DNA from: Thermacetogenium phaeum DSM 12270
GTDB taxonomy: Bacteria > Bacillota > DSM-12270 > Thermacetogeniales > Thermacetogeniaceae
DNA: 64,000 nt
Assembly: GCF_000305935.1 (NCBI RefSeq)
Contig: NC_018870.1
Span: forward strand, 327,942 to 391,941
Direction of reading: 5' to 3'
In this document: one piece after another, positions 1 through 64,000 of the stretch
Layout of the letters: every line of letters starts with the position of its first letter
How positions within the stretch are numbered: position 1 is the first letter of the stretch
Translations under genes and position numbers: made by a program
Notes under the pieces: generated by a model
The model's database searches: none
What the model was told of the DNA's origin: nothing
The model's input: only the letters and a program-made list of their open reading frames with translations

Positions 1-1955
1 TTCCCCACTTCGTTTACTCCGATTTGTTCCAGCTTCTCAGCCAGGGTGACCGCACTTTTGACGGCGCTTACCTGGTTTTTAATGGCATCCCCGTCTACTT
101 CAACCTTTGCCGTTGCTCCGTCCGTCCTGACGCTCAAGGCTTCATCCGGGATTTTTGCCAACCGCAGGGAAAGGGCATTGACGGCCTCTGCCAGCTTGCT
201 TTTCAGCTCTTCAGTTGCCTCCGCTGCGCCGAGCTGGTCGAGGAGGTCGCCGATCCCGGTTATTACCTCACCCGGTGTGAGCTTACTCTTTTCCAGGTCT
301 GTCAGGAGATCTGCGATCTCCTCGACGGCAGCGCTCGGGGAAACCGTTCCCGAAGCCGCCCGTTTGACCAGGTCATCCCATTTCGGGGGCGGCTCGTTGA
401 TGTCCTTGCTGTAGTACCAGATGATTCTGTCACCGTCTCTGACGTCGTATTTTGCGGCGGCCACAGACGGTATGTTTCCGTTAACCACATAGCACCAGCC
501 GGCCATGCCGCTTCCGGCCTGGCCGGCAATGGATTCGATGAAATCCGGCCATTGGTCGGACATGCTATAGGGAAGGTCTGTGGCATCCAGGGCCCCCAGA
601 GCCGTCATGCCCCACCTGCTGCCGGCAGAAATCGTGACGGGGCCGGGGCCGTAGAGCAGTTCTCCGTCCATTCCTACAACGGCGATCTCCACCGTGTACG
701 TGCTGGTACCACCCGGCGGTACCGGCGATTTTACGGTCAAGACGGCCGAACCCGTCAGGCCTCCATAGGCTGCACTCACAACTGTGGTTCCCGCCTTCAG
801 GCCCGTCACGAGGCCGTAGGCAACACTGGCGATACTTTGCTCGCCTACAGTCCAAACCGCGTCCTGAGTAACATCGGAGCCGTTGAGCATAGACTTAAAG
901 TAAACTTTCTCTCCAACACTCAGGCTGGCGCTCGTGGGTTCCATGAAGAGCTGGTTTTGCACTCTTCCGCCTAAGAGCCAGTACCCCCACAGCGCCCAGG
1001 TGGCGTCCATGGCGTTTTTGCTGGTGCCGAAGCTTCCGTCGGGGTTGAGGGCGTTGCCGATCAGATAGTCAACAGGGCTCTTGCCTGTGTTACTTGTTAA
1101 AGAAGACGGATCTATTTCCAGAACCTCAAGGGTGGCTACCATCTCCACCGTGTTTATTAGCGGGTCTTCCCAATCAGATACCGCAAAGCTTCCGTCCTCT
1201 TTTTGCTGCTTCTTCAGCCATTGGAGGCCGAGGTCGACTGCTGCTCGTATCTCGGGATCTTCTTTCAGCGGGTCCAGGTAGGAGAGCGCCCTAATGGCTT
1301 GGGCCGTCGTTATAAAATCGGGGTAAAAGACCCCGTCCCAGCTCATGCCCCAGGAACCGTAAACACTTTCGTAAACGGCTTCGGGGATGCTCGCGTAAAC
1401 CTTGTTCTGCGTGCTCAAAATATAATTTCTGGCGTAATCTGTGTTCATCGCGTCGAGCTTGCCGGATCTGCCCAGGAGGTCGTAGGCCGGCATGTCGCTG
1501 TAAACGTTGTAGTCGAAACCGCCGGTGCTCTGCTCCCTGTTTTTCAGCACCTCAAGCAGCTCTTCAGCTAAATCCTGCCGCTCCAGCGCCTGCGCTGCCA
1601 GCAGGTCCTGGGCGAGAACCTTTACCGATACCTCCGGATCGGCGATGTCTTGAGTAATGATCTCGATAACTGCATCTTTAAGGGACGTTCCATCGTGCAG
1701 CCAAGCACTGACGTCGACGCCTGCTTGAGTGAGCGTCCAAACGGCGTACGAGCCTACGGAAGAGTCTCCATTTTTGGCCCCTTCTCTGACGAATTCGTTG
1801 TAGAGATAGTTGGCCGCTCTGTCCGCCAGACCAGATAAATCAGAAGATCCGGCGTGGGCGAAGGGAACCGCCGGGGGAAGTGCCGCAAAAGAGAACGACA
1901 TTACGGCGATGAGCAGTAAGGCGAGGACTCTGAAGCCTTTTCTCCTGGTTGACAT
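1..1955 (-). CDS. Secreted protein with terpenoid-cyclase-like repeats, Ig-like domain and DUF4430 (transcobalamin-like) domain; partial
   Basis: The reading frame is open on the minus strand from an ATG at 1955 to the window edge, about 651 residues, so the C-terminus is missing. A strong AAGGAGG site lies just upstream of the start. Residues 1-36 form a signal peptide (MSTRRKGF followed by a hydrophobic stretch ending near AHAG). Residues about 45-325 contain prenyltransferase/squalene-oxidase-type toroid repeats (for example GLQWLKKQQKEDGSF). Residues about 330-400 look like a bacterial Ig-like (Big_2) domain. Residues about 405-520 match the DUF4430 pattern (WCYVVNG, then DGDRIIWYYS), a fold shared with the C-terminal half of transcobalamin and intrinsic factor. 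The cobalamin riboswitch upstream supports a role in corrinoid capture outside the cell. That role is inference, since DUF4430 also occurs in other surface proteins. Confidence 0.82.
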   Translation of the reverse strand, partial: MSTRRKGFRVLALLLIAVMSFSFAALPPAVPFAHAGSSDLSGLADRAANYLYNEFVREGAKNGDSSVGSYAVWTLTQAGVDVSAWLHDGTSLKDAVIEIITQDIADPEVSVKVLAQDLLAAQALERQDLAEELLEVLKNREQSTGGFDYNVYSDMPAYDLLGRSGKLDAMNTDYARNYILSTQNKVYASIPEAVYESVYGSWGMSWDGVFYPDFITTAQAIRALSYLDPLKEDPEIRAAVDLGLQWLKKQQKEDGSFAVSDWEDPLINTVEMVATLEVLEIDPSSLTSNTGKSPVDYLIGNALNPDGSFGTSKNAMDATWALWGYWLLGGRVQNQLFMEPTSASLSVGEKVYFKSMLNGSDVTQDAVWTVGEQSIASVAYGLVTGLKAGTTVVSAAYGGLTGSAVLTVKSPVPPGGTSTYTVEIAVVGMDGELLYGPGPVTISAGSRWGMTALGALDATDLPYSMSDQWPDFIESIAGQAGSGMAGWCYVVNGNIPSVAAAKYDVRDGDRIIWYYSKDINEPPPKWDDLVKRAASGTVSPSAAVEEIADLLTDLEKSKLTPGEVITGIGDLLDQLGAAEATEELKSKLAEAVNALSLRLAKIPDEALSVRTDGATAKVEVDGDAIKNQVSAVKSAVTLAEKLEQIGVNEVG

Positions 1956-2021
1956 CTGAAAATCCTCCTTTCCTTATTACCGATAGTAGGGAGACTAGAA
2001 GGGAAACCGTTCGACAGCATT

Positions 2022-2050
2022 AAACCCCGGCACTACCGGGACCGGGGTTT
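2022..2050 (-). terminator. Stem-loop between B12 riboswitch and secreted-protein gene
   Basis: CCCCGG at 2025-2030 pairs with CCGGGG at 2042-2047, with T runs on both sides. It lies between the riboswitch and the start codon at 1955, so it is the natural candidate for the intrinsic terminator of the riboswitch expression platform. The U-run on the minus strand is short, so efficiency is uncertain. Confidence 0.55.
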
Positions 2051-2122
2051 TTGTCAGAACACTCTTCGTTCGAACAAAAAAACCACCTCCCTATCTCGCG
2101 TAGAGCAGTGTGATGGACGGAA

Positions 2123-2283
2123 AACAGGCAGGTCTCCTGGCTCGGGTTCATTAGCTCCTGCGCCTTCCCATCCTGGATGCAGGACAGTGGCGTTGTGCAG
2201 GGGCGTCCCCCTCACAGTGGCGCGACCGCGCCGGATTTTCACCGGCTTCCCTTTTCAGCCTTGTGTGACAAGGCCACCTGTTT
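2123..2283 (-). ncRNA. Cobalamin riboswitch (minus strand)
   Basis: Read on the minus strand, this contains the class-defining elements in order: AACAGGTGG (P1 5' arm), GGGAAGCCGGTGAAAATCC, GCGCCACTGTGA (the B12-box region), a second GCCACTG, the GGATGGGAAGGCGC segment, GAGCCAGGAGACCTGCC and the closing CCTGCCTGTT arm. The 5' and 3' ends pair to form P1. It is 168 bases upstream of the secreted DUF4430 protein gene on the same strand, with a stem-loop in between, and would repress that gene when adenosylcobalamin is plentiful. Confidence 0.93.
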
Positions 2284-2421
2284 CCGGGATATTTGATTGT
2301 CGTTCAACCTGTAAGTTCAACAGAACTCGTTAAAATCCTGCCTGCCTTTCCAAAATTTTTTTCGTCCAGCATCTGCCGAAAGCTCCGGGGCAGTGCCGGC
2401 GTCCGCACGCCCCGGCAATTC

Positions 2422-2456
2422 TGCGTATTGACAATACGCATATGCAGGCGTATCCT
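2422..2456 (+). promoter_or_regulatory. Promoter with palindromic operator upstream of mazEF-like pair
   Basis: A consensus -35 TTGACA (2428-2433) and a -10-like TATCCT (2451-2456) are separated by 17 bases. The -35 box sits at the centre of a perfect 9-bp inverted repeat, TGCGTATTGACAATACGCA (2422-2440). An operator overlapping the promoter fits autorepression by the antitoxin-toxin complex, as is usual for type II modules. Confidence 0.65.
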
Positions 2457-2476
2457 CAATACAGGAGGTGCCGGGC

Positions 2477-2698
2477 ATGAAAAGACTGAATATTACGCTT
2501 CCCGAAGAACTGTATCGGGAAATAGAATCCGTACCGAACAAGAGCAGATTGATTGCGGAGGCACTAAAAGAGAAATTAGAAAGAGAGAAAAAGAAAAGAT
2601 TGGCGGAGCTCCTCATCGAGGGATACAGAGCAACGAAGGAAGAAGAGAGAAAGTTGAACGAAGAATGGGAAAATGTAACTTTGGAGGAATGGTCGTAA
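2477..2698 (+). CDS. mazE: MazE-like ribbon-helix-helix antitoxin
   Basis: A 73-residue protein beginning MKRLNITLPEELYREIE, the pattern of a ribbon-helix-helix DNA-binding N-terminus. The charged C-terminal half (about residues 30-73, rich in E, K and R) is the expected toxin-binding tail. The ATG at 2477 is preferred because AGGAGG at 2463-2468 is spaced 8 bases from it; an in-frame GTG at 2468 overlaps that site. The stop is followed after 1 base by the start of the MazF-like toxin, typical of a co-translated type II toxin-antitoxin pair. It probably neutralises the toxin and represses the palindromic promoter upstream. Confidence 0.85.
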   Translation: MKRLNITLPEELYREIESVPNKSRLIAEALKEKLEREKKKRLAELLIEGYRATKEEERKLNEEWENVTLEEWS

Positions 2699-2699
2699 G

Positions 2700-3047
2700 G
2701 TGGATTTTCCAAAGAGGGGCGAGATCTGGCTGGTCTCCTTAGAGCCGACGCTCGGTCGTGAAATAGGCAAGACACGACCGGCATTGGTGATATCCAACGA
2801 TCTCAATAACCAGTATGCCGGAACGATAACAGTTCTTCTGATAACGTCGAAAACGGAAAAGATCTACCCTTTTGAAACTTTTATTTCCGGTGAGGAATCC
2901 GGTCTTCCTAGAGATTCCAAGATTAAATCTAATCAGATCAGGACCGTAGATAAAAGAAGATTGGTTAAATACCTAGCCAGGATTTCGGAAGAAAAACTTA
3001 AGCAAGTGGAGCGAGCAATTCTTATTCATCTCGGTATTGAATGTTAG
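2700..3047 (+). CDS. mazF: MazF/PemK-family endoribonuclease toxin
   Basis: A 115-residue protein with the MazF hallmarks: KRGEIWLVSLEP near the N-terminus, GREIGKTRPALVISND in the first beta-barrel strands, SGLPRDSKIKSNQIRTVDKRRL in the middle and a C-terminal helix. The family cleaves mRNA at short sequence motifs; the catalytic Arg and Thr/Ser of the KTRPALV and IRTVDK segments are present. It starts with GTG one base after the antitoxin stop. Length and motifs look complete, so the module is probably functional. Confidence 0.92.
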   Translation: MDFPKRGEIWLVSLEPTLGREIGKTRPALVISNDLNNQYAGTITVLLITSKTEKIYPFETFISGEESGLPRDSKIKSNQIRTVDKRRLVKYLARISEEKLKQVERAILIHLGIEC

Positions 3048-3371
3048 AGCGTTTTCATCCGGGCGCGTGAGGGCTTTATCTTGTGCATCGCCTGGCTAGA
3101 TAAAGAGGTCTTATTGACCGGCTCAATGCTGAACAGGTGCGGGTGTTCTTTTTTGGTCAGGCGAGACTGTCTTGTCGATGAAGCATCGGGTGAGATGGGA
3201 GGCGGTGCTCTCAAGGGCGAATATAAAGCAGGCGGCCGCTCGCAGTCGGGGCAGCCGCCTGTTGATTAGACCGTAATAAAACTTCTGCTCAAACCTTGTG
3301 AGTTCCGGCAGCAGGTGACAGCCGGGAACCGTTCCGGGTTTCTCCGTTAGGACGGTTTGGGAGGTTATATT
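3048..3371. other. Intergenic stretch, no gene supported
   Basis: No convincing coding region. A GC-rich stem-loop (CAGGCGGC at 3229-3236 with GCCGCCTG at 3254-3261) could end mazEF transcription but has no U-run. The short open frame at 3081-3269 has no family signature. Confidence 0.5.
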
Positions 3372-3575
3372 TCACTTTTTGCTCTTCTGATGGCACCTGA
3401 TGAAGGCCTCGATCGAGCGGTCGTAGGTTCGCTCCACCTCCGCCGGGAAGAAGCACCCCGGCAGTTCGCCGTGCTCCCGATGGTAGGCCACGCACTCGCA
3501 GCAGAGGCCCTTCCTCTCACAGTAGTCGTAGGTGCAGGAGCACTTTTCCAGGTTCTTCTCCTTGCGGCATTCCAC
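3372..3575 (-). CDS. Small Cys-rich DUF6485-like protein
   Basis: A 67-residue soluble protein with conserved-looking cysteines: MECRKEKNLEKCSCTY, then YCERKGLCCECVAYHR, then GELPGCFFPAEVE. The Cys spacing suggests a metal or Fe-S site. Its start is taken as GTG at 3575 because GGAGGT lies about 7 bases upstream; the longer frame starting at 3584 would overlap that site. It resembles the small DUF6485 family of anaerobic Firmicutes and archaea, whose function is unknown. It stands alone between mazEF and the MATE gene. Confidence 0.75.
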   Translation of the reverse strand: MECRKEKNLEKCSCTYDYCERKGLCCECVAYHREHGELPGCFFPAEVERTYDRSIEAFIRCHQKSKK

Positions 3576-3796
3576 AACAACCACCTCCGCATTTAAATGT
3601 CAAAAGCCGCAGACCGCAATAAACAAGTTCGCCGAAAAATGCCTGCTTCCTGTTTCGTTTTTGCGGTTAAGAACTTAATAAAGCCCGCCGCCTTTATGGA
3701 AGGGGTTCCTGCCGAGGCTTTCGAGTCCTCTGACGCTGCAGACCGGGGCGGCCGGCTTTACCGGCTGCGGGAGCTCGGGACGGAAGAACTCCCTTC

Positions 3797-5197
3797 TCAG
3801 CAGTAACGGTGGCGGGTGAATTCCACGGCGGTCATCTGCGCTTCGGCTGCCGACTCCTTTTTGGACAGAAGCTTCATCTCGCGGAAGATGAAGCCGGCGG
3901 TTATCGTGGCCGCAAGGGCATCGGCGATCGGGGCCGTTCTCCACACCCCGTTTATTCCCCAGAAGTGGGGGAGGATGAGGAGCAGGGGGATGAAGAACAG
4001 CACCTGGCGGGAGAGGCTTAAGACCGCCGCCTGCTTCGCCTTGCCGACGGCCTGGAAATAGTGAGAGCAGGTCACCTGAAAGCCGATGATGAAGATCATC
4101 CCGAAAAATACGGTCATGGCGTTGGCCGTCATGCTGATCAGCGCCGTATCCCCTTCGGTGAACAGTCCGGCAATCTTGAGCGGCCACATCTGGATGATCA
4201 GATAGCCGACTATCGAGACGCAGCTGGCGGCGATCACCGCCTTTTTCAGGGTCTCCTTGACCCTGCCGTACTGCCGCGCTCCGTAGTTGAAGCCGATGAT
4301 CGGCTGGGCTCCCTGGCTCAGTCCGAGGACGGGCATCAGCAGCAGACCACCGATGCTCATCATAATGCCTATTGCAGAGAGGCCGAGGTCGCCGCTGTAT
4401 CTCAAGACCGCCTTGTTCAGGAGCACCTGCTGCAGGCAGTTGGCTATCTGCAGGGCAAAGGGGGCGAATCCGATGGAGATTACGTTGAGGATGATCGGCA
4501 GCCGCGGGACGAAGTTCTTCAGCCGCAGCTTAATTAAGCTCCGTCCGGTAAGGTAGTAGCTGAGCACCCAGATGGTAGCGAAGAGCTGGCCGGTGACGGT
4601 GGCGAGGGCCGAGCCCTTGATCCCCATGTGGAAGTGGAAAATGAATACGTAGTTTAAAACCCCGTTGATCAGGGCGCCTAAAACCTGGGTGGACATCGCC
4701 ATGATCGGGTTTCCTTCCGCCCGGATGAAGTTGTTCATTCCCATCCCAAGGCTTCCGAAGACTGAGCCCAGCATGATAATGTGCATGAAGTCGCGGGCAT
4801 AGGGCAGCACCTCATCGTTGGCGCCGAAGAGCCTCAAGATGGGTTCGGGGAAGAAGAAGTAAAGGATTGCAAAGCAGAGAGGCAGCAGGATCAGCAGGAC
4901 CGTGCCGTTGGCTGCCACCGCTTCTGCCTCTTCCTTTTTCTGTTCGCCCAGGCGGATGGAAATCAGGGCCGTCGTTCCTACCCCGATGAGCAGGGAGAGG
5001 GCCATCAGTATGATCATCGGGGGGAAGGCTACGGTTGTGGCGGCAATGGCCAACCGCCCGACTCCGTGTCCGACGAAGACCCGGTCCACGACGTTATAAA
5101 GGGCGTTGCACATCATCCCCGTGATGGCCGGCCAGGAAAAGTGCCACAATAAGCGGCCGACAGGGGCGTGCCCGAGTTCATGGGAGCGCTCATCCAT
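3797..5197 (-). CDS. MATE-family multidrug/cation efflux transporter
   Basis: A 466-residue polytopic membrane protein with about 12 hydrophobic segments. It has the duplicated MATE pattern: PAITGMMCNALYNVVDRVFVG at the start of the first half, and the GLSQGAQPIIGFNYGARQ motif in the second half. It belongs to the MepA/DinF-type branch, exporting drugs or organic cations using a Na+ or H+ gradient. The ATG at 5197 (MDERSHELG) is chosen because AGAGGTG is about 8 bases upstream; a longer frame begins at 5221. A TATAAT element on the minus strand at 5307-5312 may be its -10 box. No partner gene is adjacent. Confidence 0.92.
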   Translation of the reverse strand: MDERSHELGHAPVGRLLWHFSWPAITGMMCNALYNVVDRVFVGHGVGRLAIAATTVAFPPMIILMALSLLIGVGTTALISIRLGEQKKEEAEAVAANGTVLLILLPLCFAILYFFFPEPILRLFGANDEVLPYARDFMHIIMLGSVFGSLGMGMNNFIRAEGNPIMAMSTQVLGALINGVLNYVFIFHFHMGIKGSALATVTGQLFATIWVLSYYLTGRSLIKLRLKNFVPRLPIILNVISIGFAPFALQIANCLQQVLLNKAVLRYSGDLGLSAIGIMMSIGGLLLMPVLGLSQGAQPIIGFNYGARQYGRVKETLKKAVIAASCVSIVGYLIIQMWPLKIAGLFTEGDTALISMTANAMTVFFGMIFIIGFQVTCSHYFQAVGKAKQAAVLSLSRQVLFFIPLLLILPHFWGINGVWRTAPIADALAATITAGFIFREMKLLSKKESAAEAQMTAVEFTRHRYC

Positions 5198-5917
5198 TAC
5201 AATGACACCTCTTTTGTACAACTGCCAGACCGTATTGGAGCGGTTCTTTTTATTATTACTGCCGACTCGTTTGACTTAGACTGTTGGGCTTGAAACATGT
5301 ATAGATATTATATCATAGAATCTCAAGCAACAATGAAAATTTTGGGCGGCCTTTAGGCGACCGTCGTTATAGAGCCGCTTTCAGAACGCTTCCAGAAATG
5401 GTTATGCGGTCTCCTCTGCTGTCCAAGAAAGCGACAACTCCGGATCCTTCATCCTAGTTGAGTGGGTCATCTCTCTCGGGGGTTCCCTTAACTACTTTGC
5501 CACTTTTGTTTACTTGAAAAACAGGTTTTTCTCCTTGGCAGCGGGCAACCGCTGCCGTTTGGGAAGGGGCTCTGTCCTGCCTGCGACTTCCCGGTTCCGG
5601 GCCTTTCTGCAGGTGGTGCCGTGCTGTCCAGCTTCTGCAGTGCCCATTGTGGTGAAGAGACGAGCCGGCAGCTTCCTTATTATCGAGTATGCGGTGGTCA
5701 TCTAACGGCTTCCGGGGAAGAGTAGGAGAGCGGTTTCCAAGTGTAAGACTGGGAAGCGGTGACGATTGGGTATAATTATGGTTAGTTTTAGCAGGAATTT
5801 TATTCATTTGTGGAGAATATATCCTAGGTTACTATATCAATCCCTGGGTCATAAAATCAATAGGGGTTAATAAGGGCTTTATTTTTAAAGATTAAAATTT
5901 GAAAGGAAGGGGGAAAA
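5198..5917. other. Intergenic stretch of about 720 bases, no gene supported
   Basis: Apart from a -10-like TATAAT on the minus strand (5307-5312) for the MATE gene, nothing here is recognisable. Open frames at 5454-5807 and 5514-5705 lack ribosome binding sites and family signatures. The last 100 bases are AT-rich and probably hold the promoter of the following plus-strand genes. Confidence 0.5.
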
Positions 5918-6430
5918 GTGGACGAGCAGCTAATGGCTTTGCAGCTTTGCCTTAATGAAGTTGGCGGATTCAGGATGGACAGCTTTAGCGAGCGCTTAAA
6001 GTACCAGAAGATGGTTTACCTGATGCAGCTGTTCGGAATTGATCTGGGCTACCGTTTTGAGTGGTATCTGCGTGGCCCTTACTGTACAGAGCTTACTGCT
6101 GACGGCTTCGAAATAGACAAACATAGGGAAAGAATGGAAGAATACGTAAAGGATTACGAATTATCGAACGAAGCAAGAGAAAAGCTGGCGCGTTTTAGAG
6201 ATATGATATCTCGACCTCCGGCTGACGGGCTCAGCCAGGAATCTTGGCTGGAGTTGCTGGCTTCTGTGCACTACCTAGCCCAAATCGCATATGTGAAAAA
6301 CCCTGAAGATAGGGAGTATGACAGGGTGAGCGCGAGATTGCGCGGGAAGAAGCCATGGTATAAAAAAGAGCAGATAGCTCAGGCGTGGAGTTTATTAAAA
6401 ACTTATGGCTTGCTTAAAGAGGGACCGTGA
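5918..6430 (+). CDS. YwgA-like protein
   Basis: A 170-residue soluble protein starting at GTG, with GGAAGGGGG about 8 bases upstream. The segment SERLKYQKMVYLMQLFGIDLGYRFEWYLRGPYC resembles Bacillus YwgA and the wider DUF4065/SocA-type fold. The function is unknown. In Bacillus subtilis ywgA is next to ywfO, and here the gene is followed 29 bases later by a YwfO-like HD protein. The conserved pairing suggests the two work together; that is inference. Confidence 0.75.
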   Translation: MDEQLMALQLCLNEVGGFRMDSFSERLKYQKMVYLMQLFGIDLGYRFEWYLRGPYCTELTADGFEIDKHRERMEEYVKDYELSNEAREKLARFRDMISRPPADGLSQESWLELLASVHYLAQIAYVKNPEDREYDRVSARLRGKKPWYKKEQIAQAWSLLKTYGLLKEGP

Positions 6431-7357
6431 GATGAAAGGGGGAGTGGTTTTATTTCTTTATGAGTGAAAAATTTACCCGCATCATAAACGATAATATATA
6501 TGGGGCTATACCGCTTACAGAGGCGGAGTGGGAAGTCATTAACACACCGATATTTCAGCGGTTAAGAAGAATTAGGCAGTTAGGTCTTTCAAGTTATGTA
6601 TTTCCTACCGCAGAGCACACCCGATTTAGCCACTCGTTGGGTGTTCTTTTTATTATGGGGAAAATAACTGAGCTTCTACACCAAAAGGGTATCCTGAATG
6701 AAGACGATGTAAGAAAACTTCGTATGGCTTCTCTCTTGCATGACATTGGACATTACCCGCTTTCTCATGTTGGAGAGGCTGTTTTTATGCGCATACAATT
6801 TGAAGAAGAACAGGTGATCCGGAAAAAGAGTTCTTTTTCCGATGAAAATGATTTAACAAAAGCGGGCAGGAGATACCGTATCAAATCTGTCAGCCATGAG
6901 CGTGTTGGCACAGAAATAATTACAAAACACCACAAGATTGTGAATATTCTTAAGAAATATGACTTTGATCCTGTAGAGCTGGCAAAAATTATCAACGGGG
7001 AGCATGAAGGCAATATTATTTACAACCAGCTAATGCATTCGAGCTTAGATGCCGACAGATTGGATTATTTGCTGCGTGATGCAACCCATACAGGTGTTCG
7101 TTATGGTTTGGTAGACTTTGACTATCTTATTAGACATTTTGAAGTTGGTGAGGAAAAAGATACAAAGGGCAAACCCGTAAAGGTGATAGGCGTTTCTCAA
7201 AAAACCACACATGTTCTCGAACATTATTTGACAGCGCGATACTTCCTTTATTCGCAGGTGATTTTTCATAAAACGGTAGTTGCTTTTGAAATCTTAGCGA
7301 AGGCTTTATTGTATTATGCTTCCAAAAGTGGGATGTTAGGTGGCGATTGGTTTAGGA

Positions 7358-8754
7358 AAGTAGTGTCCATTATGATGGTGTAAAATTGATGGCTTGAAGC
7401 AGGAGAGCCACCCCTCCCTCTGGTAGATAAGAAGTGGCTTAATCTTAATCATCAGGAGGGAGAAAAGATGGCTCACTACCAGGTTACCGTAGACTGTGAT
7501 CTCTTGCAAGGATTATTTATTCGGGATGATGGATTGGCTCGGTTGGTGGAGAACATCGTGAATCAGATACTCGATGCTCAGGCTACCGAACAACTCAGGG
7601 CCAAGCCATACGAACGTACCGAAGAGCGGCAGGGGTACCGCAACGGGTATCGGGATAAGCTGCTCAAGTCTCGCGTAGGAGAACTTACGCTTATGGTTCC
7701 CCGTCTCCGGAGCGGGCACTTCTCCACGGAGCTTTTCGAGCGGTACCAGCGGAGCGAGCAGGCGCTCTTGCTGGCCATGGTCGAGATGGTCGTGAACGGC
7801 GTATCCACCAGGAAGGTAAGGGCGGTTGTTGATGAACTATGCGGCACGGAGTTCTCCAAATCCACCGTATCCAGCCTGTGCAAAAGACTGGACGACATCG
7901 TAAAGGAGTGGAACGAGCGAGATTTGAGCAGCCAGGAATACCCATTTCTCCTGGTAGATGCCATTGTCATCCGGGTGCGTAAAGGCGGCCGGGTACGGCT
8001 TTCAAGCGTACTTCTCGCTACAGGGATCAACCGGGAGGGATACCGGGAGATTTTAGGGCTTATGCTCGGGGATAGCGAATCAGAGGCTGCTTGGTCGGAG
8101 TTCTTCGGCCGGCTCAAGGAGCGCGGTCTCAAGGGAGTGGACTTGGTTGTTTCGGATGATCACAAGGGCTTGATCAATGCGATAGAAACCCACTTCCAAG
8201 GAGCGACATGGCAGCGGTGCCAGACCCACTTTATCCGGAACATCCTGGACGCCTGTCCTAAGAGCCTCCAGGGCGACCTGCACGGGCGACTGCGGTTGAT
8301 CTTCGACGCGCCGGATATGGAGACGGCCAGGCGGTTGCTGAACGAAACGATAGAGGCCTTTGGCGCCCGGGCGCCAAAGGCGGTAGAGCGACTTGAAGCT
8401 GGTTTCGAGGACGCAATGGCGGTGATGGCACTACCAGGGCGCTACCGGAAGCGGCTGCGCACCACCAATGGAGTCGAGCGGCTCAACCAGGAGATCCGCC
8501 GGCGGGAGCGGGTGATCCGAATCTTCCCTAACGAGGAGTCGGCTGTGAGACTGATCGGAGCAGTGCTTGTAGAGATCGACGAGGTGTGGACCACAGGAAA
8601 GCGCTACTTTGATATGGCAGAGTATTGGGAGTGGAAGGCTAACACAGAAAAACAGCAGAAGGAGGTGAATAATGCCGATACCCAGGTAAATGTAGCTTAA
8701 AACGGGGTGATCTTATCTGCCAGAGGGAATTTACACACAAATTTGGACTTGACC
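7358..8754 (+). mobile_element. Complete IS256-family insertion sequence with 8-bp target duplication
   Basis: The element is bounded by GTTTAGGA at 7350-7357 and again at 8755-8762, an 8-bp target-site duplication. The ends form an imperfect inverted repeat of about 26 bases: the left end contains GTCCATTATGATGGTGTAA, and the right end read inward contains GTCCAAATTTGTGTGTAA. This is the IS256-type end (AGTCC followed by GTGTAAAA). It is about 1.4 kb and carries one intact transposase gene. It splits a HD-phosphohydrolase gene. Decayed relatives are found at 31503-31965. Confidence 0.93.
7468..8700 (+). CDS. IS256-family (mutator-type) DDE transposase
   Basis: A 410-residue protein, full length for the family. 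It has EERQGYRNGYRDKLLKSRVG and the invariant GVSTRKV region. The catalytic acidic residues are the D of LLVDAIVIRVR, the D pair of LVVSDDHKG, and the E of VERLNQEIRRRERVIRIFP. GGAGGGAGAAAAG precedes the ATG. No frameshift is seen, so the element may be active. Confidence 0.96.
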   Translation: MAHYQVTVDCDLLQGLFIRDDGLARLVENIVNQILDAQATEQLRAKPYERTEERQGYRNGYRDKLLKSRVGELTLMVPRLRSGHFSTELFERYQRSEQALLLAMVEMVVNGVSTRKVRAVVDELCGTEFSKSTVSSLCKRLDDIVKEWNERDLSSQEYPFLLVDAIVIRVRKGGRVRLSSVLLATGINREGYREILGLMLGDSESEAAWSEFFGRLKERGLKGVDLVVSDDHKGLINAIETHFQGATWQRCQTHFIRNILDACPKSLQGDLHGRLRLIFDAPDMETARRLLNETIEAFGARAPKAVERLEAGFEDAMAVMALPGRYRKRLRTTNGVERLNQEIRRRERVIRIFPNEESAVRLIGAVLVEIDEVWTTGKRYFDMAEYWEWKANTEKQQKEVNNADTQVNVA

Positions 8755-9310
8755 GTTTAGGAATTATGATGACATTGTGGAGAATATTAATTCTGCAAAG
8801 TTTTTAAATTTTAACGATCACCTTTTCTTTCGCTTGCTACAGGACTCCCGTTTGTGGAATGATTGCCAGATTCGCTTAATTGCAGAAATGCTATTAAAAC
8901 GACGGCGGCCGAAAATGATAAAAGAAGTAAAAAGCCTGATCCGTACCAGTGAAAACAGGTATGCGCCAGAGTTTATTTCATTCCGAACGCTGCTGGATAA
9001 ACACCTAACTGCTCTCGCTGAGAAGGCCTCCGTAAAACATAAATGGTTATTTTACCACGAGATACCATTATCTTTTGAAAACATTTCGCCCTACTTCAAT
9101 ATTTCTGAGACGCTATCTGAAGAGGATAAGAAGGAGGCCGCCAGGATAATTGCTAAGGATGGAACTGCCAAATTGCTCATTGAGGATCAAAATTCTGTTA
9201 TACACCATCTCGCAACCCTGAAACTGGTTGTTTTAAGGTTGTATTGCCTAAACACTTCTAAAGCAGCCTGCGGTAGAGTGTTAGAAAAAACTGAAGCTAT
9301 GTTGTATTGA

Positions 9311-9568
9311 TCTTTTTTACTGCTCAAAGAGCTATAAGAAAGAGCATGAACAGATAGTGGCAACAATAGGGGCGGGTTCTCTTATCCGTGCCGTACCGTC
9401 TTATGCTATGAAAGCCAAAGGTCTAACGTTCCTCGTGACGTTATTAAATCAACAATCCGCCAGAATGTGAGGGCAGATGCGTTGGCGCCTGAGCTAAGAA
9501 TAAGCATTTTAGCGTGCAGTAGCTTATTGTGAGAAATAAAAATCAGTTGCTGGGGGAGGTCAAAAAAG
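9311..9568 (+). other. Intergenic region with an unidentified coding-like remnant
   Basis: From about 9312 to 9470 one plus frame reads without a stop (segments EHEQIVATIGAGSLIRAVP, then SYAMKAKGLTFLVTLL) but has no start or ribosome binding site. I do not recognise it; it could be a remnant of a gene lost between the HD gene and the helicase. GGGGAGG at 9552-9558 is the ribosome binding site of the next gene. Confidence 0.3.
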
Positions 9569-12500
9569 ATGATTGGCCTGTCCAAATCGGAAAAGGAGAC
9601 CCCACCCGAGTTGCTAACCGAGTTGCAAGTTGGCGAACTTGTGGTTGTTGACGGTGTGGTTGGCGAAAGGACGGTGCGCCGCACCACCAAAACAGGGGGG
9701 GTTTTTGTCAAAGCACCACTGCATATGGATGATCTGGCCTCCGTGTGGTGTGTTTGGTGGCAGGCTCAAAGTGCCCCTCAGCCGGGACAGCGGGTCCGTC
9801 TACGGGGGGAAGTGCAGTTCTACGACGGAAATATGGAGCTTCATGTTCGCGAGACAATTCCACTCTTTGATGACAAGCCTGCTGCGCTTGAACACAAACT
9901 GCTTCGGTTTTATATCGCCTGCCTGGAAGCGGAGCAGATGCGTGAGCTGGAGTTTGCTATAGACGATGGGGGGCGGCGCTTTGTTCTGCTGGAAAGCGGC
10001 GAAGAACACGTTATATCCGGTGAGGCAACATGGACGGATCTTCCAGATGCCCCTCAGTTAACGCAGTGGTTGAGCCGCCGTCTTTTGGCTGGTCGGGCAG
10101 AGCAGGTTTTTGTGGGATATCCTGTTGTTACAGGTTACAGAGACCGGAACGGTTTGCCATATAAAGTTCTCAGCCCTCTTTTCTACGTTCCGGTGGAAAT
10201 AAAGCGAGCTGCTTCCAGTGGTTACCGCGTGCTTCCTGAGACGGCAGTACCGGAACTGAACATATTTGCCTTGGAATTGCTCGGTATGTCTCGAGAAGAG
10301 AGAGTAGGGTTCGTGGAAGCAGTTGAGGAATTGGAAGAGATTCAGACGGCCTCGTCTGCCCGGGCTCGCATGGAGTCCTGGCTAAACATTCTTGTGAAAG
10401 AAGGCCTTGCAGATCCCGGTTTTTGTCTCGATCCGGGGCATCTGGGGCCGTTAAAAGATGGTATTTCTAATACTTGTATTCTTTACACCGGAGAACGGGG
10501 ACCAATAATCAGGAACCTGATTGCAGACCTGGAGGATCTCTCTTTGTTGCCTGTGGAGGAATTGCGCCGAGGCCCGCTCGGTGTTCTCATGGGAGCGATA
10601 CCGGCTTCGCTACCCCCTGCTGCCGAACCGCAGCCATCCATAATCCCCTCGAATCTGGCACAGGACCGGGCTATTACCTCGGCTTTTTCTGTTCCGCTGA
10701 CGGTGGTCACAGGGCCACCGGGAACGGGCAAGTCGCAGCTGATCATCAACGCCATAGCCTCTGCTCTAGCGAGGGGACAGACAGTATGTTTTGCTTCAAA
10801 AAACAATCAGGCGGTAGATGTTATCTTCGAGCGACTGGCGGCAGTAAGTGATGAAGCGGTACCCATTCGGGCGGGAACGACAAAGTATCGAAGTAATATA
10901 GCATTAACAATTCAAAGGGCACTTTCCCGTCCTGACAGGCCGAATGAACTGGGATCGGCTATAACTGACTGGCGTAAGGTTGAAAAAGATTTGTTCCCTA
11001 TTTATCAGGTAGCGCGTGAGGTTGAAAAGGTCGAGGCGGAGCTCGCCGCTGAGGAAGCCCGTTACGAGGAGTTAAACCGCACCGCTCCGCGGGCTGTTTT
11101 CGCTGTTGCTGACGCGTCCGTAATGGCAGCGGCGGCCAAGGAGGTGCTTGCTCTGCTTCCCCTTGCCAGCAGGCCGCGACCTTTCTGGCCCTGGTCAAGA
11201 CGGAGATGGAAAGAAGCAAAAGCGAGGTTGGCGGTTGCTTGGGATCGTCTCTCTCGGTCTGCCGGAACCGGCATTTTGCTCCCCGATGAACCTGAACAGA
11301 ATGCAGCGGAGGAGTGTTTAAGGCTTTCTCAGCTTGCCCTCGACATCGAGGCCCAACGCTTGCGTATAGAGGATGCGAGGAAGAAGCTGGCATCCCTTCC
11401 CAACCGGTGGGAGCTTCATGAACGGCTTATGGAAATATCCGCACGGCGCCTGGAAACCGGACGACGGTTGTTTGAAGCGAACTGGCAGAGGCTCATCGCA
11501 GGCGCTTTGCCGGAAAAACGTGCGGCGGCATCGGCATTAGCCGAGGGATTGGCGGCAGCTGCAGGCGGGGGAAAGGCTTCTATCAGACGGCTCCTCTTGC
11601 AAGTGCCTGATGTATTGCATGTTTTCCCCATCTGGGGGGTTACCAATCTTTCGGCGCGTACCAATTTCCCTGTAAGGGGAAAACTCTTCGATCTGGTCAT
11701 CATTGATGAAGCTTCCCAATGTGACATTCCCTCGGCAATTCCGCTGTTATACAGGGCCAGGCGCGCGCTGATCATCGGCGATCCAAAGCAGCTCACACAT
11801 ATCACTTCTTTACGGGAAGTGACGGAGGATAATCTTGCCCGTCGCTTCGGTCTGACGCCTAACGATCTCCTGGTGTTCTCTTATCGTTCTCGGAGCCTCT
11901 TTGGTCTGGCCTCGGCCCGGGTCGGAGAGAAGCCTCTTTTCCTTGATCAACACTTTCGGTCACACCCGGCAATTATTACTTTCTCCAATGACCATTTTTA
12001 CGGCTCGCGTCTTTTGATTCTAACCGATGAATCACGGTTGCAGCCCGGGCCTGCCGTTAGCTGGATCCACATCCCGGGCCAGTTCCGCCGCGGCCAGAAC
12101 GGAAGGAGTGTGGTGAATCCGCCGGAAGCCGAGGCAGTGGTTCGACAGCTCGAAGCCCTGCATAGCCAGATCAAGGATCAGGGTCTTACTGTTGGCGTGG
12201 TGACGCCTTATCGTGCTCAGGCTGAGGCGATTCGGGATCTGGTAGCACGCCGTTTGCCGGATCTCGAGGATTCTCTGGTGGTAGCTACGGCTCACCGCTT
12301 TCAGGGTGATGAACGGGATATAATTATATTCTCACCGGTAGTCAGCCGAGAAATGGCTCCTTACCACGTGACATTCGCATCCAACCCTAATCTTGTAAAT
12401 GTGTCTGTTACCAGGGCAAGGCAAAAACTCATCATCGTAGGAGACCGGGAGGTCTGTCTGGCCTCGCCTGGGGTGTTACGCGACCTGGCTCAGTACATTA

Positions 12501-12829
12501 TGGATCTTGAAAAGGGGGGATTCCGGTCGCCGTTGGAGCGGCGGCTGTTCGATGCCCTTGTGAAGGCGGGGGTTAACGTTCAGACCGGTGTGGAGGCCGA
12601 AGGTTACAAGTTAGATCTGGCAGTAGTGAAGGGTGAGCGCCGAATCGACGTGGAGTGCGATGGTGCGTCCTTCCACCGAGACCAGCGCGCTGATTCTATC
12701 AGGGATGAACGGCTGCGAAGCGCCGGATGGGAGGTTGTGCGGTTCTCCGGTCGCGAGATCCAGCGTAACCTTGATGAGTGTGTCAGCCGGGTAAAGGAGT
12801 TGCTGTCAGACGGGGTTATGTATAGTTGA
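9569..12829 (+). CDS. Superfamily 1 (DNA2/NAM7, COG1112) helicase fused to a C-terminal DUF559-like nuclease domain
   Basis: A 1086-residue protein. Residues about 20-105 look like an OB-fold (GERTVRRTTKTGGVFVKAP, RVRLRGEVQFYDGN). Residues about 360-960 are an SF1B helicase: Walker A TGPPGTGKSQL near 380, Walker B VIIDEASQCD near 712, then DQHFRSHPAII, VGVVTPYRAQAEAI, ATAHRFQGDERD and VSVTRARQKLIIVGD. An alpha-helical insertion lies between motifs I and II. Residues about 985-1086 (SPLERRLFDALVKAG, YKLDLAVV, RIDVECDG, RSAGWEVVRFSGREI) fit DUF559/Vsr-like PD-(D/E)XK nucleases. GGGGAGG lies 10 bases upstream of the ATG. It probably unwinds and cuts DNA or RNA. Its accessory-region context suits a defence role, which is inference. 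Confidence 0.9.
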   Translation: MIGLSKSEKETPPELLTELQVGELVVVDGVVGERTVRRTTKTGGVFVKAPLHMDDLASVWCVWWQAQSAPQPGQRVRLRGEVQFYDGNMELHVRETIPLFDDKPAALEHKLLRFYIACLEAEQMRELEFAIDDGGRRFVLLESGEEHVISGEATWTDLPDAPQLTQWLSRRLLAGRAEQVFVGYPVVTGYRDRNGLPYKVLSPLFYVPVEIKRAASSGYRVLPETAVPELNIFALELLGMSREERVGFVEAVEELEEIQTASSARARMESWLNILVKEGLADPGFCLDPGHLGPLKDGISNTCILYTGERGPIIRNLIADLEDLSLLPVEELRRGPLGVLMGAIPASLPPAAEPQPSIIPSNLAQDRAITSAFSVPLTVVTGPPGTGKSQLIINAIASALARGQTVCFASKNNQAVDVIFERLAAVSDEAVPIRAGTTKYRSNIALTIQRALSRPDRPNELGSAITDWRKVEKDLFPIYQVAREVEKVEAELAAEEARYEELNRTAPRAVFAVADASVMAAAAKEVLALLPLASRPRPFWPWSRRRWKEAKARLAVAWDRLSRSAGTGILLPDEPEQNAAEECLRLSQLALDIEAQRLRIEDARKKLASLPNRWELHERLMEISARRLETGRRLFEANWQRLIAGALPEKRAAASALAEGLAAAAGGGKASIRRLLLQVPDVLHVFPIWGVTNLSARTNFPVRGKLFDLVIIDEASQCDIPSAIPLLYRARRALIIGDPKQLTHITSLREVTEDNLARRFGLTPNDLLVFSYRSRSLFGLASARVGEKPLFLDQHFRSHPAIITFSNDHFYGSRLLILTDESRLQPGPAVSWIHIPGQFRRGQNGRSVVNPPEAEAVVRQLEALHSQIKDQGLTVGVVTPYRAQAEAIRDLVARRLPDLEDSLVVATAHRFQGDERDIIIFSPVVSREMAPYHVTFASNPNLVNVSVTRARQKLIIVGDREVCLASPGVLRDLAQYIMDLEKGGFRSPLERRLFDALVKAGVNVQTGVEAEGYKLDLAVVKGERRIDVECDGASFHRDQRADSIRDERLRSAGWEVVRFSGREIQRNLDECVSRVKELLSDGVMYS

Positions 12830-12843
12830 TTTTTTCGAGCAGG

Positions 12844-13059
12844 ATGGCCGCTGGTCGGGTATTCCACTTGGAGAGCATTGAACAGATAAAGGAGCTTATC
12901 AGTGTTGACACATTAAAAACAATGCAGTTGCTTGGTTTTAACTACAAAGCAGCTATCGGTGAACCACTAACACAGATCTGTGCAAATGCGATTCTCTCCT
13001 TGGCTAAAAGAGAGTCGCCTAGCTACCAGGGCGGATCGGGAAAGAACAAGAAACGGTAG
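12844..13059 (+). CDS. Small hypothetical protein downstream of helicase-nuclease
   Basis: A possible 71-residue protein beginning MAAGRVFHLESIEQIKEL, with regular heptad-like hydrophobic spacing in its first half and a Lys/Arg-rich tail. It starts 14 bases after the helicase stop, so it could be co-transcribed. No clear ribosome binding site is visible and I do not recognise a family. It may instead be a gene fragment. Confidence 0.35.
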   Translation: MAAGRVFHLESIEQIKELISVDTLKTMQLLGFNYKAAIGEPLTQICANAILSLAKRESPSYQGGSGKNKKR

Positions 13060-13153
13060 CCAGCGCAACTAGGAGAGTGGAATAGATAAGTGCATGGCTG
13101 AGGCATGTAAGTGATTACTAAAAACCACCAAAACCCTCGGCCTCGCCAAGGCC

Positions 13154-13299
13154 AAAAAAAGGCTGTGGGGGGTTCCCACAGCGAATTTATAGGTACTGAT
13201 GCCGATCTGCATTTTCACCGGGAAAGGCTGCTGCCACAACGAAACCGGCCGCTGGAAAGGGTCCAACGGCCGGTTTTACTGTCGGCTGCTTTGATCTCC
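13154..13299 (-). repeat. Copy A of a 146-bp dispersed structured repeat with intrinsic-terminator end
   Basis: The same 146 bases recur at 31753-31898 with about six differences and no gaps. On the minus strand it starts with a hairpin of about 15 bp (AAACCGGCCG pairing with CGGCCGGTTT), runs through about 60 bases, and ends with GCTGTGGG / CCCCACAGC followed by seven Ts, a strong intrinsic terminator (13154-13183). The sequence outside the two borders does not match. It could be a small RNA gene, a MITE, or the tail of a lost mobile element. Confidence 0.8.
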
Positions 13300-13419
13300 T
13301 TTCCGCATTGGGAGGCCTACCTGTTTCCAGGTAAACCCTGACGGTCCGACGGCCATAGCCTTCAAGGGCGACAGGCACTGTGGACTCGGAGAAAAGATGC
13401 ACTTTTCAAGAAAGGTTCA

Positions 13420-13620
13420 ATTTCTCTACGGATATATATTCGGGCTTTCCGGTAAAAATCCTGCAAGCTTCCTCCATTTTATACGCTCTGTCGAACACTG
13501 TCAAGAACTTAAAGGGCTCTATCAGAGATATCGATACCGTTGTCGTGAAGATGTGCCTCCGGTGAACTAGCCTGTCAATCATGGCTGCATATATGACGCT
13601 GTCTGGGAGGCATTCAAACT
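13420..13620 (-). pseudogene. Possible 3' relic of an IS21-family istB-like ATPase gene
   Basis: The minus strand reads LPDSVIYAAMIDRLVHRRHIF, similar to the C-terminal end of IstB/DnaC-like ATPases (a xDRLxHxxHx motif). The reading frame then breaks up and no Walker motif is left. It lies just upstream, on the same strand, of repeat copy A. Identification rests on one short motif. Confidence 0.4.
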
Positions 13621-13809
13621 AAAGTTTGCTGAAGCGAGGTTTTCACCTGGGCTTTGGAACAGATGGATTTCGCCAAACTGTTGCATTATCTTGAAGAAAC
13701 TGGTCAGGGAAAATTGTTTGCCGGCAAAAACCCTGGTATACTTAAAGTGTCACGAAAACTGAAAAGACCGGGTGTGCTCGTTACAACGATTTAACGGGAG
13801 AACCGTCAG
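13621..13809 (+). other. Leader of the Rpn-family gene
   Basis: This stretch has no start codon with a ribosome binding site, but one frame (MDFAKLLHYLEETGQGKLF) looks coding-like and may be a gene remnant. CGGGAG at about 13797 precedes the next gene. Confidence 0.3.
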
Positions 13810-14820
13810 ATGACAGAAAATCAAATTGACCATGATCGTTTGTTCAAAGAACTTTTGGAGAGCTTTTTCGCCGAGTTCATGGAGTTGTTCTTTCCGGAAG
13901 CTGCTCGTTCCATTGACCTGACCCAGATCAGATTTCTCCAGCAAGAAATCTTCACCGACGTTGCAGCCGGTGAAAGACATGAAGTGGACATTCTGGTGGA
14001 AACAAGGCTTAAGGGCCAGCCCGGTTTGATTCTGGTACACATTGAACCGCAATCGTACGTCCAAAAGAACTTTAACGAGCGGATGTTCGTTTACTTCAGC
14101 CGGTTATACGAGAAGCACCGGCGGAAGATATTGCCGGTGGCCGTATTTGGCTACGACCGGGTACGGGATGAACCGGACAGCTTCGAGATTGTCTTTCCCT
14201 TCCTGGATGTTCTAAATTTCCGGTTTTACAAGCTGGAGTTAAAGAAACTTGACTGGCGGGAGTACATTCATAGTGATAATCCGGTAGCAGCGGCGCTGTT
14301 AAGCAAAATGGGCTTCAGGCCGGGAGAAAGGGTTCGAGTAAAGCTGGAATTCCTGCGCATGCTGGCCCGGATGAAGCTGGACCCGGCGCGGATGGAGTTG
14401 CTGGCCGCCTTTTTCGAGACCTACCTGAAGCTGGACCGCGAGGAAGAAGAACAACTTTACCGGGAATTGGGTAAAATGGACAAAAAGGAGGTTGATGCCA
14501 TTATGCAAATAACCACCAGCTGGCATGAAAAGGGCCGTGCGGAAGGCCTTGCGGAAGGACGTGCCGAAGGTCGTGCCGAAGGCCGTGCGGAAGGCCTTGC
14601 GGAAGGCCTTGTGGAAGGTAAAATTAAAGCCAAGCAGGAGGTCATATGCAGGTACCTGGCTTGCAGGTTTGGAGCGGATTCTGCGGCCATACAGGAAAAG
14701 GTGCCGCAACTGACCGACATGGATGCGCTGGACCGGGTGCTGGACCGGCTGTTTGTCGTCGGCTCCTTGGAAGAAGCCCGGAGCATCATCTGGGAGGAGC
14801 TGAGCAGGTTCATTCAGTAA
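13810..14820 (+). CDS. Rpn-family PD-(D/E)XK recombination-promoting nuclease / putative transposase
   Basis: A 336-residue protein. The N-terminal nuclease domain includes HDRLFKELLESFFAEFMELF, ERHEVDILVETRL (active-site D) and LILVHIEPQSY (E-x-Q form of the E-x-K motif). A low-complexity segment follows (residues about 240-270: repeats of GRAEG and GLAEG), then a helical C-terminus. This is the layout of Rpn/PDDEXK_2 proteins, which promote RecA-independent recombination and in some cases act in phage defence. The ATG at 13810 follows GGGAG. The AEG repeat number usually varies between copies. Confidence 0.85.
   Translation: MTENQIDHDRLFKELLESFFAEFMELFFPEAARSIDLTQIRFLQQEIFTDVAAGERHEVDILVETRLKGQPGLILVHIEPQSYVQKNFNERMFVYFSRLYEKHRRKILPVAVFGYDRVRDEPDSFEIVFPFLDVLNFRFYKLELKKLDWREYIHSDNPVAAALLSKMGFRPGERVRVKLEFLRMLARMKLDPARMELLAAFFETYLKLDREEEEQLYRELGKMDKKEVDAIMQITTSWHEKGRAEGLAEGRAEGRAEGRAEGLAEGLVEGKIKAKQEVICRYLACRFGADSAAIQEKVPQLTDMDALDRVLDRLFVVGSLEEARSIIWEELSRFIQ
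14533..14619 (+). repeat. In-frame tandem 12-bp repeats encoding A-E-G units
   Basis: About seven degenerate 12-base units of the form GGCCGTGCGGAA encode the (G-R/L-A-E) series inside the Rpn-family gene. Twelve is divisible by three, so copy-number slippage would keep the frame. Confidence 0.85.
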
Positions 14821-15021
14821 GTGTATCTTGAAGAATTATATTCCCTAGGGCAGGCAGGTTCCCGGTCAGCGGAAATAACAGCTCTTCTTCCCCGAAGCCT
14901 ACGCCTTAATCGATTTGACATCGAAGCCTGGCAGGTGAACCAACTTACAGCTCCCCGAGAAAAGAAAAGCGGCACATCGAACCCTCAACCTCGAACGCAG
15001 AACGCCGAACGTGGAACGTTT

Positions 15022-15180
15022 AAAAGAGGCAAGCGGGACATCCTTCATAACATAGCTGCGAGGACCGGCCAAAAGAAAGCCAAACCCTCTCTGTTTGGCA
15101 GCGTGCGGAGCGGCGACATTGCCGACGAAGAGATCCAAAAGGCAAAGACAGCGCTATTTAGAGACCTGGAGGATCTGTAG
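15022..15180 (+). pseudogene. Possible 3' fragment of a type II antitoxin gene
   Basis: The last 50 codons of the open frame ending at 15180 read ...PSLFGSVRSG, DIADEEIQKAKTALF, RDLEDL. That pattern is typical of the C-terminus of AbrB/VapB-like antitoxins. The sequence before it (14821-15020) is not protein-like and contains repeated GAAC units. No PIN or other toxin follows. Probably a remnant. Confidence 0.4.
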
Positions 15181-15204
15181 CTCGTATGGCGGAAGATATG
15201 CTGT

Positions 15205-15306
15205 ATGTTCACACTGTGGGAGAAAGTAGTTTCGTGGTTTGGCTATAAGCTTCATCTTGTAGTTGATGCTGCCTATGAATTACCCGTAGTAACCTGTACC
15301 TCTTGA
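15205..15306 (+). pseudogene. Fragment of a DDE transposase (IS1182/IS5-like)
   Basis: The frame WFGYKLHLVVDAAYELP, with its catalytic-type aspartate, matches the central motif of DDE_Tnp_1 transposases (Y-K-x-H-x-x-V-D). It ends in a stop after about 33 codons, and no element ends can be made out. Confidence 0.6.
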
Positions 15307-15499
15307 TAACAAAACCGGAGATGTATATAATACAAATGATAAATAACAAATAAGTACTGCTGCAAAAAGTCCATTTGAGTTCATGGAAAGCCGATATTTA
15401 GTGTTCTTTTTGGCTGTCAGCCTATTAGAGGTGCACTTGCCTGGACGACTAAATCGCTATTTCTGAAGTGGTATCACACAATTAAATAATTAAATAAGG

Positions 15500-15665
15500 C
15501 TCCAGGTGCCCCGGTGTGAGCAGCCGGGGAGAATAGGGAATCAGGTGAAAGTCCTGAGCGGTGGGGCCACTGTGAATAGCGAGCTGCTCCAAAAAACCAC
15601 TGGATAGTGATATCTGGGAAGGTGGAAGCCAGCGATGAGCTATGAGCCAGTAGACCTGCCTGGAG
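15500..15665 (+). ncRNA. Cobalamin riboswitch upstream of the corrinoid salvage operon
   Basis: All conserved parts are visible in order: CTCCAGG (P1 5' arm, 15500-15506), GGGAATCAGGTGAAAGTCC, GGGGCCACTGTGA (B12-box region), a CCACTGG, the TGGGAAGGTGG segment, ATGAGCCAGTAGACCTGCC and the closing CCTGGAG (15659-15665). An intrinsic terminator follows at 15729-15760. It should switch off the downstream chelatase/transport/CbiZ operon when cobalamin is plentiful. Confidence 0.95.
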
Positions 15666-15728
15666 TTTCGACTTGAGCGCCTCCCATCCAGAGGTCCAAG
15701 CTGGCTGTTTAATTATGGTTGAATTGCG

Positions 15729-15760
15729 ATCCCGGCCCATGGAGGCCGGGATTTATTTAT
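15729..15760 (+). terminator. Intrinsic terminator of the riboswitch leader
   Basis: ATCCCGGCC (15729-15737) pairs perfectly with GGCCGGGAT (15744-15752) over a 6-base loop, followed by TTTATTTAT. It fits the off-state terminator of the upstream riboswitch. It is also the kind of site into which group IIC introns insert, immediately after the stem. Confidence 0.85.
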
Positions 15761-15925
15761 GTGCGCCCGGCATGGGCGGAGGCTTATGGGTGACAGTCTA
15801 TGCGGCGGGTAGATGGAGGAAAAGTCAACGCTCTTACCCGGGGAGGCCTGCCAGGCACGCTGGGTAATCTGGCAACCCGCACTGGAAGGTGCGGCTGAAC
15901 TGGCAGGAGTCGGCAAAGAGGCCTT
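15761..15925 (+). mobile_element. 5' fragment of a group IIC intron (domain I), lacking the reverse transcriptase
   Basis: The sequence starting at 15761 is GTGCGCCCGGCATGGGCG, the conserved 5' end of bacterial group II introns. It is followed by segments typical of class C domain I, such as GGGTGACAGTCTATGCGG, AAGTCAACGCTCTTACCC, GGAAGGTGCGGCTGAAC and GGCAGGAGTCGGCAAAGAGG. It directly follows an intrinsic terminator, the preferred class C target. No maturase gene and no domain V are present before the next gene at 16006, so this is a truncated, dead copy. The 3' limit is approximate. Confidence 0.72.
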
Positions 15926-16005
15926 GTCTGAACCGAAAGAGCGAGAGCGGCTGGCAGAAAGATGCCCGATTATAAATTGGGAGCAGCATTGGAGGAGATG
16001 TAACC

Positions 16006-17046
16006 ATGGACGGCACAAAAAGGTGTTTTCCATTTACCGCCATTGTTGGCCAGGAGCGGATGAAGGAAGCCCTTATTCTAAATGTGATCAATCCTCTGCT
16101 GGGCGGTGTATTGATCAGGGGTGAAAAGGGGACGGCCAAATCCACAGCAGTGCGCGCTCTGGCCGAGTTGCTGCCGGAAAGGAAGCAGGTGGCGGATTGT
16201 ATGTTTGGGTGTGATCCCGATGACGAAAGCGCCATGTGTGATACCTGCCGGGAGAGGAAGCGCAAGGAAGGAAGACTGGCAGTAAGGAAATCGAAGATGA
16301 GGGTTGTGGAGCTGCCGATCAGCGCCACCGAGGATAGGGTAGTCGGCACGCTGGACATCGAACATGCCATCAAAACAGGAGAGAAGAGGTTTGAACCGGG
16401 GATCCTGGCCCAGGCCAATCGCAATATCCTCTATGTCGATGAAGTGAACTTGCTGGAGGATCATGTTGTGGATCTTCTGCTTGACGCTGCCGCCATGGGG
16501 GTCAATGCCATCGAGAGGGAGGGGATCTCCTACAGCCACCCCTCAAGATTTGTTCTGGTGGGGACGATGAATCCCGAGGAGGGTGATTTGCGGCCACAGC
16601 TTTTGGACAGATTCGGTCTGGTGGTGGATGTGACCGGGGAGAAGGATCCGGTTACCCGGGCCGAGGTGATCAAAAGGAGACTCCAGTACGAACAGGATCC
16701 GGAGTCTTTCGCTACAGCGTACCAAGAGGCGCAGCAGGAGCTCAGCCACCGGATTGAAGCGGCAAAATTGCGCCTGCCGGAGGTGTCGTGCAGCGATGAG
16801 ATGCTGGAAATAGCTGCCAAGATATCGATTGCCATGGATGTTGACGGCCACAGAGCCGATATCTACATGATCAAGGCGGCAATCACTATTGCGGCATTCA
16901 ATAATCGGGAGAGTGTTACCTTTGAGGATATGCTCAAAGCCGCCTCACTGGTATTGCCGCACAGGATGAGGAGGAAACCCTTTGAGGAGGGTATCATCGA
17001 CTTCTCCAAGGTCGAGGAAATGATTTACAGTAGCGCGAGAGGGTGA
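16006..17046 (+). CDS. ChlI/BchI-type metal-chelatase AAA+ ATPase subunit
   Basis: A 346-residue protein. The N-terminal AAA+ domain has Walker [11 protein letters not shown] (residues about 38-47), Walker [12 protein letters not shown], and the family-specific [21 protein letters not shown] Cys-containing insertion ([17 protein letters not shown]) is typical of Mg-chelatase I subunits. The C-terminal helical lid extends to RRKPFEEG. In known systems the I subunit forms a ring with the D subunit and drives metal insertion by a large H subunit; here the H-type partner would be the CobN encoded at 22520. GGAGGAGATG precedes the ATG. First gene of the riboswitch operon. Confidence 0.92.
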
Positions 17047-17053
17047 ATCTCAG

Positions 17054-18979
17054 GTGGGACACAACTTGGTCTTTCCGTTCGCTGCTGTGGAAGGGCAGGA
17101 TGCTGTCAAAAAGGCTCTGATCTGGAATGCAGTCAACCCGTCGATCGGTGGGGTGCTGATCTCCGGAGAGAAGGGAACCGCCAAGTCCACCCTTGTCCGG
17201 GGGCTGGCAGCTTTGTTGCCCGGGATAAAAGTGGTGGAACTCCCGCTCAATGTGACCGAAGACTGCTTGGTGGGGACCCTGGATCTGGAGAGAGCGGTCA
17301 AGGAAGGGAAGAAGGCCTTCGAACCGGGGATCTTCCAGAAAGCCGACGGGAACATCCTTTATGTCGATGAAGTTAACCTGTTGCCCGAGAATATAGTCAA
17401 TTGCATCCTGGAAGTGTCTGCTTCAGGGGTCAATCGGGTTGAGCGGGAGGGGATATCTTACAGCCATCCGTCAAGATTTGTGTTGGTGGGAACCATGAAC
17501 CCCGAGGAGGGGATGCTGCGGCCGCAGTTACTCGACAGGTTTGGGCTTTATGTCGAAGTCAAGGGACTGGAGGATCTGGCCTTAAGGAAGGATGTCATCA
17601 AAAGGAGGCTTGAGTATGAAAGGGACCCGGCGGGCTATGTGAAAAAGTGGCAGAAGGAAAGCGAAGAGATCAGGGCAAGCATCGCTCAGGCGCGTGAGAG
17701 GCTGGAAAGGGTGCAGGTCACCGAGCATGCTATGAGTCTGGCTGGCGAGATGGCGGAGAAAGGGAATTGTGCCGGTCACCGGGCGGAAATTGCCATTGTG
17801 GAAACCGCAAAGTCCATTGCAGCCATCTGCGGCAGGAACCGCATTATCATCGAGGATATTAAAGAGGCTGCGCGATATGCGCTGCCCCACAGGGTTAGAG
17901 AAAGAAACCAGACCTGCATCTGTCTGCAGGAACAGGAGCCTCCGATTGATGAAACCGATGAGCGGAAGAGGGGTGCCGATCTCCCGGAAGGAGATCGGAG
18001 CAGGGATGAGAGCGTCACACAGGAATACCAGAATCTCAATCAGGAACCGGAGAACGGCGGAGATTCTCCGGCAGGTAGTGGTGAAATGGATGGAGGTAAA
18101 AACGGCAGTCAGCAGGCAGGAGCATTCGGAAGCGAGGAAAATGTCGAAGAGCCGGGCGAGATCTTTGCCGTTGTCCCGTGGGAGATCAGGCCGCAAGACA
18201 GGCTGCAGCGCAGAGGAAGTGGAAAGAGAAGCCTGTCCGCGACTAAGGGTAGGGAGGGGAGGTATGTAAAATATTGTTTCCCCAGGGGAAAGCCGCGGGA
18301 TATTGCCTTTGACGCCACCATCCGGGCGGCGGCACCGTTCCAGAGGCAAAGGGAAAAGGACGGCGTGGCGCTGGCAATTTGTAATTCCGATTTTCGAGAA
18401 AAGATCAGGGAACGCCGAACCGGCAGCACCATCCTCTTTGTGGTCGATGCCAGCGGATCAATGGGGGCCAACCGGAGGATGAGGGCCGTGAAGGGTGCGG
18501 TCTTGTCGCTGCTAACCGATGCCTATCAAAAGCGGGATAGGGTTGGGATGATCTCTTTTAGAAAGAACGATGCGGAACTCCTCCTCGGAGTGACCAGAAG
18601 CGTTGACCTGGCACAGAAAAAACTGAGAGACCTGCCCACAGGAGGGAGGACACCGCTTGCGGCCGGACTGTACAGGGGATACGAGGTGCTCAAGGTGGCA
18701 ATGCTCAGAGATCCCCAGACGATACCCTTTATTATCCTCGTGACTGATGGAAGGGCCAATGTAGCGCTGAATGGAGGCGATCCTGTCGATGACGCCCTGC
18801 GTATGGCCCGGAAAATTGCCGCAGAGGGGATAAAAAGCCTGGTCATCGACACGGAAAAGGGTTATCCCAGGATGGGACTGGCGCGCAAAATTGCCGAAGC
18901 CATGAAGGCCGGATATCTGGAGTTGGATGAGCTTGAATCTGCCCAGATCGTCTGGTCGGTGAAGAATTTCGTCAGATGA
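17054..18979 (+). CDS. ChlI-ChlD fusion: AAA+ ATPase with C-terminal VWA (integrin I) domain
   Basis: A 641-residue protein starting at GTG 7 bases after the previous stop. Residues about 1-290 repeat the ChlI-type AAA+ module ([47 protein letters not shown]). Residues about 290-410 form a polar, acidic linker, as in ChlD/BchD. Residues about 455-641 are a VWA domain with the MIDAS motif DASGSMG near 465, a Thr in [10 protein letters not shown] and an Asp in LVTDGRA. This matches the D subunit of Mg/cobalt chelatases. With the preceding I subunit and CobN it makes a complete three-part chelatase. Confidence 0.93.
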
Positions 18980-19082
18980 ACAGGATAGCTACGACCCCTA
19001 GGGAAGGGCCGGTTATCCTTTAGGTTTATTTGAACGGCAGATCCTTACTATGTCATAACCACAAATGAGGAGGTTTGATTTT

Positions 19083-20207
19083 ATGTCGAGGTCGTTGCAA
19101 AAGCTCTTGGTTGTCATAAGCGTGCTTTTATCTCTGTTTTTACTGGCAGGCTGCAGCAAGGCAGACAAGGCGTCAGTAGCTGGTGCTGTCACCTTGAAAT
19201 ATGCCAGGGGTTTTAAGATTGAGAACCTTGCTGACGGCTGTAAAAAGGTCACCGACGGCAATAAGCGAGTCATGCTCCTGGTTCCCAGGGGCCAAAAAGT
19301 ACCGTCCGAATATAAAAACCTGCCTGTGGTTTATACTCCGGTGAAAAGGGTTGTGATAACTTCTACAACCCAGGCTTCCCTGATGAGGCCTTTGGGCGTG
19401 TTGGGCAGCATCGTCGGAGTGACCACTGAAAAGGATCAGTGGTATATCGATCAGGTCAAGGCGGGGATGGAGAGCGGCAGCATTCAGCTGGTTGGAGGCG
19501 GGATGGGGCCTTTGGATTACGACAAGATCGTGGCCTTGAAACCGGATCTCGTTTTCATGTCCACAGGAGGGCCTAATGATGCCCGGGCGCTGCAGAAATT
19601 GGAGGAGCTAAACATTCCGGTAGCTGTAGACAATGAATGGCTGGAAAATGATCCCTTGGGAAGGCTCGAGTGGATCAAGTTTATCGCCGCTTTCTATGAC
19701 AAGGAGCAGCAGGCATCTGATTTCTTTGATGGTGCCGAGAAAAGGATCGCAGAAATCACGGCGAAGGTGGCCAAGGTCAAAGACAAACCGAAGGTTATAT
19801 GGGGGTTGATTTACCAGGGTAAGGCTTATGTTCCTGCCGCAGATTCCTATGTGGCCAGGATGATCGCCATGGCCGGAGGTGATTACCTTTTTAAAGGCAA
19901 TAAAGGAACAGGCAGCAGGGCGATTACCTTTGAGGAGTATTATGCCCTGGGCAAAGAGGCGGATATCTATATCGATGATACCATGATGAACCTTGGCCGC
20001 AATACGATTGCCCACATCACCGACCAGTCGAGACTTATGGCGGATTTGCCGGTGCTCAAGAAAGGCAACGTATGGGGTTACCAGCCCTGGTACTGGCAGT
20101 CTTTGGATAAAACCGATGAGGTGATCGAGGACCTGGCGGCTATTTTCCACCCGGCTCTTTTCCCGGGTTATCAATTAAAACACTTCTTGAAGCTACCGCC
20201 GGCTTAA
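19083..20207 (+). CDS. btuF: Corrinoid/siderophore-type ABC transporter substrate-binding lipoprotein
   Basis: A 374-residue protein. The lipoprotein signal peptide ends LLSLFLLAGCSK, with the lipobox Cys near residue 24. The rest is a periplasmic-binding-protein class III fold: VKRVVITSTTQASLMRPLG, IVALKPDLVFMSTGG, RLEWIKFIAAFYDKE and a C-terminal YWQSLDKTDEVIEDLAAIFHP. The start at 19083 is chosen because AGGAGG lies 9 bases upstream. Followed by a BtuC-like permease and BtuD-like ATPase under the B12 riboswitch, it is most likely the corrinoid receptor. Iron-complex receptors share the fold, so the substrate is inferred from context. Confidence 0.85.
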   Translation: MSRSLQKLLVVISVLLSLFLLAGCSKADKASVAGAVTLKYARGFKIENLADGCKKVTDGNKRVMLLVPRGQKVPSEYKNLPVVYTPVKRVVITSTTQASLMRPLGVLGSIVGVTTEKDQWYIDQVKAGMESGSIQLVGGGMGPLDYDKIVALKPDLVFMSTGGPNDARALQKLEELNIPVAVDNEWLENDPLGRLEWIKFIAAFYDKEQQASDFFDGAEKRIAEITAKVAKVKDKPKVIWGLIYQGKAYVPAADSYVARMIAMAGGDYLFKGNKGTGSRAITFEEYYALGKEADIYIDDTMMNLGRNTIAHITDQSRLMADLPVLKKGNVWGYQPWYWQSLDKTDEVIEDLAAIFHPALFPGYQLKHFLKLPPA

Positions 20208-20269
20208 GGTCAAACAACAGGTTATACTCTAGGGACATGATTTTAATGGGGTCCTCGGAGGAGGTGTTG

Positions 20270-21298
20270 TTGATCGCATTCCGTCTTGACAAGAGGAACA
20301 AGATGCCGTTGCTTTTTGTTCTGTTTGTGGCGATGCTGATCCTGTTTGCGGTTTTAAACATTGTGCTGGGGTCGGTTCGGATCTCCTTGCACGATCTGGT
20401 GCGGGTTCTGCTCCGCCAGGGAGAGAACGCTGTCTACGATAAGGTGGTATGGGATATCCGCTTGCCCCGTACCCTGGCTGCCATCCTCGGGGGAGCGGCG
20501 CTCTCTGTCAGCGGCCTGCTGCTGCAGATCTTCTTTCGCAATCCGATTGTCGATCCCTATGTGCTGGGAGTCTCTTCCGGCGCCACCCTGATAGTGGCCA
20601 TCCTGATGCTGACAGGGGTCGTCCTGGAGATGGGAACGATACCGCCGTATCTGCTGAGCCTGGGGGCCTTCGCCGGCGCCCTGGCGGTGGTCATCCTGAT
20701 CGTGGCTGTATCGGGGAGGGTCAAGCAGGTGGTCACTTTGCTGGTCGTCGGTTTGATGATCGGCTACGTGTGCGGGGCGGGAACCACCATCCTGGAGGCT
20801 CTTGCGGAGAAGGAGAACCTTCACAACTTTGTTCTCTGGACTATGGGGAGTTTTTCAGGCTTCGGGTGGGAACAGGTGAGTGTTTTGGCGGTGGCGGGCG
20901 GAGCGCTGCTGGCTGTCTCCTATCTTCTCTGCAAGCCGCTGAATGCCCTGTTGCTGGGGGAGGACTATGCCAGGAGTATGGGAGTGAACATCAAGTCGCT
21001 GAGGGTCGTTCTTGTGTTGATCGCCAGCACCCTCACAGCTCTGGTGACGGCCTTCGCCGGGCCGGTGGCCTTCATCGGACTGGCCGCCCCCCACATCGCC
21101 CGGCTGACCCTCGGAACATCGGACAACAGGGCTCTGATCCCGGCAACGATTTTGCTGGGAGCGGTGATCACCAACTTGTGCGATCTATTGGCGAGGATTC
21201 TCTTTGCTCCTGTGGAGCTACCGATCAGTGCCATCTCCTCTTTGATCGGCGCCCCGATCGTCATCGTTTTGCTGATGAAAAGGAGGACCAGCCTATGA
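20270..21298 (+). CDS. btuC: BtuC/FecCD-family ABC transporter permease
   Basis: About 342 residues with roughly ten transmembrane segments and the FecCD family signatures RLPRTLAAILGGAALSVSG, NPIVDPYVLGVSSGA and the cytoplasmic-loop/C-terminal GPVAFIGLAAPHIARL. It forms the membrane channel for corrinoid uptake with the adjacent ATPase and binding protein. The start is uncertain: GGAGGAGG at 20256-20263 favours TTG at 20267 or 20270, whereas an ATG at 20237 has no good site. Its TGA overlaps the ATG of the ATPase gene. Confidence 0.9.
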   Translation: MIAFRLDKRNKMPLLFVLFVAMLILFAVLNIVLGSVRISLHDLVRVLLRQGENAVYDKVVWDIRLPRTLAAILGGAALSVSGLLLQIFFRNPIVDPYVLGVSSGATLIVAILMLTGVVLEMGTIPPYLLSLGAFAGALAVVILIVAVSGRVKQVVTLLVVGLMIGYVCGAGTTILEALAEKENLHNFVLWTMGSFSGFGWEQVSVLAVAGGALLAVSYLLCKPLNALLLGEDYARSMGVNIKSLRVVLVLIASTLTALVTAFAGPVAFIGLAAPHIARLTLGTSDNRALIPATILLGAVITNLCDLLARILFAPVELPISAISSLIGAPIVIVLLMKRRTSL

Positions 21299-22494
21299 AT
21301 GTGATGCAGACAAAGGAATTGAGTGTAGGCTATGACGGCAGGACTGTGGTTGCCGACATCAATCTGGAAGCGTTAAAGGGGCAGTTCATCTGCCTTTTGG
21401 GGCCCAACGGCTCCGGAAAATCGACCATCCTGCGCTGTCTGGCAGGGCTGTTGGCCCCTTTGCATGGTTCGGTATTTCTTAAAGACAATTTGCTTTACCA
21501 TATGGAGCCCAAGGATTTATCCAGGACGATGGCGGTGGTTTTGACAGAACGCCTGTCCCCCGGCCTGATCACGGTTTTTGAAATTGTTGCCATGGGCAGG
21601 TATCCCTATACCGACTTCTTCGGGCATCTGTCCCGGGAGGATGAAGAGAAAACCTGGGAAGCCCTGTGCCTGGTCGGTGCCCGGGACCTGGCGGAGAGAT
21701 ACTTCAATGAACTGAGCGATGGAGAAAGGCAGAAAGTGCTGATCGCCCGGGCGCTGGTGCAGGAGCCGGAGGTGATCATTCTCGATGAGCCAACAACCTA
21801 CCTCGATGTGAAACACCGCCTGGAGGTGATGGAGATACTGCGGGAGCTCAGCCGGAGAAAAGGGATCACCGTGATCCTCTCCCTGCATGAGATCGACATT
21901 GCCCTTAAGAGCTGCGAGACAGTCCTTCTGGTCAAAAACGGTAAAATACTTGCCTCCGGGCCTCCTGAAGAGATCTTAACTGAAGAAATGGTGGCAGAGG
22001 TTTACGGAATAGAATCCGCCCACTTCAGCAGTTGCCTGGGTGGAATTGAAATGAGCAACAGTGGGGGAGCGCAGGTCTTCGTGCTGGCCGGCGCCGGCAG
22101 CGGTGCCCCTGTTTACCGCCTGCTCAACAAGTATGGGTTCAGCATTATCACAGGGGTAATCCATGAAAATGACATCGACTATTATGTGGGAAGGGCTTTA
22201 GGGGGAGCGGTGGTCGGTGAGCAGCCCTTCGAGGAGATCAGCCTGTCCAACGTTGATCAGGCGGCCAGTCTCGGCCGGCAGGCGGAGTATATCGTTGATG
22301 CCGGTTACCCGATCGGCTCCCTGAACAGGCGCAACGTCGAGCTCGCCAGGCGGCTGATGGCACAGGATAAGGTCATCTACTCTCTGCGCAGCCGTCAGGA
22401 ATTCGAGGCGCTGTACGGCCTCGACGGCAGCAGGCCGTTTTATTGCCCTAATATCGGTGCTCTGGCGCAGCGACTGAGTAGGCGGGAGAAATAA
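21295..22494 (+). CDS. btuD: BtuD/FepC-type ABC ATPase with an extra C-terminal domain
   Basis: A 399-residue protein. Residues about 1-245 are a standard ABC ATPase: Walker A LLGPNGSGKST, signature LSDGERQ, Walker B VIILDEPTTYLD, H-loop LSLHEID. Residues about 250-399 are an extension with a nucleotide-binding-like start (VFVLAGAGSGAPVYRLLNKY) and alternating hydrophobic strands, not part of normal BtuD (about 250 residues). I do not recognise it; ATPase-CbiZ fusions are known, but this is not CbiZ, which is separate in this operon. The ATG at 21295 overlaps the permease stop, with AAAAGGAGG upstream. Confidence 0.9.
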   Translation: MNVMQTKELSVGYDGRTVVADINLEALKGQFICLLGPNGSGKSTILRCLAGLLAPLHGSVFLKDNLLYHMEPKDLSRTMAVVLTERLSPGLITVFEIVAMGRYPYTDFFGHLSREDEEKTWEALCLVGARDLAERYFNELSDGERQKVLIARALVQEPEVIILDEPTTYLDVKHRLEVMEILRELSRRKGITVILSLHEIDIALKSCETVLLVKNGKILASGPPEEILTEEMVAEVYGIESAHFSSCLGGIEMSNSGGAQVFVLAGAGSGAPVYRLLNKYGFSIITGVIHENDIDYYVGRALGGAVVGEQPFEEISLSNVDQAASLGRQAEYIVDAGYPIGSLNRRNVELARRLMAQDKVIYSLRSRQEFEALYGLDGSRPFYCPNIGALAQRLSRREK

Positions 22495-22519
22495 TCGTGC
22501 GGCATGGGAGAGGATGAGG

Positions 22520-25500
22520 ATGAGACGCATTGTATTCCTGAGCAACATGGAACGCCAGTACATGATGATGATAAAGGCGCGGGACAGCCTGCTCCAGGAA
22601 GGGAGGTTGAAGGCCGAAGGCCTGACGGTGTTTTTGAACGACATTCCCTGGGGGGATAAATGGCAAAAGACGTTTGCGGCAAGCGATATCGTTATTTTCA
22701 CCTGGATGGGCAGCGGCCTTGATACGGATTTTCTCAAAAAAGCGGCCGATTTTTTAGCAGACAATAAAATCACGCATGTCATGTTGATCGCTGCTCCCGG
22801 TGTGGAGGATTTGCGCTACGGGATTACGCCGGAAGACCGGGAGACGCTGCAAAAATACCTGGTATACGGAGGGTTGGAAAATTACCGGAATCTCTGGTTA
22901 TGGTTGGGCAGCAGGTTTTGCGGTGAAAAGTGCGATTATCAGCTTCCGCAGCCGATGTTATGGAACGGGATATTCCACCCCGAAGCTGATCGAGCTTTTA
23001 CGGATCTTAGAGAATACAGGCGCTTGTTTTGTCGGCCTGACCGGCCTACGGTAGGGATTCTGTTTTATCGCGACGAGTGGATTAATGGTGACCTGGCGTA
23101 TCAGACCGCCCTGGTAGAGGCAATAGAGCGACAGGGGATGAACGCCGTGGCGGTATTCAGCCAGGGTGCGGCAGATCCGGAATTGAAGGCGCCTGGGCTG
23201 ACTGAAGCGATACAGGCGTACTTTTATGAACAGGGCAGGCCGGTGATCGATGTGTTGATCAACACGATTAAATTCTCTCTTACGGCGACGGGCGCAACGG
23301 ATCTGGAATCACTGAAGCAATTGAAGGTGCCGGTATTGCAGGCCTATACGCTACTGCGTTCACGGGAGGAATGGGAAAACTCTAGCGAAGGCATGATCCC
23401 GATGGAGATTGCCGTCAGTGTAACCATGCCGGAGCTTGACGGGATCATCCACGGTGTACCTGTGGCCGGGAGGGAGTATCTGCCTGATGGCAACGCAGCC
23501 TATCTGCCGCTTGCGGAACGGATCGACATGGTGGCGCGCAAGGCCGGAAAGTGGGCGAGATTGCGTCATAAAGCAAACAGCGAGAAAAAGATCGCCGTTA
23601 TCTTCCATAATTACCCCCCTACCAATTCTAATATCGGCAGCGCCGCAGGATTGGATTCGATAGAAAGCGTCAGGCTGTTGCTGGCCGAGATGGTAAAGCG
23701 CGGCTACCATGTTGAACACATTCCCGATGACAGCCGGTCGTTTATGAGTGAACTGGTGGCTCATACCACCAATGACCGGCGTTTTATTACAGAAGAGCAG
23801 ATTCAACAGGGCGAAAAGCTGAGCGGGGAGCAATACCGGCAGTTCTTCGACACTTTAGCGGAGGAAACCCGAATTCAACTGGTGCGTGACTGGGGTAAGC
23901 CTCCGGGCAATGTGTTTCAGTACGACGGGAACCTGCTGGTGCCCGGGATGTTGAACGGTAACGTCTTTATCACAGTGCAGCCGCCGCGCGGTTTTGGTGA
24001 AGATCCATCCAAGCTTTATCACTCACCGGATTGCGCTCCAACACATCATTATCTGGCCTATTATCACTGGATCCGCAACATCTGGCAGGCGGATGCTGTT
24101 ATCCATGTCGGCACGCACGGTTCCTTGGAATGGCTTCCCGGCAAAGGTGCGGCGCTGTCGCCCAGGTGTTACCCTGACTTGGCCCTCGGAGATCTGCCGA
24201 ATATCTACCCCTACTGGATCACCGTTGTCGGTGAAGGCATCCAGGCCAAGCGCCGCGGTGCCTCCTGCCTGATCGGATATCTCTCTCCGCCGATGGGCAG
24301 CGCGGGGACGTACGATGAGCTGGCCGAACTGGAAAGATTGCTTGACGAGTATCTTCATTTCCGGCAGAACCAGCCGGGCAATACAGAGGTGATGGCAAGG
24401 CTTATCAGAGAAAAAGTGCGGGAGGCCGATCTTCAGGATGATGTTGCCGAACAGCCTGAGGAGCCCTTTGACGATTATGTTCAGCGCCTGCATGCTTACA
24501 TAACCGATATCAAGAACATGCAGATCCGGGTTGGGCTCCACGTTCTGGGCTCCCCACCCAGGGATGAAGGATTGGTGGAGTATCTGCTGGCTCTCACAAA
24601 TATGGACAATGGGGAAATACCCTCTTTGAGGCAGGCAGTTGCAGCGGTTTACGGTTTTGAATATTATGAGCTGCTGGAGCAGAGCGGCAGGATGCTTCCT
24701 GACGGCAGCAAGACCTATGGTGCCTTGCTCGAAGAGATCCAGGCCAGGTGCCGAGAGATTATTGAACTGCTGGCCGGGCACGGTTTTGATCCGGAACAGG
24801 CGGGGCTGATCTGCCAGCTGCCCTGGGCCGTCGAGGCGGAACAGGGAGTAAGGGACCGGCTGGTGCAGGTAGGGAGATACATCTGCCGGACGCTGGTGCC
24901 TCATCTGGAGCAGACCAGGCAGGAGATCACCAACCTCCTTGATGCTTTGGAAGGATGCTATGTAGAGCCGGGGCCGGCAGGTGCTCCCACCAGCGGCATG
25001 GCCGATGTCTTGCCGACAGGGCGCAATTTTTACGGCGTCGATCCCCGCGCCTTGCCGACGCCTGTGGCTTGGGAAATCGGGAAGAAGATGGGGGACGAAG
25101 TTATTGAGCGCTATCTTGCCGAAGAAGGACGCTATCCTGAAAACATTGGTATTGTGATCTGGGCTACCAGCAACGAGCGCAGCCATGGCCAGTGCATCGC
25201 CGAATTCTTGTACCTTCTGGGGGTGCGTCCGGTATGGCAGCGCGGCAGCCAGCGGGTGGTGGACCTGGATGTTATTCCCATAGAGGAACTGAAACGCCCC
25301 CGCATTGATGTGACGGCCCGGATCAGCGGCCTGTTCCGCGACAGCATGCCGATGTGCATTAACTTGATGGAGAAAGCAGTCGAACTTGTGGCGAATTTGA
25401 ATGAAAGCCCGGAAATCAATTATGTGCGCAAACATGTGCTGCAAGATGTGCAGAAGCTGAAGCAAGAGGGAATTGAGAGCGATCAGGCCTGGGTGCAGGC

Positions 25501-26236
25501 GAGCTATCGCATTTTCGGCGATCCCCCGGGGACCTACGGCGCAGGGATAAGCGATCTCCTGGAGGCGAAAAACTGGGAGACCATCGATGATCTGGCCAGC
25601 GTCTATGTGCGCTGGGGCGGTCATGCCTATGGCGCCAAAGCGAGGGGGGTCTTCTTGCCGGAGCTCTTCAGCCACCGTATGGCCAGTCTCGATGTGACCA
25701 TTCAGAATGAAGACAACCGGGAAATCAGCATGTTGAACTCGGATGACTACAACGCCTATCACGGCGGCATGATTGCCGCGGTTCGCAGTTTAAAAGGACA
25801 GGCCCCGCGTTCGTACTGCGGCGACAGCTCGGACCGGCAAAAGGTGATCACGCGCAGCGTGCAGGAAGAAATCAAACGATTATTCCGCGGCGAAGCCATC
25901 AATCCCAGATTTATAGAAGGAATGAAACAGCACGGGTATAAGGGAGCGGCCGATCTGGCCAATTACGTAGCGCATAGTTATCAATGGGACGCAACCAGTG
26001 ATGTGCTGGAAGACTGGATGTATCAAAAATTTGCCGAAAAATATGCCTTTGATAAGGATATGCAAAAATGGATGAGGGAAGTAAACCCCTGGGCGCTGCA
26101 GCGGATCTTGGAAACCCTGCTGGAGGCCTCGCAGCGCGACCTGTGGCATGCTGACGAACAGACCAAAGGGGAGTTGCAGGCTCTCTATCTCGCCATCGAG
26201 GGGGAACTGGAAGAGCGCAGCGATGAGCAGCGGTAA
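22520..26236 (+). CDS. cobN: CobN/BchH-family chelatase large subunit
   Basis: About 1238 residues, the normal size for CobN. Family motifs include VIHVGTHGSLEWLPGKGAA near residue 530, LPNIYPYWITVVGEG, the PTGRNFYGVDPRALPTPVAW segment, WATSNERSHGQCIAE and NDDYNAYHGGMIAAV-like sequence near 1075. It binds the tetrapyrrole and inserts the metal ion using the ChlI and ChlD ATPases encoded upstream. The ATG at 22520 is preferred over 22514 because GGGAGAGG lies 6 bases before it. CobN is best known from aerobic cobalamin synthesis; in an anaerobe with a salvage operon its substrate is unclear and could be a metal-free corrinoid. Confidence 0.93.
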   Translation: MRRIVFLSNMERQYMMMIKARDSLLQEGRLKAEGLTVFLNDIPWGDKWQKTFAASDIVIFTWMGSGLDTDFLKKAADFLADNKITHVMLIAAPGVEDLRYGITPEDRETLQKYLVYGGLENYRNLWLWLGSRFCGEKCDYQLPQPMLWNGIFHPEADRAFTDLREYRRLFCRPDRPTVGILFYRDEWINGDLAYQTALVEAIERQGMNAVAVFSQGAADPELKAPGLTEAIQAYFYEQGRPVIDVLINTIKFSLTATGATDLESLKQLKVPVLQAYTLLRSREEWENSSEGMIPMEIAVSVTMPELDGIIHGVPVAGREYLPDGNAAYLPLAERIDMVARKAGKWARLRHKANSEKKIAVIFHNYPPTNSNIGSAAGLDSIESVRLLLAEMVKRGYHVEHIPDDSRSFMSELVAHTTNDRRFITEEQIQQGEKLSGEQYRQFFDTLAEETRIQLVRDWGKPPGNVFQYDGNLLVPGMLNGNVFITVQPPRGFGEDPSKLYHSPDCAPTHHYLAYYHWIRNIWQADAVIHVGTHGSLEWLPGKGAALSPRCYPDLALGDLPNIYPYWITVVGEGIQAKRRGASCLIGYLSPPMGSAGTYDELAELERLLDEYLHFRQNQPGNTEVMARLIREKVREADLQDDVAEQPEEPFDDYVQRLHAYITDIKNMQIRVGLHVLGSPPRDEGLVEYLLALTNMDNGEIPSLRQAVAAVYGFEYYELLEQSGRMLPDGSKTYGALLEEIQARCREIIELLAGHGFDPEQAGLICQLPWAVEAEQGVRDRLVQVGRYICRTLVPHLEQTRQEITNLLDALEGCYVEPGPAGAPTSGMADVLPTGRNFYGVDPRALPTPVAWEIGKKMGDEVIERYLAEEGRYPENIGIVIWATSNERSHGQCIAEFLYLLGVRPVWQRGSQRVVDLDVIPIEELKRPRIDVTARISGLFRDSMPMCINLMEKAVELVANLNESPEINYVRKHVLQDVQKLKQEGIESDQAWVQASYRIFGDPPGTYGAGISDLLEAKNWETIDDLASVYVRWGGHAYGAKARGVFLPELFSHRMASLDVTIQNEDNREISMLNSDDYNAYHGGMIAAVRSLKGQAPRSYCGDSSDRQKVITRSVQEEIKRLFRGEAINPRFIEGMKQHGYKGAADLANYVAHSYQWDATSDVLEDWMYQKFAEKYAFDKDMQKWMREVNPWALQRILETLLEASQRDLWHADEQTKGELQALYLAIEGELEERSDEQR

Positions 26237-27287
26237 ACCGTTGAAGATGCTGGTAATGAGCCTGACGGGGTGGTGCAACTTTGCATGCCGCTACTGTTAT
26301 GCCGAGGAACACCCCCATGGGATGATGAGCCTCGATACTGCCATTCGGGCGGTCGAACTGGCGGCAGCTGGGGGTAAGCCTTTTCACCTACAGTTTAGCG
26401 GCGGCGAGCCTCTCCTCAACTTTGAGGTGATGCAGGGGATCGTCCGCTACGTGCAAAAGCGGCGGATTCCCGCTATTATGCAGGTGCAGACAAATGCCTC
26501 CCTGCTGGACAGGGAAAGGGTGTCCTTCCTGCGGGCGGCGCGGGTGGGTGTCGGCATCAGTCTGGACGGCAGGCCGGGGATCAATGACCGTTTGCGTCGT
26601 CTGCCGGATGGAAAGGGGGCCAGCCTTCAGATACTGCGCGGTGCCGAACATCTGGCTGCAGAGGGGATGGAAATCGGCATAACCTGTGTCATTGCCAATG
26701 AGAACGTCAGCCAGTTGGCCGGTGCGGTGGAGATGGCCTACTATCTGGGGAACGTCCGGAGAATCGGCTTTGATCTGCTGCGCCGCCAGGGGCGGGGTAA
26801 AATGCTGACACCCCCGCCGGCCGAGGCAGTGGCAGAGGGCATGTTGGAAGCCCTTCGGACGGCAGAGCGGCTCGCCCGTTTTACCGGAAGAGCCCTGCTG
26901 ATTTCGCAACTGGAACGGGTGGAAATCCTTGCGCGGGGAACGGCTTCAGGTTTTGGGCACTGCCACGCAATGAACGGAGAGGCGGCCTTTGTGGATGCCG
27001 AGGGTCGGATTTATGCCTGTTCCTCATTGGTCGGAGACGAGGACTTCCGGCTGGGAGACGTCTGGGGTGGTATTGACGTCAAGAGGCAACAGGCTGTTGC
27101 AGCACTGATCTGGGATAGCATGGCCTTTTGCCGGGAATGCCCTGCTTTTTCCCTGTGTGGTGGAGGCTGTTTTGCCCGCTGGTACGGCTCCGGTTGCGTC
27201 GGCAGAGCGTATGAGGCGGAATGTGCTCTGAAACGGGTGTGTATCCGGTGGTTTCAACAACAACGGGGGGAGAAGATAGAATCATGA
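26223..27287 (+). CDS. Radical SAM enzyme with SPASM-type C-terminus
   Basis: A 354-residue protein. The radical SAM cluster motif CNFACRYC (residues about 18-25) binds the 4Fe-4S cluster that cleaves S-adenosylmethionine. QFSGGEPLLN is the SAM-contacting GGE motif. The C-terminal Cys-rich region (GHCHAMNG, YACSSLVG, CRECPAFSLCGGGC, then later Cys) fits an auxiliary-cluster SPASM domain. Family members usually modify peptides or cofactors. The ATG overlaps the end of cobN by 14 bases, and its stop overlaps the nitrilase start, so it is firmly within the operon. Its corrinoid-related substrate is unknown. Confidence 0.9.
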   Translation: MSSGKPLKMLVMSLTGWCNFACRYCYAEEHPHGMMSLDTAIRAVELAAAGGKPFHLQFSGGEPLLNFEVMQGIVRYVQKRRIPAIMQVQTNASLLDRERVSFLRAARVGVGISLDGRPGINDRLRRLPDGKGASLQILRGAEHLAAEGMEIGITCVIANENVSQLAGAVEMAYYLGNVRRIGFDLLRRQGRGKMLTPPPAEAVAEGMLEALRTAERLARFTGRALLISQLERVEILARGTASGFGHCHAMNGEAAFVDAEGRIYACSSLVGDEDFRLGDVWGGIDVKRQQAVAALIWDSMAFCRECPAFSLCGGGCFARWYGSGCVGRAYEAECALKRVCIRWFQQQRGEKIES

Positions 27288-28054
27288 AAGTGGCGTTGTT
27301 GCATTTGGATTTGAGCGGTGGGCCGCAGGACGCCAACCTGCCCATGCTGCAGCAGGCCCTTGGTTTGGCTGCGGGAGAGGGGGCAAACTGGGTTGTGACC
27401 CCGGAGATGGCCTTGCAGGGCTACTTCTTTGCTGAAAAAACTGCTCAGGTGAAGATCCCGGTACAGCCGGACGCTTCACTGGGTCCCGTTATTCAGTTGG
27501 TTATCAGACACCGGCTGACTCTTTTCCTGGGGTGCGCGGAACGGGATGCCGAGACAGGCAAGTGTTATAACAGTTGCCTGGTGATCGGATCGGATGGGAG
27601 TGTCCTGGGGCGCCACAGGAAAACGCGATCCCACAAAAAAGGGGCAGAGGCCTGGGTGACAGAGGGGGATAAGCTGGAACCCATATCCTGCCCGGGGATG
27701 AAGGTCGGGATTATGGTCTGTGCCGATTCCTGGTTTGTCGACAAGGCGCGGGTTTTAAGGGATAAGGGAGCAGAAGTCCTCGTTGTGCTGGCAGCTTGGC
27801 CGCCAACAGAGGAATGCGGCCCGGGCGACTGCTGGGAGAGGTGCTCCATGGCCACCGGCCTGCCCGTATGGGTCTGCAACCAGACGGGAAACCGTGAAGC
27901 GATCGATTTCAGCCAGGCACAGAGTGTGGTGGTCGCCGACGGTAAGGCCCTGTTCAGCTACAGCGGTTTGCAGCCTGCTGTGTTGCTCTTCGATTGGGAT
28001 TGCGAGCGGAAGCGTGTGTTGTCGGACCGGTTTAAAGTGGTTGCTGTAGACTGA
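27284..28054 (+). CDS. Nitrilase/carbon-nitrogen hydrolase family protein
   Basis: A 256-residue protein with the family catalytic triad visible: Glu in VTPEMALQGYFF (about residue 40), Lys in GRHRKTRSHKKG (about 111) and Cys in GIMVCADSWF (about 145). The family hydrolyses C-N bonds of amides or nitriles, or acts as a glutaminase domain. The ATG overlaps the radical SAM stop (ATGA), with a GGGGGGAGA site upstream. In a corrinoid operon a side-chain amide of the ring is an attractive substrate, but that is inference. Confidence 0.9.
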   Translation: MKVALLHLDLSGGPQDANLPMLQQALGLAAGEGANWVVTPEMALQGYFFAEKTAQVKIPVQPDASLGPVIQLVIRHRLTLFLGCAERDAETGKCYNSCLVIGSDGSVLGRHRKTRSHKKGAEAWVTEGDKLEPISCPGMKVGIMVCADSWFVDKARVLRDKGAEVLVVLAAWPPTEECGPGDCWERCSMATGLPVWVCNQTGNREAIDFSQAQSVVVADGKALFSYSGLQPAVLLFDWDCERKRVLSDRFKVVAVD

Positions 28055-28085
28055 TTTTTTGCCTAGTGAAAGGGGAGAAGGAGAG

Positions 28086-29195
28086 ATGTTACTCTGTACC
28101 TTATCAACCGGTGATACCGTCTATCGGTATGAAAAAAGGATCGTGGTCAGTTTCAAGCAGCCGCGCAAGGTTCTCAGCACTTCAGTATTAAATGGAGGCT
28201 ACCGCGAAGACCTGACGGCAGTCTTCAATTATGATTGCAGTACAGGAAACGATACCTGCTGTTCACTGCGTGCCCCAACCTATGAGGAGCATATGCGGCT
28301 GGAGGCAAAGGAACTGGGATTTGATCCGGAGACGGTTACCGGTATGGGAACAGCCGCCCAGATGGAAAACGCGGCTATCAAGATATTAAAACATAAAGAC
28401 CTGACGGTAACGGCGATCGTCACCGGCGGTGTGGAAGTCAATGGAGGCCGGGTGGGAGATCCGGCCGACTATTTTCAGCCTGTTGATAAAGGGATCCTGC
28501 CTAAGCCGGGGACGATCAACATCATGCTGGTAATCGACGCCGATATGCCCCCGGGGACCATGGCAAGAGCGCTGGTGACCTGCACGGAAGCCAAAACGGC
28601 AGCTCTGCAGGAACTGATGGCCGGCAGCAATTATTCCAACGGGCTGGCGACAGGATCGGGAACGGACCAGACCATAATCATTGCCAATCCGGCTTCAGCA
28701 TTGTATTTGCAGAGTGCAGGAAAACACTCCAAACTGGGCGAACTGATCGGCCGTTCGGTTAAATCTGCCGTCAAGGAGGCGCTCTTGAGGCAGACAGGTT
28801 TATCGCCGCAGATGCAGCACAGCGTTCTGCGGCGCCTGAAGCGCTTCGGAGTTAACGAAGAAACGCTGTGGCAGGAATATGCGAAGGACGGGAGCGGAGA
28901 GATTGAGCGGCAACGATTTCTGGACTGCCTGCACCGGATAGATCGGGATCCGCGACTTGTGACCTACACCTCTTTGTACGTTCACTTGCTGGACCAACTC
29001 ATCTGGGAACTTTTATCAGGGGAGGAAGCCGTTCAGGCAGGTAATGAATTGTTGTTGCTGGTTGCCGGCAAGTTCGGCGTTCCCGGGACAGTGATAGGCG
29101 GCCCGGAGCTTCAGGATTGCCTTCAGGCATGGGCGGATATGCTGGTTAAGATTGTGAGAATGAATCTCAATGTTGAGCAAAGGATTGAGCATTGA
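28086..29195 (+). CDS. cbiZ: Adenosylcobinamide amidohydrolase CbiZ with C-terminal extension
   Basis: A 369-residue protein. Residues about 1-240 carry the CbiZ pattern: VLSTSVLNGGYRED, VTGMGTAAQMENAAI, VTGGVEVNGGRVGDPADY, PGTINIMLVIDADMPPG, TEAKTAALQELM, GTGTD-like SGTDQTIIIA and HSKLGELIGRSV. CbiZ removes the aminopropanol arm of adenosylcobinamide to give adenosylcobyric acid, so incomplete corrinoids can be rebuilt with the cell's own lower ligand. Residues about 245-369 are a helical extension I do not recognise; CbiZ alone is roughly 220-240 residues. AGGGGAGAAGGAG precedes the ATG at 28086, which is favoured over the upstream in-frame start at 28059. Confidence 0.92.
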   Translation: MLLCTLSTGDTVYRYEKRIVVSFKQPRKVLSTSVLNGGYREDLTAVFNYDCSTGNDTCCSLRAPTYEEHMRLEAKELGFDPETVTGMGTAAQMENAAIKILKHKDLTVTAIVTGGVEVNGGRVGDPADYFQPVDKGILPKPGTINIMLVIDADMPPGTMARALVTCTEAKTAALQELMAGSNYSNGLATGSGTDQTIIIANPASALYLQSAGKHSKLGELIGRSVKSAVKEALLRQTGLSPQMQHSVLRRLKRFGVNEETLWQEYAKDGSGEIERQRFLDCLHRIDRDPRLVTYTSLYVHLLDQLIWELLSGEEAVQAGNELLLLVAGKFGVPGTVIGGPELQDCLQAWADMLVKIVRMNLNVEQRIEH

Positions 29196-29265
29196 AAGAC
29201 CGGTCATTGTTCTGAAAAACGGTTTTTAAGGAGCGGAGAAGTGTGGAAGATGAAAGGGTGATTTT

Positions 29266-29799
29266 ATGTCAGAAAGAAAGGGTTTAATTATAGTTCATAC
29301 CGGAAACGGCAAAGGGAAAACAACTGCGGCTCTGGGGATGGGGATGCGCGCATGGGGGCAGGGGCTCAAGGTTTTGGTGATCCAGTTCATCAAAGGCAAC
29401 CGGATTTATGGCGAACTGAAAACTATTGCCAGACTGGGGCCGGATTTTGAGATACGCCAGATGGGCGAAGGCTTTATTAAGGGCCCGAATGATGATGCGG
29501 TGGCAGAGCACCGGAGAGCTGCCGAAGCAGCCTTGCAGGCGGCCGGAACGGAAATCTCATCAGAAAAATGGGATCTGGTCATCCTGGATGAGATTAATTA
29601 CGCAATTAGTTACGGGCTCGTGCCTCTGGATGCGGTGTTGGGATTACTGGATCAGAAACCTCCCTCATTGCACCTGGTCTTGACCGGACGGGATGCCAGC
29701 CCGGAGGTCATCGAACGGGCCGACCTGGTTACCGAAATGAGAGAGGTTAAACACCCTCTTAAAAATGGGATCAAGGCTCAAAAGGGCATAGAGTTTTAG
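29266..29799 (+). CDS. cobO: Corrinoid adenosyltransferase (CobA/CobO/BtuR family)
   Basis: A 177-residue protein of full family length. It has the P-loop HTGNGKGKTTAALGMGMRA near residues 11-28, IQFIKGNRIYGEL, LVILDEINYAISYGL and LTGRDASPEVIERADLVTEM. It transfers the 5'-deoxyadenosyl group from ATP to reduced cob(I)inamide or cob(I)alamin. CbiZ acts on adenosylated cobinamide, so the two adjacent enzymes form consecutive steps. The ATG follows AAGGGTG. Confidence 0.96.
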   Translation: MSERKGLIIVHTGNGKGKTTAALGMGMRAWGQGLKVLVIQFIKGNRIYGELKTIARLGPDFEIRQMGEGFIKGPNDDAVAEHRRAAEAALQAAGTEISSEKWDLVILDEINYAISYGLVPLDAVLGLLDQKPPSLHLVLTGRDASPEVIERADLVTEMREVKHPLKNGIKAQKGIEF

Positions 29800-29890
29800 C
29801 ATCCGCGCCCGGCATGTGGAAAAACCACGTGCTCAACTGTTGAGGGCTCTCAGGTTCTGCTAAATCTGTGAAAACCGGAGGGAAGACGAT

Positions 29891-30730
29891 TTGCTGGTTA
29901 TCAAAGATCTCGTTAAAAAGTATGGAGATATTACTGCAGTAGATCATCTGAATCTGGAGATCGGCAAGGGGGAGTTCTTTGGCCTGTTGGGGCCCAATGG
30001 GGCTGGAAAAACGACCACAGTCCGCATGATCAGCACCCTGACGCCGATGACTTCCGGATCGATCAGTATCGACGGCCAGTCTCCGGACAGGAACCTGACT
30101 TCGGTCAAGCTTAAGATCGGGGTTGTCCCCCAGCATAACAATTTGGAAAGTGAAATGACAGCCTGGGAGAACCTCGAGATGCACGGACGCCTCTATAATA
30201 TGCCGAAAGCAATACGGAGAAAAAGGATTGTCGAGCTGCTGGAATTTACCGAGCTGTCCGACCGGGCCGGCGACCTGGTAAAAACCTTTTCCGGTGGGAT
30301 GAAACGGAAGTTGATGATCGCCAGGGCCCTGATGCACAGGCCCGAACTGTTGCTGCTCGATGAACCGACGGTCGGCCTCGATCCGGCGGTGAGAAGAAAG
30401 ATCTGGGATCTGCTGAAGAGCTTGAGCAGCAACGGGCTAACCGTGCTGCTGACGACCCACTATATCGAAGAGGCCGAAATTTTATGCCATCGGGTGGGGC
30501 TGATGGACAAAGGAAAACTCGTTGAATTGGGCTCTCCCGATAAATTAATTGAAAAGGTAGGGAAGTTTGTGGTGGAGTTTTTTGAGGATGGAGAAACCAA
30601 GAGAGAGTTTTTCGAAACAAGAGATGATGCCGTGGTTTTTGCCTCCAAATTGCATGGGAGTGTTAAGATTCGTTCCTCCAACCTGGAAGACGTGTTTATA
30701 AAATTCACAAACAGAAGGGTTGGGGACTGA
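29891..30730 (+). CDS. ABC-2-type exporter ATPase (DrrA-like)
   Basis: A 279-residue ABC ATPase starting at TTG, with GGAGGG about 9 bases upstream. Walker A LLGPNGAGKTT, signature FSGGMKRKLMIARAL, Walker B LLLLDEPTVGLDP and H-loop LTTHYIEEA are present, followed by a short C-terminal domain typical of DrrA/CcmA exporters. It is coupled by a stop-start overlap to a membrane subunit. A 91-base gap containing a small hairpin separates it from cobO, so it may be a co-transcribed or independent unit. Confidence 0.93.
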   Translation: MLVIKDLVKKYGDITAVDHLNLEIGKGEFFGLLGPNGAGKTTTVRMISTLTPMTSGSISIDGQSPDRNLTSVKLKIGVVPQHNNLESEMTAWENLEMHGRLYNMPKAIRRKRIVELLEFTELSDRAGDLVKTFSGGMKRKLMIARALMHRPELLLLDEPTVGLDPAVRRKIWDLLKSLSSNGLTVLLTTHYIEEAEILCHRVGLMDKGKLVELGSPDKLIEKVGKFVVEFFEDGETKREFFETRDDAVVFASKLHGSVKIRSSNLEDVFIKFTNRRVGD

Positions 30731-31464
30731 TGGCGGGCTTCACATGCATCCTGTGGCAGGAGTATGTTCTGTTCAAACGTAATTTCTGGAATATTACCAT
30801 CAGTAACATGATCGCTCCCACCCTCTATTTAATTGCTTTCGGCTGGGGGCTGGGAGGGGGTATGCGCATCGATGGCAGTGATTATATCAGCTTTGTGATC
30901 CCTGGGATTATTGCCTTGACGACGATGACTGCCAGTTTTAGCGCTGTTGGAAATGCCATTAACATATCAAGGTTATACGAGAAAACCTTTGAAGAATTTA
31001 TGGTGGCTCCTATCAGTATGTTGGTTTACGCCGCTGGGAAAATTACAGCCGGAGCTCTAAGAGGGATTTATTCCGGTTTCTTAATAATCATCCTGGCATT
31101 CGTTTTTGGAGTGAGAGTCCATCTTAACGGCTATTTTTTGCTGGTTATGATCCTGAACTGTCTGGCCTTTTCGGCCATCGGTTTTACTGCGGGGATATTC
31201 ATCAAATCGCATGCCGATATGGCCAAATTCACGAGCTTTATTATCACTCCCATGGCCTTCTTATGCGGCACCTTTTTCCCTCTGGACAAGATTCCTCATG
31301 TCTTAAAGGTCTTCATCTGGTTGTTGCCGCTGACACATACCAGTTTGGGGTTAAGGAACAGTGGCGGAAATATTGGAGACATGATTCTCCACATTGTAAT
31401 ATTGTTACTGTATTTTCTAATTATCTTAGCGATTGGTGTCGTTCATTGCAAAAAAACAGAATAA
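30730..31464 (+). CDS. ABC-2-type transporter membrane subunit
   Basis: A 244-residue membrane protein with six hydrophobic segments and the ABC-2 family pattern: LWQEYVLFKRNFWN at the N-terminus, then FEEFMVAPISM, and AFLCGTFFPLDKIPHVLKVF before the last helices. With the preceding ATPase it would form an exporter. The start codon overlaps the TGA of the ATPase gene. The cargo is unknown. No gene follows; insertion-element debris begins about 40 bases later. Confidence 0.92.
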   Translation: MAGFTCILWQEYVLFKRNFWNITISNMIAPTLYLIAFGWGLGGGMRIDGSDYISFVIPGIIALTTMTASFSAVGNAINISRLYEKTFEEFMVAPISMLVYAAGKITAGALRGIYSGFLIIILAFVFGVRVHLNGYFLLVMILNCLAFSAIGFTAGIFIKSHADMAKFTSFIITPMAFLCGTFFPLDKIPHVLKVFIWLLPLTHTSLGLRNSGGNIGDMILHIVILLLYFLIILAIGVVHCKKTE

Positions 31465-31502
31465 GAGTATAAAATATAACCCAACAGTTCAACTGTGGTG
31501 CT

Positions 31503-31740
31503 TCAAATTTCATCCTGTTCCATTAACAGAGCACCGATTAACCTTTCAGCAGAAGCATGGTTGGGAAAGATGCGGATAACTCGTTCTCTGCGATGAATTT
31601 CTTCGTTCTTGCGCTCAATGCTGTTTAGCAGTGCGCAGCCGTTTGCGATAGCGCTCAGGCAGTACGAGCACCGCTGTGGCGTCATCAAAGACCGTAAGTG
31701 ACCATGAACATGAAGTTGATCCTTCATGCGTTTAGGACAG
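31503..31740 (-). pseudogene. 3' relic of an IS256-family transposase
   Basis: On the minus strand, two frames give LPERYRKRLRTA and then SIERKNEEIHRRERVIRIFP NHASAERLIGALLMEQDEI (written with a break), matching the last third of the intact IS256-type transposase at 7468-8700 but with a frameshift and divergence. The N-terminal portion is not attached. Confidence 0.82.
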
Positions 31741-31752
31741 GTATCCCCAAGC

Positions 31753-31898
31753 AAAAAAAGGCTGTGGGGGGTTCCCACAGCGAATTTATAGGTACTGATG
31801 CCGATCTGCGTTTTCAGGGGGAAAGGCTGCTGCCACAACGAAACCGGCCGCTGGAAAGTGTCCAACGGCCGGTTTGACTGTCGGCTGCTTTGATCTCC
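31753..31898 (-). repeat. Copy B of the 146-bp structured repeat
   Basis: Same length as the copy at 13154-13299 with about six substitutions. Both hairpins and the seven-T run (minus strand, 31753-31759) are kept. It is sandwiched between two oppositely oriented IS256-type transposase relics. Confidence 0.8.
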
Positions 31899-31965
31899 GA
31901 CGGCTTGGCCCGGCTGGTGGAGCAGGTCCTGAAGCAGATTATGGTCATCCCTGCTGTGTGCTAGC
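31899..31965 (+). pseudogene. 5' relic of an IS256-family transposase (opposite strand)
   Basis: The plus strand reads DGLARLVEQVLKQIM, matching DDGLARLVENIVNQIL near the N-terminus of the intact transposase, then stops. It is oriented opposite to the 3' relic at 31503-31740, so the two are not one simple decayed copy. Confidence 0.65.
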
Positions 31966-32399
31966 GGCCGGTTATCGGGCGGCGCTACTTGTAACAGGAA
32001 GCAGGAGTTTTTTATCCTGTGTTGAATTAGTGTTTTAGATAACAGCATGAAGCTGTTCAAAAGGAAACTGGGTTAATTTAGTTAAGGTTACTACTTATTA
32101 CAATATTCAGGCCACGAAGGTCTGTTGCCTTGTCGAAACGGGGCAGATCCTTCGTGGCTTTTATTTGTGTGCTGGCGAACTGGAGGTGGTTTCAAGGACA
32201 GCAGTGTTGATTCTGATCCCAGCGGCAAACGACCGGAACTCGACACTACCGAGGCGAAGGACGGCTAATATGATCGGCACCGTTTCTGCTGTTAACATTA
32301 ACTGGTAAACTTCTGGTTTCTCGAGGTTACGTTCAGGGTTAACTGGCTAGCTTTTTGTTTTGCATTATTGGGGTGTTAATGTTGAGAGGGGGTGTTGCC
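31966..32399 (+). other. Leader region of the DUF364/ABC operon
   Basis: About 430 bases without a supported gene. They contain a strong terminator-like hairpin (32111-32168) and, after it, a short region rich in GAAGGACGG-like motifs. No riboswitch class could be assigned with confidence. The last bases hold GAGAGGGGG, the ribosome binding site of the DUF364 gene. Confidence 0.45.
32111..32168 (+). terminator. Intrinsic-terminator-like hairpin in the DUF364 operon leader
   Basis: GCCACGAAGG (32111-32120) pairs with CCTTCGTGGC (32149-32158), and the stem continues inward (CTG/CAG, GCC/GGG). TTTTATTT follows. Since no gene precedes it on this strand, it is either an attenuator for the downstream operon or the end of an unseen small RNA. 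Confidence 0.7.
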
Positions 32400-33287
32400 G
32401 TGCCTGAGGAAGAGTTGCGAAGGTTGGACATGGTAAGAGAGACGATAAGAGAACTAAGGAATCTGGGTATAAGGGGGACACTATATAGTGTCGTTATAAC
32501 CAGGGTTGGCCCGTGGACGTTAAGCTATATCAAATATGACGATGGGACGATCGGGTGTGGGTGCGCAAATAATGAAGCGGAGAGGGAAGAAATTCCAGAT
32601 GATGTCTCGTTTATAAAGGACTTACTCAACTTGAACACTTACGAAGTTGTTGACAGATTGGAAAGCTTTGGGGACAGTGTGTTTATTAATTCGTTGAGAA
32701 CTTCGATAGCCTCAGCTCTCTCCTACAAATTGATGAGCGATGTAGGTTTACTCAAGAAAGAGGGATACGATGCTGAAACCTTTATCGCTCCAAATTTGCC
32801 CCTCTTTGATCCTTCAAAATTCGTGCAACCGTCGGACATAGTAGCGATGGTTGGTTTTCATATGACGGTAACCCCATTATGTGCGGATATTGCGAAGGAA
32901 GTGCTCGTGACTGAACTTATGGACTTAAAAGAGTTATCCGTGATAGAACTCGGTGTCAGGGAGAAATCTAACGTAAAGATATTCCCCGCTGACAAGAGTA
33001 AGGAGATTTTAAGCAGGGCTGATGTCGTTTATATAACTGGCGAGACGGTGGTAAATGGGACAATAGACGAAATTCTCGAGTTTTCGAAGAATGCTAGAAC
33101 AAGGATAATTTATGGCCCTACTTCAGCTTTTTATCCTAAAGTCCTCTTTGAAAGGGGAGTAGATGTTTCTTTGCCAATGATCTTTCCCAATACGCCCGAT
33201 TTCCGGAGGCGCTTTGTGCTAAGTAGAGGTAATTGGTACTTCATGAGAGACGTAAAACAATTGCTGATCAGGAGATCAAGGACATAG
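32400..33287 (+). CDS. DUF4213/DUF364 putative heavy-metal-chelation protein
   Basis: A 295-residue protein. The N-terminal part contains VVITRVGPWTLSYIKYDDG. The C-terminal DUF364 domain has DIVAMVGFHMTVTPLC, a Rossmann-like core (VYITGETVVNGTIDEIL) and IIYGPTSAFYPKVLFERGVD. The family (structure known from Desulfitobacterium) is annotated as heavy-metal chelation and is often found with molybdenum, iron or cobalamin-related transport genes. GTG at 32400 is chosen because AGAGGGGG lies 8 bases upstream; ATG at 32379 is an alternative. It heads a run of importer genes in the same direction. Confidence 0.82.
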   Translation: MPEEELRRLDMVRETIRELRNLGIRGTLYSVVITRVGPWTLSYIKYDDGTIGCGCANNEAEREEIPDDVSFIKDLLNLNTYEVVDRLESFGDSVFINSLRTSIASALSYKLMSDVGLLKKEGYDAETFIAPNLPLFDPSKFVQPSDIVAMVGFHMTVTPLCADIAKEVLVTELMDLKELSVIELGVREKSNVKIFPADKSKEILSRADVVYITGETVVNGTIDEILEFSKNARTRIIYGPTSAFYPKVLFERGVDVSLPMIFPNTPDFRRRFVLSRGNWYFMRDVKQLLIRRSRT

Positions 33288-33453
33288 GGACTGTTACTAC
33301 TCCTGTTGGGGGATTCGGAGTCTACTTCGCTTAGAGCAAGGAAAGGGGGCCGATTTATGAGGGATAATTGGCGGATGATTTATATGTCGAGATAGTGGTT
33401 CAATGGGAGATAGGCCAATACCGTAAGATGCCGATTTAAAAGGAGGGAAGTTC

Positions 33454-35007
33454 ATGAAAAGGCTTTTGGCGTTTCTATCTTGTTTAATGGCTGTTGTTTT
33501 GTTAGCAGGTTGTGGGGATAAAACGACGGTTTCCGAAAAAAAGCTTACAGAGTCGCAACAGGTTCTCAAAGTTGCTATAGCCACGGATGTCAACACTTGG
33601 GACATCACCCAGTTTCCCGATGGCGATGGCAGGTTCGTTTGGTCGCAGATTTACGAAACCCTGGTGCGGTTAGATGAAGACCTTAACATGATACCTGGCT
33701 TGGCCGAATCGTGGGAGCCTCAGGATAACGGCAAGGTGTGGATCTTCCACTTGAGAAAAGGTGTGAAGTTTCATGATGGGACACCCTTTACTGCGGAAGC
33801 GGTAAAATATTCCTATGGTGAAAGAGCATATGTTACCAAAGTCAAAACACTAGAGTTCGAAGATATAGAAGTGGTAGATGACTATACGGTGAAATTCATC
33901 TGCAAAAAATCCATTCCGCTTCCGACGTATTTGACACATGTTGCCTGGCCCATCGTAAGCCCCACCAGCATTGACTCCCAGGGGAATTTTATTAAACCCA
34001 TAGGAACAGGCCCTTTTAAATTATCCAAACATATTGAGGCACAGGAAATCGTTTTGGAAAGGAATGATGATTACTGGGGAGAAAAACCGAAACTGGAAAA
34101 GGTGATATTTAAGATTATCCCCGATGCTTCTACCCAAGTGCTTGCCCTTAATTCCGGAGATGTAGACATGCTCATCAAGGTTCCGGAGTCAGAGGTCAAA
34201 AACCTGGAGAAAGACCCTGACATAAAAGTATACCGGAAGCTAACAACCTTTACCGACTTTCTCCACTTTAACTGCAAACGTGAGCCATTTAACGATGTCA
34301 ATGTACGAAAAGCTGTTGCTTATGCGGTAGATACTGAGAGTATTGTCAAGAACATTCTTGACGGGGTTGGCGTAGCAGCCAAAGGACGCCCTTATTCACC
34401 GGTAATGCTTTATTCTGCTCCTGATCTTCCTCTTTACAGCCCGGATTTAGAGAAAGCCAAAAGTTTTTTAGCCGCTGCAGGTTACCGTGATACTAATGGG
34501 GATGGGATTGTTGAAAAAGGAGGAAAGCCGCTAAAAATAGATTTGCTGGTCTCTCCATCATGGAGTGCTAGGCAGATTAAGGAAGCTGAGGCCATCCAGG
34601 ACCAGCTTGCCAGGGTTGGGTTTGCTGTTGAGATAAAGCAATTAGAAAGTGGGGCCCTCACGCGACTGGAAGACGAGGGGAATTTTGGTGTAATTTTGCG
34701 GACCGGTTTCTACGTTTGGGGGCCATACCCGCACCATGTTAAGATCCACCATTCAAAGAACTATAAAAGCCATTATCAGAACGGGGAATACGACAGGCTT
34801 GTGGAACAGGGTGAAAGCACTGTCGATGAGGTAAAGAAGCAACAGATTTACGAGCGAATCCAAAGGATGGTATTAGAAGAACTCCCTGCATTCTACATAG
34901 TTCATGAGGAAAAGGTTGTGGCTGTTAGAGAAAATGTCCAAGGCTTTCAAATCACGGCTGAAGATCCCTGGCTAGAGCTGAAAGGTGTTTACCTTGCTGC
35001 TAAGTAA
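33454..35007 (+). CDS. Nickel/peptide-type ABC transporter substrate-binding lipoprotein (SBP_bac_5)
   Basis: A 517-residue protein with a lipoprotein signal (MKRLLAFLSC, then VVLLAGCGD, lipobox Cys near 23) and the family-5 binding-protein pattern: GLAESWEPQDNGKVWIFHLR, GVKFHDGTPFTAEAVKYS, PIGTGPFKL and FNDVNVRKAVAYAVD. This family includes NikA, DppA and OppA. AAAGGAGGG precedes the ATG. Substrate cannot be read from the sequence; the DUF364 neighbour favours a metal or metal chelate. Confidence 0.93.
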   Translation: MKRLLAFLSCLMAVVLLAGCGDKTTVSEKKLTESQQVLKVAIATDVNTWDITQFPDGDGRFVWSQIYETLVRLDEDLNMIPGLAESWEPQDNGKVWIFHLRKGVKFHDGTPFTAEAVKYSYGERAYVTKVKTLEFEDIEVVDDYTVKFICKKSIPLPTYLTHVAWPIVSPTSIDSQGNFIKPIGTGPFKLSKHIEAQEIVLERNDDYWGEKPKLEKVIFKIIPDASTQVLALNSGDVDMLIKVPESEVKNLEKDPDIKVYRKLTTFTDFLHFNCKREPFNDVNVRKAVAYAVDTESIVKNILDGVGVAAKGRPYSPVMLYSAPDLPLYSPDLEKAKSFLAAAGYRDTNGDGIVEKGGKPLKIDLLVSPSWSARQIKEAEAIQDQLARVGFAVEIKQLESGALTRLEDEGNFGVILRTGFYVWGPYPHHVKIHHSKNYKSHYQNGEYDRLVEQGESTVDEVKKQQIYERIQRMVLEELPAFYIVHEEKVVAVRENVQGFQITAEDPWLELKGVYLAAK

Positions 35008-35026
35008 GTGTTTGTGTGCCTCTATG

Positions 35027-35060
35027 CCTCAACCCCCTTCCGCGATGAAGGGGGTTGAGG
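35027..35060 (+). terminator. Strong stem-loop between binding-protein and permease genes
   Basis: CCTCAACCCCCTTC pairs perfectly (14 bp) with GAAGGGGGTTGAGG over a 6-base loop, followed by TTGG rather than a long T run. Such intercistronic hairpins commonly lower expression of permease genes or protect the binding-protein mRNA. Confidence 0.65.
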
Positions 35061-35114
35061 TTGGCTATCGCTAAAGCCGTGTTAGATGTTACGAGGAATC
35101 GGGGGAGGTTTTTC

Positions 35115-36059
35115 GTGCTCAAATACATTGCCAGGCGCCAGCTGTTAACGATTGTTGTTGTGCTGGGCGTAACCATACTGACTTTTTCCATTATGCACCT
35201 GGCGCCGGGGGACCCTGCGGAAATGATCGCCATCGCCAGGTATGGAATGGAAAATTTGACCCAGGAAGACATTGAGCAGATAAGGAAGGCGGAAGGACTA
35301 GATGCTCCTGTTTACGTCCAATACGCCAGATGGCTGAGCCACGTGGTCAGAGGCGATTTTGGGCGTTCTCTGATCACCGGGGAACCGGTGCTGGAAGAGA
35401 TCTTAACTCGCTTTCCAGCGACGTTAAAACTAGCCCTGGCGGCGATGATCGTCTCTTTGCTTATTGCCATACCAGTTGGAATTGTTTCCGCGGTAAAGCC
35501 ATATTCTTTGTCTGACTATTTGAGTATGACGGGGGCATTAATAGGAGTTTGCATGCCCAATTTTTGGCTTGGTCTCCTTCTTATCCTCCTGTTTTCGGTA
35601 TACCTTGGCCTGTTTCCGGTTTGCGGTTACGGGGGTTTAAAGCACATAGTTCTGCCCGCCTTAACTTTAGGAAGTGGGATGGCTGCCATTACTACCAGGC
35701 TAATAAGATCGAGCATGCTTGAGGTTCTAAAACAGGATTACATTACTACTGCCAGAGCCAAGGGTTTGAGTGAAAAGAGCATTATTGCCAGACATGCCCT
35801 TAAAAATGCCTTTATTCCTGTGATCACCGTTATTGGTCTACAGTTTGGCCACTTGCTCGAGGGAACCGTAATTGTCGAAACTATCTTTGCTTGGCCAGGC
35901 ATCGGAAAACTTTTGGTGGATTCCATCTTTGCGCGCGATTTCGCCTTAATTCAGGGTTGCGTGTTATTTTTCGCGGTGGTCTTTGTAATAATCAATCTGC
36001 TGGTAGATATTTCTTATGTTTACCTGGATCCCAAGATCAGGTATGAAAAGGAGGGGTAG
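35115..36059 (+). CDS. NikB/DppB-type ABC permease
   Basis: A 314-residue inner-membrane protein with about six transmembrane segments. It starts FVLKYIARRQLLTIVVVL-like and carries HLAPGDPAEMIA, QYARWLSHVVRGDFGRS and the EAA loop SSMLEVLKQDYITTARAKGL. GTG at 35115 follows GGGGGAGG; a longer frame opens at 35055 but crosses the hairpin region. It pairs with the NikC-type permease that follows. Confidence 0.93.
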   Translation: MLKYIARRQLLTIVVVLGVTILTFSIMHLAPGDPAEMIAIARYGMENLTQEDIEQIRKAEGLDAPVYVQYARWLSHVVRGDFGRSLITGEPVLEEILTRFPATLKLALAAMIVSLLIAIPVGIVSAVKPYSLSDYLSMTGALIGVCMPNFWLGLLLILLFSVYLGLFPVCGYGGLKHIVLPALTLGSGMAAITTRLIRSSMLEVLKQDYITTARAKGLSEKSIIARHALKNAFIPVITVIGLQFGHLLEGTVIVETIFAWPGIGKLLVDSIFARDFALIQGCVLFFAVVFVIINLLVDISYVYLDPKIRYEKEG

Positions 36060-36061
36060 CC

Positions 36062-36934
36062 GTGAACGGAGTCGTGGTAAAAGCCCAGCCGCGTATCTAC
36101 TCATTAGCCCGGTTTAGCAGAAACAAAACAGCGGCAACTGGTCTGGTGATCATCTTGTTTCTGGTGTTTGTGGCTGTTTTTGCTCCTGTTCTGGCTCCCC
36201 ACCACCCTTATGAGCAGAATCTAGAAAAAGCCCTGCTTCCTCCATGTGGGGAGTATCCGTTTGGGACCGATGACCTGGGCCGGTGTGTTTTTAGCAGGAT
36301 TATCTTTGGAACAAGAATTTCACTGCAGATCGGGGTCACGGTAACTGCGATCACCGCTTCCATTGGTGTAACCTTGGGCCTGTTAGCCGGGTACTACGGC
36401 AGGCTGGTGGATGAAATAATCATGCGGCTGGTAGATATTTTGCTGGCCTTTCCCGGTCTGGTGCTTGCCCTGGCAATTGCCGGTCTTTTGGGGCCTGGTT
36501 TGTTTAACGTTATGCTTGCCCTGGCAGCGGTCGGCTGGATGGGTTACGCGCGCGTAGTCCGGGGTGCTGTCCTTGCGGTAAAGGAAAAGGAATTCGTTGA
36601 ATCGGCAAAAGCCATTGGCGCCAAAGACCTCTATATCTTGCTCAGGTATGTTTTGCCGAACGTGAGTGCGCCGGTTATTGTGATGGCCACGTTAGGTGTT
36701 GGTTACGTGATACTGGCTGCTGCCGGTTTGAGCTTTCTGGGGTTAGGGGTGCAGCCGCCTACCCCGGATTGGGGAGCAATGCTGAACAGCGGCAAAGCAT
36801 TTATGCGCACCGCTCCCCACCTGACCGTATTCCCCGGTCTGGCCATAATGATCACGGTGATGGCCTTTAATTTCCTGGGAGACGGTCTGCGGGATCTCCT
36901 TGACCCTAGATTGAAGGAAAAGAAAATCGAATAG
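36062..36934 (+). CDS. NikC/DppC-type ABC permease
   Basis: A 290-residue membrane protein starting at GTG 2 bases after the previous stop, with AAGGAGGGG overlapping the upstream gene's end. It carries FGTDDLGRCVFSRIIFGTR, RLVDILLAFPGLVLALAI and the EAA loop VVRGAVLAVKEKEFVESAKA. It is the second membrane subunit of the importer. Confidence 0.94.
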   Translation: MNGVVVKAQPRIYSLARFSRNKTAATGLVIILFLVFVAVFAPVLAPHHPYEQNLEKALLPPCGEYPFGTDDLGRCVFSRIIFGTRISLQIGVTVTAITASIGVTLGLLAGYYGRLVDEIIMRLVDILLAFPGLVLALAIAGLLGPGLFNVMLALAAVGWMGYARVVRGAVLAVKEKEFVESAKAIGAKDLYILLRYVLPNVSAPVIVMATLGVGYVILAAAGLSFLGLGVQPPTPDWGAMLNSGKAFMRTAPHLTVFPGLAIMITVMAFNFLGDGLRDLLDPRLKEKKIE

Positions 36935-36947
36935 GAGGGAAGAGTTT

Positions 36948-37946
36948 GTGAACCGCCTGCTCAGTATTCGGAACTTGAGGACAGTCTTTCACACAGAAGA
37001 AGGATTAGTGAAAGTTGCTGATGACATAAACTTGGACATCGCCGAAGGAAGAACAGTTGGCTTAATTGGTGAAACAGGCTGCGGCAAATCAGTGCTCGGC
37101 CTTTCCATCTTAAGGCTTTTGCCACCCAATGTCAGCATTGAGGGAAAGATTTATTACAAGGGGCAAGATATCCTGCAATTGGGCGAAGAACAAATGCGCC
37201 GGTTGAGGGGTAAAGAAATAGCCTTAATACCTCAGAGTCCCTCTACTTCACTTAACCCGGTTTTAAAGATCGGCGTCCAGATTACCGAAGCCCTGCAACT
37301 ACACCGAAAACTGACACGAGAAAAGGCAGAAGGAGCAACCCTGGAACTGCTGCGATTCCTCAATCTACCGGAACCTGATAACAAAGTAAAAGAATATCCA
37401 CACCAGCTCAGTGGCGGGATGAAGCAAAGAGTTCTAGCTGCCATTGGTATGGCTGGGAAGCCTTCTCTGCTTATTGCTGATGAGCCGACAAAAGGCCTGG
37501 ATGCCATAATCCGGATTCAGGTAGTGGAAGTTTTGCGCCGTCTGACAAAAGAGACAGGAGCGGCGATGCTGTTGATCACGCACGACTTAAAAGTAGCAGC
37601 CAGCCTTTGTGACGAAATAGCAGTAATGTATGCCGGGGAGATCGTAGAACACGGACCGGCGGAACGGGTGCTAAAGCATCCAGGGCATCCTTATACGAGG
37701 GGTCTGCTGGCTTCGCTACCTGACAATGGGTTGAAGCCTATCCCGGGTTCCAGCCCGAGCTTGGTAAATCTACCTGCCGGGTGTAAGTTTCACCCACGCT
37801 GTGCCGGAGCAAGAGAGGTATGTGCAGAAAAGCGGCCGCCTTTAATCAAAACAAATGGGTGTCTGGTGAGGTGCATGTTTGTTGATCAGGGTGGAGAATC
37901 TCAGGAAAGTTTTTGTCACAGGGGTCTTCAGAAAGAGGCTGGTTAA
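36948..37946 (+). CDS. NikD/DppD-type ABC ATPase
   Basis: A 332-residue ATPase: Walker A GETGCGKSVLGLS, LIPQSPSTSLNPVLKIG, signature LSGGMKQRVLAAIGMAG, Walker B LLIADEPTKGLDA, and the oligopeptide/nickel C-terminal region with Cys (GCKFHPRCAGAREVC), which may carry a metal site as in other DppD-type ATPases. GTG start after AGGAGGGAAG. Its 3' end overlaps the next gene by 68 bases. Confidence 0.94.
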   Translation: MNRLLSIRNLRTVFHTEEGLVKVADDINLDIAEGRTVGLIGETGCGKSVLGLSILRLLPPNVSIEGKIYYKGQDILQLGEEQMRRLRGKEIALIPQSPSTSLNPVLKIGVQITEALQLHRKLTREKAEGATLELLRFLNLPEPDNKVKEYPHQLSGGMKQRVLAAIGMAGKPSLLIADEPTKGLDAIIRIQVVEVLRRLTKETGAAMLLITHDLKVAASLCDEIAVMYAGEIVEHGPAERVLKHPGHPYTRGLLASLPDNGLKPIPGSSPSLVNLPAGCKFHPRCAGAREVCAEKRPPLIKTNGCLVRCMFVDQGGESQESFCHRGLQKEAG

Positions 37947-38814
37947 TGCCGTTGATGGCGTATCTTTTACAATTTCGTCCGGAGAGACTCTCGGGCTGGT
38001 GGGTGAAAGCGGCTGTGGTAAGTCTACTCTCGCCAGGGTCGTCCTGGGGCTGATTCCACCTTCAGGTGGAAGAATCTTTTTCCATGGTCAGGAGATTACG
38101 GAAGCAAGGGCAGCAGAGCTAAAAAAAGTTCGCAGAAAAATGCAGATAATTTTCCAGCATCCGGAATCAGCATTAAACCCCAGGATGAAGATATACGATA
38201 GCCTGGTAGAGCCGATGCGCATCCACCGCCTTGTGAATAACCGCAGGGAAGAAAAAAAGAAAGCCGAGGAACTAATTGAACTGGTAGGTCTCCATAAGGA
38301 GCACTTGGACCGCTATCCCCACGAACTGAGCGGGGGACAAATTCAAAGGGTCGTTTTGGCCCGCATATTGTCTCTCCAGCCGGAATTTATCGTGGCCGAT
38401 GAACCCACCTCGATGCTGGATGTTTCTGTTCAGGCGCAGATGCTTAACCTTTTCAAGGAGATTCAGAAAAAGTTTAACATCTCCTATCTGTTTATTTCCC
38501 ATGACCTTGAGGTAGTCCGGTGGATGAGCGATTGGGTTGCTGTCATGTATGCTGGAAGCATTGTTGAAATAGGACCTGTAGAAAAAGTTTGCGAAAACCC
38601 GCGACATCCTTACACATTGACGCTAGTAAGTGCCTTTTATGCTCCTGCAAATAATGTATCCGAGTTTACCAAGGTAACAGATTTCAAGGCTGCTAGACAC
38701 TTGTCTGGCTGCAAGTTTTATCCGTTCTGCTTAGAAGCAAACAGCGTCTGCAAGAAAAAACCAGACTTAAAGGAAGTTGAAAAGAATCATTTTGCGGCCT
38801 GCTGGCATTTGTAA
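37879..38814 (+). CDS. NikE/DppF-type ABC ATPase
   Basis: A 311-residue ATPase starting at TTG inside the end of the previous gene (TTG at 37882 is an alternative). Walker A GESGCGKSTLARVVLG, QIIFQHPESALNPRM, signature LSGGQIQRVVLARIL, Walker B FIVADEPTSMLD, and a C-terminal GCKFYPFCLEANSVC. It completes a five-gene importer with the preceding four proteins. Confidence 0.94.
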   Translation: MLIRVENLRKVFVTGVFRKRLVNAVDGVSFTISSGETLGLVGESGCGKSTLARVVLGLIPPSGGRIFFHGQEITEARAAELKKVRRKMQIIFQHPESALNPRMKIYDSLVEPMRIHRLVNNRREEKKKAEELIELVGLHKEHLDRYPHELSGGQIQRVVLARILSLQPEFIVADEPTSMLDVSVQAQMLNLFKEIQKKFNISYLFISHDLEVVRWMSDWVAVMYAGSIVEIGPVEKVCENPRHPYTLTLVSAFYAPANNVSEFTKVTDFKAARHLSGCKFYPFCLEANSVCKKKPDLKEVEKNHFAACWHL

Positions 38815-38839
38815 AAGGTGAAAGGAGGTATAGCGATTG

Positions 38840-39439
38840 ATGTTAACTCATAGAGAATTTTTCAATAACCTTGCTTTTGAATGGGATCAAAGAGTAAAGC
38901 ACGATCATGATAAACTGCAGGAAATTATTAATTTGGTAAATATTTTTCAAGGAGCTTCGATTTTGGATGTTGGATGCGGAACCGGGGTATTGGTTCCTTA
39001 TATAATTGATAAAATAGGCAAATCAGGAAATATAGTAGGACTTGATTTCGCGGAAAAAATGTTGGAAAAAGCCCGCGAAAAGTTTCCCGAAAAGGATTTT
39101 CCAAATGTTTCTTTTGTATGTCAGGATATCATGGAATGCGATTTTAAAAAAATATTCGATTTTGTTATATGTTATTCCGTTTTTCCTCATTTTTTTGATA
39201 AAAAACAGGTGGTTAAAAAAATGGCTTCATTTTTAAAACCTGAGGGCAAACTCATAATTTGCCATTCGGAAAGCAGGGAAAAAATAAACAAAATGCATGC
39301 TTCTTTAGATAAACCTGTATCTTCTGATGCACTGCCGAGCGGAAGTGAGGTTTCCGAATATATGCGTTGCGCCGGATTAAAGGTGGAAATTGTAGTTGAT
39401 GATGATGAAAAATACGTGGTAATGGGTGTTAAAGATTAA
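38840..39439 (+). CDS. Class I SAM-dependent methyltransferase
   Basis: A 199-residue protein. Motif I ILDVGCGTGVLVPYI near residue 43, GLDFAEKMLEKARE as motif post-I, and FDFVICYSVFPHFFDK with LKPEGKLIICHSESRE mark a methyltransferase of the UbiE/arsM-like type. AAAGGAGGT lies 11 bases upstream of the ATG (a TTG at 38837 is possible). The gene is clearly more AT-rich than its neighbours, suggesting separate origin. Position at the end of a metal-type importer operon suggests it modifies a chelator or the imported compound, which is inference. Confidence 0.88.
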   Translation: MLTHREFFNNLAFEWDQRVKHDHDKLQEIINLVNIFQGASILDVGCGTGVLVPYIIDKIGKSGNIVGLDFAEKMLEKAREKFPEKDFPNVSFVCQDIMECDFKKIFDFVICYSVFPHFFDKKQVVKKMASFLKPEGKLIICHSESREKINKMHASLDKPVSSDALPSGSEVSEYMRCAGLKVEIVVDDDEKYVVMGVKD

Positions 39440-39863
39440 GCCCAATAAAGGGATCGTTTTCCGCCCCGGCAACATCAAGCACACGTTTAAGCAAAAAGGA
39501 AGAGGCAGAATAAAATGTCTCAGCCCAGCGCAGGGGAATAAAGCGTTCGGGCTCAAGTGGTTGTGAGTTGAGAGTAACAATCAAAGAAGGCTCGTCTTTA
39601 GAATAAAAAACCGGGAGGCGTTTGCCGTCGCCGTCCCGGTGTCTGGGAAATACTTCCCGGAGGTAGTGGTAATTCGTCCTTATCGGATTCAGGAGTCCGG
39701 GTCGGGAGAATCTTTTCTCTGTTTCAGGCGGCCGGTGATGCTGACGAGCTTTTTCTTCTCCCTCCCGCCTGCGGCTCTGTTCCGCAGCTGCAGGAGCCCT
39801 CTGCAGAGGTGAACGGCTGAGGAGGCATCGGGTGTGTAGCCGTCCATCGAGGGGCTCCCGGCG
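39440..39863. other. Intergenic stretch between convergent operons
   Basis: About 420 bases. It contains a minus-strand terminator (39604-39640). Open frames such as the one at 39724-40356 are shadows of mtaB. No gene is supported. Confidence 0.5.
39604..39640 (-). terminator. Intrinsic terminator of the mta operon
   Basis: On the minus strand ACCGGGA (39640-39634) pairs with TCCCGGT (39616-39610), with additional pairing inside, followed by TTTTTTATTC. It lies about 220 bases beyond the mtaB stop. Confidence 0.75.
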
Positions 39864-41291
39864 CTATTTCGCGGATGCCGCTTTGGCCGCGGCCACCTCT
39901 AAATCGTATTCCTCCGGCCTCCACTTGTTGAGATCCAGCTCTTTCTGCAGTTCGAACCAGAACTTCTCCTCGTCGTCGGGGATGGTTTCGAGCTGGGAGC
40001 TGATGATGTCCAGCCACTTCTTTTCTCTGGCCGAGAGATTGAGTTCGCCTTTCTCTACCCCTCTCTTGATGACCTCCACCGCCAGGGCGGCCGCCTTCTT
40101 GGTCGCCAGGAAGGGGTCTTTTTCCTTGACCAGCTCTCCGCTGATCTCCAGTACTACGTCCGGCCTCAGAACGTAGGCCTGGGGATCCAGGCTGGAGTCG
40201 GAGTCGGCCAGCCAGTCCCGCATCTTCAGGGCGAATTCCCGTCCGTCCGCTGCCGCTTCGTTCATCAACCGGCAGTCGTAAATGAGCTGCTCCGTGGATA
40301 CCACGGGGGCCGGAGCGCTTAAGAGCTTGACGTTCTGGACGGATTCGTTGCTCCACATGTCGCAGACGCAGGCGGCAATGTTGCCGACGGCGCTCAGGTG
40401 GGCGCAGGCCGCGGTTTTTCCTTCCATGGAAATGGGCACTCCTGCAATGGCCTTCATGTACGGCCCTTCATAGCCGCAGTCCTTGTCGGGGCCGGTGGCA
40501 CCCATTTCGAACGCCACCAGGCTCCTGGGTATGGTGGCCACCCGGTCTACCGCAGCGAACACCCTGGGGATCATCTCCTGCTCCGCCAGGGCCAGGGCGG
40601 TGTTGGCGAAGCCGCACGCCGTGTCGCCGCCGGCTATGGAGCCGGTCCGCCCGGCGATCTCCACTATTCGCGACCAGAGGAACCGCATGTCCCTGACGCC
40701 CAGCACGCCCAGGGCGAAGACGACCTTTCTGATGTCGCAGGTGACGAGCCCTTCGTCGTGAACCTCTTTGCCCCCGGTGGACTCGATGGAGAGGATGTCG
40801 GCACCGTCTTCGGCGCACTTCTCGAAGGTGGTGAACATGTTCTCCAGCAGCTCACCCCTTCTCATCAGCGGCGGCCTGACGATCTCTCTGGTGTCGTTAG
40901 GGGTGCACCTGAGGAGGCTCTTCAACCCGTACTTGTTCTCATATTCGTACATCTTGTCCCGCAGGATCTTGTTGATCTCGATCCCCCACTGCGGGGTCAT
41001 GGTGGTTTCGGGTAAGAGCTCCACTTCCACGATGATCCCGGGAGCGTAGAGGCTCTTCGCCCTCTTGAGAATCCCCTCGATCATCTCCGCATACTGCCTT
41101 CTGACCTCGGGCATGGTGCTTTCGTTTATATTCATGGGGGGGAGGGTCAGGTTGATCTCCGGATAGACCGTACCCCCGCCGATCACCATGCCGTTCTTTG
41201 CCGTTACGGGATGGGGAGCTATCCCGTAGACGAAGTCGTCAAGGGACTTCACAGCCAGCTCGTCAAAGGTTTTCACAGGCTTGTATTCCAT
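39864..41291 (-). CDS. mtaB: Methanol:corrinoid methyltransferase MtaB
   Basis: A 475-residue protein with the MtaB zinc-ligand motifs: Glu in SIESTGGKEVHDEG, Cys in GGDTACGFANTAL and Cys in ATGPDKDCGYEGPYMKA. MtaB activates methanol on zinc and passes the methyl group to the Co(I) of the corrinoid protein MtaC, encoded just upstream. Full length for the family. GGAGGAAAAATCTGCG precedes the ATG. Third gene of the minus-strand operon MeTr-mtaC-mtaB. Confidence 0.95.
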   Translation of the reverse strand: MEYKPVKTFDELAVKSLDDFVYGIAPHPVTAKNGMVIGGGTVYPEINLTLPPMNINESTMPEVRRQYAEMIEGILKRAKSLYAPGIIVEVELLPETTMTPQWGIEINKILRDKMYEYENKYGLKSLLRCTPNDTREIVRPPLMRRGELLENMFTTFEKCAEDGADILSIESTGGKEVHDEGLVTCDIRKVVFALGVLGVRDMRFLWSRIVEIAGRTGSIAGGDTACGFANTALALAEQEMIPRVFAAVDRVATIPRSLVAFEMGATGPDKDCGYEGPYMKAIAGVPISMEGKTAACAHLSAVGNIAACVCDMWSNESVQNVKLLSAPAPVVSTEQLIYDCRLMNEAAADGREFALKMRDWLADSDSSLDPQAYVLRPDVVLEISGELVKEKDPFLATKKAAALAVEVIKRGVEKGELNLSAREKKWLDIISSQLETIPDDEEKFWFELQKELDLNKWRPEEYDLEVAAAKAASAK

Positions 41292-41379
41292 CGCAGATTT
41301 TTCCTCCCGTGCTTAAATATTCAATAAAATTCATCACCCTGTTGGGAGCCTGTTCCTGCCGGGCTGCCGCCCGGCCTTG

Positions 41380-42039
41380 CTACGCCGGCACTCCGACCTT
41401 CTCCCTGCCTTCCACGAGCTGTTTGCAGAGTTCGGTGGCCGAGGCGGCATCGGGGGCGTATCCATCTGCTCCGATCTCGTCCGCAAACTCCTGGGTGATG
41501 GGGGCGCCTCCGATGATCACCTTGACCTTATCCTTAAGTCCCGCTTCTTTCAGGGCGTCGATCGTTTCTTTCATGTTCATCATGGTGGTGGTCAGGAGGG
41601 CGGACATGGCCACGATGTCGGGCCGGTATTCCTTCACGGCCTCCACGAACTTCGCCGGCTCGATGTCCACGCCCAGATTGTAGACCGTGAAGCCGCTGCT
41701 CTCCATCATCATGGCTACCAGGTTTTTGCCGATGTCGTGCAGGTCGCCCCTGACGGTTCCGATCACGACTTTCCCCAGCGAGGGCATGTCGAAGGCCTGC
41801 TGCTTCTCTTTGACCACTTCCACTCCGGCGTTCATCGCCTTGGCCGACATCAGGACCTCCGGTACGAACATCTCGTTGTTTTTGAAGAGCACCCCGACGC
41901 GGTCCATCCCGGTGATGAGCCCTTTGTTGATCACGTCTAAGGGATCCACTCCGCTGTCGAGCAGGCTCTTCGTGACCTCCACTACCCGAGCCTCGTCACC
42001 TTCCAATACTGCCTGAGAAAGATCTTCAAAACCGGCCAT
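41380..42039 (-). CDS. mtaC: Methanol-specific corrinoid protein MtaC
   Basis: A 219-residue protein. Residues about 1-85 are the helical corrinoid cap domain (LSQAVLEGDEARVVEVTKS). Residues about 88-219 are the B12-binding Rossmann domain with GTVRGDLHDIGKN, whose His is the lower axial cobalt ligand, and MSALLTTTMMNMKETIDAL. The ATG at 42039 follows AAAGGAGGAG; the frame extends further upstream without a start signal. It carries the methyl group between MtaB and the methyltransferase encoded at 42138. Confidence 0.95.
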   Translation of the reverse strand: MAGFEDLSQAVLEGDEARVVEVTKSLLDSGVDPLDVINKGLITGMDRVGVLFKNNEMFVPEVLMSAKAMNAGVEVVKEKQQAFDMPSLGKVVIGTVRGDLHDIGKNLVAMMMESSGFTVYNLGVDIEPAKFVEAVKEYRPDIVAMSALLTTTMMNMKETIDALKEAGLKDKVKVIIGGAPITQEFADEIGADGYAPDAASATELCKQLVEGREKVGVPA

Positions 42040-42137
42040 ACCAACAACTCCTCCTTTTATTTTGATTATTTGGTCGGCCCGTTGTCCCCGGGCCCGCTGC
42101 CCCCATCCGCAGACTTGGGGGCAGGAATGCCTCGGTA

Positions 42138-42941
42138 TCAATCACGCCTGTACAGGCCGCGACGGTGGGCTTTTAAGTAGTCTGTGCAGAAGGGGTCCTT
42201 CCCCAGCAGCGCCTTGGATGCGTAGAAGAAGCCCATCATCTCCCTGTCCAGGGGGTCCAAGATGTAGGAATCCATTCCGACGGTCATCAGCTGCACCATG
42301 AAGGCCTGATTGAGGACGCGCCTGTTCGGCAGCCCGAAGCTGACGTTGCTGAGCCCGCAGATGATGTGGACGCCGGGGAAGTTCTCCCTGATGAAGCCGA
42401 CGGCTGCGATCAGTTCGGCCCCTGCCTGGTCGCTGGTGCTGATCGGCTTCACCAAGGGGTCGATGTAGATGTCTTCCCTTTCGATCCCGGCGGCGGTCAG
42501 GTCTTCCACCAGCTTCCTGACGATCTCGATCCTCTTCTCGGCCGTCGAGGGTATGCCCTCTTCGTCCATGCAGAGGGCGACCACCTTGGCCTTGAAGTTT
42601 TTGACGATAGGCAGGACCGCCTCGAACCTGTCCGGCTCCGCCGTGATGGAGTTCAGCATCGGACGCCCCTTCGTCGCCAGCTTCAGCCCCGCCTCCAGCG
42701 CCTCGGGATTGGGGCTGTCGATGCATAAGGGGACGTTCACGGCCTCCCTCACGATGTTGGCCAGCCAGGCCATGGTCTCCGGCTCGTTGTGGATCAGGGT
42801 TCCGCAGTTGACGTCGATGTAGTCTGCTCCCGCCTCCGCCTGCCTGACGGCGATGTCGCGGATGTAAGCGGCATCGCCCCTTTCGATGGCCTCCTTAATC
42901 GGTTTGCGGCTGGTGTTGATCAACTCTCCTACAATAAGCAT
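42138..42941 (-). CDS. Pterin-dependent (methyltetrahydrofolate:corrinoid) methyltransferase
   Basis: A 267-residue protein of the AcsE/MtvA/MeTr family with a pterin-binding TIM barrel: GELINTSRKPIKEAIERGD, GADYIDVNCGTL, VPLCIDSPNPEALEAGL, YIDPLVKPIS and HIICGLSNVSFGLPNR (the substrate Asn). It probably transfers the methyl group from MtaC to tetrahydrofolate. It takes the place of the UroD-like MtaA expected in methanogens and some acetogens, linking methanol to the Wood-Ljungdahl methyl branch. GGGAGGT precedes the ATG. First gene of the operon. Confidence 0.92.
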   Translation of the reverse strand: MLIVGELINTSRKPIKEAIERGDAAYIRDIAVRQAEAGADYIDVNCGTLIHNEPETMAWLANIVREAVNVPLCIDSPNPEALEAGLKLATKGRPMLNSITAEPDRFEAVLPIVKNFKAKVVALCMDEEGIPSTAEKRIEIVRKLVEDLTAAGIEREDIYIDPLVKPISTSDQAGAELIAAVGFIRENFPGVHIICGLSNVSFGLPNRRVLNQAFMVQLMTVGMDSYILDPLDREMMGFFYASKALLGKDPFCTDYLKAHRRGLYRRD

Positions 42942-43192
42942 ACCAGGTTACCTCCCAAAACCGTTTGGATCAAATCCGTCTTTTCTTGCGAAGGGAATTG
43001 TGGTAAACTCGAAGTATAATTCGTGTCCGATCGGGCGCTTATACTTTTGAAGGCCTTTGAAGATGCATCTCCACTGTGCCTGCCCTACCTCGAATTTTAC
43101 GCGGCCGCAGCAATAAGATCATTTTAAAAAGGCATTAATTTGTGACCAAATTATGTGGACTTGTTGTGTATAATTTATATCGTTTAGTCGGC
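42942..43192. promoter_or_regulatory. Divergent promoter region of the methanol genes
   Basis: A 250-base spacer between the minus-strand MeTr gene and the plus-strand corrinoid protein. TATAAT at 43169-43174 (plus) may be the -10 box of the corrinoid gene, and a minus-strand TATACT near 43013 may serve the mta operon. The PocR/AraC-type regulator at 44060 is the likely activator. No -35 box is convincing, as expected for activator-dependent promoters. Confidence 0.4.
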
Positions 43193-43984
43193 ATGAAGGT
43201 CACTTCAGGACTTCCGGCAAGAGATGCCGTCGAGGAGAAGGGCACGGCCGCGTCGGATTGCCGTCTCCTTTTGCACTTCACGGTCTGCGGGACGATTGGC
43301 GGGGAAATCGAGAGGAAGGCCGGTGATACCTTGAGCAGCCGCACGCGGGTATTCCACCAAATTATTTCTGCCATCCTGGAGGGAGAGGCAAACGGCGTGA
43401 TCAGCTCGATTAACTCCGGGCTGCAGATGGGCATGAGCGCCGAAGAGATTCTGGAGGAAGCCCTGATACCGGCGACCATCCAGACCCTGGACAGGTTCCA
43501 GGGAGCGGATTTCTACATCCCCGACGTTATAAACGCCTCCCACGCCATCGAGGCCGGTCTGCTCGCCTTAAAGCCCTACACCAAAAGGAACCCTCAGAAG
43601 CGGAAGAAGATCGTCATCGGCACAGTTGCGGGGGATATCCACGACATCGGCAAGAACCTGGTTGCCCTCTCCCTGGAGTACGCCGGCTTTGAGGTCGTCG
43701 ACTTGGGTGTCAACGTTTCCCGGGCGGAGTTCGTAAGGGCGGTGGAATGGCACCGCCCGGAGATCCTGGGGCTGTCGGCGCTGCTGACGACCACGATGGG
43801 GGAGATGGCCGGGGTGATCGAAGCTCTGGAGAAGAGCCATCTGCGCCGGAGGGTCAAAGTGATGGTGGGGGGAGGGCCTGTGACGAGGGAGTTTGCGGAG
43901 TCGATCGGGGCGGACGCCTACGGGAGTTCGGCCCGGGAGGCCATCAGCATCGCCCGCTCCCTGGTGTCGGGTGGTGAGGGGTGA
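43193..43984 (+). CDS. Second methyltransferase corrinoid protein
   Basis: The core (from about 43331) has a helical cap (FHQIISAILEGEANGVIS) and a B12-binding domain with GTVAGDIHDIGKNLVAL, whose His ligates cobalt, and GLSALLTTTMGEMAGVIEAL. The start is uncertain: the frame is open from GTG 43142, ATG 43193 has no clear ribosome binding site, and TTG 43331 (after GGAAGG) would give 217 residues, the normal MtaC length. The 46 residues between 43193 and 43331 match nothing I know. Divergent from the mta operon and followed by the regulator gene, it may serve another methyl donor or MtaB as well. Confidence 0.85.
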   Translation: MKVTSGLPARDAVEEKGTAASDCRLLLHFTVCGTIGGEIERKAGDTLSSRTRVFHQIISAILEGEANGVISSINSGLQMGMSAEEILEEALIPATIQTLDRFQGADFYIPDVINASHAIEAGLLALKPYTKRNPQKRKKIVIGTVAGDIHDIGKNLVALSLEYAGFEVVDLGVNVSRAEFVRAVEWHRPEILGLSALLTTTMGEMAGVIEALEKSHLRRRVKVMVGGGPVTREFAESIGADAYGSSAREAISIARSLVSGGEG

Positions 43985-44025
43985 AAAGAAGGCTTTGGGG
44001 GTGCTTAGAAAAGCCGCAAAAAGTT

Positions 44026-44056
44026 GACGGGCCCGGTGGAAAAGCCCGGGCCCGTC
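44026..44056. terminator. Bidirectional intrinsic terminator
   Basis: GACGGGCCCGG (44026-44036) pairs with CCGGGCCCGTC (44046-44056), 11 bp. It is followed by TGTTTAT on the plus strand and AACTTTTTG on the minus strand. It lies between the converging corrinoid-protein and regulator genes. Confidence 0.8.
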
Positions 44057-44059
44057 TGT

Positions 44060-45382
44060 TTATCTCAGGGGAGAGAAGTTCCTTTTTCTGTACTCGTTGG
44101 GGCTCATGCCGGTGATTTTTTTGAAGATTCTGCAGAAGTAGCTGCGATCTTTGAATCCGGTCTGCACGGCGATCGACTCGATGGTGAGGTCCTGTTGCCG
44201 GAGCAGGTGTTTCGCCTGCTCAACCCGCACCCTGTTGATGTGTTCGGTGAGGGAGCAGCCCATCCTTTTTTTGAACAGCTGCCCCAGATACGCCGGACTG
44301 ATGTATGCTGCTTTGGCGATTTCTCTGACGGAAAGGTTCGGCGAGCTGTAGTTTTTGTCGATGTAGTCGACGACCCTCTTGATGAGGTCATCCCTCTCGC
44401 CGGAGTTCTTTTTCGCCATCAGGGCGATGAAGGCATTTCCCACCGAGAGGAGCCAGAGGACGGCCTTTTCCACGGTGTCGGCGTCGTCTATCTCCTTCAG
44501 CTTGAGGTCGCTTAGGCGGATCGCTTCCCCGAATTTGACGCCGTTTTCCGTCGACATGCGGGTGAGCATGCTTAGGAACTCCAGACTGCGCCCCTTGATC
44601 ACTTCCAGCTGCCCCTTGCTCTGGACGAAGATCTGCAGAATGAGCTGTTCCAGTAGCTTCTTCGCCGCTTCGATGTCCGCTCTTCTGATCTCGGCAAAGA
44701 GCCGGCTTCCCAGGTTGACCATGTCCTGTGCCGCTCTGCCCTTGACGCTGCCCGCTCCGGCATCCTTCTGCTTCTTATTTTCTCCCCAAATCCAGGAGCT
44801 GACCTTCCGCAGCTTCTGCTGAAAGTCGAAGATCTCCGTTCCGCTCTGGGCTACGTAGCCGGTGAGGATGAAGACCAGATCGGCTGCCGCCTGGATTTCC
44901 AGCGGGGAGACCGGCCTCACGGCGTTGAAGGCATGCAGCAGAGCTTCGGGGTCCTGTCCTATCTCGCAGGCCAGGTTCCGGATCCTGTCGGCACAGAGTT
45001 CGGTAGGCTGCCACATCAACACCTGGCCGCAGATGAAGTTCCCGATGTGGTTCCCCTTGTAGTAAAAGGGGTACGCCCAGGAGATGAGGCCGGCGTGGCA
45101 CTTGTAGATGTAGGGCTCCTTCCATTTGAGGGCCTGCTCCCCGGCCTGAGCGTAGGATCTCCGGCAGCGCGCCACACCGGAGGGGCTGGATTTGACCAGG
45201 CGGCAGAACTCGCAGTCACCGTGCTCAGAGGAGAGGATGCAGTTTCCTTCCAGGTCTGTGATGGCGGAAAACATCTTGGTGGCGTAAGAAAAGGAGTTCA
45301 GCAGCCTTTGAAAAAGCTCCTTTTCCAGCTTCTTTTTGAGCTGGAGATCCCCCCTCCCTTTGGTCAGACTCAGTGCCTGCAC
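44060..45382 (-). CDS. AraC-family regulator with PocR sensory domain
   Basis: A 440-residue protein. Residues about 15-190 form a PocR-type ligand domain with conserved Cys (GDCEFCRLVKSS, CRRSYAQAGEQAL, YKCHAGLISWAYPFYYKG, GNFICGQVL), which in relatives senses small molecules such as diols. Residues about 340-440 are two AraC helix-turn-helix motifs (LSVREIAKAAYISPAYLGQLF and LTIESIAVQTGFKDRSYFCRIFKK). It is placed to regulate the adjacent methanol/corrinoid genes. GTG at 45382 is the only start covering the domain; no clear ribosome binding site precedes it. Confidence 0.9.
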   Translation of the reverse strand: MQALSLTKGRGDLQLKKKLEKELFQRLLNSFSYATKMFSAITDLEGNCILSSEHGDCEFCRLVKSSPSGVARCRRSYAQAGEQALKWKEPYIYKCHAGLISWAYPFYYKGNHIGNFICGQVLMWQPTELCADRIRNLACEIGQDPEALLHAFNAVRPVSPLEIQAAADLVFILTGYVAQSGTEIFDFQQKLRKVSSWIWGENKKQKDAGAGSVKGRAAQDMVNLGSRLFAEIRRADIEAAKKLLEQLILQIFVQSKGQLEVIKGRSLEFLSMLTRMSTENGVKFGEAIRLSDLKLKEIDDADTVEKAVLWLLSVGNAFIALMAKKNSGERDDLIKRVVDYIDKNYSSPNLSVREIAKAAYISPAYLGQLFKKRMGCSLTEHINRVRVEQAKHLLRQQDLTIESIAVQTGFKDRSYFCRIFKKITGMSPNEYRKRNFSPLR

Positions 45383-46029
45383 TTTAAAATCGCCCCCCCA
45401 GTGACCGGCAGCGGTTGCGGCGAACCGGTCAGGCTTATTTTTCCGTTTTTTAAGCAGAGTCTGCAGCGTTTATTCCCCCGATCAACTCCTTCGAAACATC
45501 TTTGGCAATCGCTTCTCCTCGGTGGCATGAAGACTCTCCTGTCTTTCAGTTTAGGCGAGGACAAATTATCAGTAATTGAACAAAATTTCGACATTGTGTA
45601 CATTTTTATATTTTTCTGTGTAGATTTTTTATCTCCTGCATCGCTTCTGCCTGAGAATGGGGGAGGAGTGGCCGGAAAAAACAGGCCGGATTGCAAAAAT
45701 TTATCGGGGAGCCGATAGGGAAAGCGGCTTCGGCCGTAGAAGTTTATCTTGTTGCGGGCAGTGGGAACCGTCGGGCAGGGCGCCTGCGCACGGGCTTATC
45801 CGGGGCGTTGGAAGTGCTGCCGCCGCAGGGGAAGGAAGAGGGGTGAAGCTGAGTTTGATGCGGCGCAAGCGGCGGCTTGCCGGTTCCTGGACGGTTTTTG
45901 GGAAAGCTGAAGCGCTTTTCTTTGTTTTGTAAGGATTAGGGCAGGTGCGGCTGAGCTTCGGTTAAAGTTTTAAAAAGGCTTAATAGTGCCCCTAAGGGCA
46001 CCCTGACGACGTAAGGAGGTACTTCGGAA
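45383..46029. other. Intergenic stretch of about 650 bases, no gene supported
   Basis: The left part is AT-rich and probably holds the promoter of the PocR/AraC gene. An open frame at 45657-45932 has no family signature. A small hairpin GTGCCC-CTAA-GGGCAC lies near 45986-46003, and AAGGAGGT at 46013-46020 serves the epimerase. Confidence 0.5.
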
Positions 46030-47001
46030 ATGCGCATTCTGGTTACAGGCGGAGCCGGTTTTATCGGCTCTCACGTTGTTGACGGCCTGCTGGAGGCAGG
46101 GCACGAGGTGGCCGTCGTGGACGACCTGAGCACGGGGAAGAGGGAGAACGTAAACCCGAAGGCGGCCTTCTTCCGAATGGACGTCTGCGACCCGGAGCTG
46201 GAGAGGGTTTTCCGGGAGGGAAGGTTCGACTACGTGAATCACCACGCCGCCCAGATCGACGTGCGGCGCTCGGTGGCTGACCCGGCCGCCGACGCCCGGA
46301 CGAACATCCTGGGGCTGCTGAACGTCCTGGAGCTCTGCCGCAGGTATGGTGTCAGGGGGGTGGTCTTCGCTTCTTCGGGGGGTGTGGTTTACGGGGAGCC
46401 CCAGAAGTTTCCGGTGTCGGAGAAGCACCCCAAGGGGCCGCTCTCCCCTTACGGCGTGAGCAAGCTCACCTCCGAGTTTTACCTGGCTTACTACGCCGAA
46501 GTGCACGGCCTCCCCTACGTTGCCCTGCGCTACGGGAACGTCTACGGCCCGCGGCAGGACCCCCACGGCGAGGCCGGTGTCGTGGCCATCTTCGGCCTGA
46601 AGATGCTGGAAGGGGCATCCCCGGTGATCTACGGGGACGGGGAGCAGCTGCGGGACTACGTCTACGTGGGGGACGTGGTGCGGGCGAACCTGCTGGCCCT
46701 GCGGTATCTGTCTGGGGGGCGGGCCAAATGCGGCAGCGGCGGCTGCGCCATCAACGACTTTGCCTTCAACATCGGCACCGGGGTGGGCACCTCGGTCAAC
46801 CGGCTGTTCGCCCTGCTCAAAGAGCTCACCGGCTTTGCGGGGGAGCCCGGGTACGGCCCCGAGCGCCCCGGTGAGCTGCGCCGCATCTGGCTGGATCCCG
46901 CCCGGGCCAGGGCGGAGCTGGGCTGGGAGCCGGAGGTTGAGCTCCGGGACGGCCTGCGCCTTACTGTGGAGCATTTGCAGGGGAGCCGTCGGCCGGTTTA
47001 A
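46030..47001 (+). CDS. NAD-dependent epimerase/dehydratase (UDP-glucose 4-epimerase-like)
   Basis: A 323-residue extended short-chain dehydrogenase: NAD-binding GGAGFIGSHVVDGLLEAGH at the N-terminus, HHAAQIDVRRSV, SSGGVVYGE with the catalytic Ser, YGVSK with the catalytic Tyr and Lys, and LRYGNVYGPRQDPHGEAG. It likely makes UDP-galactose or a related sugar nucleotide for envelope polysaccharide. Its stop codon overlaps that of the convergent DHHW gene by 3-4 bases. AAGGAGGT precedes the ATG. Confidence 0.93.
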   Translation: MRILVTGGAGFIGSHVVDGLLEAGHEVAVVDDLSTGKRENVNPKAAFFRMDVCDPELERVFREGRFDYVNHHAAQIDVRRSVADPAADARTNILGLLNVLELCRRYGVRGVVFASSGGVVYGEPQKFPVSEKHPKGPLSPYGVSKLTSEFYLAYYAEVHGLPYVALRYGNVYGPRQDPHGEAGVVAIFGLKMLEGASPVIYGDGEQLRDYVYVGDVVRANLLALRYLSGGRAKCGSGGCAINDFAFNIGTGVGTSVNRLFALLKELTGFAGEPGYGPERPGELRRIWLDPARARAELGWEPEVELRDGLRLTVEHLQGSRRPV

Positions 47002-48131
47002 AGCAGGGCATCCAGGGGGGACGGCTCTTCGCAGAAGGTGTGGACGTTGTAGAGGAAGAGCACGTCCTGGATGCCGCCGGATCGGATCAATGTGCGGACG
47101 TCCTCGTCGTAATACCTTAAATCGACCACGTAGATCTCCCGAAAGTGGCCGGTCAGGAACGGTATCAGGCAGTTTGCGTAGGAGTCTTTGACCAGAAGCA
47201 GGCGTTTGTCGTTTTCCGCAGCTGTGGTTATTTTGATGAGCGGGTGGTTTCCGTTGAGGAAGACCGCGTATTTGTCCTTTTTGCCGAGGTTTTCCCGGAA
47301 GTAAAGGGTAGCGGCAACCCGATTGCCCTCGCAGTAGTGCACCCTGTATCTTTCCGGCACCCGCGGCAGGTAGAGCTCGATGCTGTCCGGCCGCAGGTGG
47401 CGGAAGCCGCTTTTGGAGGAGAGGGAGCCGTAGAAGCTGTCGGTGACCTTTTCCACCCGGAAACGGCTCCGGTCGTAGGGGGTGAAGCCCATCACCTCCC
47501 CGAGTTTTCTGTAGGCATAGTAAGCCCCCCTCGTCGTCCAGTGGTGGTCGGTCTTATAGTAGATTTCCTCCTTCCTGTGAGAGTAGAGGGTGTCGTAGAC
47601 GTCGACGTACCCGATTCTCCGGTCAAGGGAGTCCCTGATCTGCTGCAGGCAGCCGAGCTGACCGTCCGTAGGGGCATAGGGGGGGAGCTTTTCCTTCAGG
47701 ATCTCCACGGAGTTGGGGACCAGCATGAGGTAGACGGGGACCTCCGGCAGGGAGGCGGCAAAGGAGTTGAGGGCGGCCACCCTCTTCTGCAGGATCTCAG
47801 GCTGCGGCGCCTTGAAGCCCTGCAGCAGGTAGCCGTCCTTCCCCAGGTAGACGCCGTTGCTGTCCCTCTTTCCCGCCATCCTTTCCAGATCGGTTTTCAC
47901 CCCTATCCACACGTCCCGCAGGGGGAATTGATCGGCGACGTATTTCTCGTAGTCCCTGGTGAACCGCCCCTCCAGCAGTTTGGCCGGGGAAAAGCGCGGC
48001 GCCTGTTCCAGCATCCGGTTCTCCGATGCCGAAAACACCCGGTCGGGGGTCAGCAGGTTGAGAAGGGCGAGACCGCCGATGTACAAGAGGAGCATCAGGG
48101 CGGTGCCGTGGTAAATCTCTCTCTGTTTCAC
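46998..48131 (-). CDS. DHHW-family (AlgJ/AlgX-like) membrane-anchored protein
   Basis: A 377-residue protein with one N-terminal transmembrane segment (GTALMLLLYIGGLALLNLL) and an extracytoplasmic SGNH-like domain containing the signature DHHWTTRGAYYAY near residue 196 and LLVKDSYANCLIPFL near the C-terminus. Such proteins work with MBOAT acyltransferases in O-acetylation of exopolysaccharides. GTG at 48131 follows GGGAGGAATT. Last gene of the minus-strand cluster. Confidence 0.9.
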   Translation of the reverse strand: MKQREIYHGTALMLLLYIGGLALLNLLTPDRVFSASENRMLEQAPRFSPAKLLEGRFTRDYEKYVADQFPLRDVWIGVKTDLERMAGKRDSNGVYLGKDGYLLQGFKAPQPEILQKRVAALNSFAASLPEVPVYLMLVPNSVEILKEKLPPYAPTDGQLGCLQQIRDSLDRRIGYVDVYDTLYSHRKEEIYYKTDHHWTTRGAYYAYRKLGEVMGFTPYDRSRFRVEKVTDSFYGSLSSKSGFRHLRPDSIELYLPRVPERYRVHYCEGNRVAATLYFRENLGKKDKYAVFLNGNHPLIKITTAAENDKRLLLVKDSYANCLIPFLTGHFREIYVVDLRYYDEDVRTLIRSGGIQDVLFLYNVHTFCEEPSPLDALL

Positions 48132-48388
48132 GGAGAATTCCTCCCTTGTGAATTGCCGTTAAGAAGGGACTTCCGGTGCCGGAAGCCTTGAAAGGAGCCC
48201 GGTTCCGCAGCATGAGTCCAATCCCGACTTCACCGGTGTTTACGTCTTCGCCGCAGGGGAGATTGCCGTTTGCCTGGAAAATAATTTCCCCGCCGCCAAT
48301 GCTTAAGCAGCCGCACTAAACCTGCCGTCCCCCTTCCTGAAAGTCCCGGGCGGCCACCGGCCGGCCGCCAACACCGGCCCGGATGCCT

Positions 48389-49795
48389 CTAAAACCGGAA
48401 ATAGAGGAAGGGGTTATAGCTTTCGTTGACCAGGTAGGCGGTGCAGAGAAAGGCCAGGATCAGGTAGGCCGCGGGGGCGGCTGCCGCGCCGGCCGCCCCC
48501 AGCCTCCTCCGGATTTTTAACGCCGCCCTCCCGGGCAGCGGTGTGGCGCAGATGGCCAGCACGAGCAGCAGGATGCCGTTGGTGTACAGGTAGTAGAGGG
48601 CGTTCCGATCCCAAAGGTAGGCCGCCCCCGGCCCCAACATGGCCGCCAGAAAACCGGCCGCCCGGGGGATGGTCTCGAACTCGAAGAGCACCCAGCCCAC
48701 GATGACGACGAACAGCGTGTAGATGTGCCCTACGGCGCGCGGCAGGCCTTCGAGCCGCCGCAGCAGAAAGGTCTTTTCGACGGCCAGAAAGGCCCCGTAG
48801 TACAACCCCCAGAGCACGAAATTCCAGCTGGCACCGTGCCAGAGCCCCGTCAGAAACCAGACGATGAGGATGTTTCTGTACTGTTTCAGCATCCCTTTCC
48901 TGTTGCCGCCGAGGGGGATGTAGACGTATTCCCGGAACCAGGAGCCCAGGGAGATGTGCCAGCGGCGCCAGAACTCGGTGACCGACCTGGATATGTAGGG
49001 GTAGTTGAAGTTTATGGGGAGGTTAAAGCCGAACATCTTTCCCAGCCCGACGGCCATATCCGAGTAGCCGCTGAAGTCGAAGTAGATCTGAAAGGCGAAG
49101 GCGGTTATGCCGAGCCAGGACGAGAGCACGGAAAGCTCTCCCGGGGGAGCGGCCTTGACGGTATCCCAGAGCATTCCGATGTTGTTGGCCAGGAGCACCT
49201 TCTTCGCCAGTCCGATGAGGAAAATCCCGGCTCCTTCTCCGAACATCTGCAGGGATTCTTTTCTGCCCGCCAGCTGCCCGGCGATTTCACCGTACTTGAC
49301 TATGGGGCCGGCCACCAGCTGGGGGAACATGGTTATGTAGGTGCCGAAAGAGATGATGTTCCTTTGCACCCGCACCTTTCCCAGGTAGACGTCGATCACG
49401 TAGGACATGGTCTGGAAGGTGTAGAAAGAGATCCCCAAGGGGAGCGGGAGATCCGGCAGCGCCAGCTCCAGGCCGCAGAGCGCCTTCAGGTTGTCCGCCA
49501 AGAAGCCGGAATACTTAAAGAAGCAGAGTATTCCCAGATCGGCGGCCAGGGCCGCCAGGAAAAGAGCCCGGCGGAGCACCCGCCGCCCCCTGTATCTGTC
49601 GATGAGGATGCTCAAGGCATAGTTGGCCGCAGTTGTGAAGGCCATGATCAGGACGTACTTCGGCTCTCCCCAGGAGTAAAAGAGGAGGCTTGCCAGAAGC
49701 AAGACAGGGTTGCGGAGAAATCCCGGAGCCAGGTAGTAAGCGAGCAGCGTTAACGGCAAGAAGGAGAAGATGAAGACCAGACTGCTGAAAACCAT
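48389..49795 (-). CDS. MBOAT-family O-acyltransferase (AlgI/DltB-like)
   Basis: A 468-residue polytopic membrane protein. MBOAT landmarks: GISFYTFQTMSYVIDVY, FPQLVAGPIVKYGEI, FDFSGYSDMAVGLGKMFGF, RSVTEFWRRWHISLGSWFREY and the catalytic His in LTGLWHGASWNFVLWG. It moves acyl groups across the membrane to polysaccharide, with the DHHW protein next to it as likely transferase partner. 257 bases separate the two genes. Confidence 0.95.
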   Translation of the reverse strand: MVFSSLVFIFSFLPLTLLAYYLAPGFLRNPVLLLASLLFYSWGEPKYVLIMAFTTAANYALSILIDRYRGRRVLRRALFLAALAADLGILCFFKYSGFLADNLKALCGLELALPDLPLPLGISFYTFQTMSYVIDVYLGKVRVQRNIISFGTYITMFPQLVAGPIVKYGEIAGQLAGRKESLQMFGEGAGIFLIGLAKKVLLANNIGMLWDTVKAAPPGELSVLSSWLGITAFAFQIYFDFSGYSDMAVGLGKMFGFNLPINFNYPYISRSVTEFWRRWHISLGSWFREYVYIPLGGNRKGMLKQYRNILIVWFLTGLWHGASWNFVLWGLYYGAFLAVEKTFLLRRLEGLPRAVGHIYTLFVVIVGWVLFEFETIPRAAGFLAAMLGPGAAYLWDRNALYYLYTNGILLLVLAICATPLPGRAALKIRRRLGAAGAAAAPAAYLILAFLCTAYLVNESYNPFLYFRF

Positions 49796-49827
49796 GCCTT
49801 ATACCCCTGGAAAAGCCGGACGTTCCT

Positions 49828-50319
49828 TTACCGGAAGGACTCGTCAAAGGCGGCTGCGATTTTATCGGCGTCCTCCGCGATCGCCAGCAGCAGGCAGCTG
49901 CCCCTTGTCTCGAGGACGTGGTGCTCGATTTTGTAATATTCCTGCGGCAGGTAGTCTTTAAAGCGCGCCGCCCTGTCGGCGACCCTTTTTTCCATTTTCT
50001 CCTGGACGGCGCCGGCGGCGTCCGGGTCTTTGAGTTTGACGACCAGGATCTCGTCGGCGCTGATGTTCGTCGGCGCGGTGTACAGGGCAAAGCCTTCCAG
50101 GTCGGCGGCATCGATGCCGTAGAGCTTCTTCAGGGTGCCTGCGTCCCCCTCTTGCATCCGGGAGAGATCAACGGCCGCTGCGATTCGGGCGACGATCTCT
50201 TCAACCGTGGGGTCCGCTGCGGCTTCCTTTTGAGAAGAACAACCCGCCGTCCCTCCCAGGGTGAGCGCCACGATCGCCGCTGCTGCGGCGGCAAGAAGAA
50301 GTGTTCTCCGCAAGTGCAT
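49828..50319 (-). CDS. DUF4358 lipoprotein
   Basis: A 163-residue protein with a lipoprotein signal (MHLRRTLLLAAAAAAIVAL, then GGTAGCSSQ) and the DUF4358 pattern: MQEGDAGTLKKLYGIDAADLEGFALYT-like sequence, SADEILVVKLKD, and a short C-terminal tail. ATG at 50319 places the start directly at the signal peptide; a TTG at 50361 is possible. DUF4358 genes usually sit with MBOAT and SGNH genes; the function is unknown. Confidence 0.85.
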   Translation of the reverse strand: MHLRRTLLLAAAAAAIVALTLGGTAGCSSQKEAAADPTVEEIVARIAAAVDLSRMQEGDAGTLKKLYGIDAADLEGFALYTAPTNISADEILVVKLKDPDAAGAVQEKMEKRVADRAARFKDYLPQEYYKIEHHVLETRGSCLLLAIAEDADKIAAAFDESFR

Positions 50320-50399
50320 CTGCAAGGCCGTCAACCCCTTTTCGAAACGTCTTTTACGCAATTGCTCAACATCTTTCTTTCAACGAACGGCAAGAATGC

Positions 50400-51266
50400 T
50401 CATTCGGCTTGTTCGATCAAGCGGTTCAACCATAATGGGTAAAAATCCCTTTTCAAGTGAATGCCGTCGGGTTCGTGGAGATCCCGACCGGCCTCCCTGA
50501 TGAGCGGGGTCAGATCGAGGTAACCCACTCCCCTCGAGGCGGCCAGCTTCTTCAGGGAGGCGTTCAGCCTCTCGATGCGGGAGCCGTTCAGGTAAGGCCT
50601 CTCCACCTGCGCCTGTGGGGAAACCGGGAGCAGGGACTGGACGTAGATCCTGGCCTGCGGCACCCTCGTTTGCAGTGCCCGGAGCAGTTCTTCGTAATCC
50701 TCCAGGAACTCTTCATCGGTGACCGTGGGCGAGATGTCGTTGGTGCCGAACAGCAGGAAGACCCTTTCCGGGTTTGCTCCGGCCACCCTGTCTAGCTGTT
50801 TTCCGGCCTTCGCCAGGGTGAGCCCGAGTTCGGCGATGACGTTGGCTTCGTCCAGGTACTCGTAAAAGGAGAGCCCCTCCGTAATGGAATCACCCATGAA
50901 CAGATCCCTTTCAAAAACTGTCCGGTAGTCGACTCTCCCGCTGCCGGTGGGGGGCGCCGTCTCCTTCCCGTTGGGGGAAGGTGGTGCCTCTGCAACCTTC
51001 CCCTGCTCTCCGTCCCCCACGGCCTTTTTCGCTCCTGCCGGAGGGGGCTCTTCTCCTTGCCCGGAGATCACCGCCGGTTCCTCCTTTTGAGCGCTGTTTT
51101 CGGAACCGGCGTAGGCGGGGGTGCTTGGGGGTAGGGGGCCGTCCGGTTTCCAAGGGTATCTGCCGGCTGCCGCAGCCGCCGCGGCAATGACGGCCGGGAT
51201 CAGCAGGGTAAGGAGGAGCCCCCGGGGGTTGAGTGTTGCCCATTTTTTTCTCGTTTTGCCCGTCAT
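50400..51266 (-). CDS. SGNH/GDSL-type hydrolase, membrane anchored
   Basis: A 288-residue protein with one N-terminal membrane segment (LLLTLLIPAVIAAAAAAAG), a Pro/Glu-rich linker to about residue 120, and a GDSL-type domain: block I LFMGDSITEGL, block III FLLFGTNDISP and block V EPDGIHLKRDFY, giving a Ser-Asp-His triad. It probably adds or removes acetyl groups on cell-surface glycans. ATG at 51266 follows AAAGGAG. First gene of the SGNH-DUF4358-MBOAT-DHHW cluster. Confidence 0.9.
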   Translation of the reverse strand: MTGKTRKKWATLNPRGLLLTLLIPAVIAAAAAAAGRYPWKPDGPLPPSTPAYAGSENSAQKEEPAVISGQGEEPPPAGAKKAVGDGEQGKVAEAPPSPNGKETAPPTGSGRVDYRTVFERDLFMGDSITEGLSFYEYLDEANVIAELGLTLAKAGKQLDRVAGANPERVFLLFGTNDISPTVTDEEFLEDYEELLRALQTRVPQARIYVQSLLPVSPQAQVERPYLNGSRIERLNASLKKLAASRGVGYLDLTPLIREAGRDLHEPDGIHLKRDFYPLWLNRLIEQAE

Positions 51267-51662
51267 GCTTCTTCGGCGCTCCTTTGTGATTTGCGGACAC
51301 CCGGCGGCCGCTGCCGGGATCAAGAAAGGTGGAATAATGACGAGAAATGGCATTCACTTATCTTTACGATCAAGTATACTACAACGTTACAGAAAAGCTG
51401 ATGAGATAAAAAAATAAATAATAAAATTACAGTAATGTTATAAATAGTGGATCAACGGCGGGGCTTTTACCCGCCGGTTGCTGGTCGCCCGGCGCAGCGG
51501 GGGCGTTTATTGACGATGGGAGGACTTTCGGAACGGAGAAAAGAGGAGATATTTCATAAAATTTTCCTTAATCCTGCCGTCTCCTCCTGAATATTGATTA
51601 ATTTGAGAATCACGAGGGGAAAATAAACCAGAATCGGTTTCGCTTCCAAGAGGCAGCGGGTT
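51267..51662. other. Intergenic stretch upstream of the ctsR operon
   Basis: AT-rich around 51360-51440 and probably containing the promoter of the minus-strand glycan cluster. No gene is seen. Confidence 0.45.
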
Positions 51663-51705
51663 TATAATAAAGTCAAAGAAAGTCAAAAGGTCAAGATACG
51701 TCAAA
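51663..51705 (+). promoter_or_regulatory. ctsR promoter with two CtsR operators
   Basis: TATAAT at 51663-51668 is a consensus -10 box. It is followed by AGTCAAAGAAAGTCAAA (51671-51687) and GGTCAAGATACGTCAAA (51689-51705). Both match the heptanucleotide direct repeat recognised by CtsR (RGTCAAA-N3-RGTCAAA). Operators overlapping the transcription start are expected for autoregulation of the operon. Confidence 0.9.
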
Positions 51706-51776
51706 GAATTGTCAATTGTCGCTGGATGTTCCGGTTGGGATATTCCGGTTCGGCTTGAACAGGGGTGACTGCTGAA

Positions 51777-52235
51777 GTGGAGAACAAGCCCTTGGTGAAT
51801 GCGATTGAGTCTTATCTCAAGTCCCTGTTGAGCAAAAGCTCCGACGGCTGGATTGAGGTGCGCAGGAAGGAGATCGCCGAGCTTTTCGACTGCGTTCCCT
51901 CCCAGATCACTTACGTGCTCAACACCCGCTTCAGCGTGCGCCGCGGCTACCTGGTGGAGAGCAGGCGCGGGGGCGGAGGTTACGTCAAGATCCGCAGCCT
52001 GTTTGCGGCGCCGGAGAAGCTGCCGGAGCCGGACGGCGCCGTGGAGGCGGATGATGCCGCCGGAGGTGCACGGCAGGCACTCTTGTCCCTGGCCCGCCAG
52101 GGGGCTTTCACCAGGAGGGAGTTCCTGATCCTGAGCGCCGTCCTCGAGGTGCTGGAGGAGGGGCTTTCCGGGAAAAGGGGAGGGGAGCTGTTTCTCCGGG
52201 TCTTGAGGCGGCTGGCCGCAGAGGGCTTTTTTTAA
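51777..52235 (+). CDS. ctsR: Class III heat-shock transcriptional repressor CtsR
   Basis: About 152 residues. The N-terminal DNA-binding domain contains NAIESYLKSLL, RRKEIAELFDCVPSQITYVLNTRF and the glycine-rich beta-wing SRRGGGGYVKI, the hallmark of CtsR. The C-terminal helical domain is present to residue 152. GTG at 51777 has AGGGGT about 11 bases upstream; GTG at 51765 is an alternative. It represses its own operon through the two boxes just upstream. Confidence 0.95.
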   Translation: MENKPLVNAIESYLKSLLSKSSDGWIEVRRKEIAELFDCVPSQITYVLNTRFSVRRGYLVESRRGGGGYVKIRSLFAAPEKLPEPDGAVEADDAAGGARQALLSLARQGAFTRREFLILSAVLEVLEEGLSGKRGGELFLRVLRRLAAEGFF

Positions 52236-52253
52236 GAGAGGGGTGATTTTTCT

Positions 52254-52763
52254 ATGATGTTCTGTCAGGAGTGTCAGAAGAGACCGGCGACGGTGCACGT
52301 GACCAGGATCGTCAATAACGTCAAAACCGAGCTCCACCTGTGTCAGGAGTGCGCCAAGCACCACGAGGGGCTCGCTTTCAGCTTCAACTTTGAGCCCAAT
52401 TTTTCCATCCATAAGTTCCTGGCCGGCCTGCTGGGGGGTTCTCCGCTGGAGATGGCTCCGCTGCAGAGCCCCGGCTGCCCGAACTGCGGTTTGAGCTTGG
52501 CGCGGTTCGGAGAGATCGGGAGGTTCGGCTGCAGCCGTTGTTATCAGGCCTTCGGCGACGGCCTGGAACCGCTTTTGCGCCGCCTTCAGGGGGCGAGCCG
52601 GCATGCAGGGAAGGTGCCCCGCAGGGTCGGCGGCAAGCTGGGCGTGCGGAGGGAGATCGAGAAGCTCCGCGAGGAGCTGCAGCAGGCGATCCGCCAGGAG
52701 GCCTACGAGAGGGCGGCGGAGCTGCGCGACCGCATCCGCTCCCTGGAGCAGGGCCTGGAGTGA
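52254..52763 (+). CDS. mcsA: McsA, zinc-finger activator of the McsB kinase
   Basis: A 169-residue protein with two paired-Cys zinc sites (MMFCQECQKRPATVH with LHLCQECAKHHEG, and GCPNCG with FGCSRCYQAFG) and a C-terminal UVR helix-hairpin (LREELQQAIRQEAYERAAEL). It activates the McsB arginine kinase and links to ClpC. Located between ctsR and mcsB as usual. GAGGGGTGA precedes the ATG; the second codon is also ATG. Confidence 0.95.
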   Translation: MMFCQECQKRPATVHVTRIVNNVKTELHLCQECAKHHEGLAFSFNFEPNFSIHKFLAGLLGGSPLEMAPLQSPGCPNCGLSLARFGEIGRFGCSRCYQAFGDGLEPLLRRLQGASRHAGKVPRRVGGKLGVRREIEKLREELQQAIRQEAYERAAELRDRIRSLEQGLE

Positions 52764-52787
52764 TCCCTGAAAGGAGAGGTGGAGAAG

Positions 52788-53849
52788 ATGTCGATAGAAA
52801 ATGCCCTTAAAAATCCCTACACCAAGTGGATGGAGGGAAAGGGCCCCTACGCCAGCATCGTCATCAGCAGCCGCGTGCGGCTCGCCCGCAACCTGGTGGA
52901 TTACCCCTTCCCCCACGTCCAGAACAGGGATGCGGGGAAGAAGGTGGCCTTTCTGGTGCGGGACGCCGTCCTCGACCCCCGGTTCCGGCAGCAGGTGGGG
53001 GGTGTGGACTTCGTCTTCTTAAACGAGCTCTCACCCCTCGACCGCATGGTGCTGGTGGAGAAGCACCTGATCAGCCCCCAGCACGCCGCGGAGGAGGGGC
53101 CGGAGCGGGGGCTGGCCCTGAGCGATGACGAGGCGGTGAGCATCATGGTCAACGAGGAGGATCACCTGCGCATCCAGGTGCTCTTCCCCGCCCTTCAGCT
53201 GGAGGAGGCCTGGGAACTGGCGAGCGGCGTTGACGACGCCCTGGAGAGCAGGCTGGAGTACGCCTTCGATGAGAGGTACGGCTACCTCACCTGCTGTCCC
53301 ACCAACGTGGGGACGGGGCTCAGGGCCTCGGTGATGGTGCACCTGCCGGCAGTTGCCATGACCAACCAGGCCAACAGGCTGTTTACCGCCCTCTCCAAAC
53401 TGGGCTTCGTGGTGCGGGGGCTCTACGGTGAAGGGACAGAGGCCCGGGGGAACCTCTTCCAGGTCTCCAACCAGATCACCCTGGGGCCGAGCGAGGAGGA
53501 GATCATCGGGAACCTGGCCTCGGTCTGCCGCCAGATCATCGAGCAGGAGGAGATGGCGAGGGAGAAGCTCAGGAAGGATGCTCTGACCCAGTTGGAGGAT
53601 ATGGTTTTCAGGTCGTACGGAATCCTTTCCAATGCCTACATCATCAGCTCGGAGGAGGCCATGGTGCACCTTTCCAACGTGCGGCTGGGTTTGGACATGG
53701 GGCTGCTGCGCAATGTCAACATCAGGAAGCTCAACGAGCTGCTGGTGGAGATCCGACCGGCCTTTCTCCAGAAGCTAGCCGGTGAGGAGATCGATGCGTT
53801 CAAGCGTGATTTTAAGAGAGCGGAGATCATCAGGAGTGCTCTTGCTTAA
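52788..53849 (+). CDS. mcsB: Protein arginine kinase McsB
   Basis: A 353-residue phosphagen-kinase-type protein: VISSRVRLARNLVDYPFP for nucleotide binding, TCCPTNVGTGLRASVM around residue 170 with the conserved active-site Cys, and GEGTEARGNLFQVSNQ. It phosphorylates arginines on proteins such as CtsR, marking them for ClpCP. ATG at 52788 follows AAAGGAGAGG; a GTG at 52779 overlaps that site. Confidence 0.95.
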   Translation: MSIENALKNPYTKWMEGKGPYASIVISSRVRLARNLVDYPFPHVQNRDAGKKVAFLVRDAVLDPRFRQQVGGVDFVFLNELSPLDRMVLVEKHLISPQHAAEEGPERGLALSDDEAVSIMVNEEDHLRIQVLFPALQLEEAWELASGVDDALESRLEYAFDERYGYLTCCPTNVGTGLRASVMVHLPAVAMTNQANRLFTALSKLGFVVRGLYGEGTEARGNLFQVSNQITLGPSEEEIIGNLASVCRQIIEQEEMAREKLRKDALTQLEDMVFRSYGILSNAYIISSEEAMVHLSNVRLGLDMGLLRNVNIRKLNELLVEIRPAFLQKLAGEEIDAFKRDFKRAEIIRSALA

Positions 53850-53875
53850 AGTGTGAAAGGAGGGTGATTTAGCTT

Positions 53876-56338
<2,463 letters not shown>

Positions 56339-56632
56339 CAGCCGACGGTTGGCCGCTGTCGCCGGCCGTCAGGTGTCGTGAAACAGGTTGACGGCAGGCA
56401 TGCCTGCTTCCGGAAGATTTTCCGGGGTGGGCTTTATTTTTAATGCGATTTTTGCGTCTTGTCGCCCGGTGTGCTGCTCCGCTTCCGAACCGACCTTAAT
56501 AAAGAACGATGGTCCGGCAGATGGTGAAGGGCAGCGGGCTTAAGGGATCCGTTGCTGCCCGGGCACGCGGTTCGCGAGTTTAAGCGGCGGGATGCGGAAC
56601 CGCTTTAGCGGCCGGGGGTGAGGGGCGCTTTT

Positions 56633-57172
56633 TTATTTGGAGAGCTTTAAGAGGCGGACGGTGAAGTAGAGGGAGGAGAGCATTATGGCTCCGAAAAAGG
56701 ACCAGAGCCAGACGGGGTTGAGGCCGTTCCGCAGCCCCAGGGCGACCCTGGTGCTCTCGTAGCTTAAATCGGCGCTCATGGCGGCGAGCAGGAATTTAAG
56801 AACGAAGAGCCCTTTTATGGTTTCCCCGCGGATGCTTTCGAGCTGTTGCGGGGTCATCTTCTCCAGCCTCTTTTTGGGCAGGTTGATCAGCTTGCGGGGA
56901 TCGGGGGCCAAAGCAAACCAGCCGTTGAGGGCGGTCATCAGGATATAGGTGCCTGCCAGGATCAGCGGGGCCAGGTAAACGCTGACCGGGCTTTTCGGGC
57001 TCCAGGCGTCCGGCGCCCCGGAGGGGCCGAAGTGGGTCGGGATCTGCGCCGGCAGCTCGGCGTAGTGGGCGGCCGGGTACCAGAAGGAGAAGACGATCAG
57101 GATGAGTACCACCCACTCCCACCAGAGGGGGTAGTGCTCAGCCAGCTTCTGCCAGATGCCCTTCTGATCCAT
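56633..57172 (-). CDS. DUF1648-domain membrane protein
   Basis: A 179-residue protein with about four transmembrane segments and the DUF1648 pattern LPAQIPTHFGPSGAPDAWSPK near residue 43. ATG at 57172 (MDQKGIWQ) follows AAAGGAG; the frame extends upstream without a better signal. DUF1648 occurs in SdpI-like immunity/membrane proteins, but here it stands alone and the function is unknown. Confidence 0.85.
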   Translation of the reverse strand: MDQKGIWQKLAEHYPLWWEWVVLILIVFSFWYPAAHYAELPAQIPTHFGPSGAPDAWSPKSPVSVYLAPLILAGTYILMTALNGWFALAPDPRKLINLPKKRLEKMTPQQLESIRGETIKGLFVLKFLLAAMSADLSYESTRVALGLRNGLNPVWLWSFFGAIMLSSLYFTVRLLKLSK

Positions 57173-57925
57173 TTTTTGGTCTCCTTTCCTGCCCTGGGTT
57201 TTTGCCGTCCGCTCCGCCTGATGGTGCCCCCGGGGTTTCATCTTGCGCGGCCGTTTCCAGGTTGAGGCTTGCGGCTTTGCCCGGCTTAAGCCGGTCGGGG
57301 CCGTTTTTCGGGACCGCCGGGTGCGGCATCACCCGCCGGGGGCCGGTGCCCGGCAGCGCCGTCCGGGGGGTTCTTCACCTTTCGTTGGTCCGGTACTCTT
57401 ATTCTTACCGGTATCCGGCATCCTGTCAAGGTTCCGGAGGCAGAGGTCTGGTTTACACATACGCCTCGCTCCCGATCTTGCGGTTTAACTCGCCCTGAGA
57501 CTTGTCGATAGATAAGCAGCCGACCAGCTCCTATGACGGCATCCCTGCCGCAGAGTCGCCTATCTCGACATCCTGTCTCGATTCGGCTGCCGTTTGCTGC
57601 TCCTTCGTCAAGGGCGAGTAACAACCTCCGTCAGGTCGCTGCGCTGGCAAGGATAAATCCTTTTTTCGTTCCTCTGTTGGTGCCGCCGGAGACGGTGTGA
57701 GGATCTGTCCTGAAAATACTTTCCGGTGTGCCCGGGTGTGCCGGCAGCGGCAGGCGGATTCGTGCCGGAAATCAGGGCCGCGTAGAATTTCAGTAGGCAA
57801 AAGAAGGGGAAGGCAAATAAAAAAAGAATGAGACCACGGGGAAATCGGCCGCCGCTGGCCGTATGGTGATCTGCTGCGGTATTATAATAATAATAAAAGG
57901 AAAATCTGACAGGAGGATGATCTTC
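57173..57925. other. GC-rich intergenic stretch of about 750 bases, no gene supported
   Basis: Frames at 57202-57498 and 57531-57800 have no family signature or ribosome binding site. A GC-rich inverted region lies around 57315-57350. The AT-rich run ATTATAATAATAATAAAAGG near 57880 is likely the promoter region of the nitroreductase. Confidence 0.45.
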
Positions 57926-58435
57926 ATGGACGCTCTGGAAGCCATTCGTTCAAGGAGGAGCATCAGGAACTATTCCGGGAAGCCGGTGTCCCGGGATCTC
58001 GTTAAAAAGCTGCTGGAGGCCGCCATGTGCGCCCCCTCCGCCCACAACCAGCAGCCCTGGCAGTTCGTGGTGATCGAGGAGCGGGAGACCCTCGACAGGA
58101 TACCTGATTTTCACCCGCACTCCAGGATGCTGAAGACCGCACCGTTGGCCATCCTGGTCTGTGGGGATGGCTCTCTCTTTAAGGATGCCGACTTCTGGCC
58201 GCAGGACTGCGCCGCTGCCACCCAGAACGTCCTGCTCGCCGCCCGGGCCTTGGGGCTGGGCACGGTCTGGATGGGGGTGTACCCCAAGGAGAATCTGGTT
58301 TCCGGCCTGCGGAGCCTGTTCGGGATACCGCAGAGCGTTATCCCCTTTTCACTCATCGCCGTCGGCTACCCGGCCGAGGAGAAGCCGCCGGTGAGCCGCT
58401 ACGACGAGGGGAGGGTGCACTGGGGGAAGTGGTGA
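57926..58435 (+). CDS. Nitroreductase-family flavoprotein
   Basis: A 169-residue protein with family motifs: AIRSRRSIRNYSGKPVSR (FMN phosphate contacts), APSAHNQQPWQFVVI, CAAATQNVLLAARALGLGTVWMG-like segment, and a C-terminal GYPAEEKPP. It probably uses FMN and NAD(P)H to reduce nitro or enone compounds. ATG at 57926 follows ACAGGAGG; a longer frame from 57863 lacks a site. Confidence 0.94.
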   Translation: MDALEAIRSRRSIRNYSGKPVSRDLVKKLLEAAMCAPSAHNQQPWQFVVIEERETLDRIPDFHPHSRMLKTAPLAILVCGDGSLFKDADFWPQDCAAATQNVLLAARALGLGTVWMGVYPKENLVSGLRSLFGIPQSVIPFSLIAVGYPAEEKPPVSRYDEGRVHWGKW

Positions 58436-58594
58436 CGGCGCCGGGGAAGCCCCTGTTTTGAGGTTGAATTCCCGGCCGTTCCGACCGCCCCTGCCGCTCC
58501 CGGAAGGGGGGTTGCCGGCCCTGAGGGAAAATGTTTATCATGGTGGGGAGGCGTAAAGACAGTCTGCTGTACAATTACTTGAGAGGATGAGTCC

Positions 58595-59455
58595 ATGCGG
58601 GAGATCGATGTTGAACTGATTGCCGGAGAGGTCGCCCGGCTGTGCCGTGAGGCCAACTGCGACCTCCCCCCCGATGTGCTGCGAGCGCTGGAGGAAGCCC
58701 GGCTGAAGGAGGAATCCCCTCAGGGGCGGCGGATCCTGGAGGAGATCTGCGAGAACGCCGCCATCGCCCGGGAGGAGCGGATTCCTCTCTGTCAGGACAC
58801 GGGGATAGCCCTGGTCTTTGTAGAGATCGGACAGGAGGTGCACCTGACCGGAGGCTCCCTCAGCGAGGCGATCAACCGCGGCGTCGCCCGGGGCTACCGG
58901 GAGGGGTACCTGCGCAAGTCCGTGGTGGCCGATCCCCTGCGCCGCCGGAACACCGGGGACAACACGCCGGCGGTGATCTACTACGACCTGGTTCCCGGCG
59001 AGGTTTTGCGGGTCACCGTCATGCCCAAGGGCTTCGGAAGTGAAAACTGCACCTCCTTAGGGATGCTCAAGCCCGCCGATGGCCTGGAGGGTGTGAAGAG
59101 GTTCGTCGTGGAGGCCGTCGACCGCGCCGGGCCCAACCCCTGCCCCCCGGTTACGGTGGGGGTGGGGCTCGGGGGCACCGCCGACAGGGCGCTCCTGCTG
59201 GCCAAGCGCGCCCTGCTGCGGGAGGTAGGGTCATCCCACCCCGATCCGGAGCTGGCGGCCCTGGAGCGGGAGCTGCTGGAGGAGGTCAACAAGCTGGGGT
59301 ACGGCCCCGGCGGCTTGGGGGGAAGGGTAACGGCGCTGGCCGTCCACGTCGAGGCGTACCCCACCCACATCGCCGGCCTGCCGGTGGGGGTCTGCATCAA
59401 CTGCCACGCCGCCCGGCACCGGACCTGGGAGTGGAGGGGTGAGGGGGATGATTGA
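58595..59455 (+). CDS. Fumarate hydratase class I, alpha (N-terminal) subunit
   Basis: A 286-residue protein with the Fe-S cluster Cys motifs of class I hydro-lyases: PLCQDTGIALVF, SENCTSLGMLKPA and VGVCINCHAARH. It has RRNTGDNTPAVIYY and GGTADRALLLAKRALL. Together with the beta subunit it interconverts fumarate and malate using a 4Fe-4S cluster. It could equally be the L-tartrate dehydratase alpha subunit, which has the same fold. Its end overlaps the beta gene by 8 bases. Confidence 0.92.
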   Translation: MREIDVELIAGEVARLCREANCDLPPDVLRALEEARLKEESPQGRRILEEICENAAIAREERIPLCQDTGIALVFVEIGQEVHLTGGSLSEAINRGVARGYREGYLRKSVVADPLRRRNTGDNTPAVIYYDLVPGEVLRVTVMPKGFGSENCTSLGMLKPADGLEGVKRFVVEAVDRAGPNPCPPVTVGVGLGGTADRALLLAKRALLREVGSSHPDPELAALERELLEEVNKLGYGPGGLGGRVTALAVHVEAYPTHIAGLPVGVCINCHAARHRTWEWRGEGDD

Positions 59456-60005
59456 TCTTCTGCGGCTGGAAGTTCCCTTTTCGGATGAGGTGGCCCGGGA
59501 GCTGGAGGCCGGGCAGCGCCTGCTGCTCACCGGGGTCATTTTCGGGGCGCGCGACCAGGCGCACCTCCGCTTCGCCACCGCCCTGCAGCGCGGGGAGTCC
59601 CTTCCCCTCGACCTGAAGGGGCAGGTGCTCTACTACGTCGGCCCCACACCGGCGCCGCCGGGGCGCCCCTGCGGGGCCGCCGGGCCGACTACCGCCGGGA
59701 GGATGGACCGGTATACCCCGCTGCTGCTGGAGTACGGAATTAAGGGTGTGATCGGCAAGGGGAAGAGATCCCCTCAGGTGGTGGCCGCCCTGCAGAAGCA
59801 CGGGGCGGTTTACCTGGCGGCCACAGGAGGGGCGGGGGCGCTGATCGGACGCTGCATTGAAGAGATGCGGGTTGTCGCCTATCCGGACCTGGGCCCGGAA
59901 GCGGTTTACCGCATGGTGGTGCGGAACCTCCCTGTAACCGTGGCCGTCGACAGCAGGGGGCGGAACCTCTACGAAGAGGAGCCGGCCCGCTACCGGCTGA
60001 GGTGA
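59448..60005 (+). CDS. Fumarate hydratase class I, beta (C-terminal) subunit
   Basis: A 185-residue protein: LLLTGVIFGARDQAHLRF, YYVGPTPAPPGRPCGAAGPTTAGRMD (substrate-binding region), KGVIGKGKRSPQV and YLAATGGAGALIGRCI. It is the companion of the alpha subunit encoded immediately upstream. ATG at 59448 follows GGAGGGGTGAGGGGG. Confidence 0.93.
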   Translation: MIDLLRLEVPFSDEVARELEAGQRLLLTGVIFGARDQAHLRFATALQRGESLPLDLKGQVLYYVGPTPAPPGRPCGAAGPTTAGRMDRYTPLLLEYGIKGVIGKGKRSPQVVAALQKHGAVYLAATGGAGALIGRCIEEMRVVAYPDLGPEAVYRMVVRNLPVTVAVDSRGRNLYEEEPARYRLR

Positions 60006-60034
60006 TTCTGCATTAACCCTATCGGAGGGGACTT

Positions 60035-60131
60035 GCCGGGGACGGTCCCTTTTGTCCTTTTCGGCCCGCCGCTGCAGGCTTTAAGACCGGCCCGGCAGCG
60101 GTCGTTGGCTGCTCGGGAACCGTCCCTTTGA
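60035..60131. repeat. Pair of inverted GGGACGGTCCC-like repeats in the convergent spacer
   Basis: GGGGACGGTCCCTTTTGTCC (60038-60057) and the related GGGAACCGTCCCTTTGAC (60115-60132) lie between the fumarase beta gene and the YmaF-like gene. They resemble short dispersed repeats seen in related Clostridia. They may also act as terminators. Confidence 0.35.
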
Positions 60132-60172
60132 CAATTGCTGTCCCTGTGGCCCTTATCCGGTAAAGGGTATGG

Positions 60173-60499
60173 TCAGCGCGTGGAAGGGTCGACGAACCCC
60201 ATTACCCGGTGGCGGTGCCCGTCAACCATGTTGGTTTCAAAGGATATGTAATGAGTATGATACCCTCCCGGCAGGGGGACGGCGGGGCCGGTCACTGCGA
60301 AATAGGCGTGGGTGTGGCCGTCGTCGAAGGTGGTCATCCCGCGGATGTCGTGGATGTGGCTGCCTTCGGCCGGCTGTGGCGGCCCGGTAACACCGGGGTG
60401 CAGGTGGGCGTGCCCCTCGATGCAGCTGGTTCTTCCCCCGTGGCCGTGGACGTGTTCATGATAGTCGAAGCAGGGATAGGAAAGGGAGTCGCACTCCAC
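60173..60499 (-). CDS. YmaF-family histidine-rich protein
   Basis: A 108-residue protein dominated by a repeating H-x-H / DGH pattern: YHEHVHGHGGRTSCIEGHAH, GSHIHDIRGMTTFDDGHTHA and GGYHTHYISFETNMVDGHRH. It is typical of the YmaF family, presumed to bind metal ions; the function is unknown. GTG at 60499 is favoured because GGAGGT lies about 10 bases upstream; TTG at 60505 is an alternative. Confidence 0.85.
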   Translation of the reverse strand: MECDSLSYPCFDYHEHVHGHGGRTSCIEGHAHLHPGVTGPPQPAEGSHIHDIRGMTTFDDGHTHAYFAVTGPAVPLPGGYHTHYISFETNMVDGHRHRVMGFVDPSTR

Positions 60500-60618
60500 T
60501 GACAACGGTACCTCCTCCTTTCTCCTGGTGGATGTGCTCACCGGCTGCTCACGGATCGCTTCCAGGACCGATCGCGAGCATCCATTACAGGTATAATATG
60601 CCAGAAGCAGGGTGGTTG

Positions 60619-60661
60619 TTAAAAAACGCCCGGCAGAGGACTTTTGTCCGGCCGGGCGTTT
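60619..60661 (-). terminator. Intrinsic terminator facing left with no recognised upstream gene
   Basis: On the minus strand AAACGCCCGGC pairs with GCCGGGCGTTT, and TTTTTT-AACAACC follows. The stem is 11 bp. The only transcription source on this strand would lie between 60662 and 61190, where no minus-strand gene is recognised. Confidence 0.7.
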
Positions 60662-60755
60662 CACTTGGCTGATTGGATCGAACCGGATGAAGAGGGAACC
60701 CGCAGCGAAGCGCCCAGCCGCACCGGGCAGAGCGGCGCTGAAGGGAGGCAGGATT

Positions 60756-60893
60756 ATGATGAAACAAGTCGAAAAAGAGCAGTATACCACCATGCTGCCA
60801 TCGGCGGCACCAACAGAGCATGAAAATACCCGACAGTCTGCCGGCGAGCGACCTATGGAAGGCCGGGTAACAGGACAGGCGAAGCGAGGATGA
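60756..60893 (+). CDS. Possible small protein (45 residues)
   Basis: ATGAAACAAGTCGAAAAAG is preceded by GGGAGGCAGGATT, a good ribosome binding site (a second ATG lies at 60753). The product, MKQVEKEQYTTMLPSAAPTE and onward, is polar and ends GQAKRG. No family is recognised; the good site is the only support. Confidence 0.35.
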   Translation: MMKQVEKEQYTTMLPSAAPTEHENTRQSAGERPMEGRVTGQAKRG

Positions 60894-61192
60894 CAGGTCG
60901 GGATGCGAGTACAGATACCTCTTGACCTGCGATGGAATGGATTTGCGGCGAGGCCAAACGCTGCGTTTGACAGAAGCAGTTCGCAACTTGTTACGCAGCA
61001 TCCCAGAGCTGTCCCGAAGCGAGCCGTCGTCCTGTCCGGCCTGGAATCGGGAGTCGAGCGGCAGACCGGCAGGGTATGCGGTCTATTTTCATGAGGGGAG
61101 GAGGTTTCAACTGAAGCTGGGGTATTTTGGGCGGCAGTCCTGCTCGTTCAGGGCAGGAATCGAAGGTTGAGAATTGCAGAGGAGGTGTTCGT

Positions 61193-63115
61193 ATGATCAT
61201 TCTCGATTCCGGTTACCGGCAATACGAACTAGATCAGTCCGATATCGTCAACGTCTGGCGAAGATTTATTGACGGCGGAAACGAGAAATCATCCCTTCTG
61301 CCCTCAACCCTTCTTTCCTCCTGGAAGAGGTGTTTTGAGTTAAAGGTCGACCCTTTGATGAGCGATCTCGATCTAACTGTCGTCGGCGATTTCGCGAAGA
61401 GAATAGAAACCAAAGAATGGCTGTTAAACCTTGCCGCATCTCACATAGCTAAATATTACAAGCTCGCCGAGCAGTCCGATTTTGTTTTCGCCATTTTGGA
61501 TGAAGATGGCGTAATTCTCGACCTGATCGGTGAGCAAAACAGGGTCAGGCGCCTGGAGGAGGAGTACAGCATAACTCACGGGGTTCCCATTAACGAACGG
61601 ACTACAGGAACGACGGCAACGTATCTTTCTCTGCTGTCGAACAAGTCGGTACAAACGGTTGGCGCAGAGCATTACATCCGGAGATTTCATCACATCACCG
61701 ATTCAGCCGCTCCCATTCGGGATGCCCGAGGGAATATCATAGGAGCGCTGTCGATGTCCGCCCAGAATATCGAATACGCGCATCCTCACACCCTTGGGAT
61801 GGTGACTTCTATTGCAGATTCCATCGCGGTTCATTTGCGCCGCCAGGAAGTGGAGAAAAACCAGGAATTGTTTGAAGGCAGTCTCGACGAAGTAGTCGAT
61901 AATTTATGCGCCAGAGGGCTTCTGCAGATCGATGAGTGGGGCAGAGCGGAGCGGGTATCCAGACCGCTGGCCGAACTGCTGGGTCTTCCTCCCGAACGCC
62001 TGGTTGGTTTGCCGGCGGATGTTGTCGCCAGGCTGGGCGCAGAAAAAATCCCCTTCAGGGGACGTCAAGCCGGCCGGCGCATGATTGCCGCGCCTGATGG
62101 CTCACGCAAGCCCGGGAAAGTTGCAGGGGCAATTATTTCCGACAGAGAGGTGCCGGAGAAAAAAGGGAAGAGCAGAAAGGCGAGAAACAGGTTCGGCTTT
62201 GAAGATATCGTCGGCAGAAGCAGGCAGCTGCTGAAGGCCGTGGACCTGGCGAAGAAGATAGCCAACAGCACCTCGGCGGTTCTTCTGCTGGGCGAGAGCG
62301 GGACCGGCAAGGAGCTGTTCGCCCGGGCGATCCACAACTCAAGCCCGATGAGTGAAGGTCCTTTTGTTTCTGTCAATTGTGCGGCAATCCCCAGGGAGCT
62401 GGTGGGGACGGAGCTGTTCGGCTATGAAGAAGGAGCCTTTACAGGAGCGAAAAAAGGCGGTAATGTTGGCAAGTTCGAATTGGCCAACAACGGGACGCTT
62501 TTTTTAGATGAAATTGGGGAGATGCCTCTGGAAATACAGGGTTACTTGCTCAGGGCCCTGGAGGAGAAGGCGATTACCAGGATCGGCGGGAATTGCAGCA
62601 TACCGGTCAACGTAAGGGTCATTGCGGCGACCAACAGGCGGCTGCGGGAGGATGCGTTGGCTGGGCATTTTAGGCTCGATCTCTTCTTCCGGCTTAACGT
62701 CTTCACCATTTCCTTGCCCCCGCTCAGGGAGCGGCCGGATGATATACCCTTACTCGTCGATCACTTTATTTCCAAGTTTTCCGCAGCGAGCGGGAAAAAC
62801 GTCTTGGGGGTCACGCCTGCGGCGATGGAGGCGTTGCGCCGCTATCGGTGGCCGGGCAACGTGCGAGAGCTGAGCAATGTTATCGAAAGGGCCGTCTTTC
62901 TGAGCGAGTCTCAGTATATAGACGTCAGCGACCTTCCGGAGGAGATCGTCGGTTGTGACGGTGAGGATGGGGTTCTCACGGTTAAGGATTATGAGAGAAT
63001 AAAGATAAGCGAACTGCTGAGTAAGTTTAAGGGGAACAAGACCAGAGTTGCTGCAACACTGGGCATTTCCAGGGCATCGCTGTACAGGCGGCTGAAGGAG
63101 TATGGAATGATGTGA
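61193..63115 (+). CDS. Sigma-54-dependent Fis-family activator with GAF-type sensor domain
   Basis: A 640-residue protein of the AcoR type. Residues about 60-225 hold the N-terminal GAF-like region (FVFAILDEDGVILDLIG, VPINERTTGTTATYLSL). Residues about 230-300 may be a PAS-like domain. The AAA+ domain has Walker A GESGTGKELFARAIH near 366, the sigma-54 contact loop GAFTGAKKGG near 415 and the LFLDEIGEMPLEIQ Walker B. The C-terminal Fis helix-turn-helix is KTRVAATLGISRASLYRRLK. GAGGAGGTG precedes the ATG. It most likely activates the sigma-54 promoter 220 bases downstream of its stop. Confidence 0.95.
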   Translation: MIILDSGYRQYELDQSDIVNVWRRFIDGGNEKSSLLPSTLLSSWKRCFELKVDPLMSDLDLTVVGDFAKRIETKEWLLNLAASHIAKYYKLAEQSDFVFAILDEDGVILDLIGEQNRVRRLEEEYSITHGVPINERTTGTTATYLSLLSNKSVQTVGAEHYIRRFHHITDSAAPIRDARGNIIGALSMSAQNIEYAHPHTLGMVTSIADSIAVHLRRQEVEKNQELFEGSLDEVVDNLCARGLLQIDEWGRAERVSRPLAELLGLPPERLVGLPADVVARLGAEKIPFRGRQAGRRMIAAPDGSRKPGKVAGAIISDREVPEKKGKSRKARNRFGFEDIVGRSRQLLKAVDLAKKIANSTSAVLLLGESGTGKELFARAIHNSSPMSEGPFVSVNCAAIPRELVGTELFGYEEGAFTGAKKGGNVGKFELANNGTLFLDEIGEMPLEIQGYLLRALEEKAITRIGGNCSIPVNVRVIAATNRRLREDALAGHFRLDLFFRLNVFTISLPPLRERPDDIPLLVDHFISKFSAASGKNVLGVTPAAMEALRRYRWPGNVRELSNVIERAVFLSESQYIDVSDLPEEIVGCDGEDGVLTVKDYERIKISELLSKFKGNKTRVAATLGISRASLYRRLKEYGMM

Positions 63116-63208
63116 AGGCCGCAGAGAGGGTGTTCGATTCGTTCATTATGAAACAGTTAGCGGCGATAGAAAGTTTATGAAAGAAGCGCTGAAACGCTCT
63201 GCACTGTT

Positions 63209-63243
63209 GACAGGTGTCCGTTCTGAGACACCTGTCATTTTTA
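63209..63243 (+). terminator. Perfect 11-bp inverted repeat followed by T run, downstream of the activator gene
   Basis: TGACAGGTGTC (63209-63219) and GACACCTGTCA (63228-63238) flank an 8-base loop, followed by TTTTT. This fits an intrinsic terminator for the activator gene. A palindrome about 100 bases upstream of a sigma-54 promoter could also be the activator binding site; the two roles cannot be separated from sequence. Confidence 0.7.
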
Positions 63244-63335
63244 TGCCGGCTTTTATCATAAATTGCACAGCCTTGAGAGGCCGTCCTGTTGAGGTTTGAG
63301 TGCCGTCGATCTAAAGACCGGTAAAGGCCGGTGTC

Positions 63336-63351
63336 TGGCACGAACCTTGCT
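63336..63351 (+). promoter_or_regulatory. Sigma-54 (-24/-12) promoter
   Basis: TGGCACGAACCTTGCT matches the consensus TGGCAC-N5-TTGCW exactly, with GG (63337-63338) and GC (63349-63350) at the required 10-base separation. It lies about 130 bases upstream of the FAD reductase gene and just after the gene for a sigma-54 activator. Confidence 0.93.
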
Positions 63352-63483
63352 ATACACCTGGACGTGAGCCGGACTGGCGCCCTGTGCCCTGTAATGAGCG
63401 GAAGTGCCTCTTGAGATGGTGGAAAGGCAGTTCGTTGCGGCTGATTTGCTAGTATTTTTAAAAATTAAGGAGGGTGAATTTGC

Positions 63484-64000
63484 TTGGCTGACAAGATCGG
63501 ACGGAGAAGTTTTATCAAGAAGATGGCTGCTGCTGGCGCAACTGTGGTTGGGGCCGGTGTTCTCGCGGGTTGCGGAAAGGGTTCATCGTCCGATTCGAAG
63601 ATTCCTGCCAATTGGGACAAGGAAGCCGATGTTGTGGTCGTCGGTGGCGGCGGAACCGGTATCGTGGCTGCATTAACCGCCCGCGAGATGGGCTCTTCGG
63701 TAGTGGTTTTGGAAAAGGCAGCCGTTGTTGGAGGTTCTACGGCTCTCTCCGGAGGAGTAATCCAGGCTGCGGGGACGAAGTTTCAGAAAGAATTAACAGA
63801 ATACAAGGACGACACCCCGGAAAAACATTACCAGTATTGGTTGCAGGCTGCAGAGGGGTTGGCGGATCCAGAGCTGGTTAAGGGTATGGCCGATAATGCT
63901 CCGGCGAATATCGATTGGCTTGTAAAACAAGGTTTGACCTATGTATCTGTATACGGGGTGGATCCTATCCCCTACGTTGATCCTGAGTTGATGACGGATC
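63484..64000 (+). CDS. Tat-exported FAD-dependent reductase (flavocytochrome c / fumarate-reductase-like), partial
   Basis: Open from TTG at 63484 to the window edge (172 codons). AAGGAGGG lies about 9 bases upstream. The N-terminus has a twin-arginine signal, GRRSFIKKMAAAGATVVGAG, ending in LAGCGK, which may also be a lipobox. The FAD-binding motif is ADVVVVGGGGTGIVAALTAR with an acidic VVVLEKAAVVGGSTALSGG downstream, as in FAD_binding_2 reductases of the fumarate/urocanate/enone type. It is preceded by a sigma-54 promoter and the matching activator, suggesting induction by its substrate. The C-terminus is not in the window. Confidence 0.92.
   Translation, partial: MADKIGRRSFIKKMAAAGATVVGAGVLAGCGKGSSSDSKIPANWDKEADVVVVGGGGTGIVAALTAREMGSSVVVLEKAAVVGGSTALSGGVIQAAGTKFQKELTEYKDDTPEKHYQYWLQAAEGLADPELVKGMADNAPANIDWLVKQGLTYVSVYGVDPIPYVDPELMTD

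Follow-up and report, generated by a model that had tools for sequence, protein, structure and literature searches.

The analyzed window, a stretch of 64,000 nucleotides, spans positions 327942-391941 of a genome that consists of one contig of 2,939,057 bases. It contains a cobalt-chelatase/corrinoid-uptake operon behind a cobalamin riboswitch, and the features of this locus are collected in Table 1. In the Rfam search of the window, the aptamer scored far above the gathering score of 31.5 and was followed downstream by a terminator, consistent with a cobalamin riboswitch with a terminator platform. The T-rich tail of this terminator, TTTATTTAT, ends at 15760, and the terminator is the target of an intron insertion. 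The same riboswitch terminator is kept in a relative from another genus (G014) and in paralogous intron-free leaders of G001 and G008. The leader remainder carries a ribosome-binding-site-like GGAGGAG ahead of the ATG of the first operon gene. Two further RNA elements were found elsewhere in the window, namely, a Moco (molybdenum/tungsten cofactor) RNA motif at 13280-13403 (-) and a second cobalamin riboswitch at 2110-2296 (-).

Table 1. Features of the riboswitch leader and of the first operon genes (positions in the window)
Feature	Positions	Strand	Evidence
Cobalamin riboswitch aptamer	15487..15677	+	RF00174, 119.4 bits
Intrinsic terminator hairpin, riboswitch expression platform	15728..15753	+	10 pairs, 7 G-C
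First 38 nt (nt 1-38) of a class C group II intron, with the 5' splice-site end GTGCGCCCGGCATGGGCG...	15761..15798	+	95% identity with nt 1-38 of the G014 intron; 5' end shared by the genome's intact copies
Deletion scar, single TGACAGT (two TGAGAGT repeats kept in G014)	15791..15797	+	
Second piece, intron domain I, nt ~215-342 of the G009 intron; scar repeat common to the first piece	15791..15918	+	90% identity with the G009 intron across 128 nt
Leader remainder, no detectable intron sequence	15919..16005	+	Alignment score to the intron as for shuffled sequence
ChlI/BchI-like AAA+ chelatase subunit, first operon gene	16006..17046	+	TIGR02442 514.6 bits, TIGR02030 429.4 bits, both under curated cut-off
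ChlD-like chelatase subunit (AAA + VWA)	17054..18979	+	

The original prediction, made from the DNA letters of the window, described a class C group II intron remnant at this place and proposed group II covariance models as a check. No Rfam group II family exceeded its curated threshold anywhere in the window. The nearest result was RF01998 (D1-D4-1) at 15873-15951, which reached 25.7 bits where the cut-off is 35 (E 0.017, 701 bases searched), a sub-threshold score attributable to the deletion of most of the modelled part. Therefore, we compared the DNA of the remnant with its own genome and with relatives. The remnant was matched at 15 further places in its own genome, 12 of these to the domain I part and three to the 5' end. 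The best match, a fragment at G000:C1:2023516, was 95% identical over the last 60 nt of the second piece, followed by matches of 77-80% over ~99 nt (E 1e-13 to 1e-21). The intact intron of the family member G009 (L095) aligned to the remnant with an E of 2.6e-44, and this intron itself passes RF02001 (149.7 bits) and RF01998 (75.2 bits). The 16-nt intron 5' end is present forwards in 62 of the 249 genomes of the phylum and, as a reversed control, in none of the 249, which, together with the homologue matches, excludes chance. Thus, both a conserved 5' end and a domain I homologous to class C introns are found in the insert, and these comparisons confirm it as the remnant of a class C (IIC) group II intron. 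In the relatives, the homologues of the sequence are intact or partly intact introns; the same sequence devoid of intron features was not found there.

Compared to the intact G009 intron, the remnant consists of intron nt 1-38 joined to nt ~215-342, with intron homology ending at ~15918, such that ~158 nt remain. An internal domain I piece of 182 nt is absent at the join. In the G014 intron, TGAGAGT occurs at nt 31 and 213, exactly 182 nt apart; a lone TGACAGT at the join, with exactly 182 nt missing, is what a deletion between direct repeats would leave. The 3' part of the intron was sought in 15919-16005, where the alignment of 15920-16006 to the G009 intron scored no higher than shuffled sequence. 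Neither domain V/VI nor a 3' splice site was found at the locus, RF00029 had no match in the window, and no intron-encoded reverse transcriptase/maturase lies between 15761 and 16005. The remnant thus lacks domain V/VI with the 3' splice site, a maturase at the locus, and a complete domain I; its 3' boundary with exon 2 is lost, and the original intron end is not visible in the sequence. Given the established biochemistry of group II introns, an RNA with neither domain V/VI nor maturase would be unable to splice.

Several elements of the original prediction were borne out by these results: the terminator stem (15728-15753, tail to 15760) is followed at once by the intron 5' end (from 15761), the class C identity agrees with intact copies in the same genome and in relatives, and the loss of the maturase and of domain V, and with them of splicing, holds in the comparison with the intact copies. 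Others had to be corrected. The predicted intron-like stretch, 15761-15925, is homologous to intact introns but ends at ~15918, and the ~150 bases described as class C domain I-like are indeed homologous but not continuous, being two pieces joined by the 182-nt deletion. The covariance-model check gave no family over threshold, only the weak RF01998 signal. Overall, the sequence comparisons support the earlier interpretation and refine it in four respects: the end point, the internal deletion, an insertion common to another genus, where it decayed differently, and the intron RNA in the leader, for which no sign of an activity was seen.

Most of the matches in the same genome are ORF-less introns of 662 nt with Rfam matches to RF02001, RF01998 (D1-D4), and RF00029 (domain V/VI). 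The intron L024 encodes a group II reverse transcriptase/maturase (L024 1753-3174; TIGR04416, 444.5 bits, cut-off 300). Nearly all copies in the genome begin with GTGCGCCCGGCATGGG directly 3' of a terminator hairpin, and the exceptions start directly behind the end of the preceding intron, in tandem arrays. The same intron 5' end was found behind terminator hairpins at about a dozen other sites of this genome, and nearly all of the 81 sites in other species that were located by a 5'-end pattern search lie behind terminator-like hairpins. These sites agree with the known insertion of class C introns behind intrinsic terminators (review PMC4424553), which the original prediction had invoked, and the window remnant occupies exactly this position.

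Several other intron-related loci were observed in the same genome. The best-matching fragment belongs to a decayed class C fragment of the same subfamily as the remnant (L026, reverse complement 926-~1270; G000:C1:~2023230-2023575 (-)), which starts in the middle of domain I, directly after a terminator-like hairpin. In a third remnant (L292, G000:C1:2246685-2246700 (-)), two consecutive copies of the intron 5' end, GTGCGCCCGGCATGGGGTGCACCCGGCATGGGC, stand behind the terminator of a tRNA gene, and a candidate transposase-like sequence, judged by appearance, comes next. At L030 1319-2364 (-) (G000:C1:2880862-2881863), there are two tandem class C introns, the second of a different subfamily and closer to the window remnant in part of domain I. 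CRISPR-array-like repeats (translated FSPLFIGVMSAT) at L024 589-1353 are located just upstream of the terminator that precedes the maturase-encoding intron.

The same riboswitch-terminator-intron junction is found in G014, with 94.7% identity over 76 nt spanning the terminator and the intron. The G014 sequence aligns to the window at 15435-15848 with 92-93% identity and at 18406-29340 with 95.2% identity; between these blocks, a deletion in G014 has removed the remaining intron sequence, the chlI-like gene, and the part of chlD that encodes the N-terminus. G014 is a draft assembly, such that this deletion could in principle be an assembly error. Within the intron, G014 keeps a longer unbroken 5' piece (~270 nt) that includes the interior missing from the window. 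A common junction in an operon of 92-95% identity, from which different parts were lost, points to one insertion that decayed separately, and on this evidence we take the two loci to be a single insertion with independent decay. Independent insertions into the same terminator in the two genera could be imagined, as terminators are favoured by class C introns and related introns are present in both groups; however, identity between the two loci is 93-95% for the intron pieces and no different for the operon around them, whereas the remnant shares only ~77-80% identity with the intact copies of its own genome, which makes two insertions very improbable. By contrast, the leuS leaders of G014 and of the window's genome, which are homologous, share only 83% identity, and a search of G002 and G009, genus mates of G014, gave no chlI homologue beyond a weak distant match. 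Together, these results suggest that the operon was likely transferred horizontally. The leaders of G001 and G008, with the same riboswitch and terminator and no intron, precede other genes and indicate that the terminator is independent of the intron; these leaders are paralogous, and no strict empty site of the chelatase operon was found. It should also be noted that at L096 511-1119 (-) (G014:C33) the deletion fuses intron domain I in frame to the ChlD VWA domain. The resulting 202-aa ORF starts with an ATG inside the intron sequence (MEGKSTLLPGEARERRTGS...) and could be an assembly error.

The divergence from G014 is 6/90 for the remnant, 17/316 for the leader, and 19/574 for chlD (Fisher p 0.61 and 0.13); thus, the remnant does not diverge less than its neighbours and shows no sign of constraint or co-option. 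Co-option would mean that the kept domain I stems act on leader stability, transcription pausing, or translation start, which would also give a reason why 158 nt were kept; the retention of the remnant at the same place in two genera, and its G+C-rich and foldable sequence, are in favour of this possibility. Yet the folding energy of 15753-16005 is ordinary compared to shuffled sequence (z -0.45), and the parts of the intron that were kept differ between the two genera. Together with the unremarkable divergence, these observations make co-option unlikely. Even less credible is a short, still functional class C variant that splices with domains supplied in trans by other copies, for which one could cite the intact 5' splice-site end and the presence of intact introns and a maturase in the genome: domain I has lost 182 nt, and the locus yielded neither domain V/VI nor a 3' splice site. 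A 5' piece in G056 (L098), which is short by nature, gives a match of only 67% and is uninformative on activity. The insertion begins only after the aptamer and the terminator, and the ribosome-binding-site-like sequence and the start codon at 16006 follow downstream of the remnant, which is most likely an inert spacer in the leader, behind an untouched switch.

We hold it highly probable that an intron retro-inserted behind the cobalamin riboswitch terminator, decayed separately in two genera, and now persists as an inert spacer. In this scenario, a mobile class C intron retro-inserted behind the terminator hairpin, a target choice that is known and an event that the comparison shows. The complete intron would have been transcribed only upon riboswitch read-through and then spliced from the leader. 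After the operon came to be common to the two genera, each copy would have decayed on its own. In the window, recombination or slippage between the 7-nt direct repeats would account for the 182 nt lost from domain I, and a further deletion, beginning where domain I ends, would have extended as far as exon 2. The ~158 nt left would be capable of neither splicing nor mobility and would passively separate the terminator from the ribosome-binding site. Because the aptamer and the terminator are wholly upstream of the insertion, the switch presumably works as before.

A related configuration was found at the leuS locus of the same genome (L027 1976-4623 (-), G000:C1:2164475-2167122), where the space from the T-box terminator to the start codon of leuS is occupied by four intact, ORF-less class C introns of 662 nt each, arranged in tandem, end to end; the first three have the same sequence, from which copy 4 deviates at 14 positions. 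The T-box leader scores 119.5 bits with RF00230 and the encoded LeuRS 984.5 bits with TIGR00396. In the relatives examined, the leuS leader runs from the terminator to leuS with no intron, a true empty site. In G037 (L099), too, a class C intron follows a T-box. The attenuator cases found are thus the window locus with G014 (one event), L027, and L099. Elsewhere in the phylum, an Rfam scan covered 27 class C sites in other genomes and placed no riboswitch or T-box directly upstream of any of them, the nearest attenuators being a cobalamin riboswitch ~1.2 kb and a THF riboswitch ~0.65 kb away, and none of 81 further class C sites had a T-box motif within 350 nt upstream; hence, insertion behind attenuators is uncommon. 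The open-licence literature yielded nothing on point concerning class C introns in riboswitch or T-box leaders. Together, the window remnant and the leuS array show that attenuator terminators, too, serve as landing sites, and control of intron expression and splicing by the riboswitch or T-box state thereby becomes testable. We only tentatively entertain the idea that class C introns genuinely and repeatedly land at the attenuators of riboswitches and T-boxes, which would tie intron transcription and splicing to host metabolic signals. If so, the window remnant would be a dead example and the leuS four-intron array a possibly live one.

The leuS T-box leader also contains a tRNA-Ala (GGC) gene (L027 4645-4947 (-), with the tRNA at 4694-4768 (-); also L293-L312), located between the specifier part (GAACTCG, with the leucine codon CTC) and the antiterminator. 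In the window's genome, this tRNA-Ala is flanked by GGTAAATA and TATTTGCC, which could pair, and the tRNA may cap stem III. It was present in 20 of 20 leuS T-box loci scanned (own genome, family members, G029, and G040). No paper on a tRNA gene inside a T-box leader was found in the open-licence literature.

Compared to the class C introns known behind intrinsic terminators (PMC4424553), the remnant has the same 5' end, GTGCGCCCGGC, directly after the terminator stem and T-rich tail, and its intact relatives belong to the RF02001/RF01998 D1-D4 families. Unlike those introns, it is only 158 nt long, with no maturase or domain V/VI, and its terminator is that of a riboswitch, not of a gene end. 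Like known truncated bacterial introns, it is a deletion-derived, non-splicing fragment; conversely, it keeps the 5' end without the interior and the 3' part, and it permits a comparison of two versions of a single insertion that decayed separately. As in cobalamin riboswitches of RF00174 with a terminator platform, the aptamer and the terminator are intact upstream, although ~158 nt of foreign sequence set the terminator apart from the remainder of the leader. Insertion behind terminators and truncated bacterial introns are already known, and the locus is a largely ordinary relic; it cleanly documents how a retroelement entered a regulatory leader, left the switch untouched, and decayed in two lineages through identifiable deletions.
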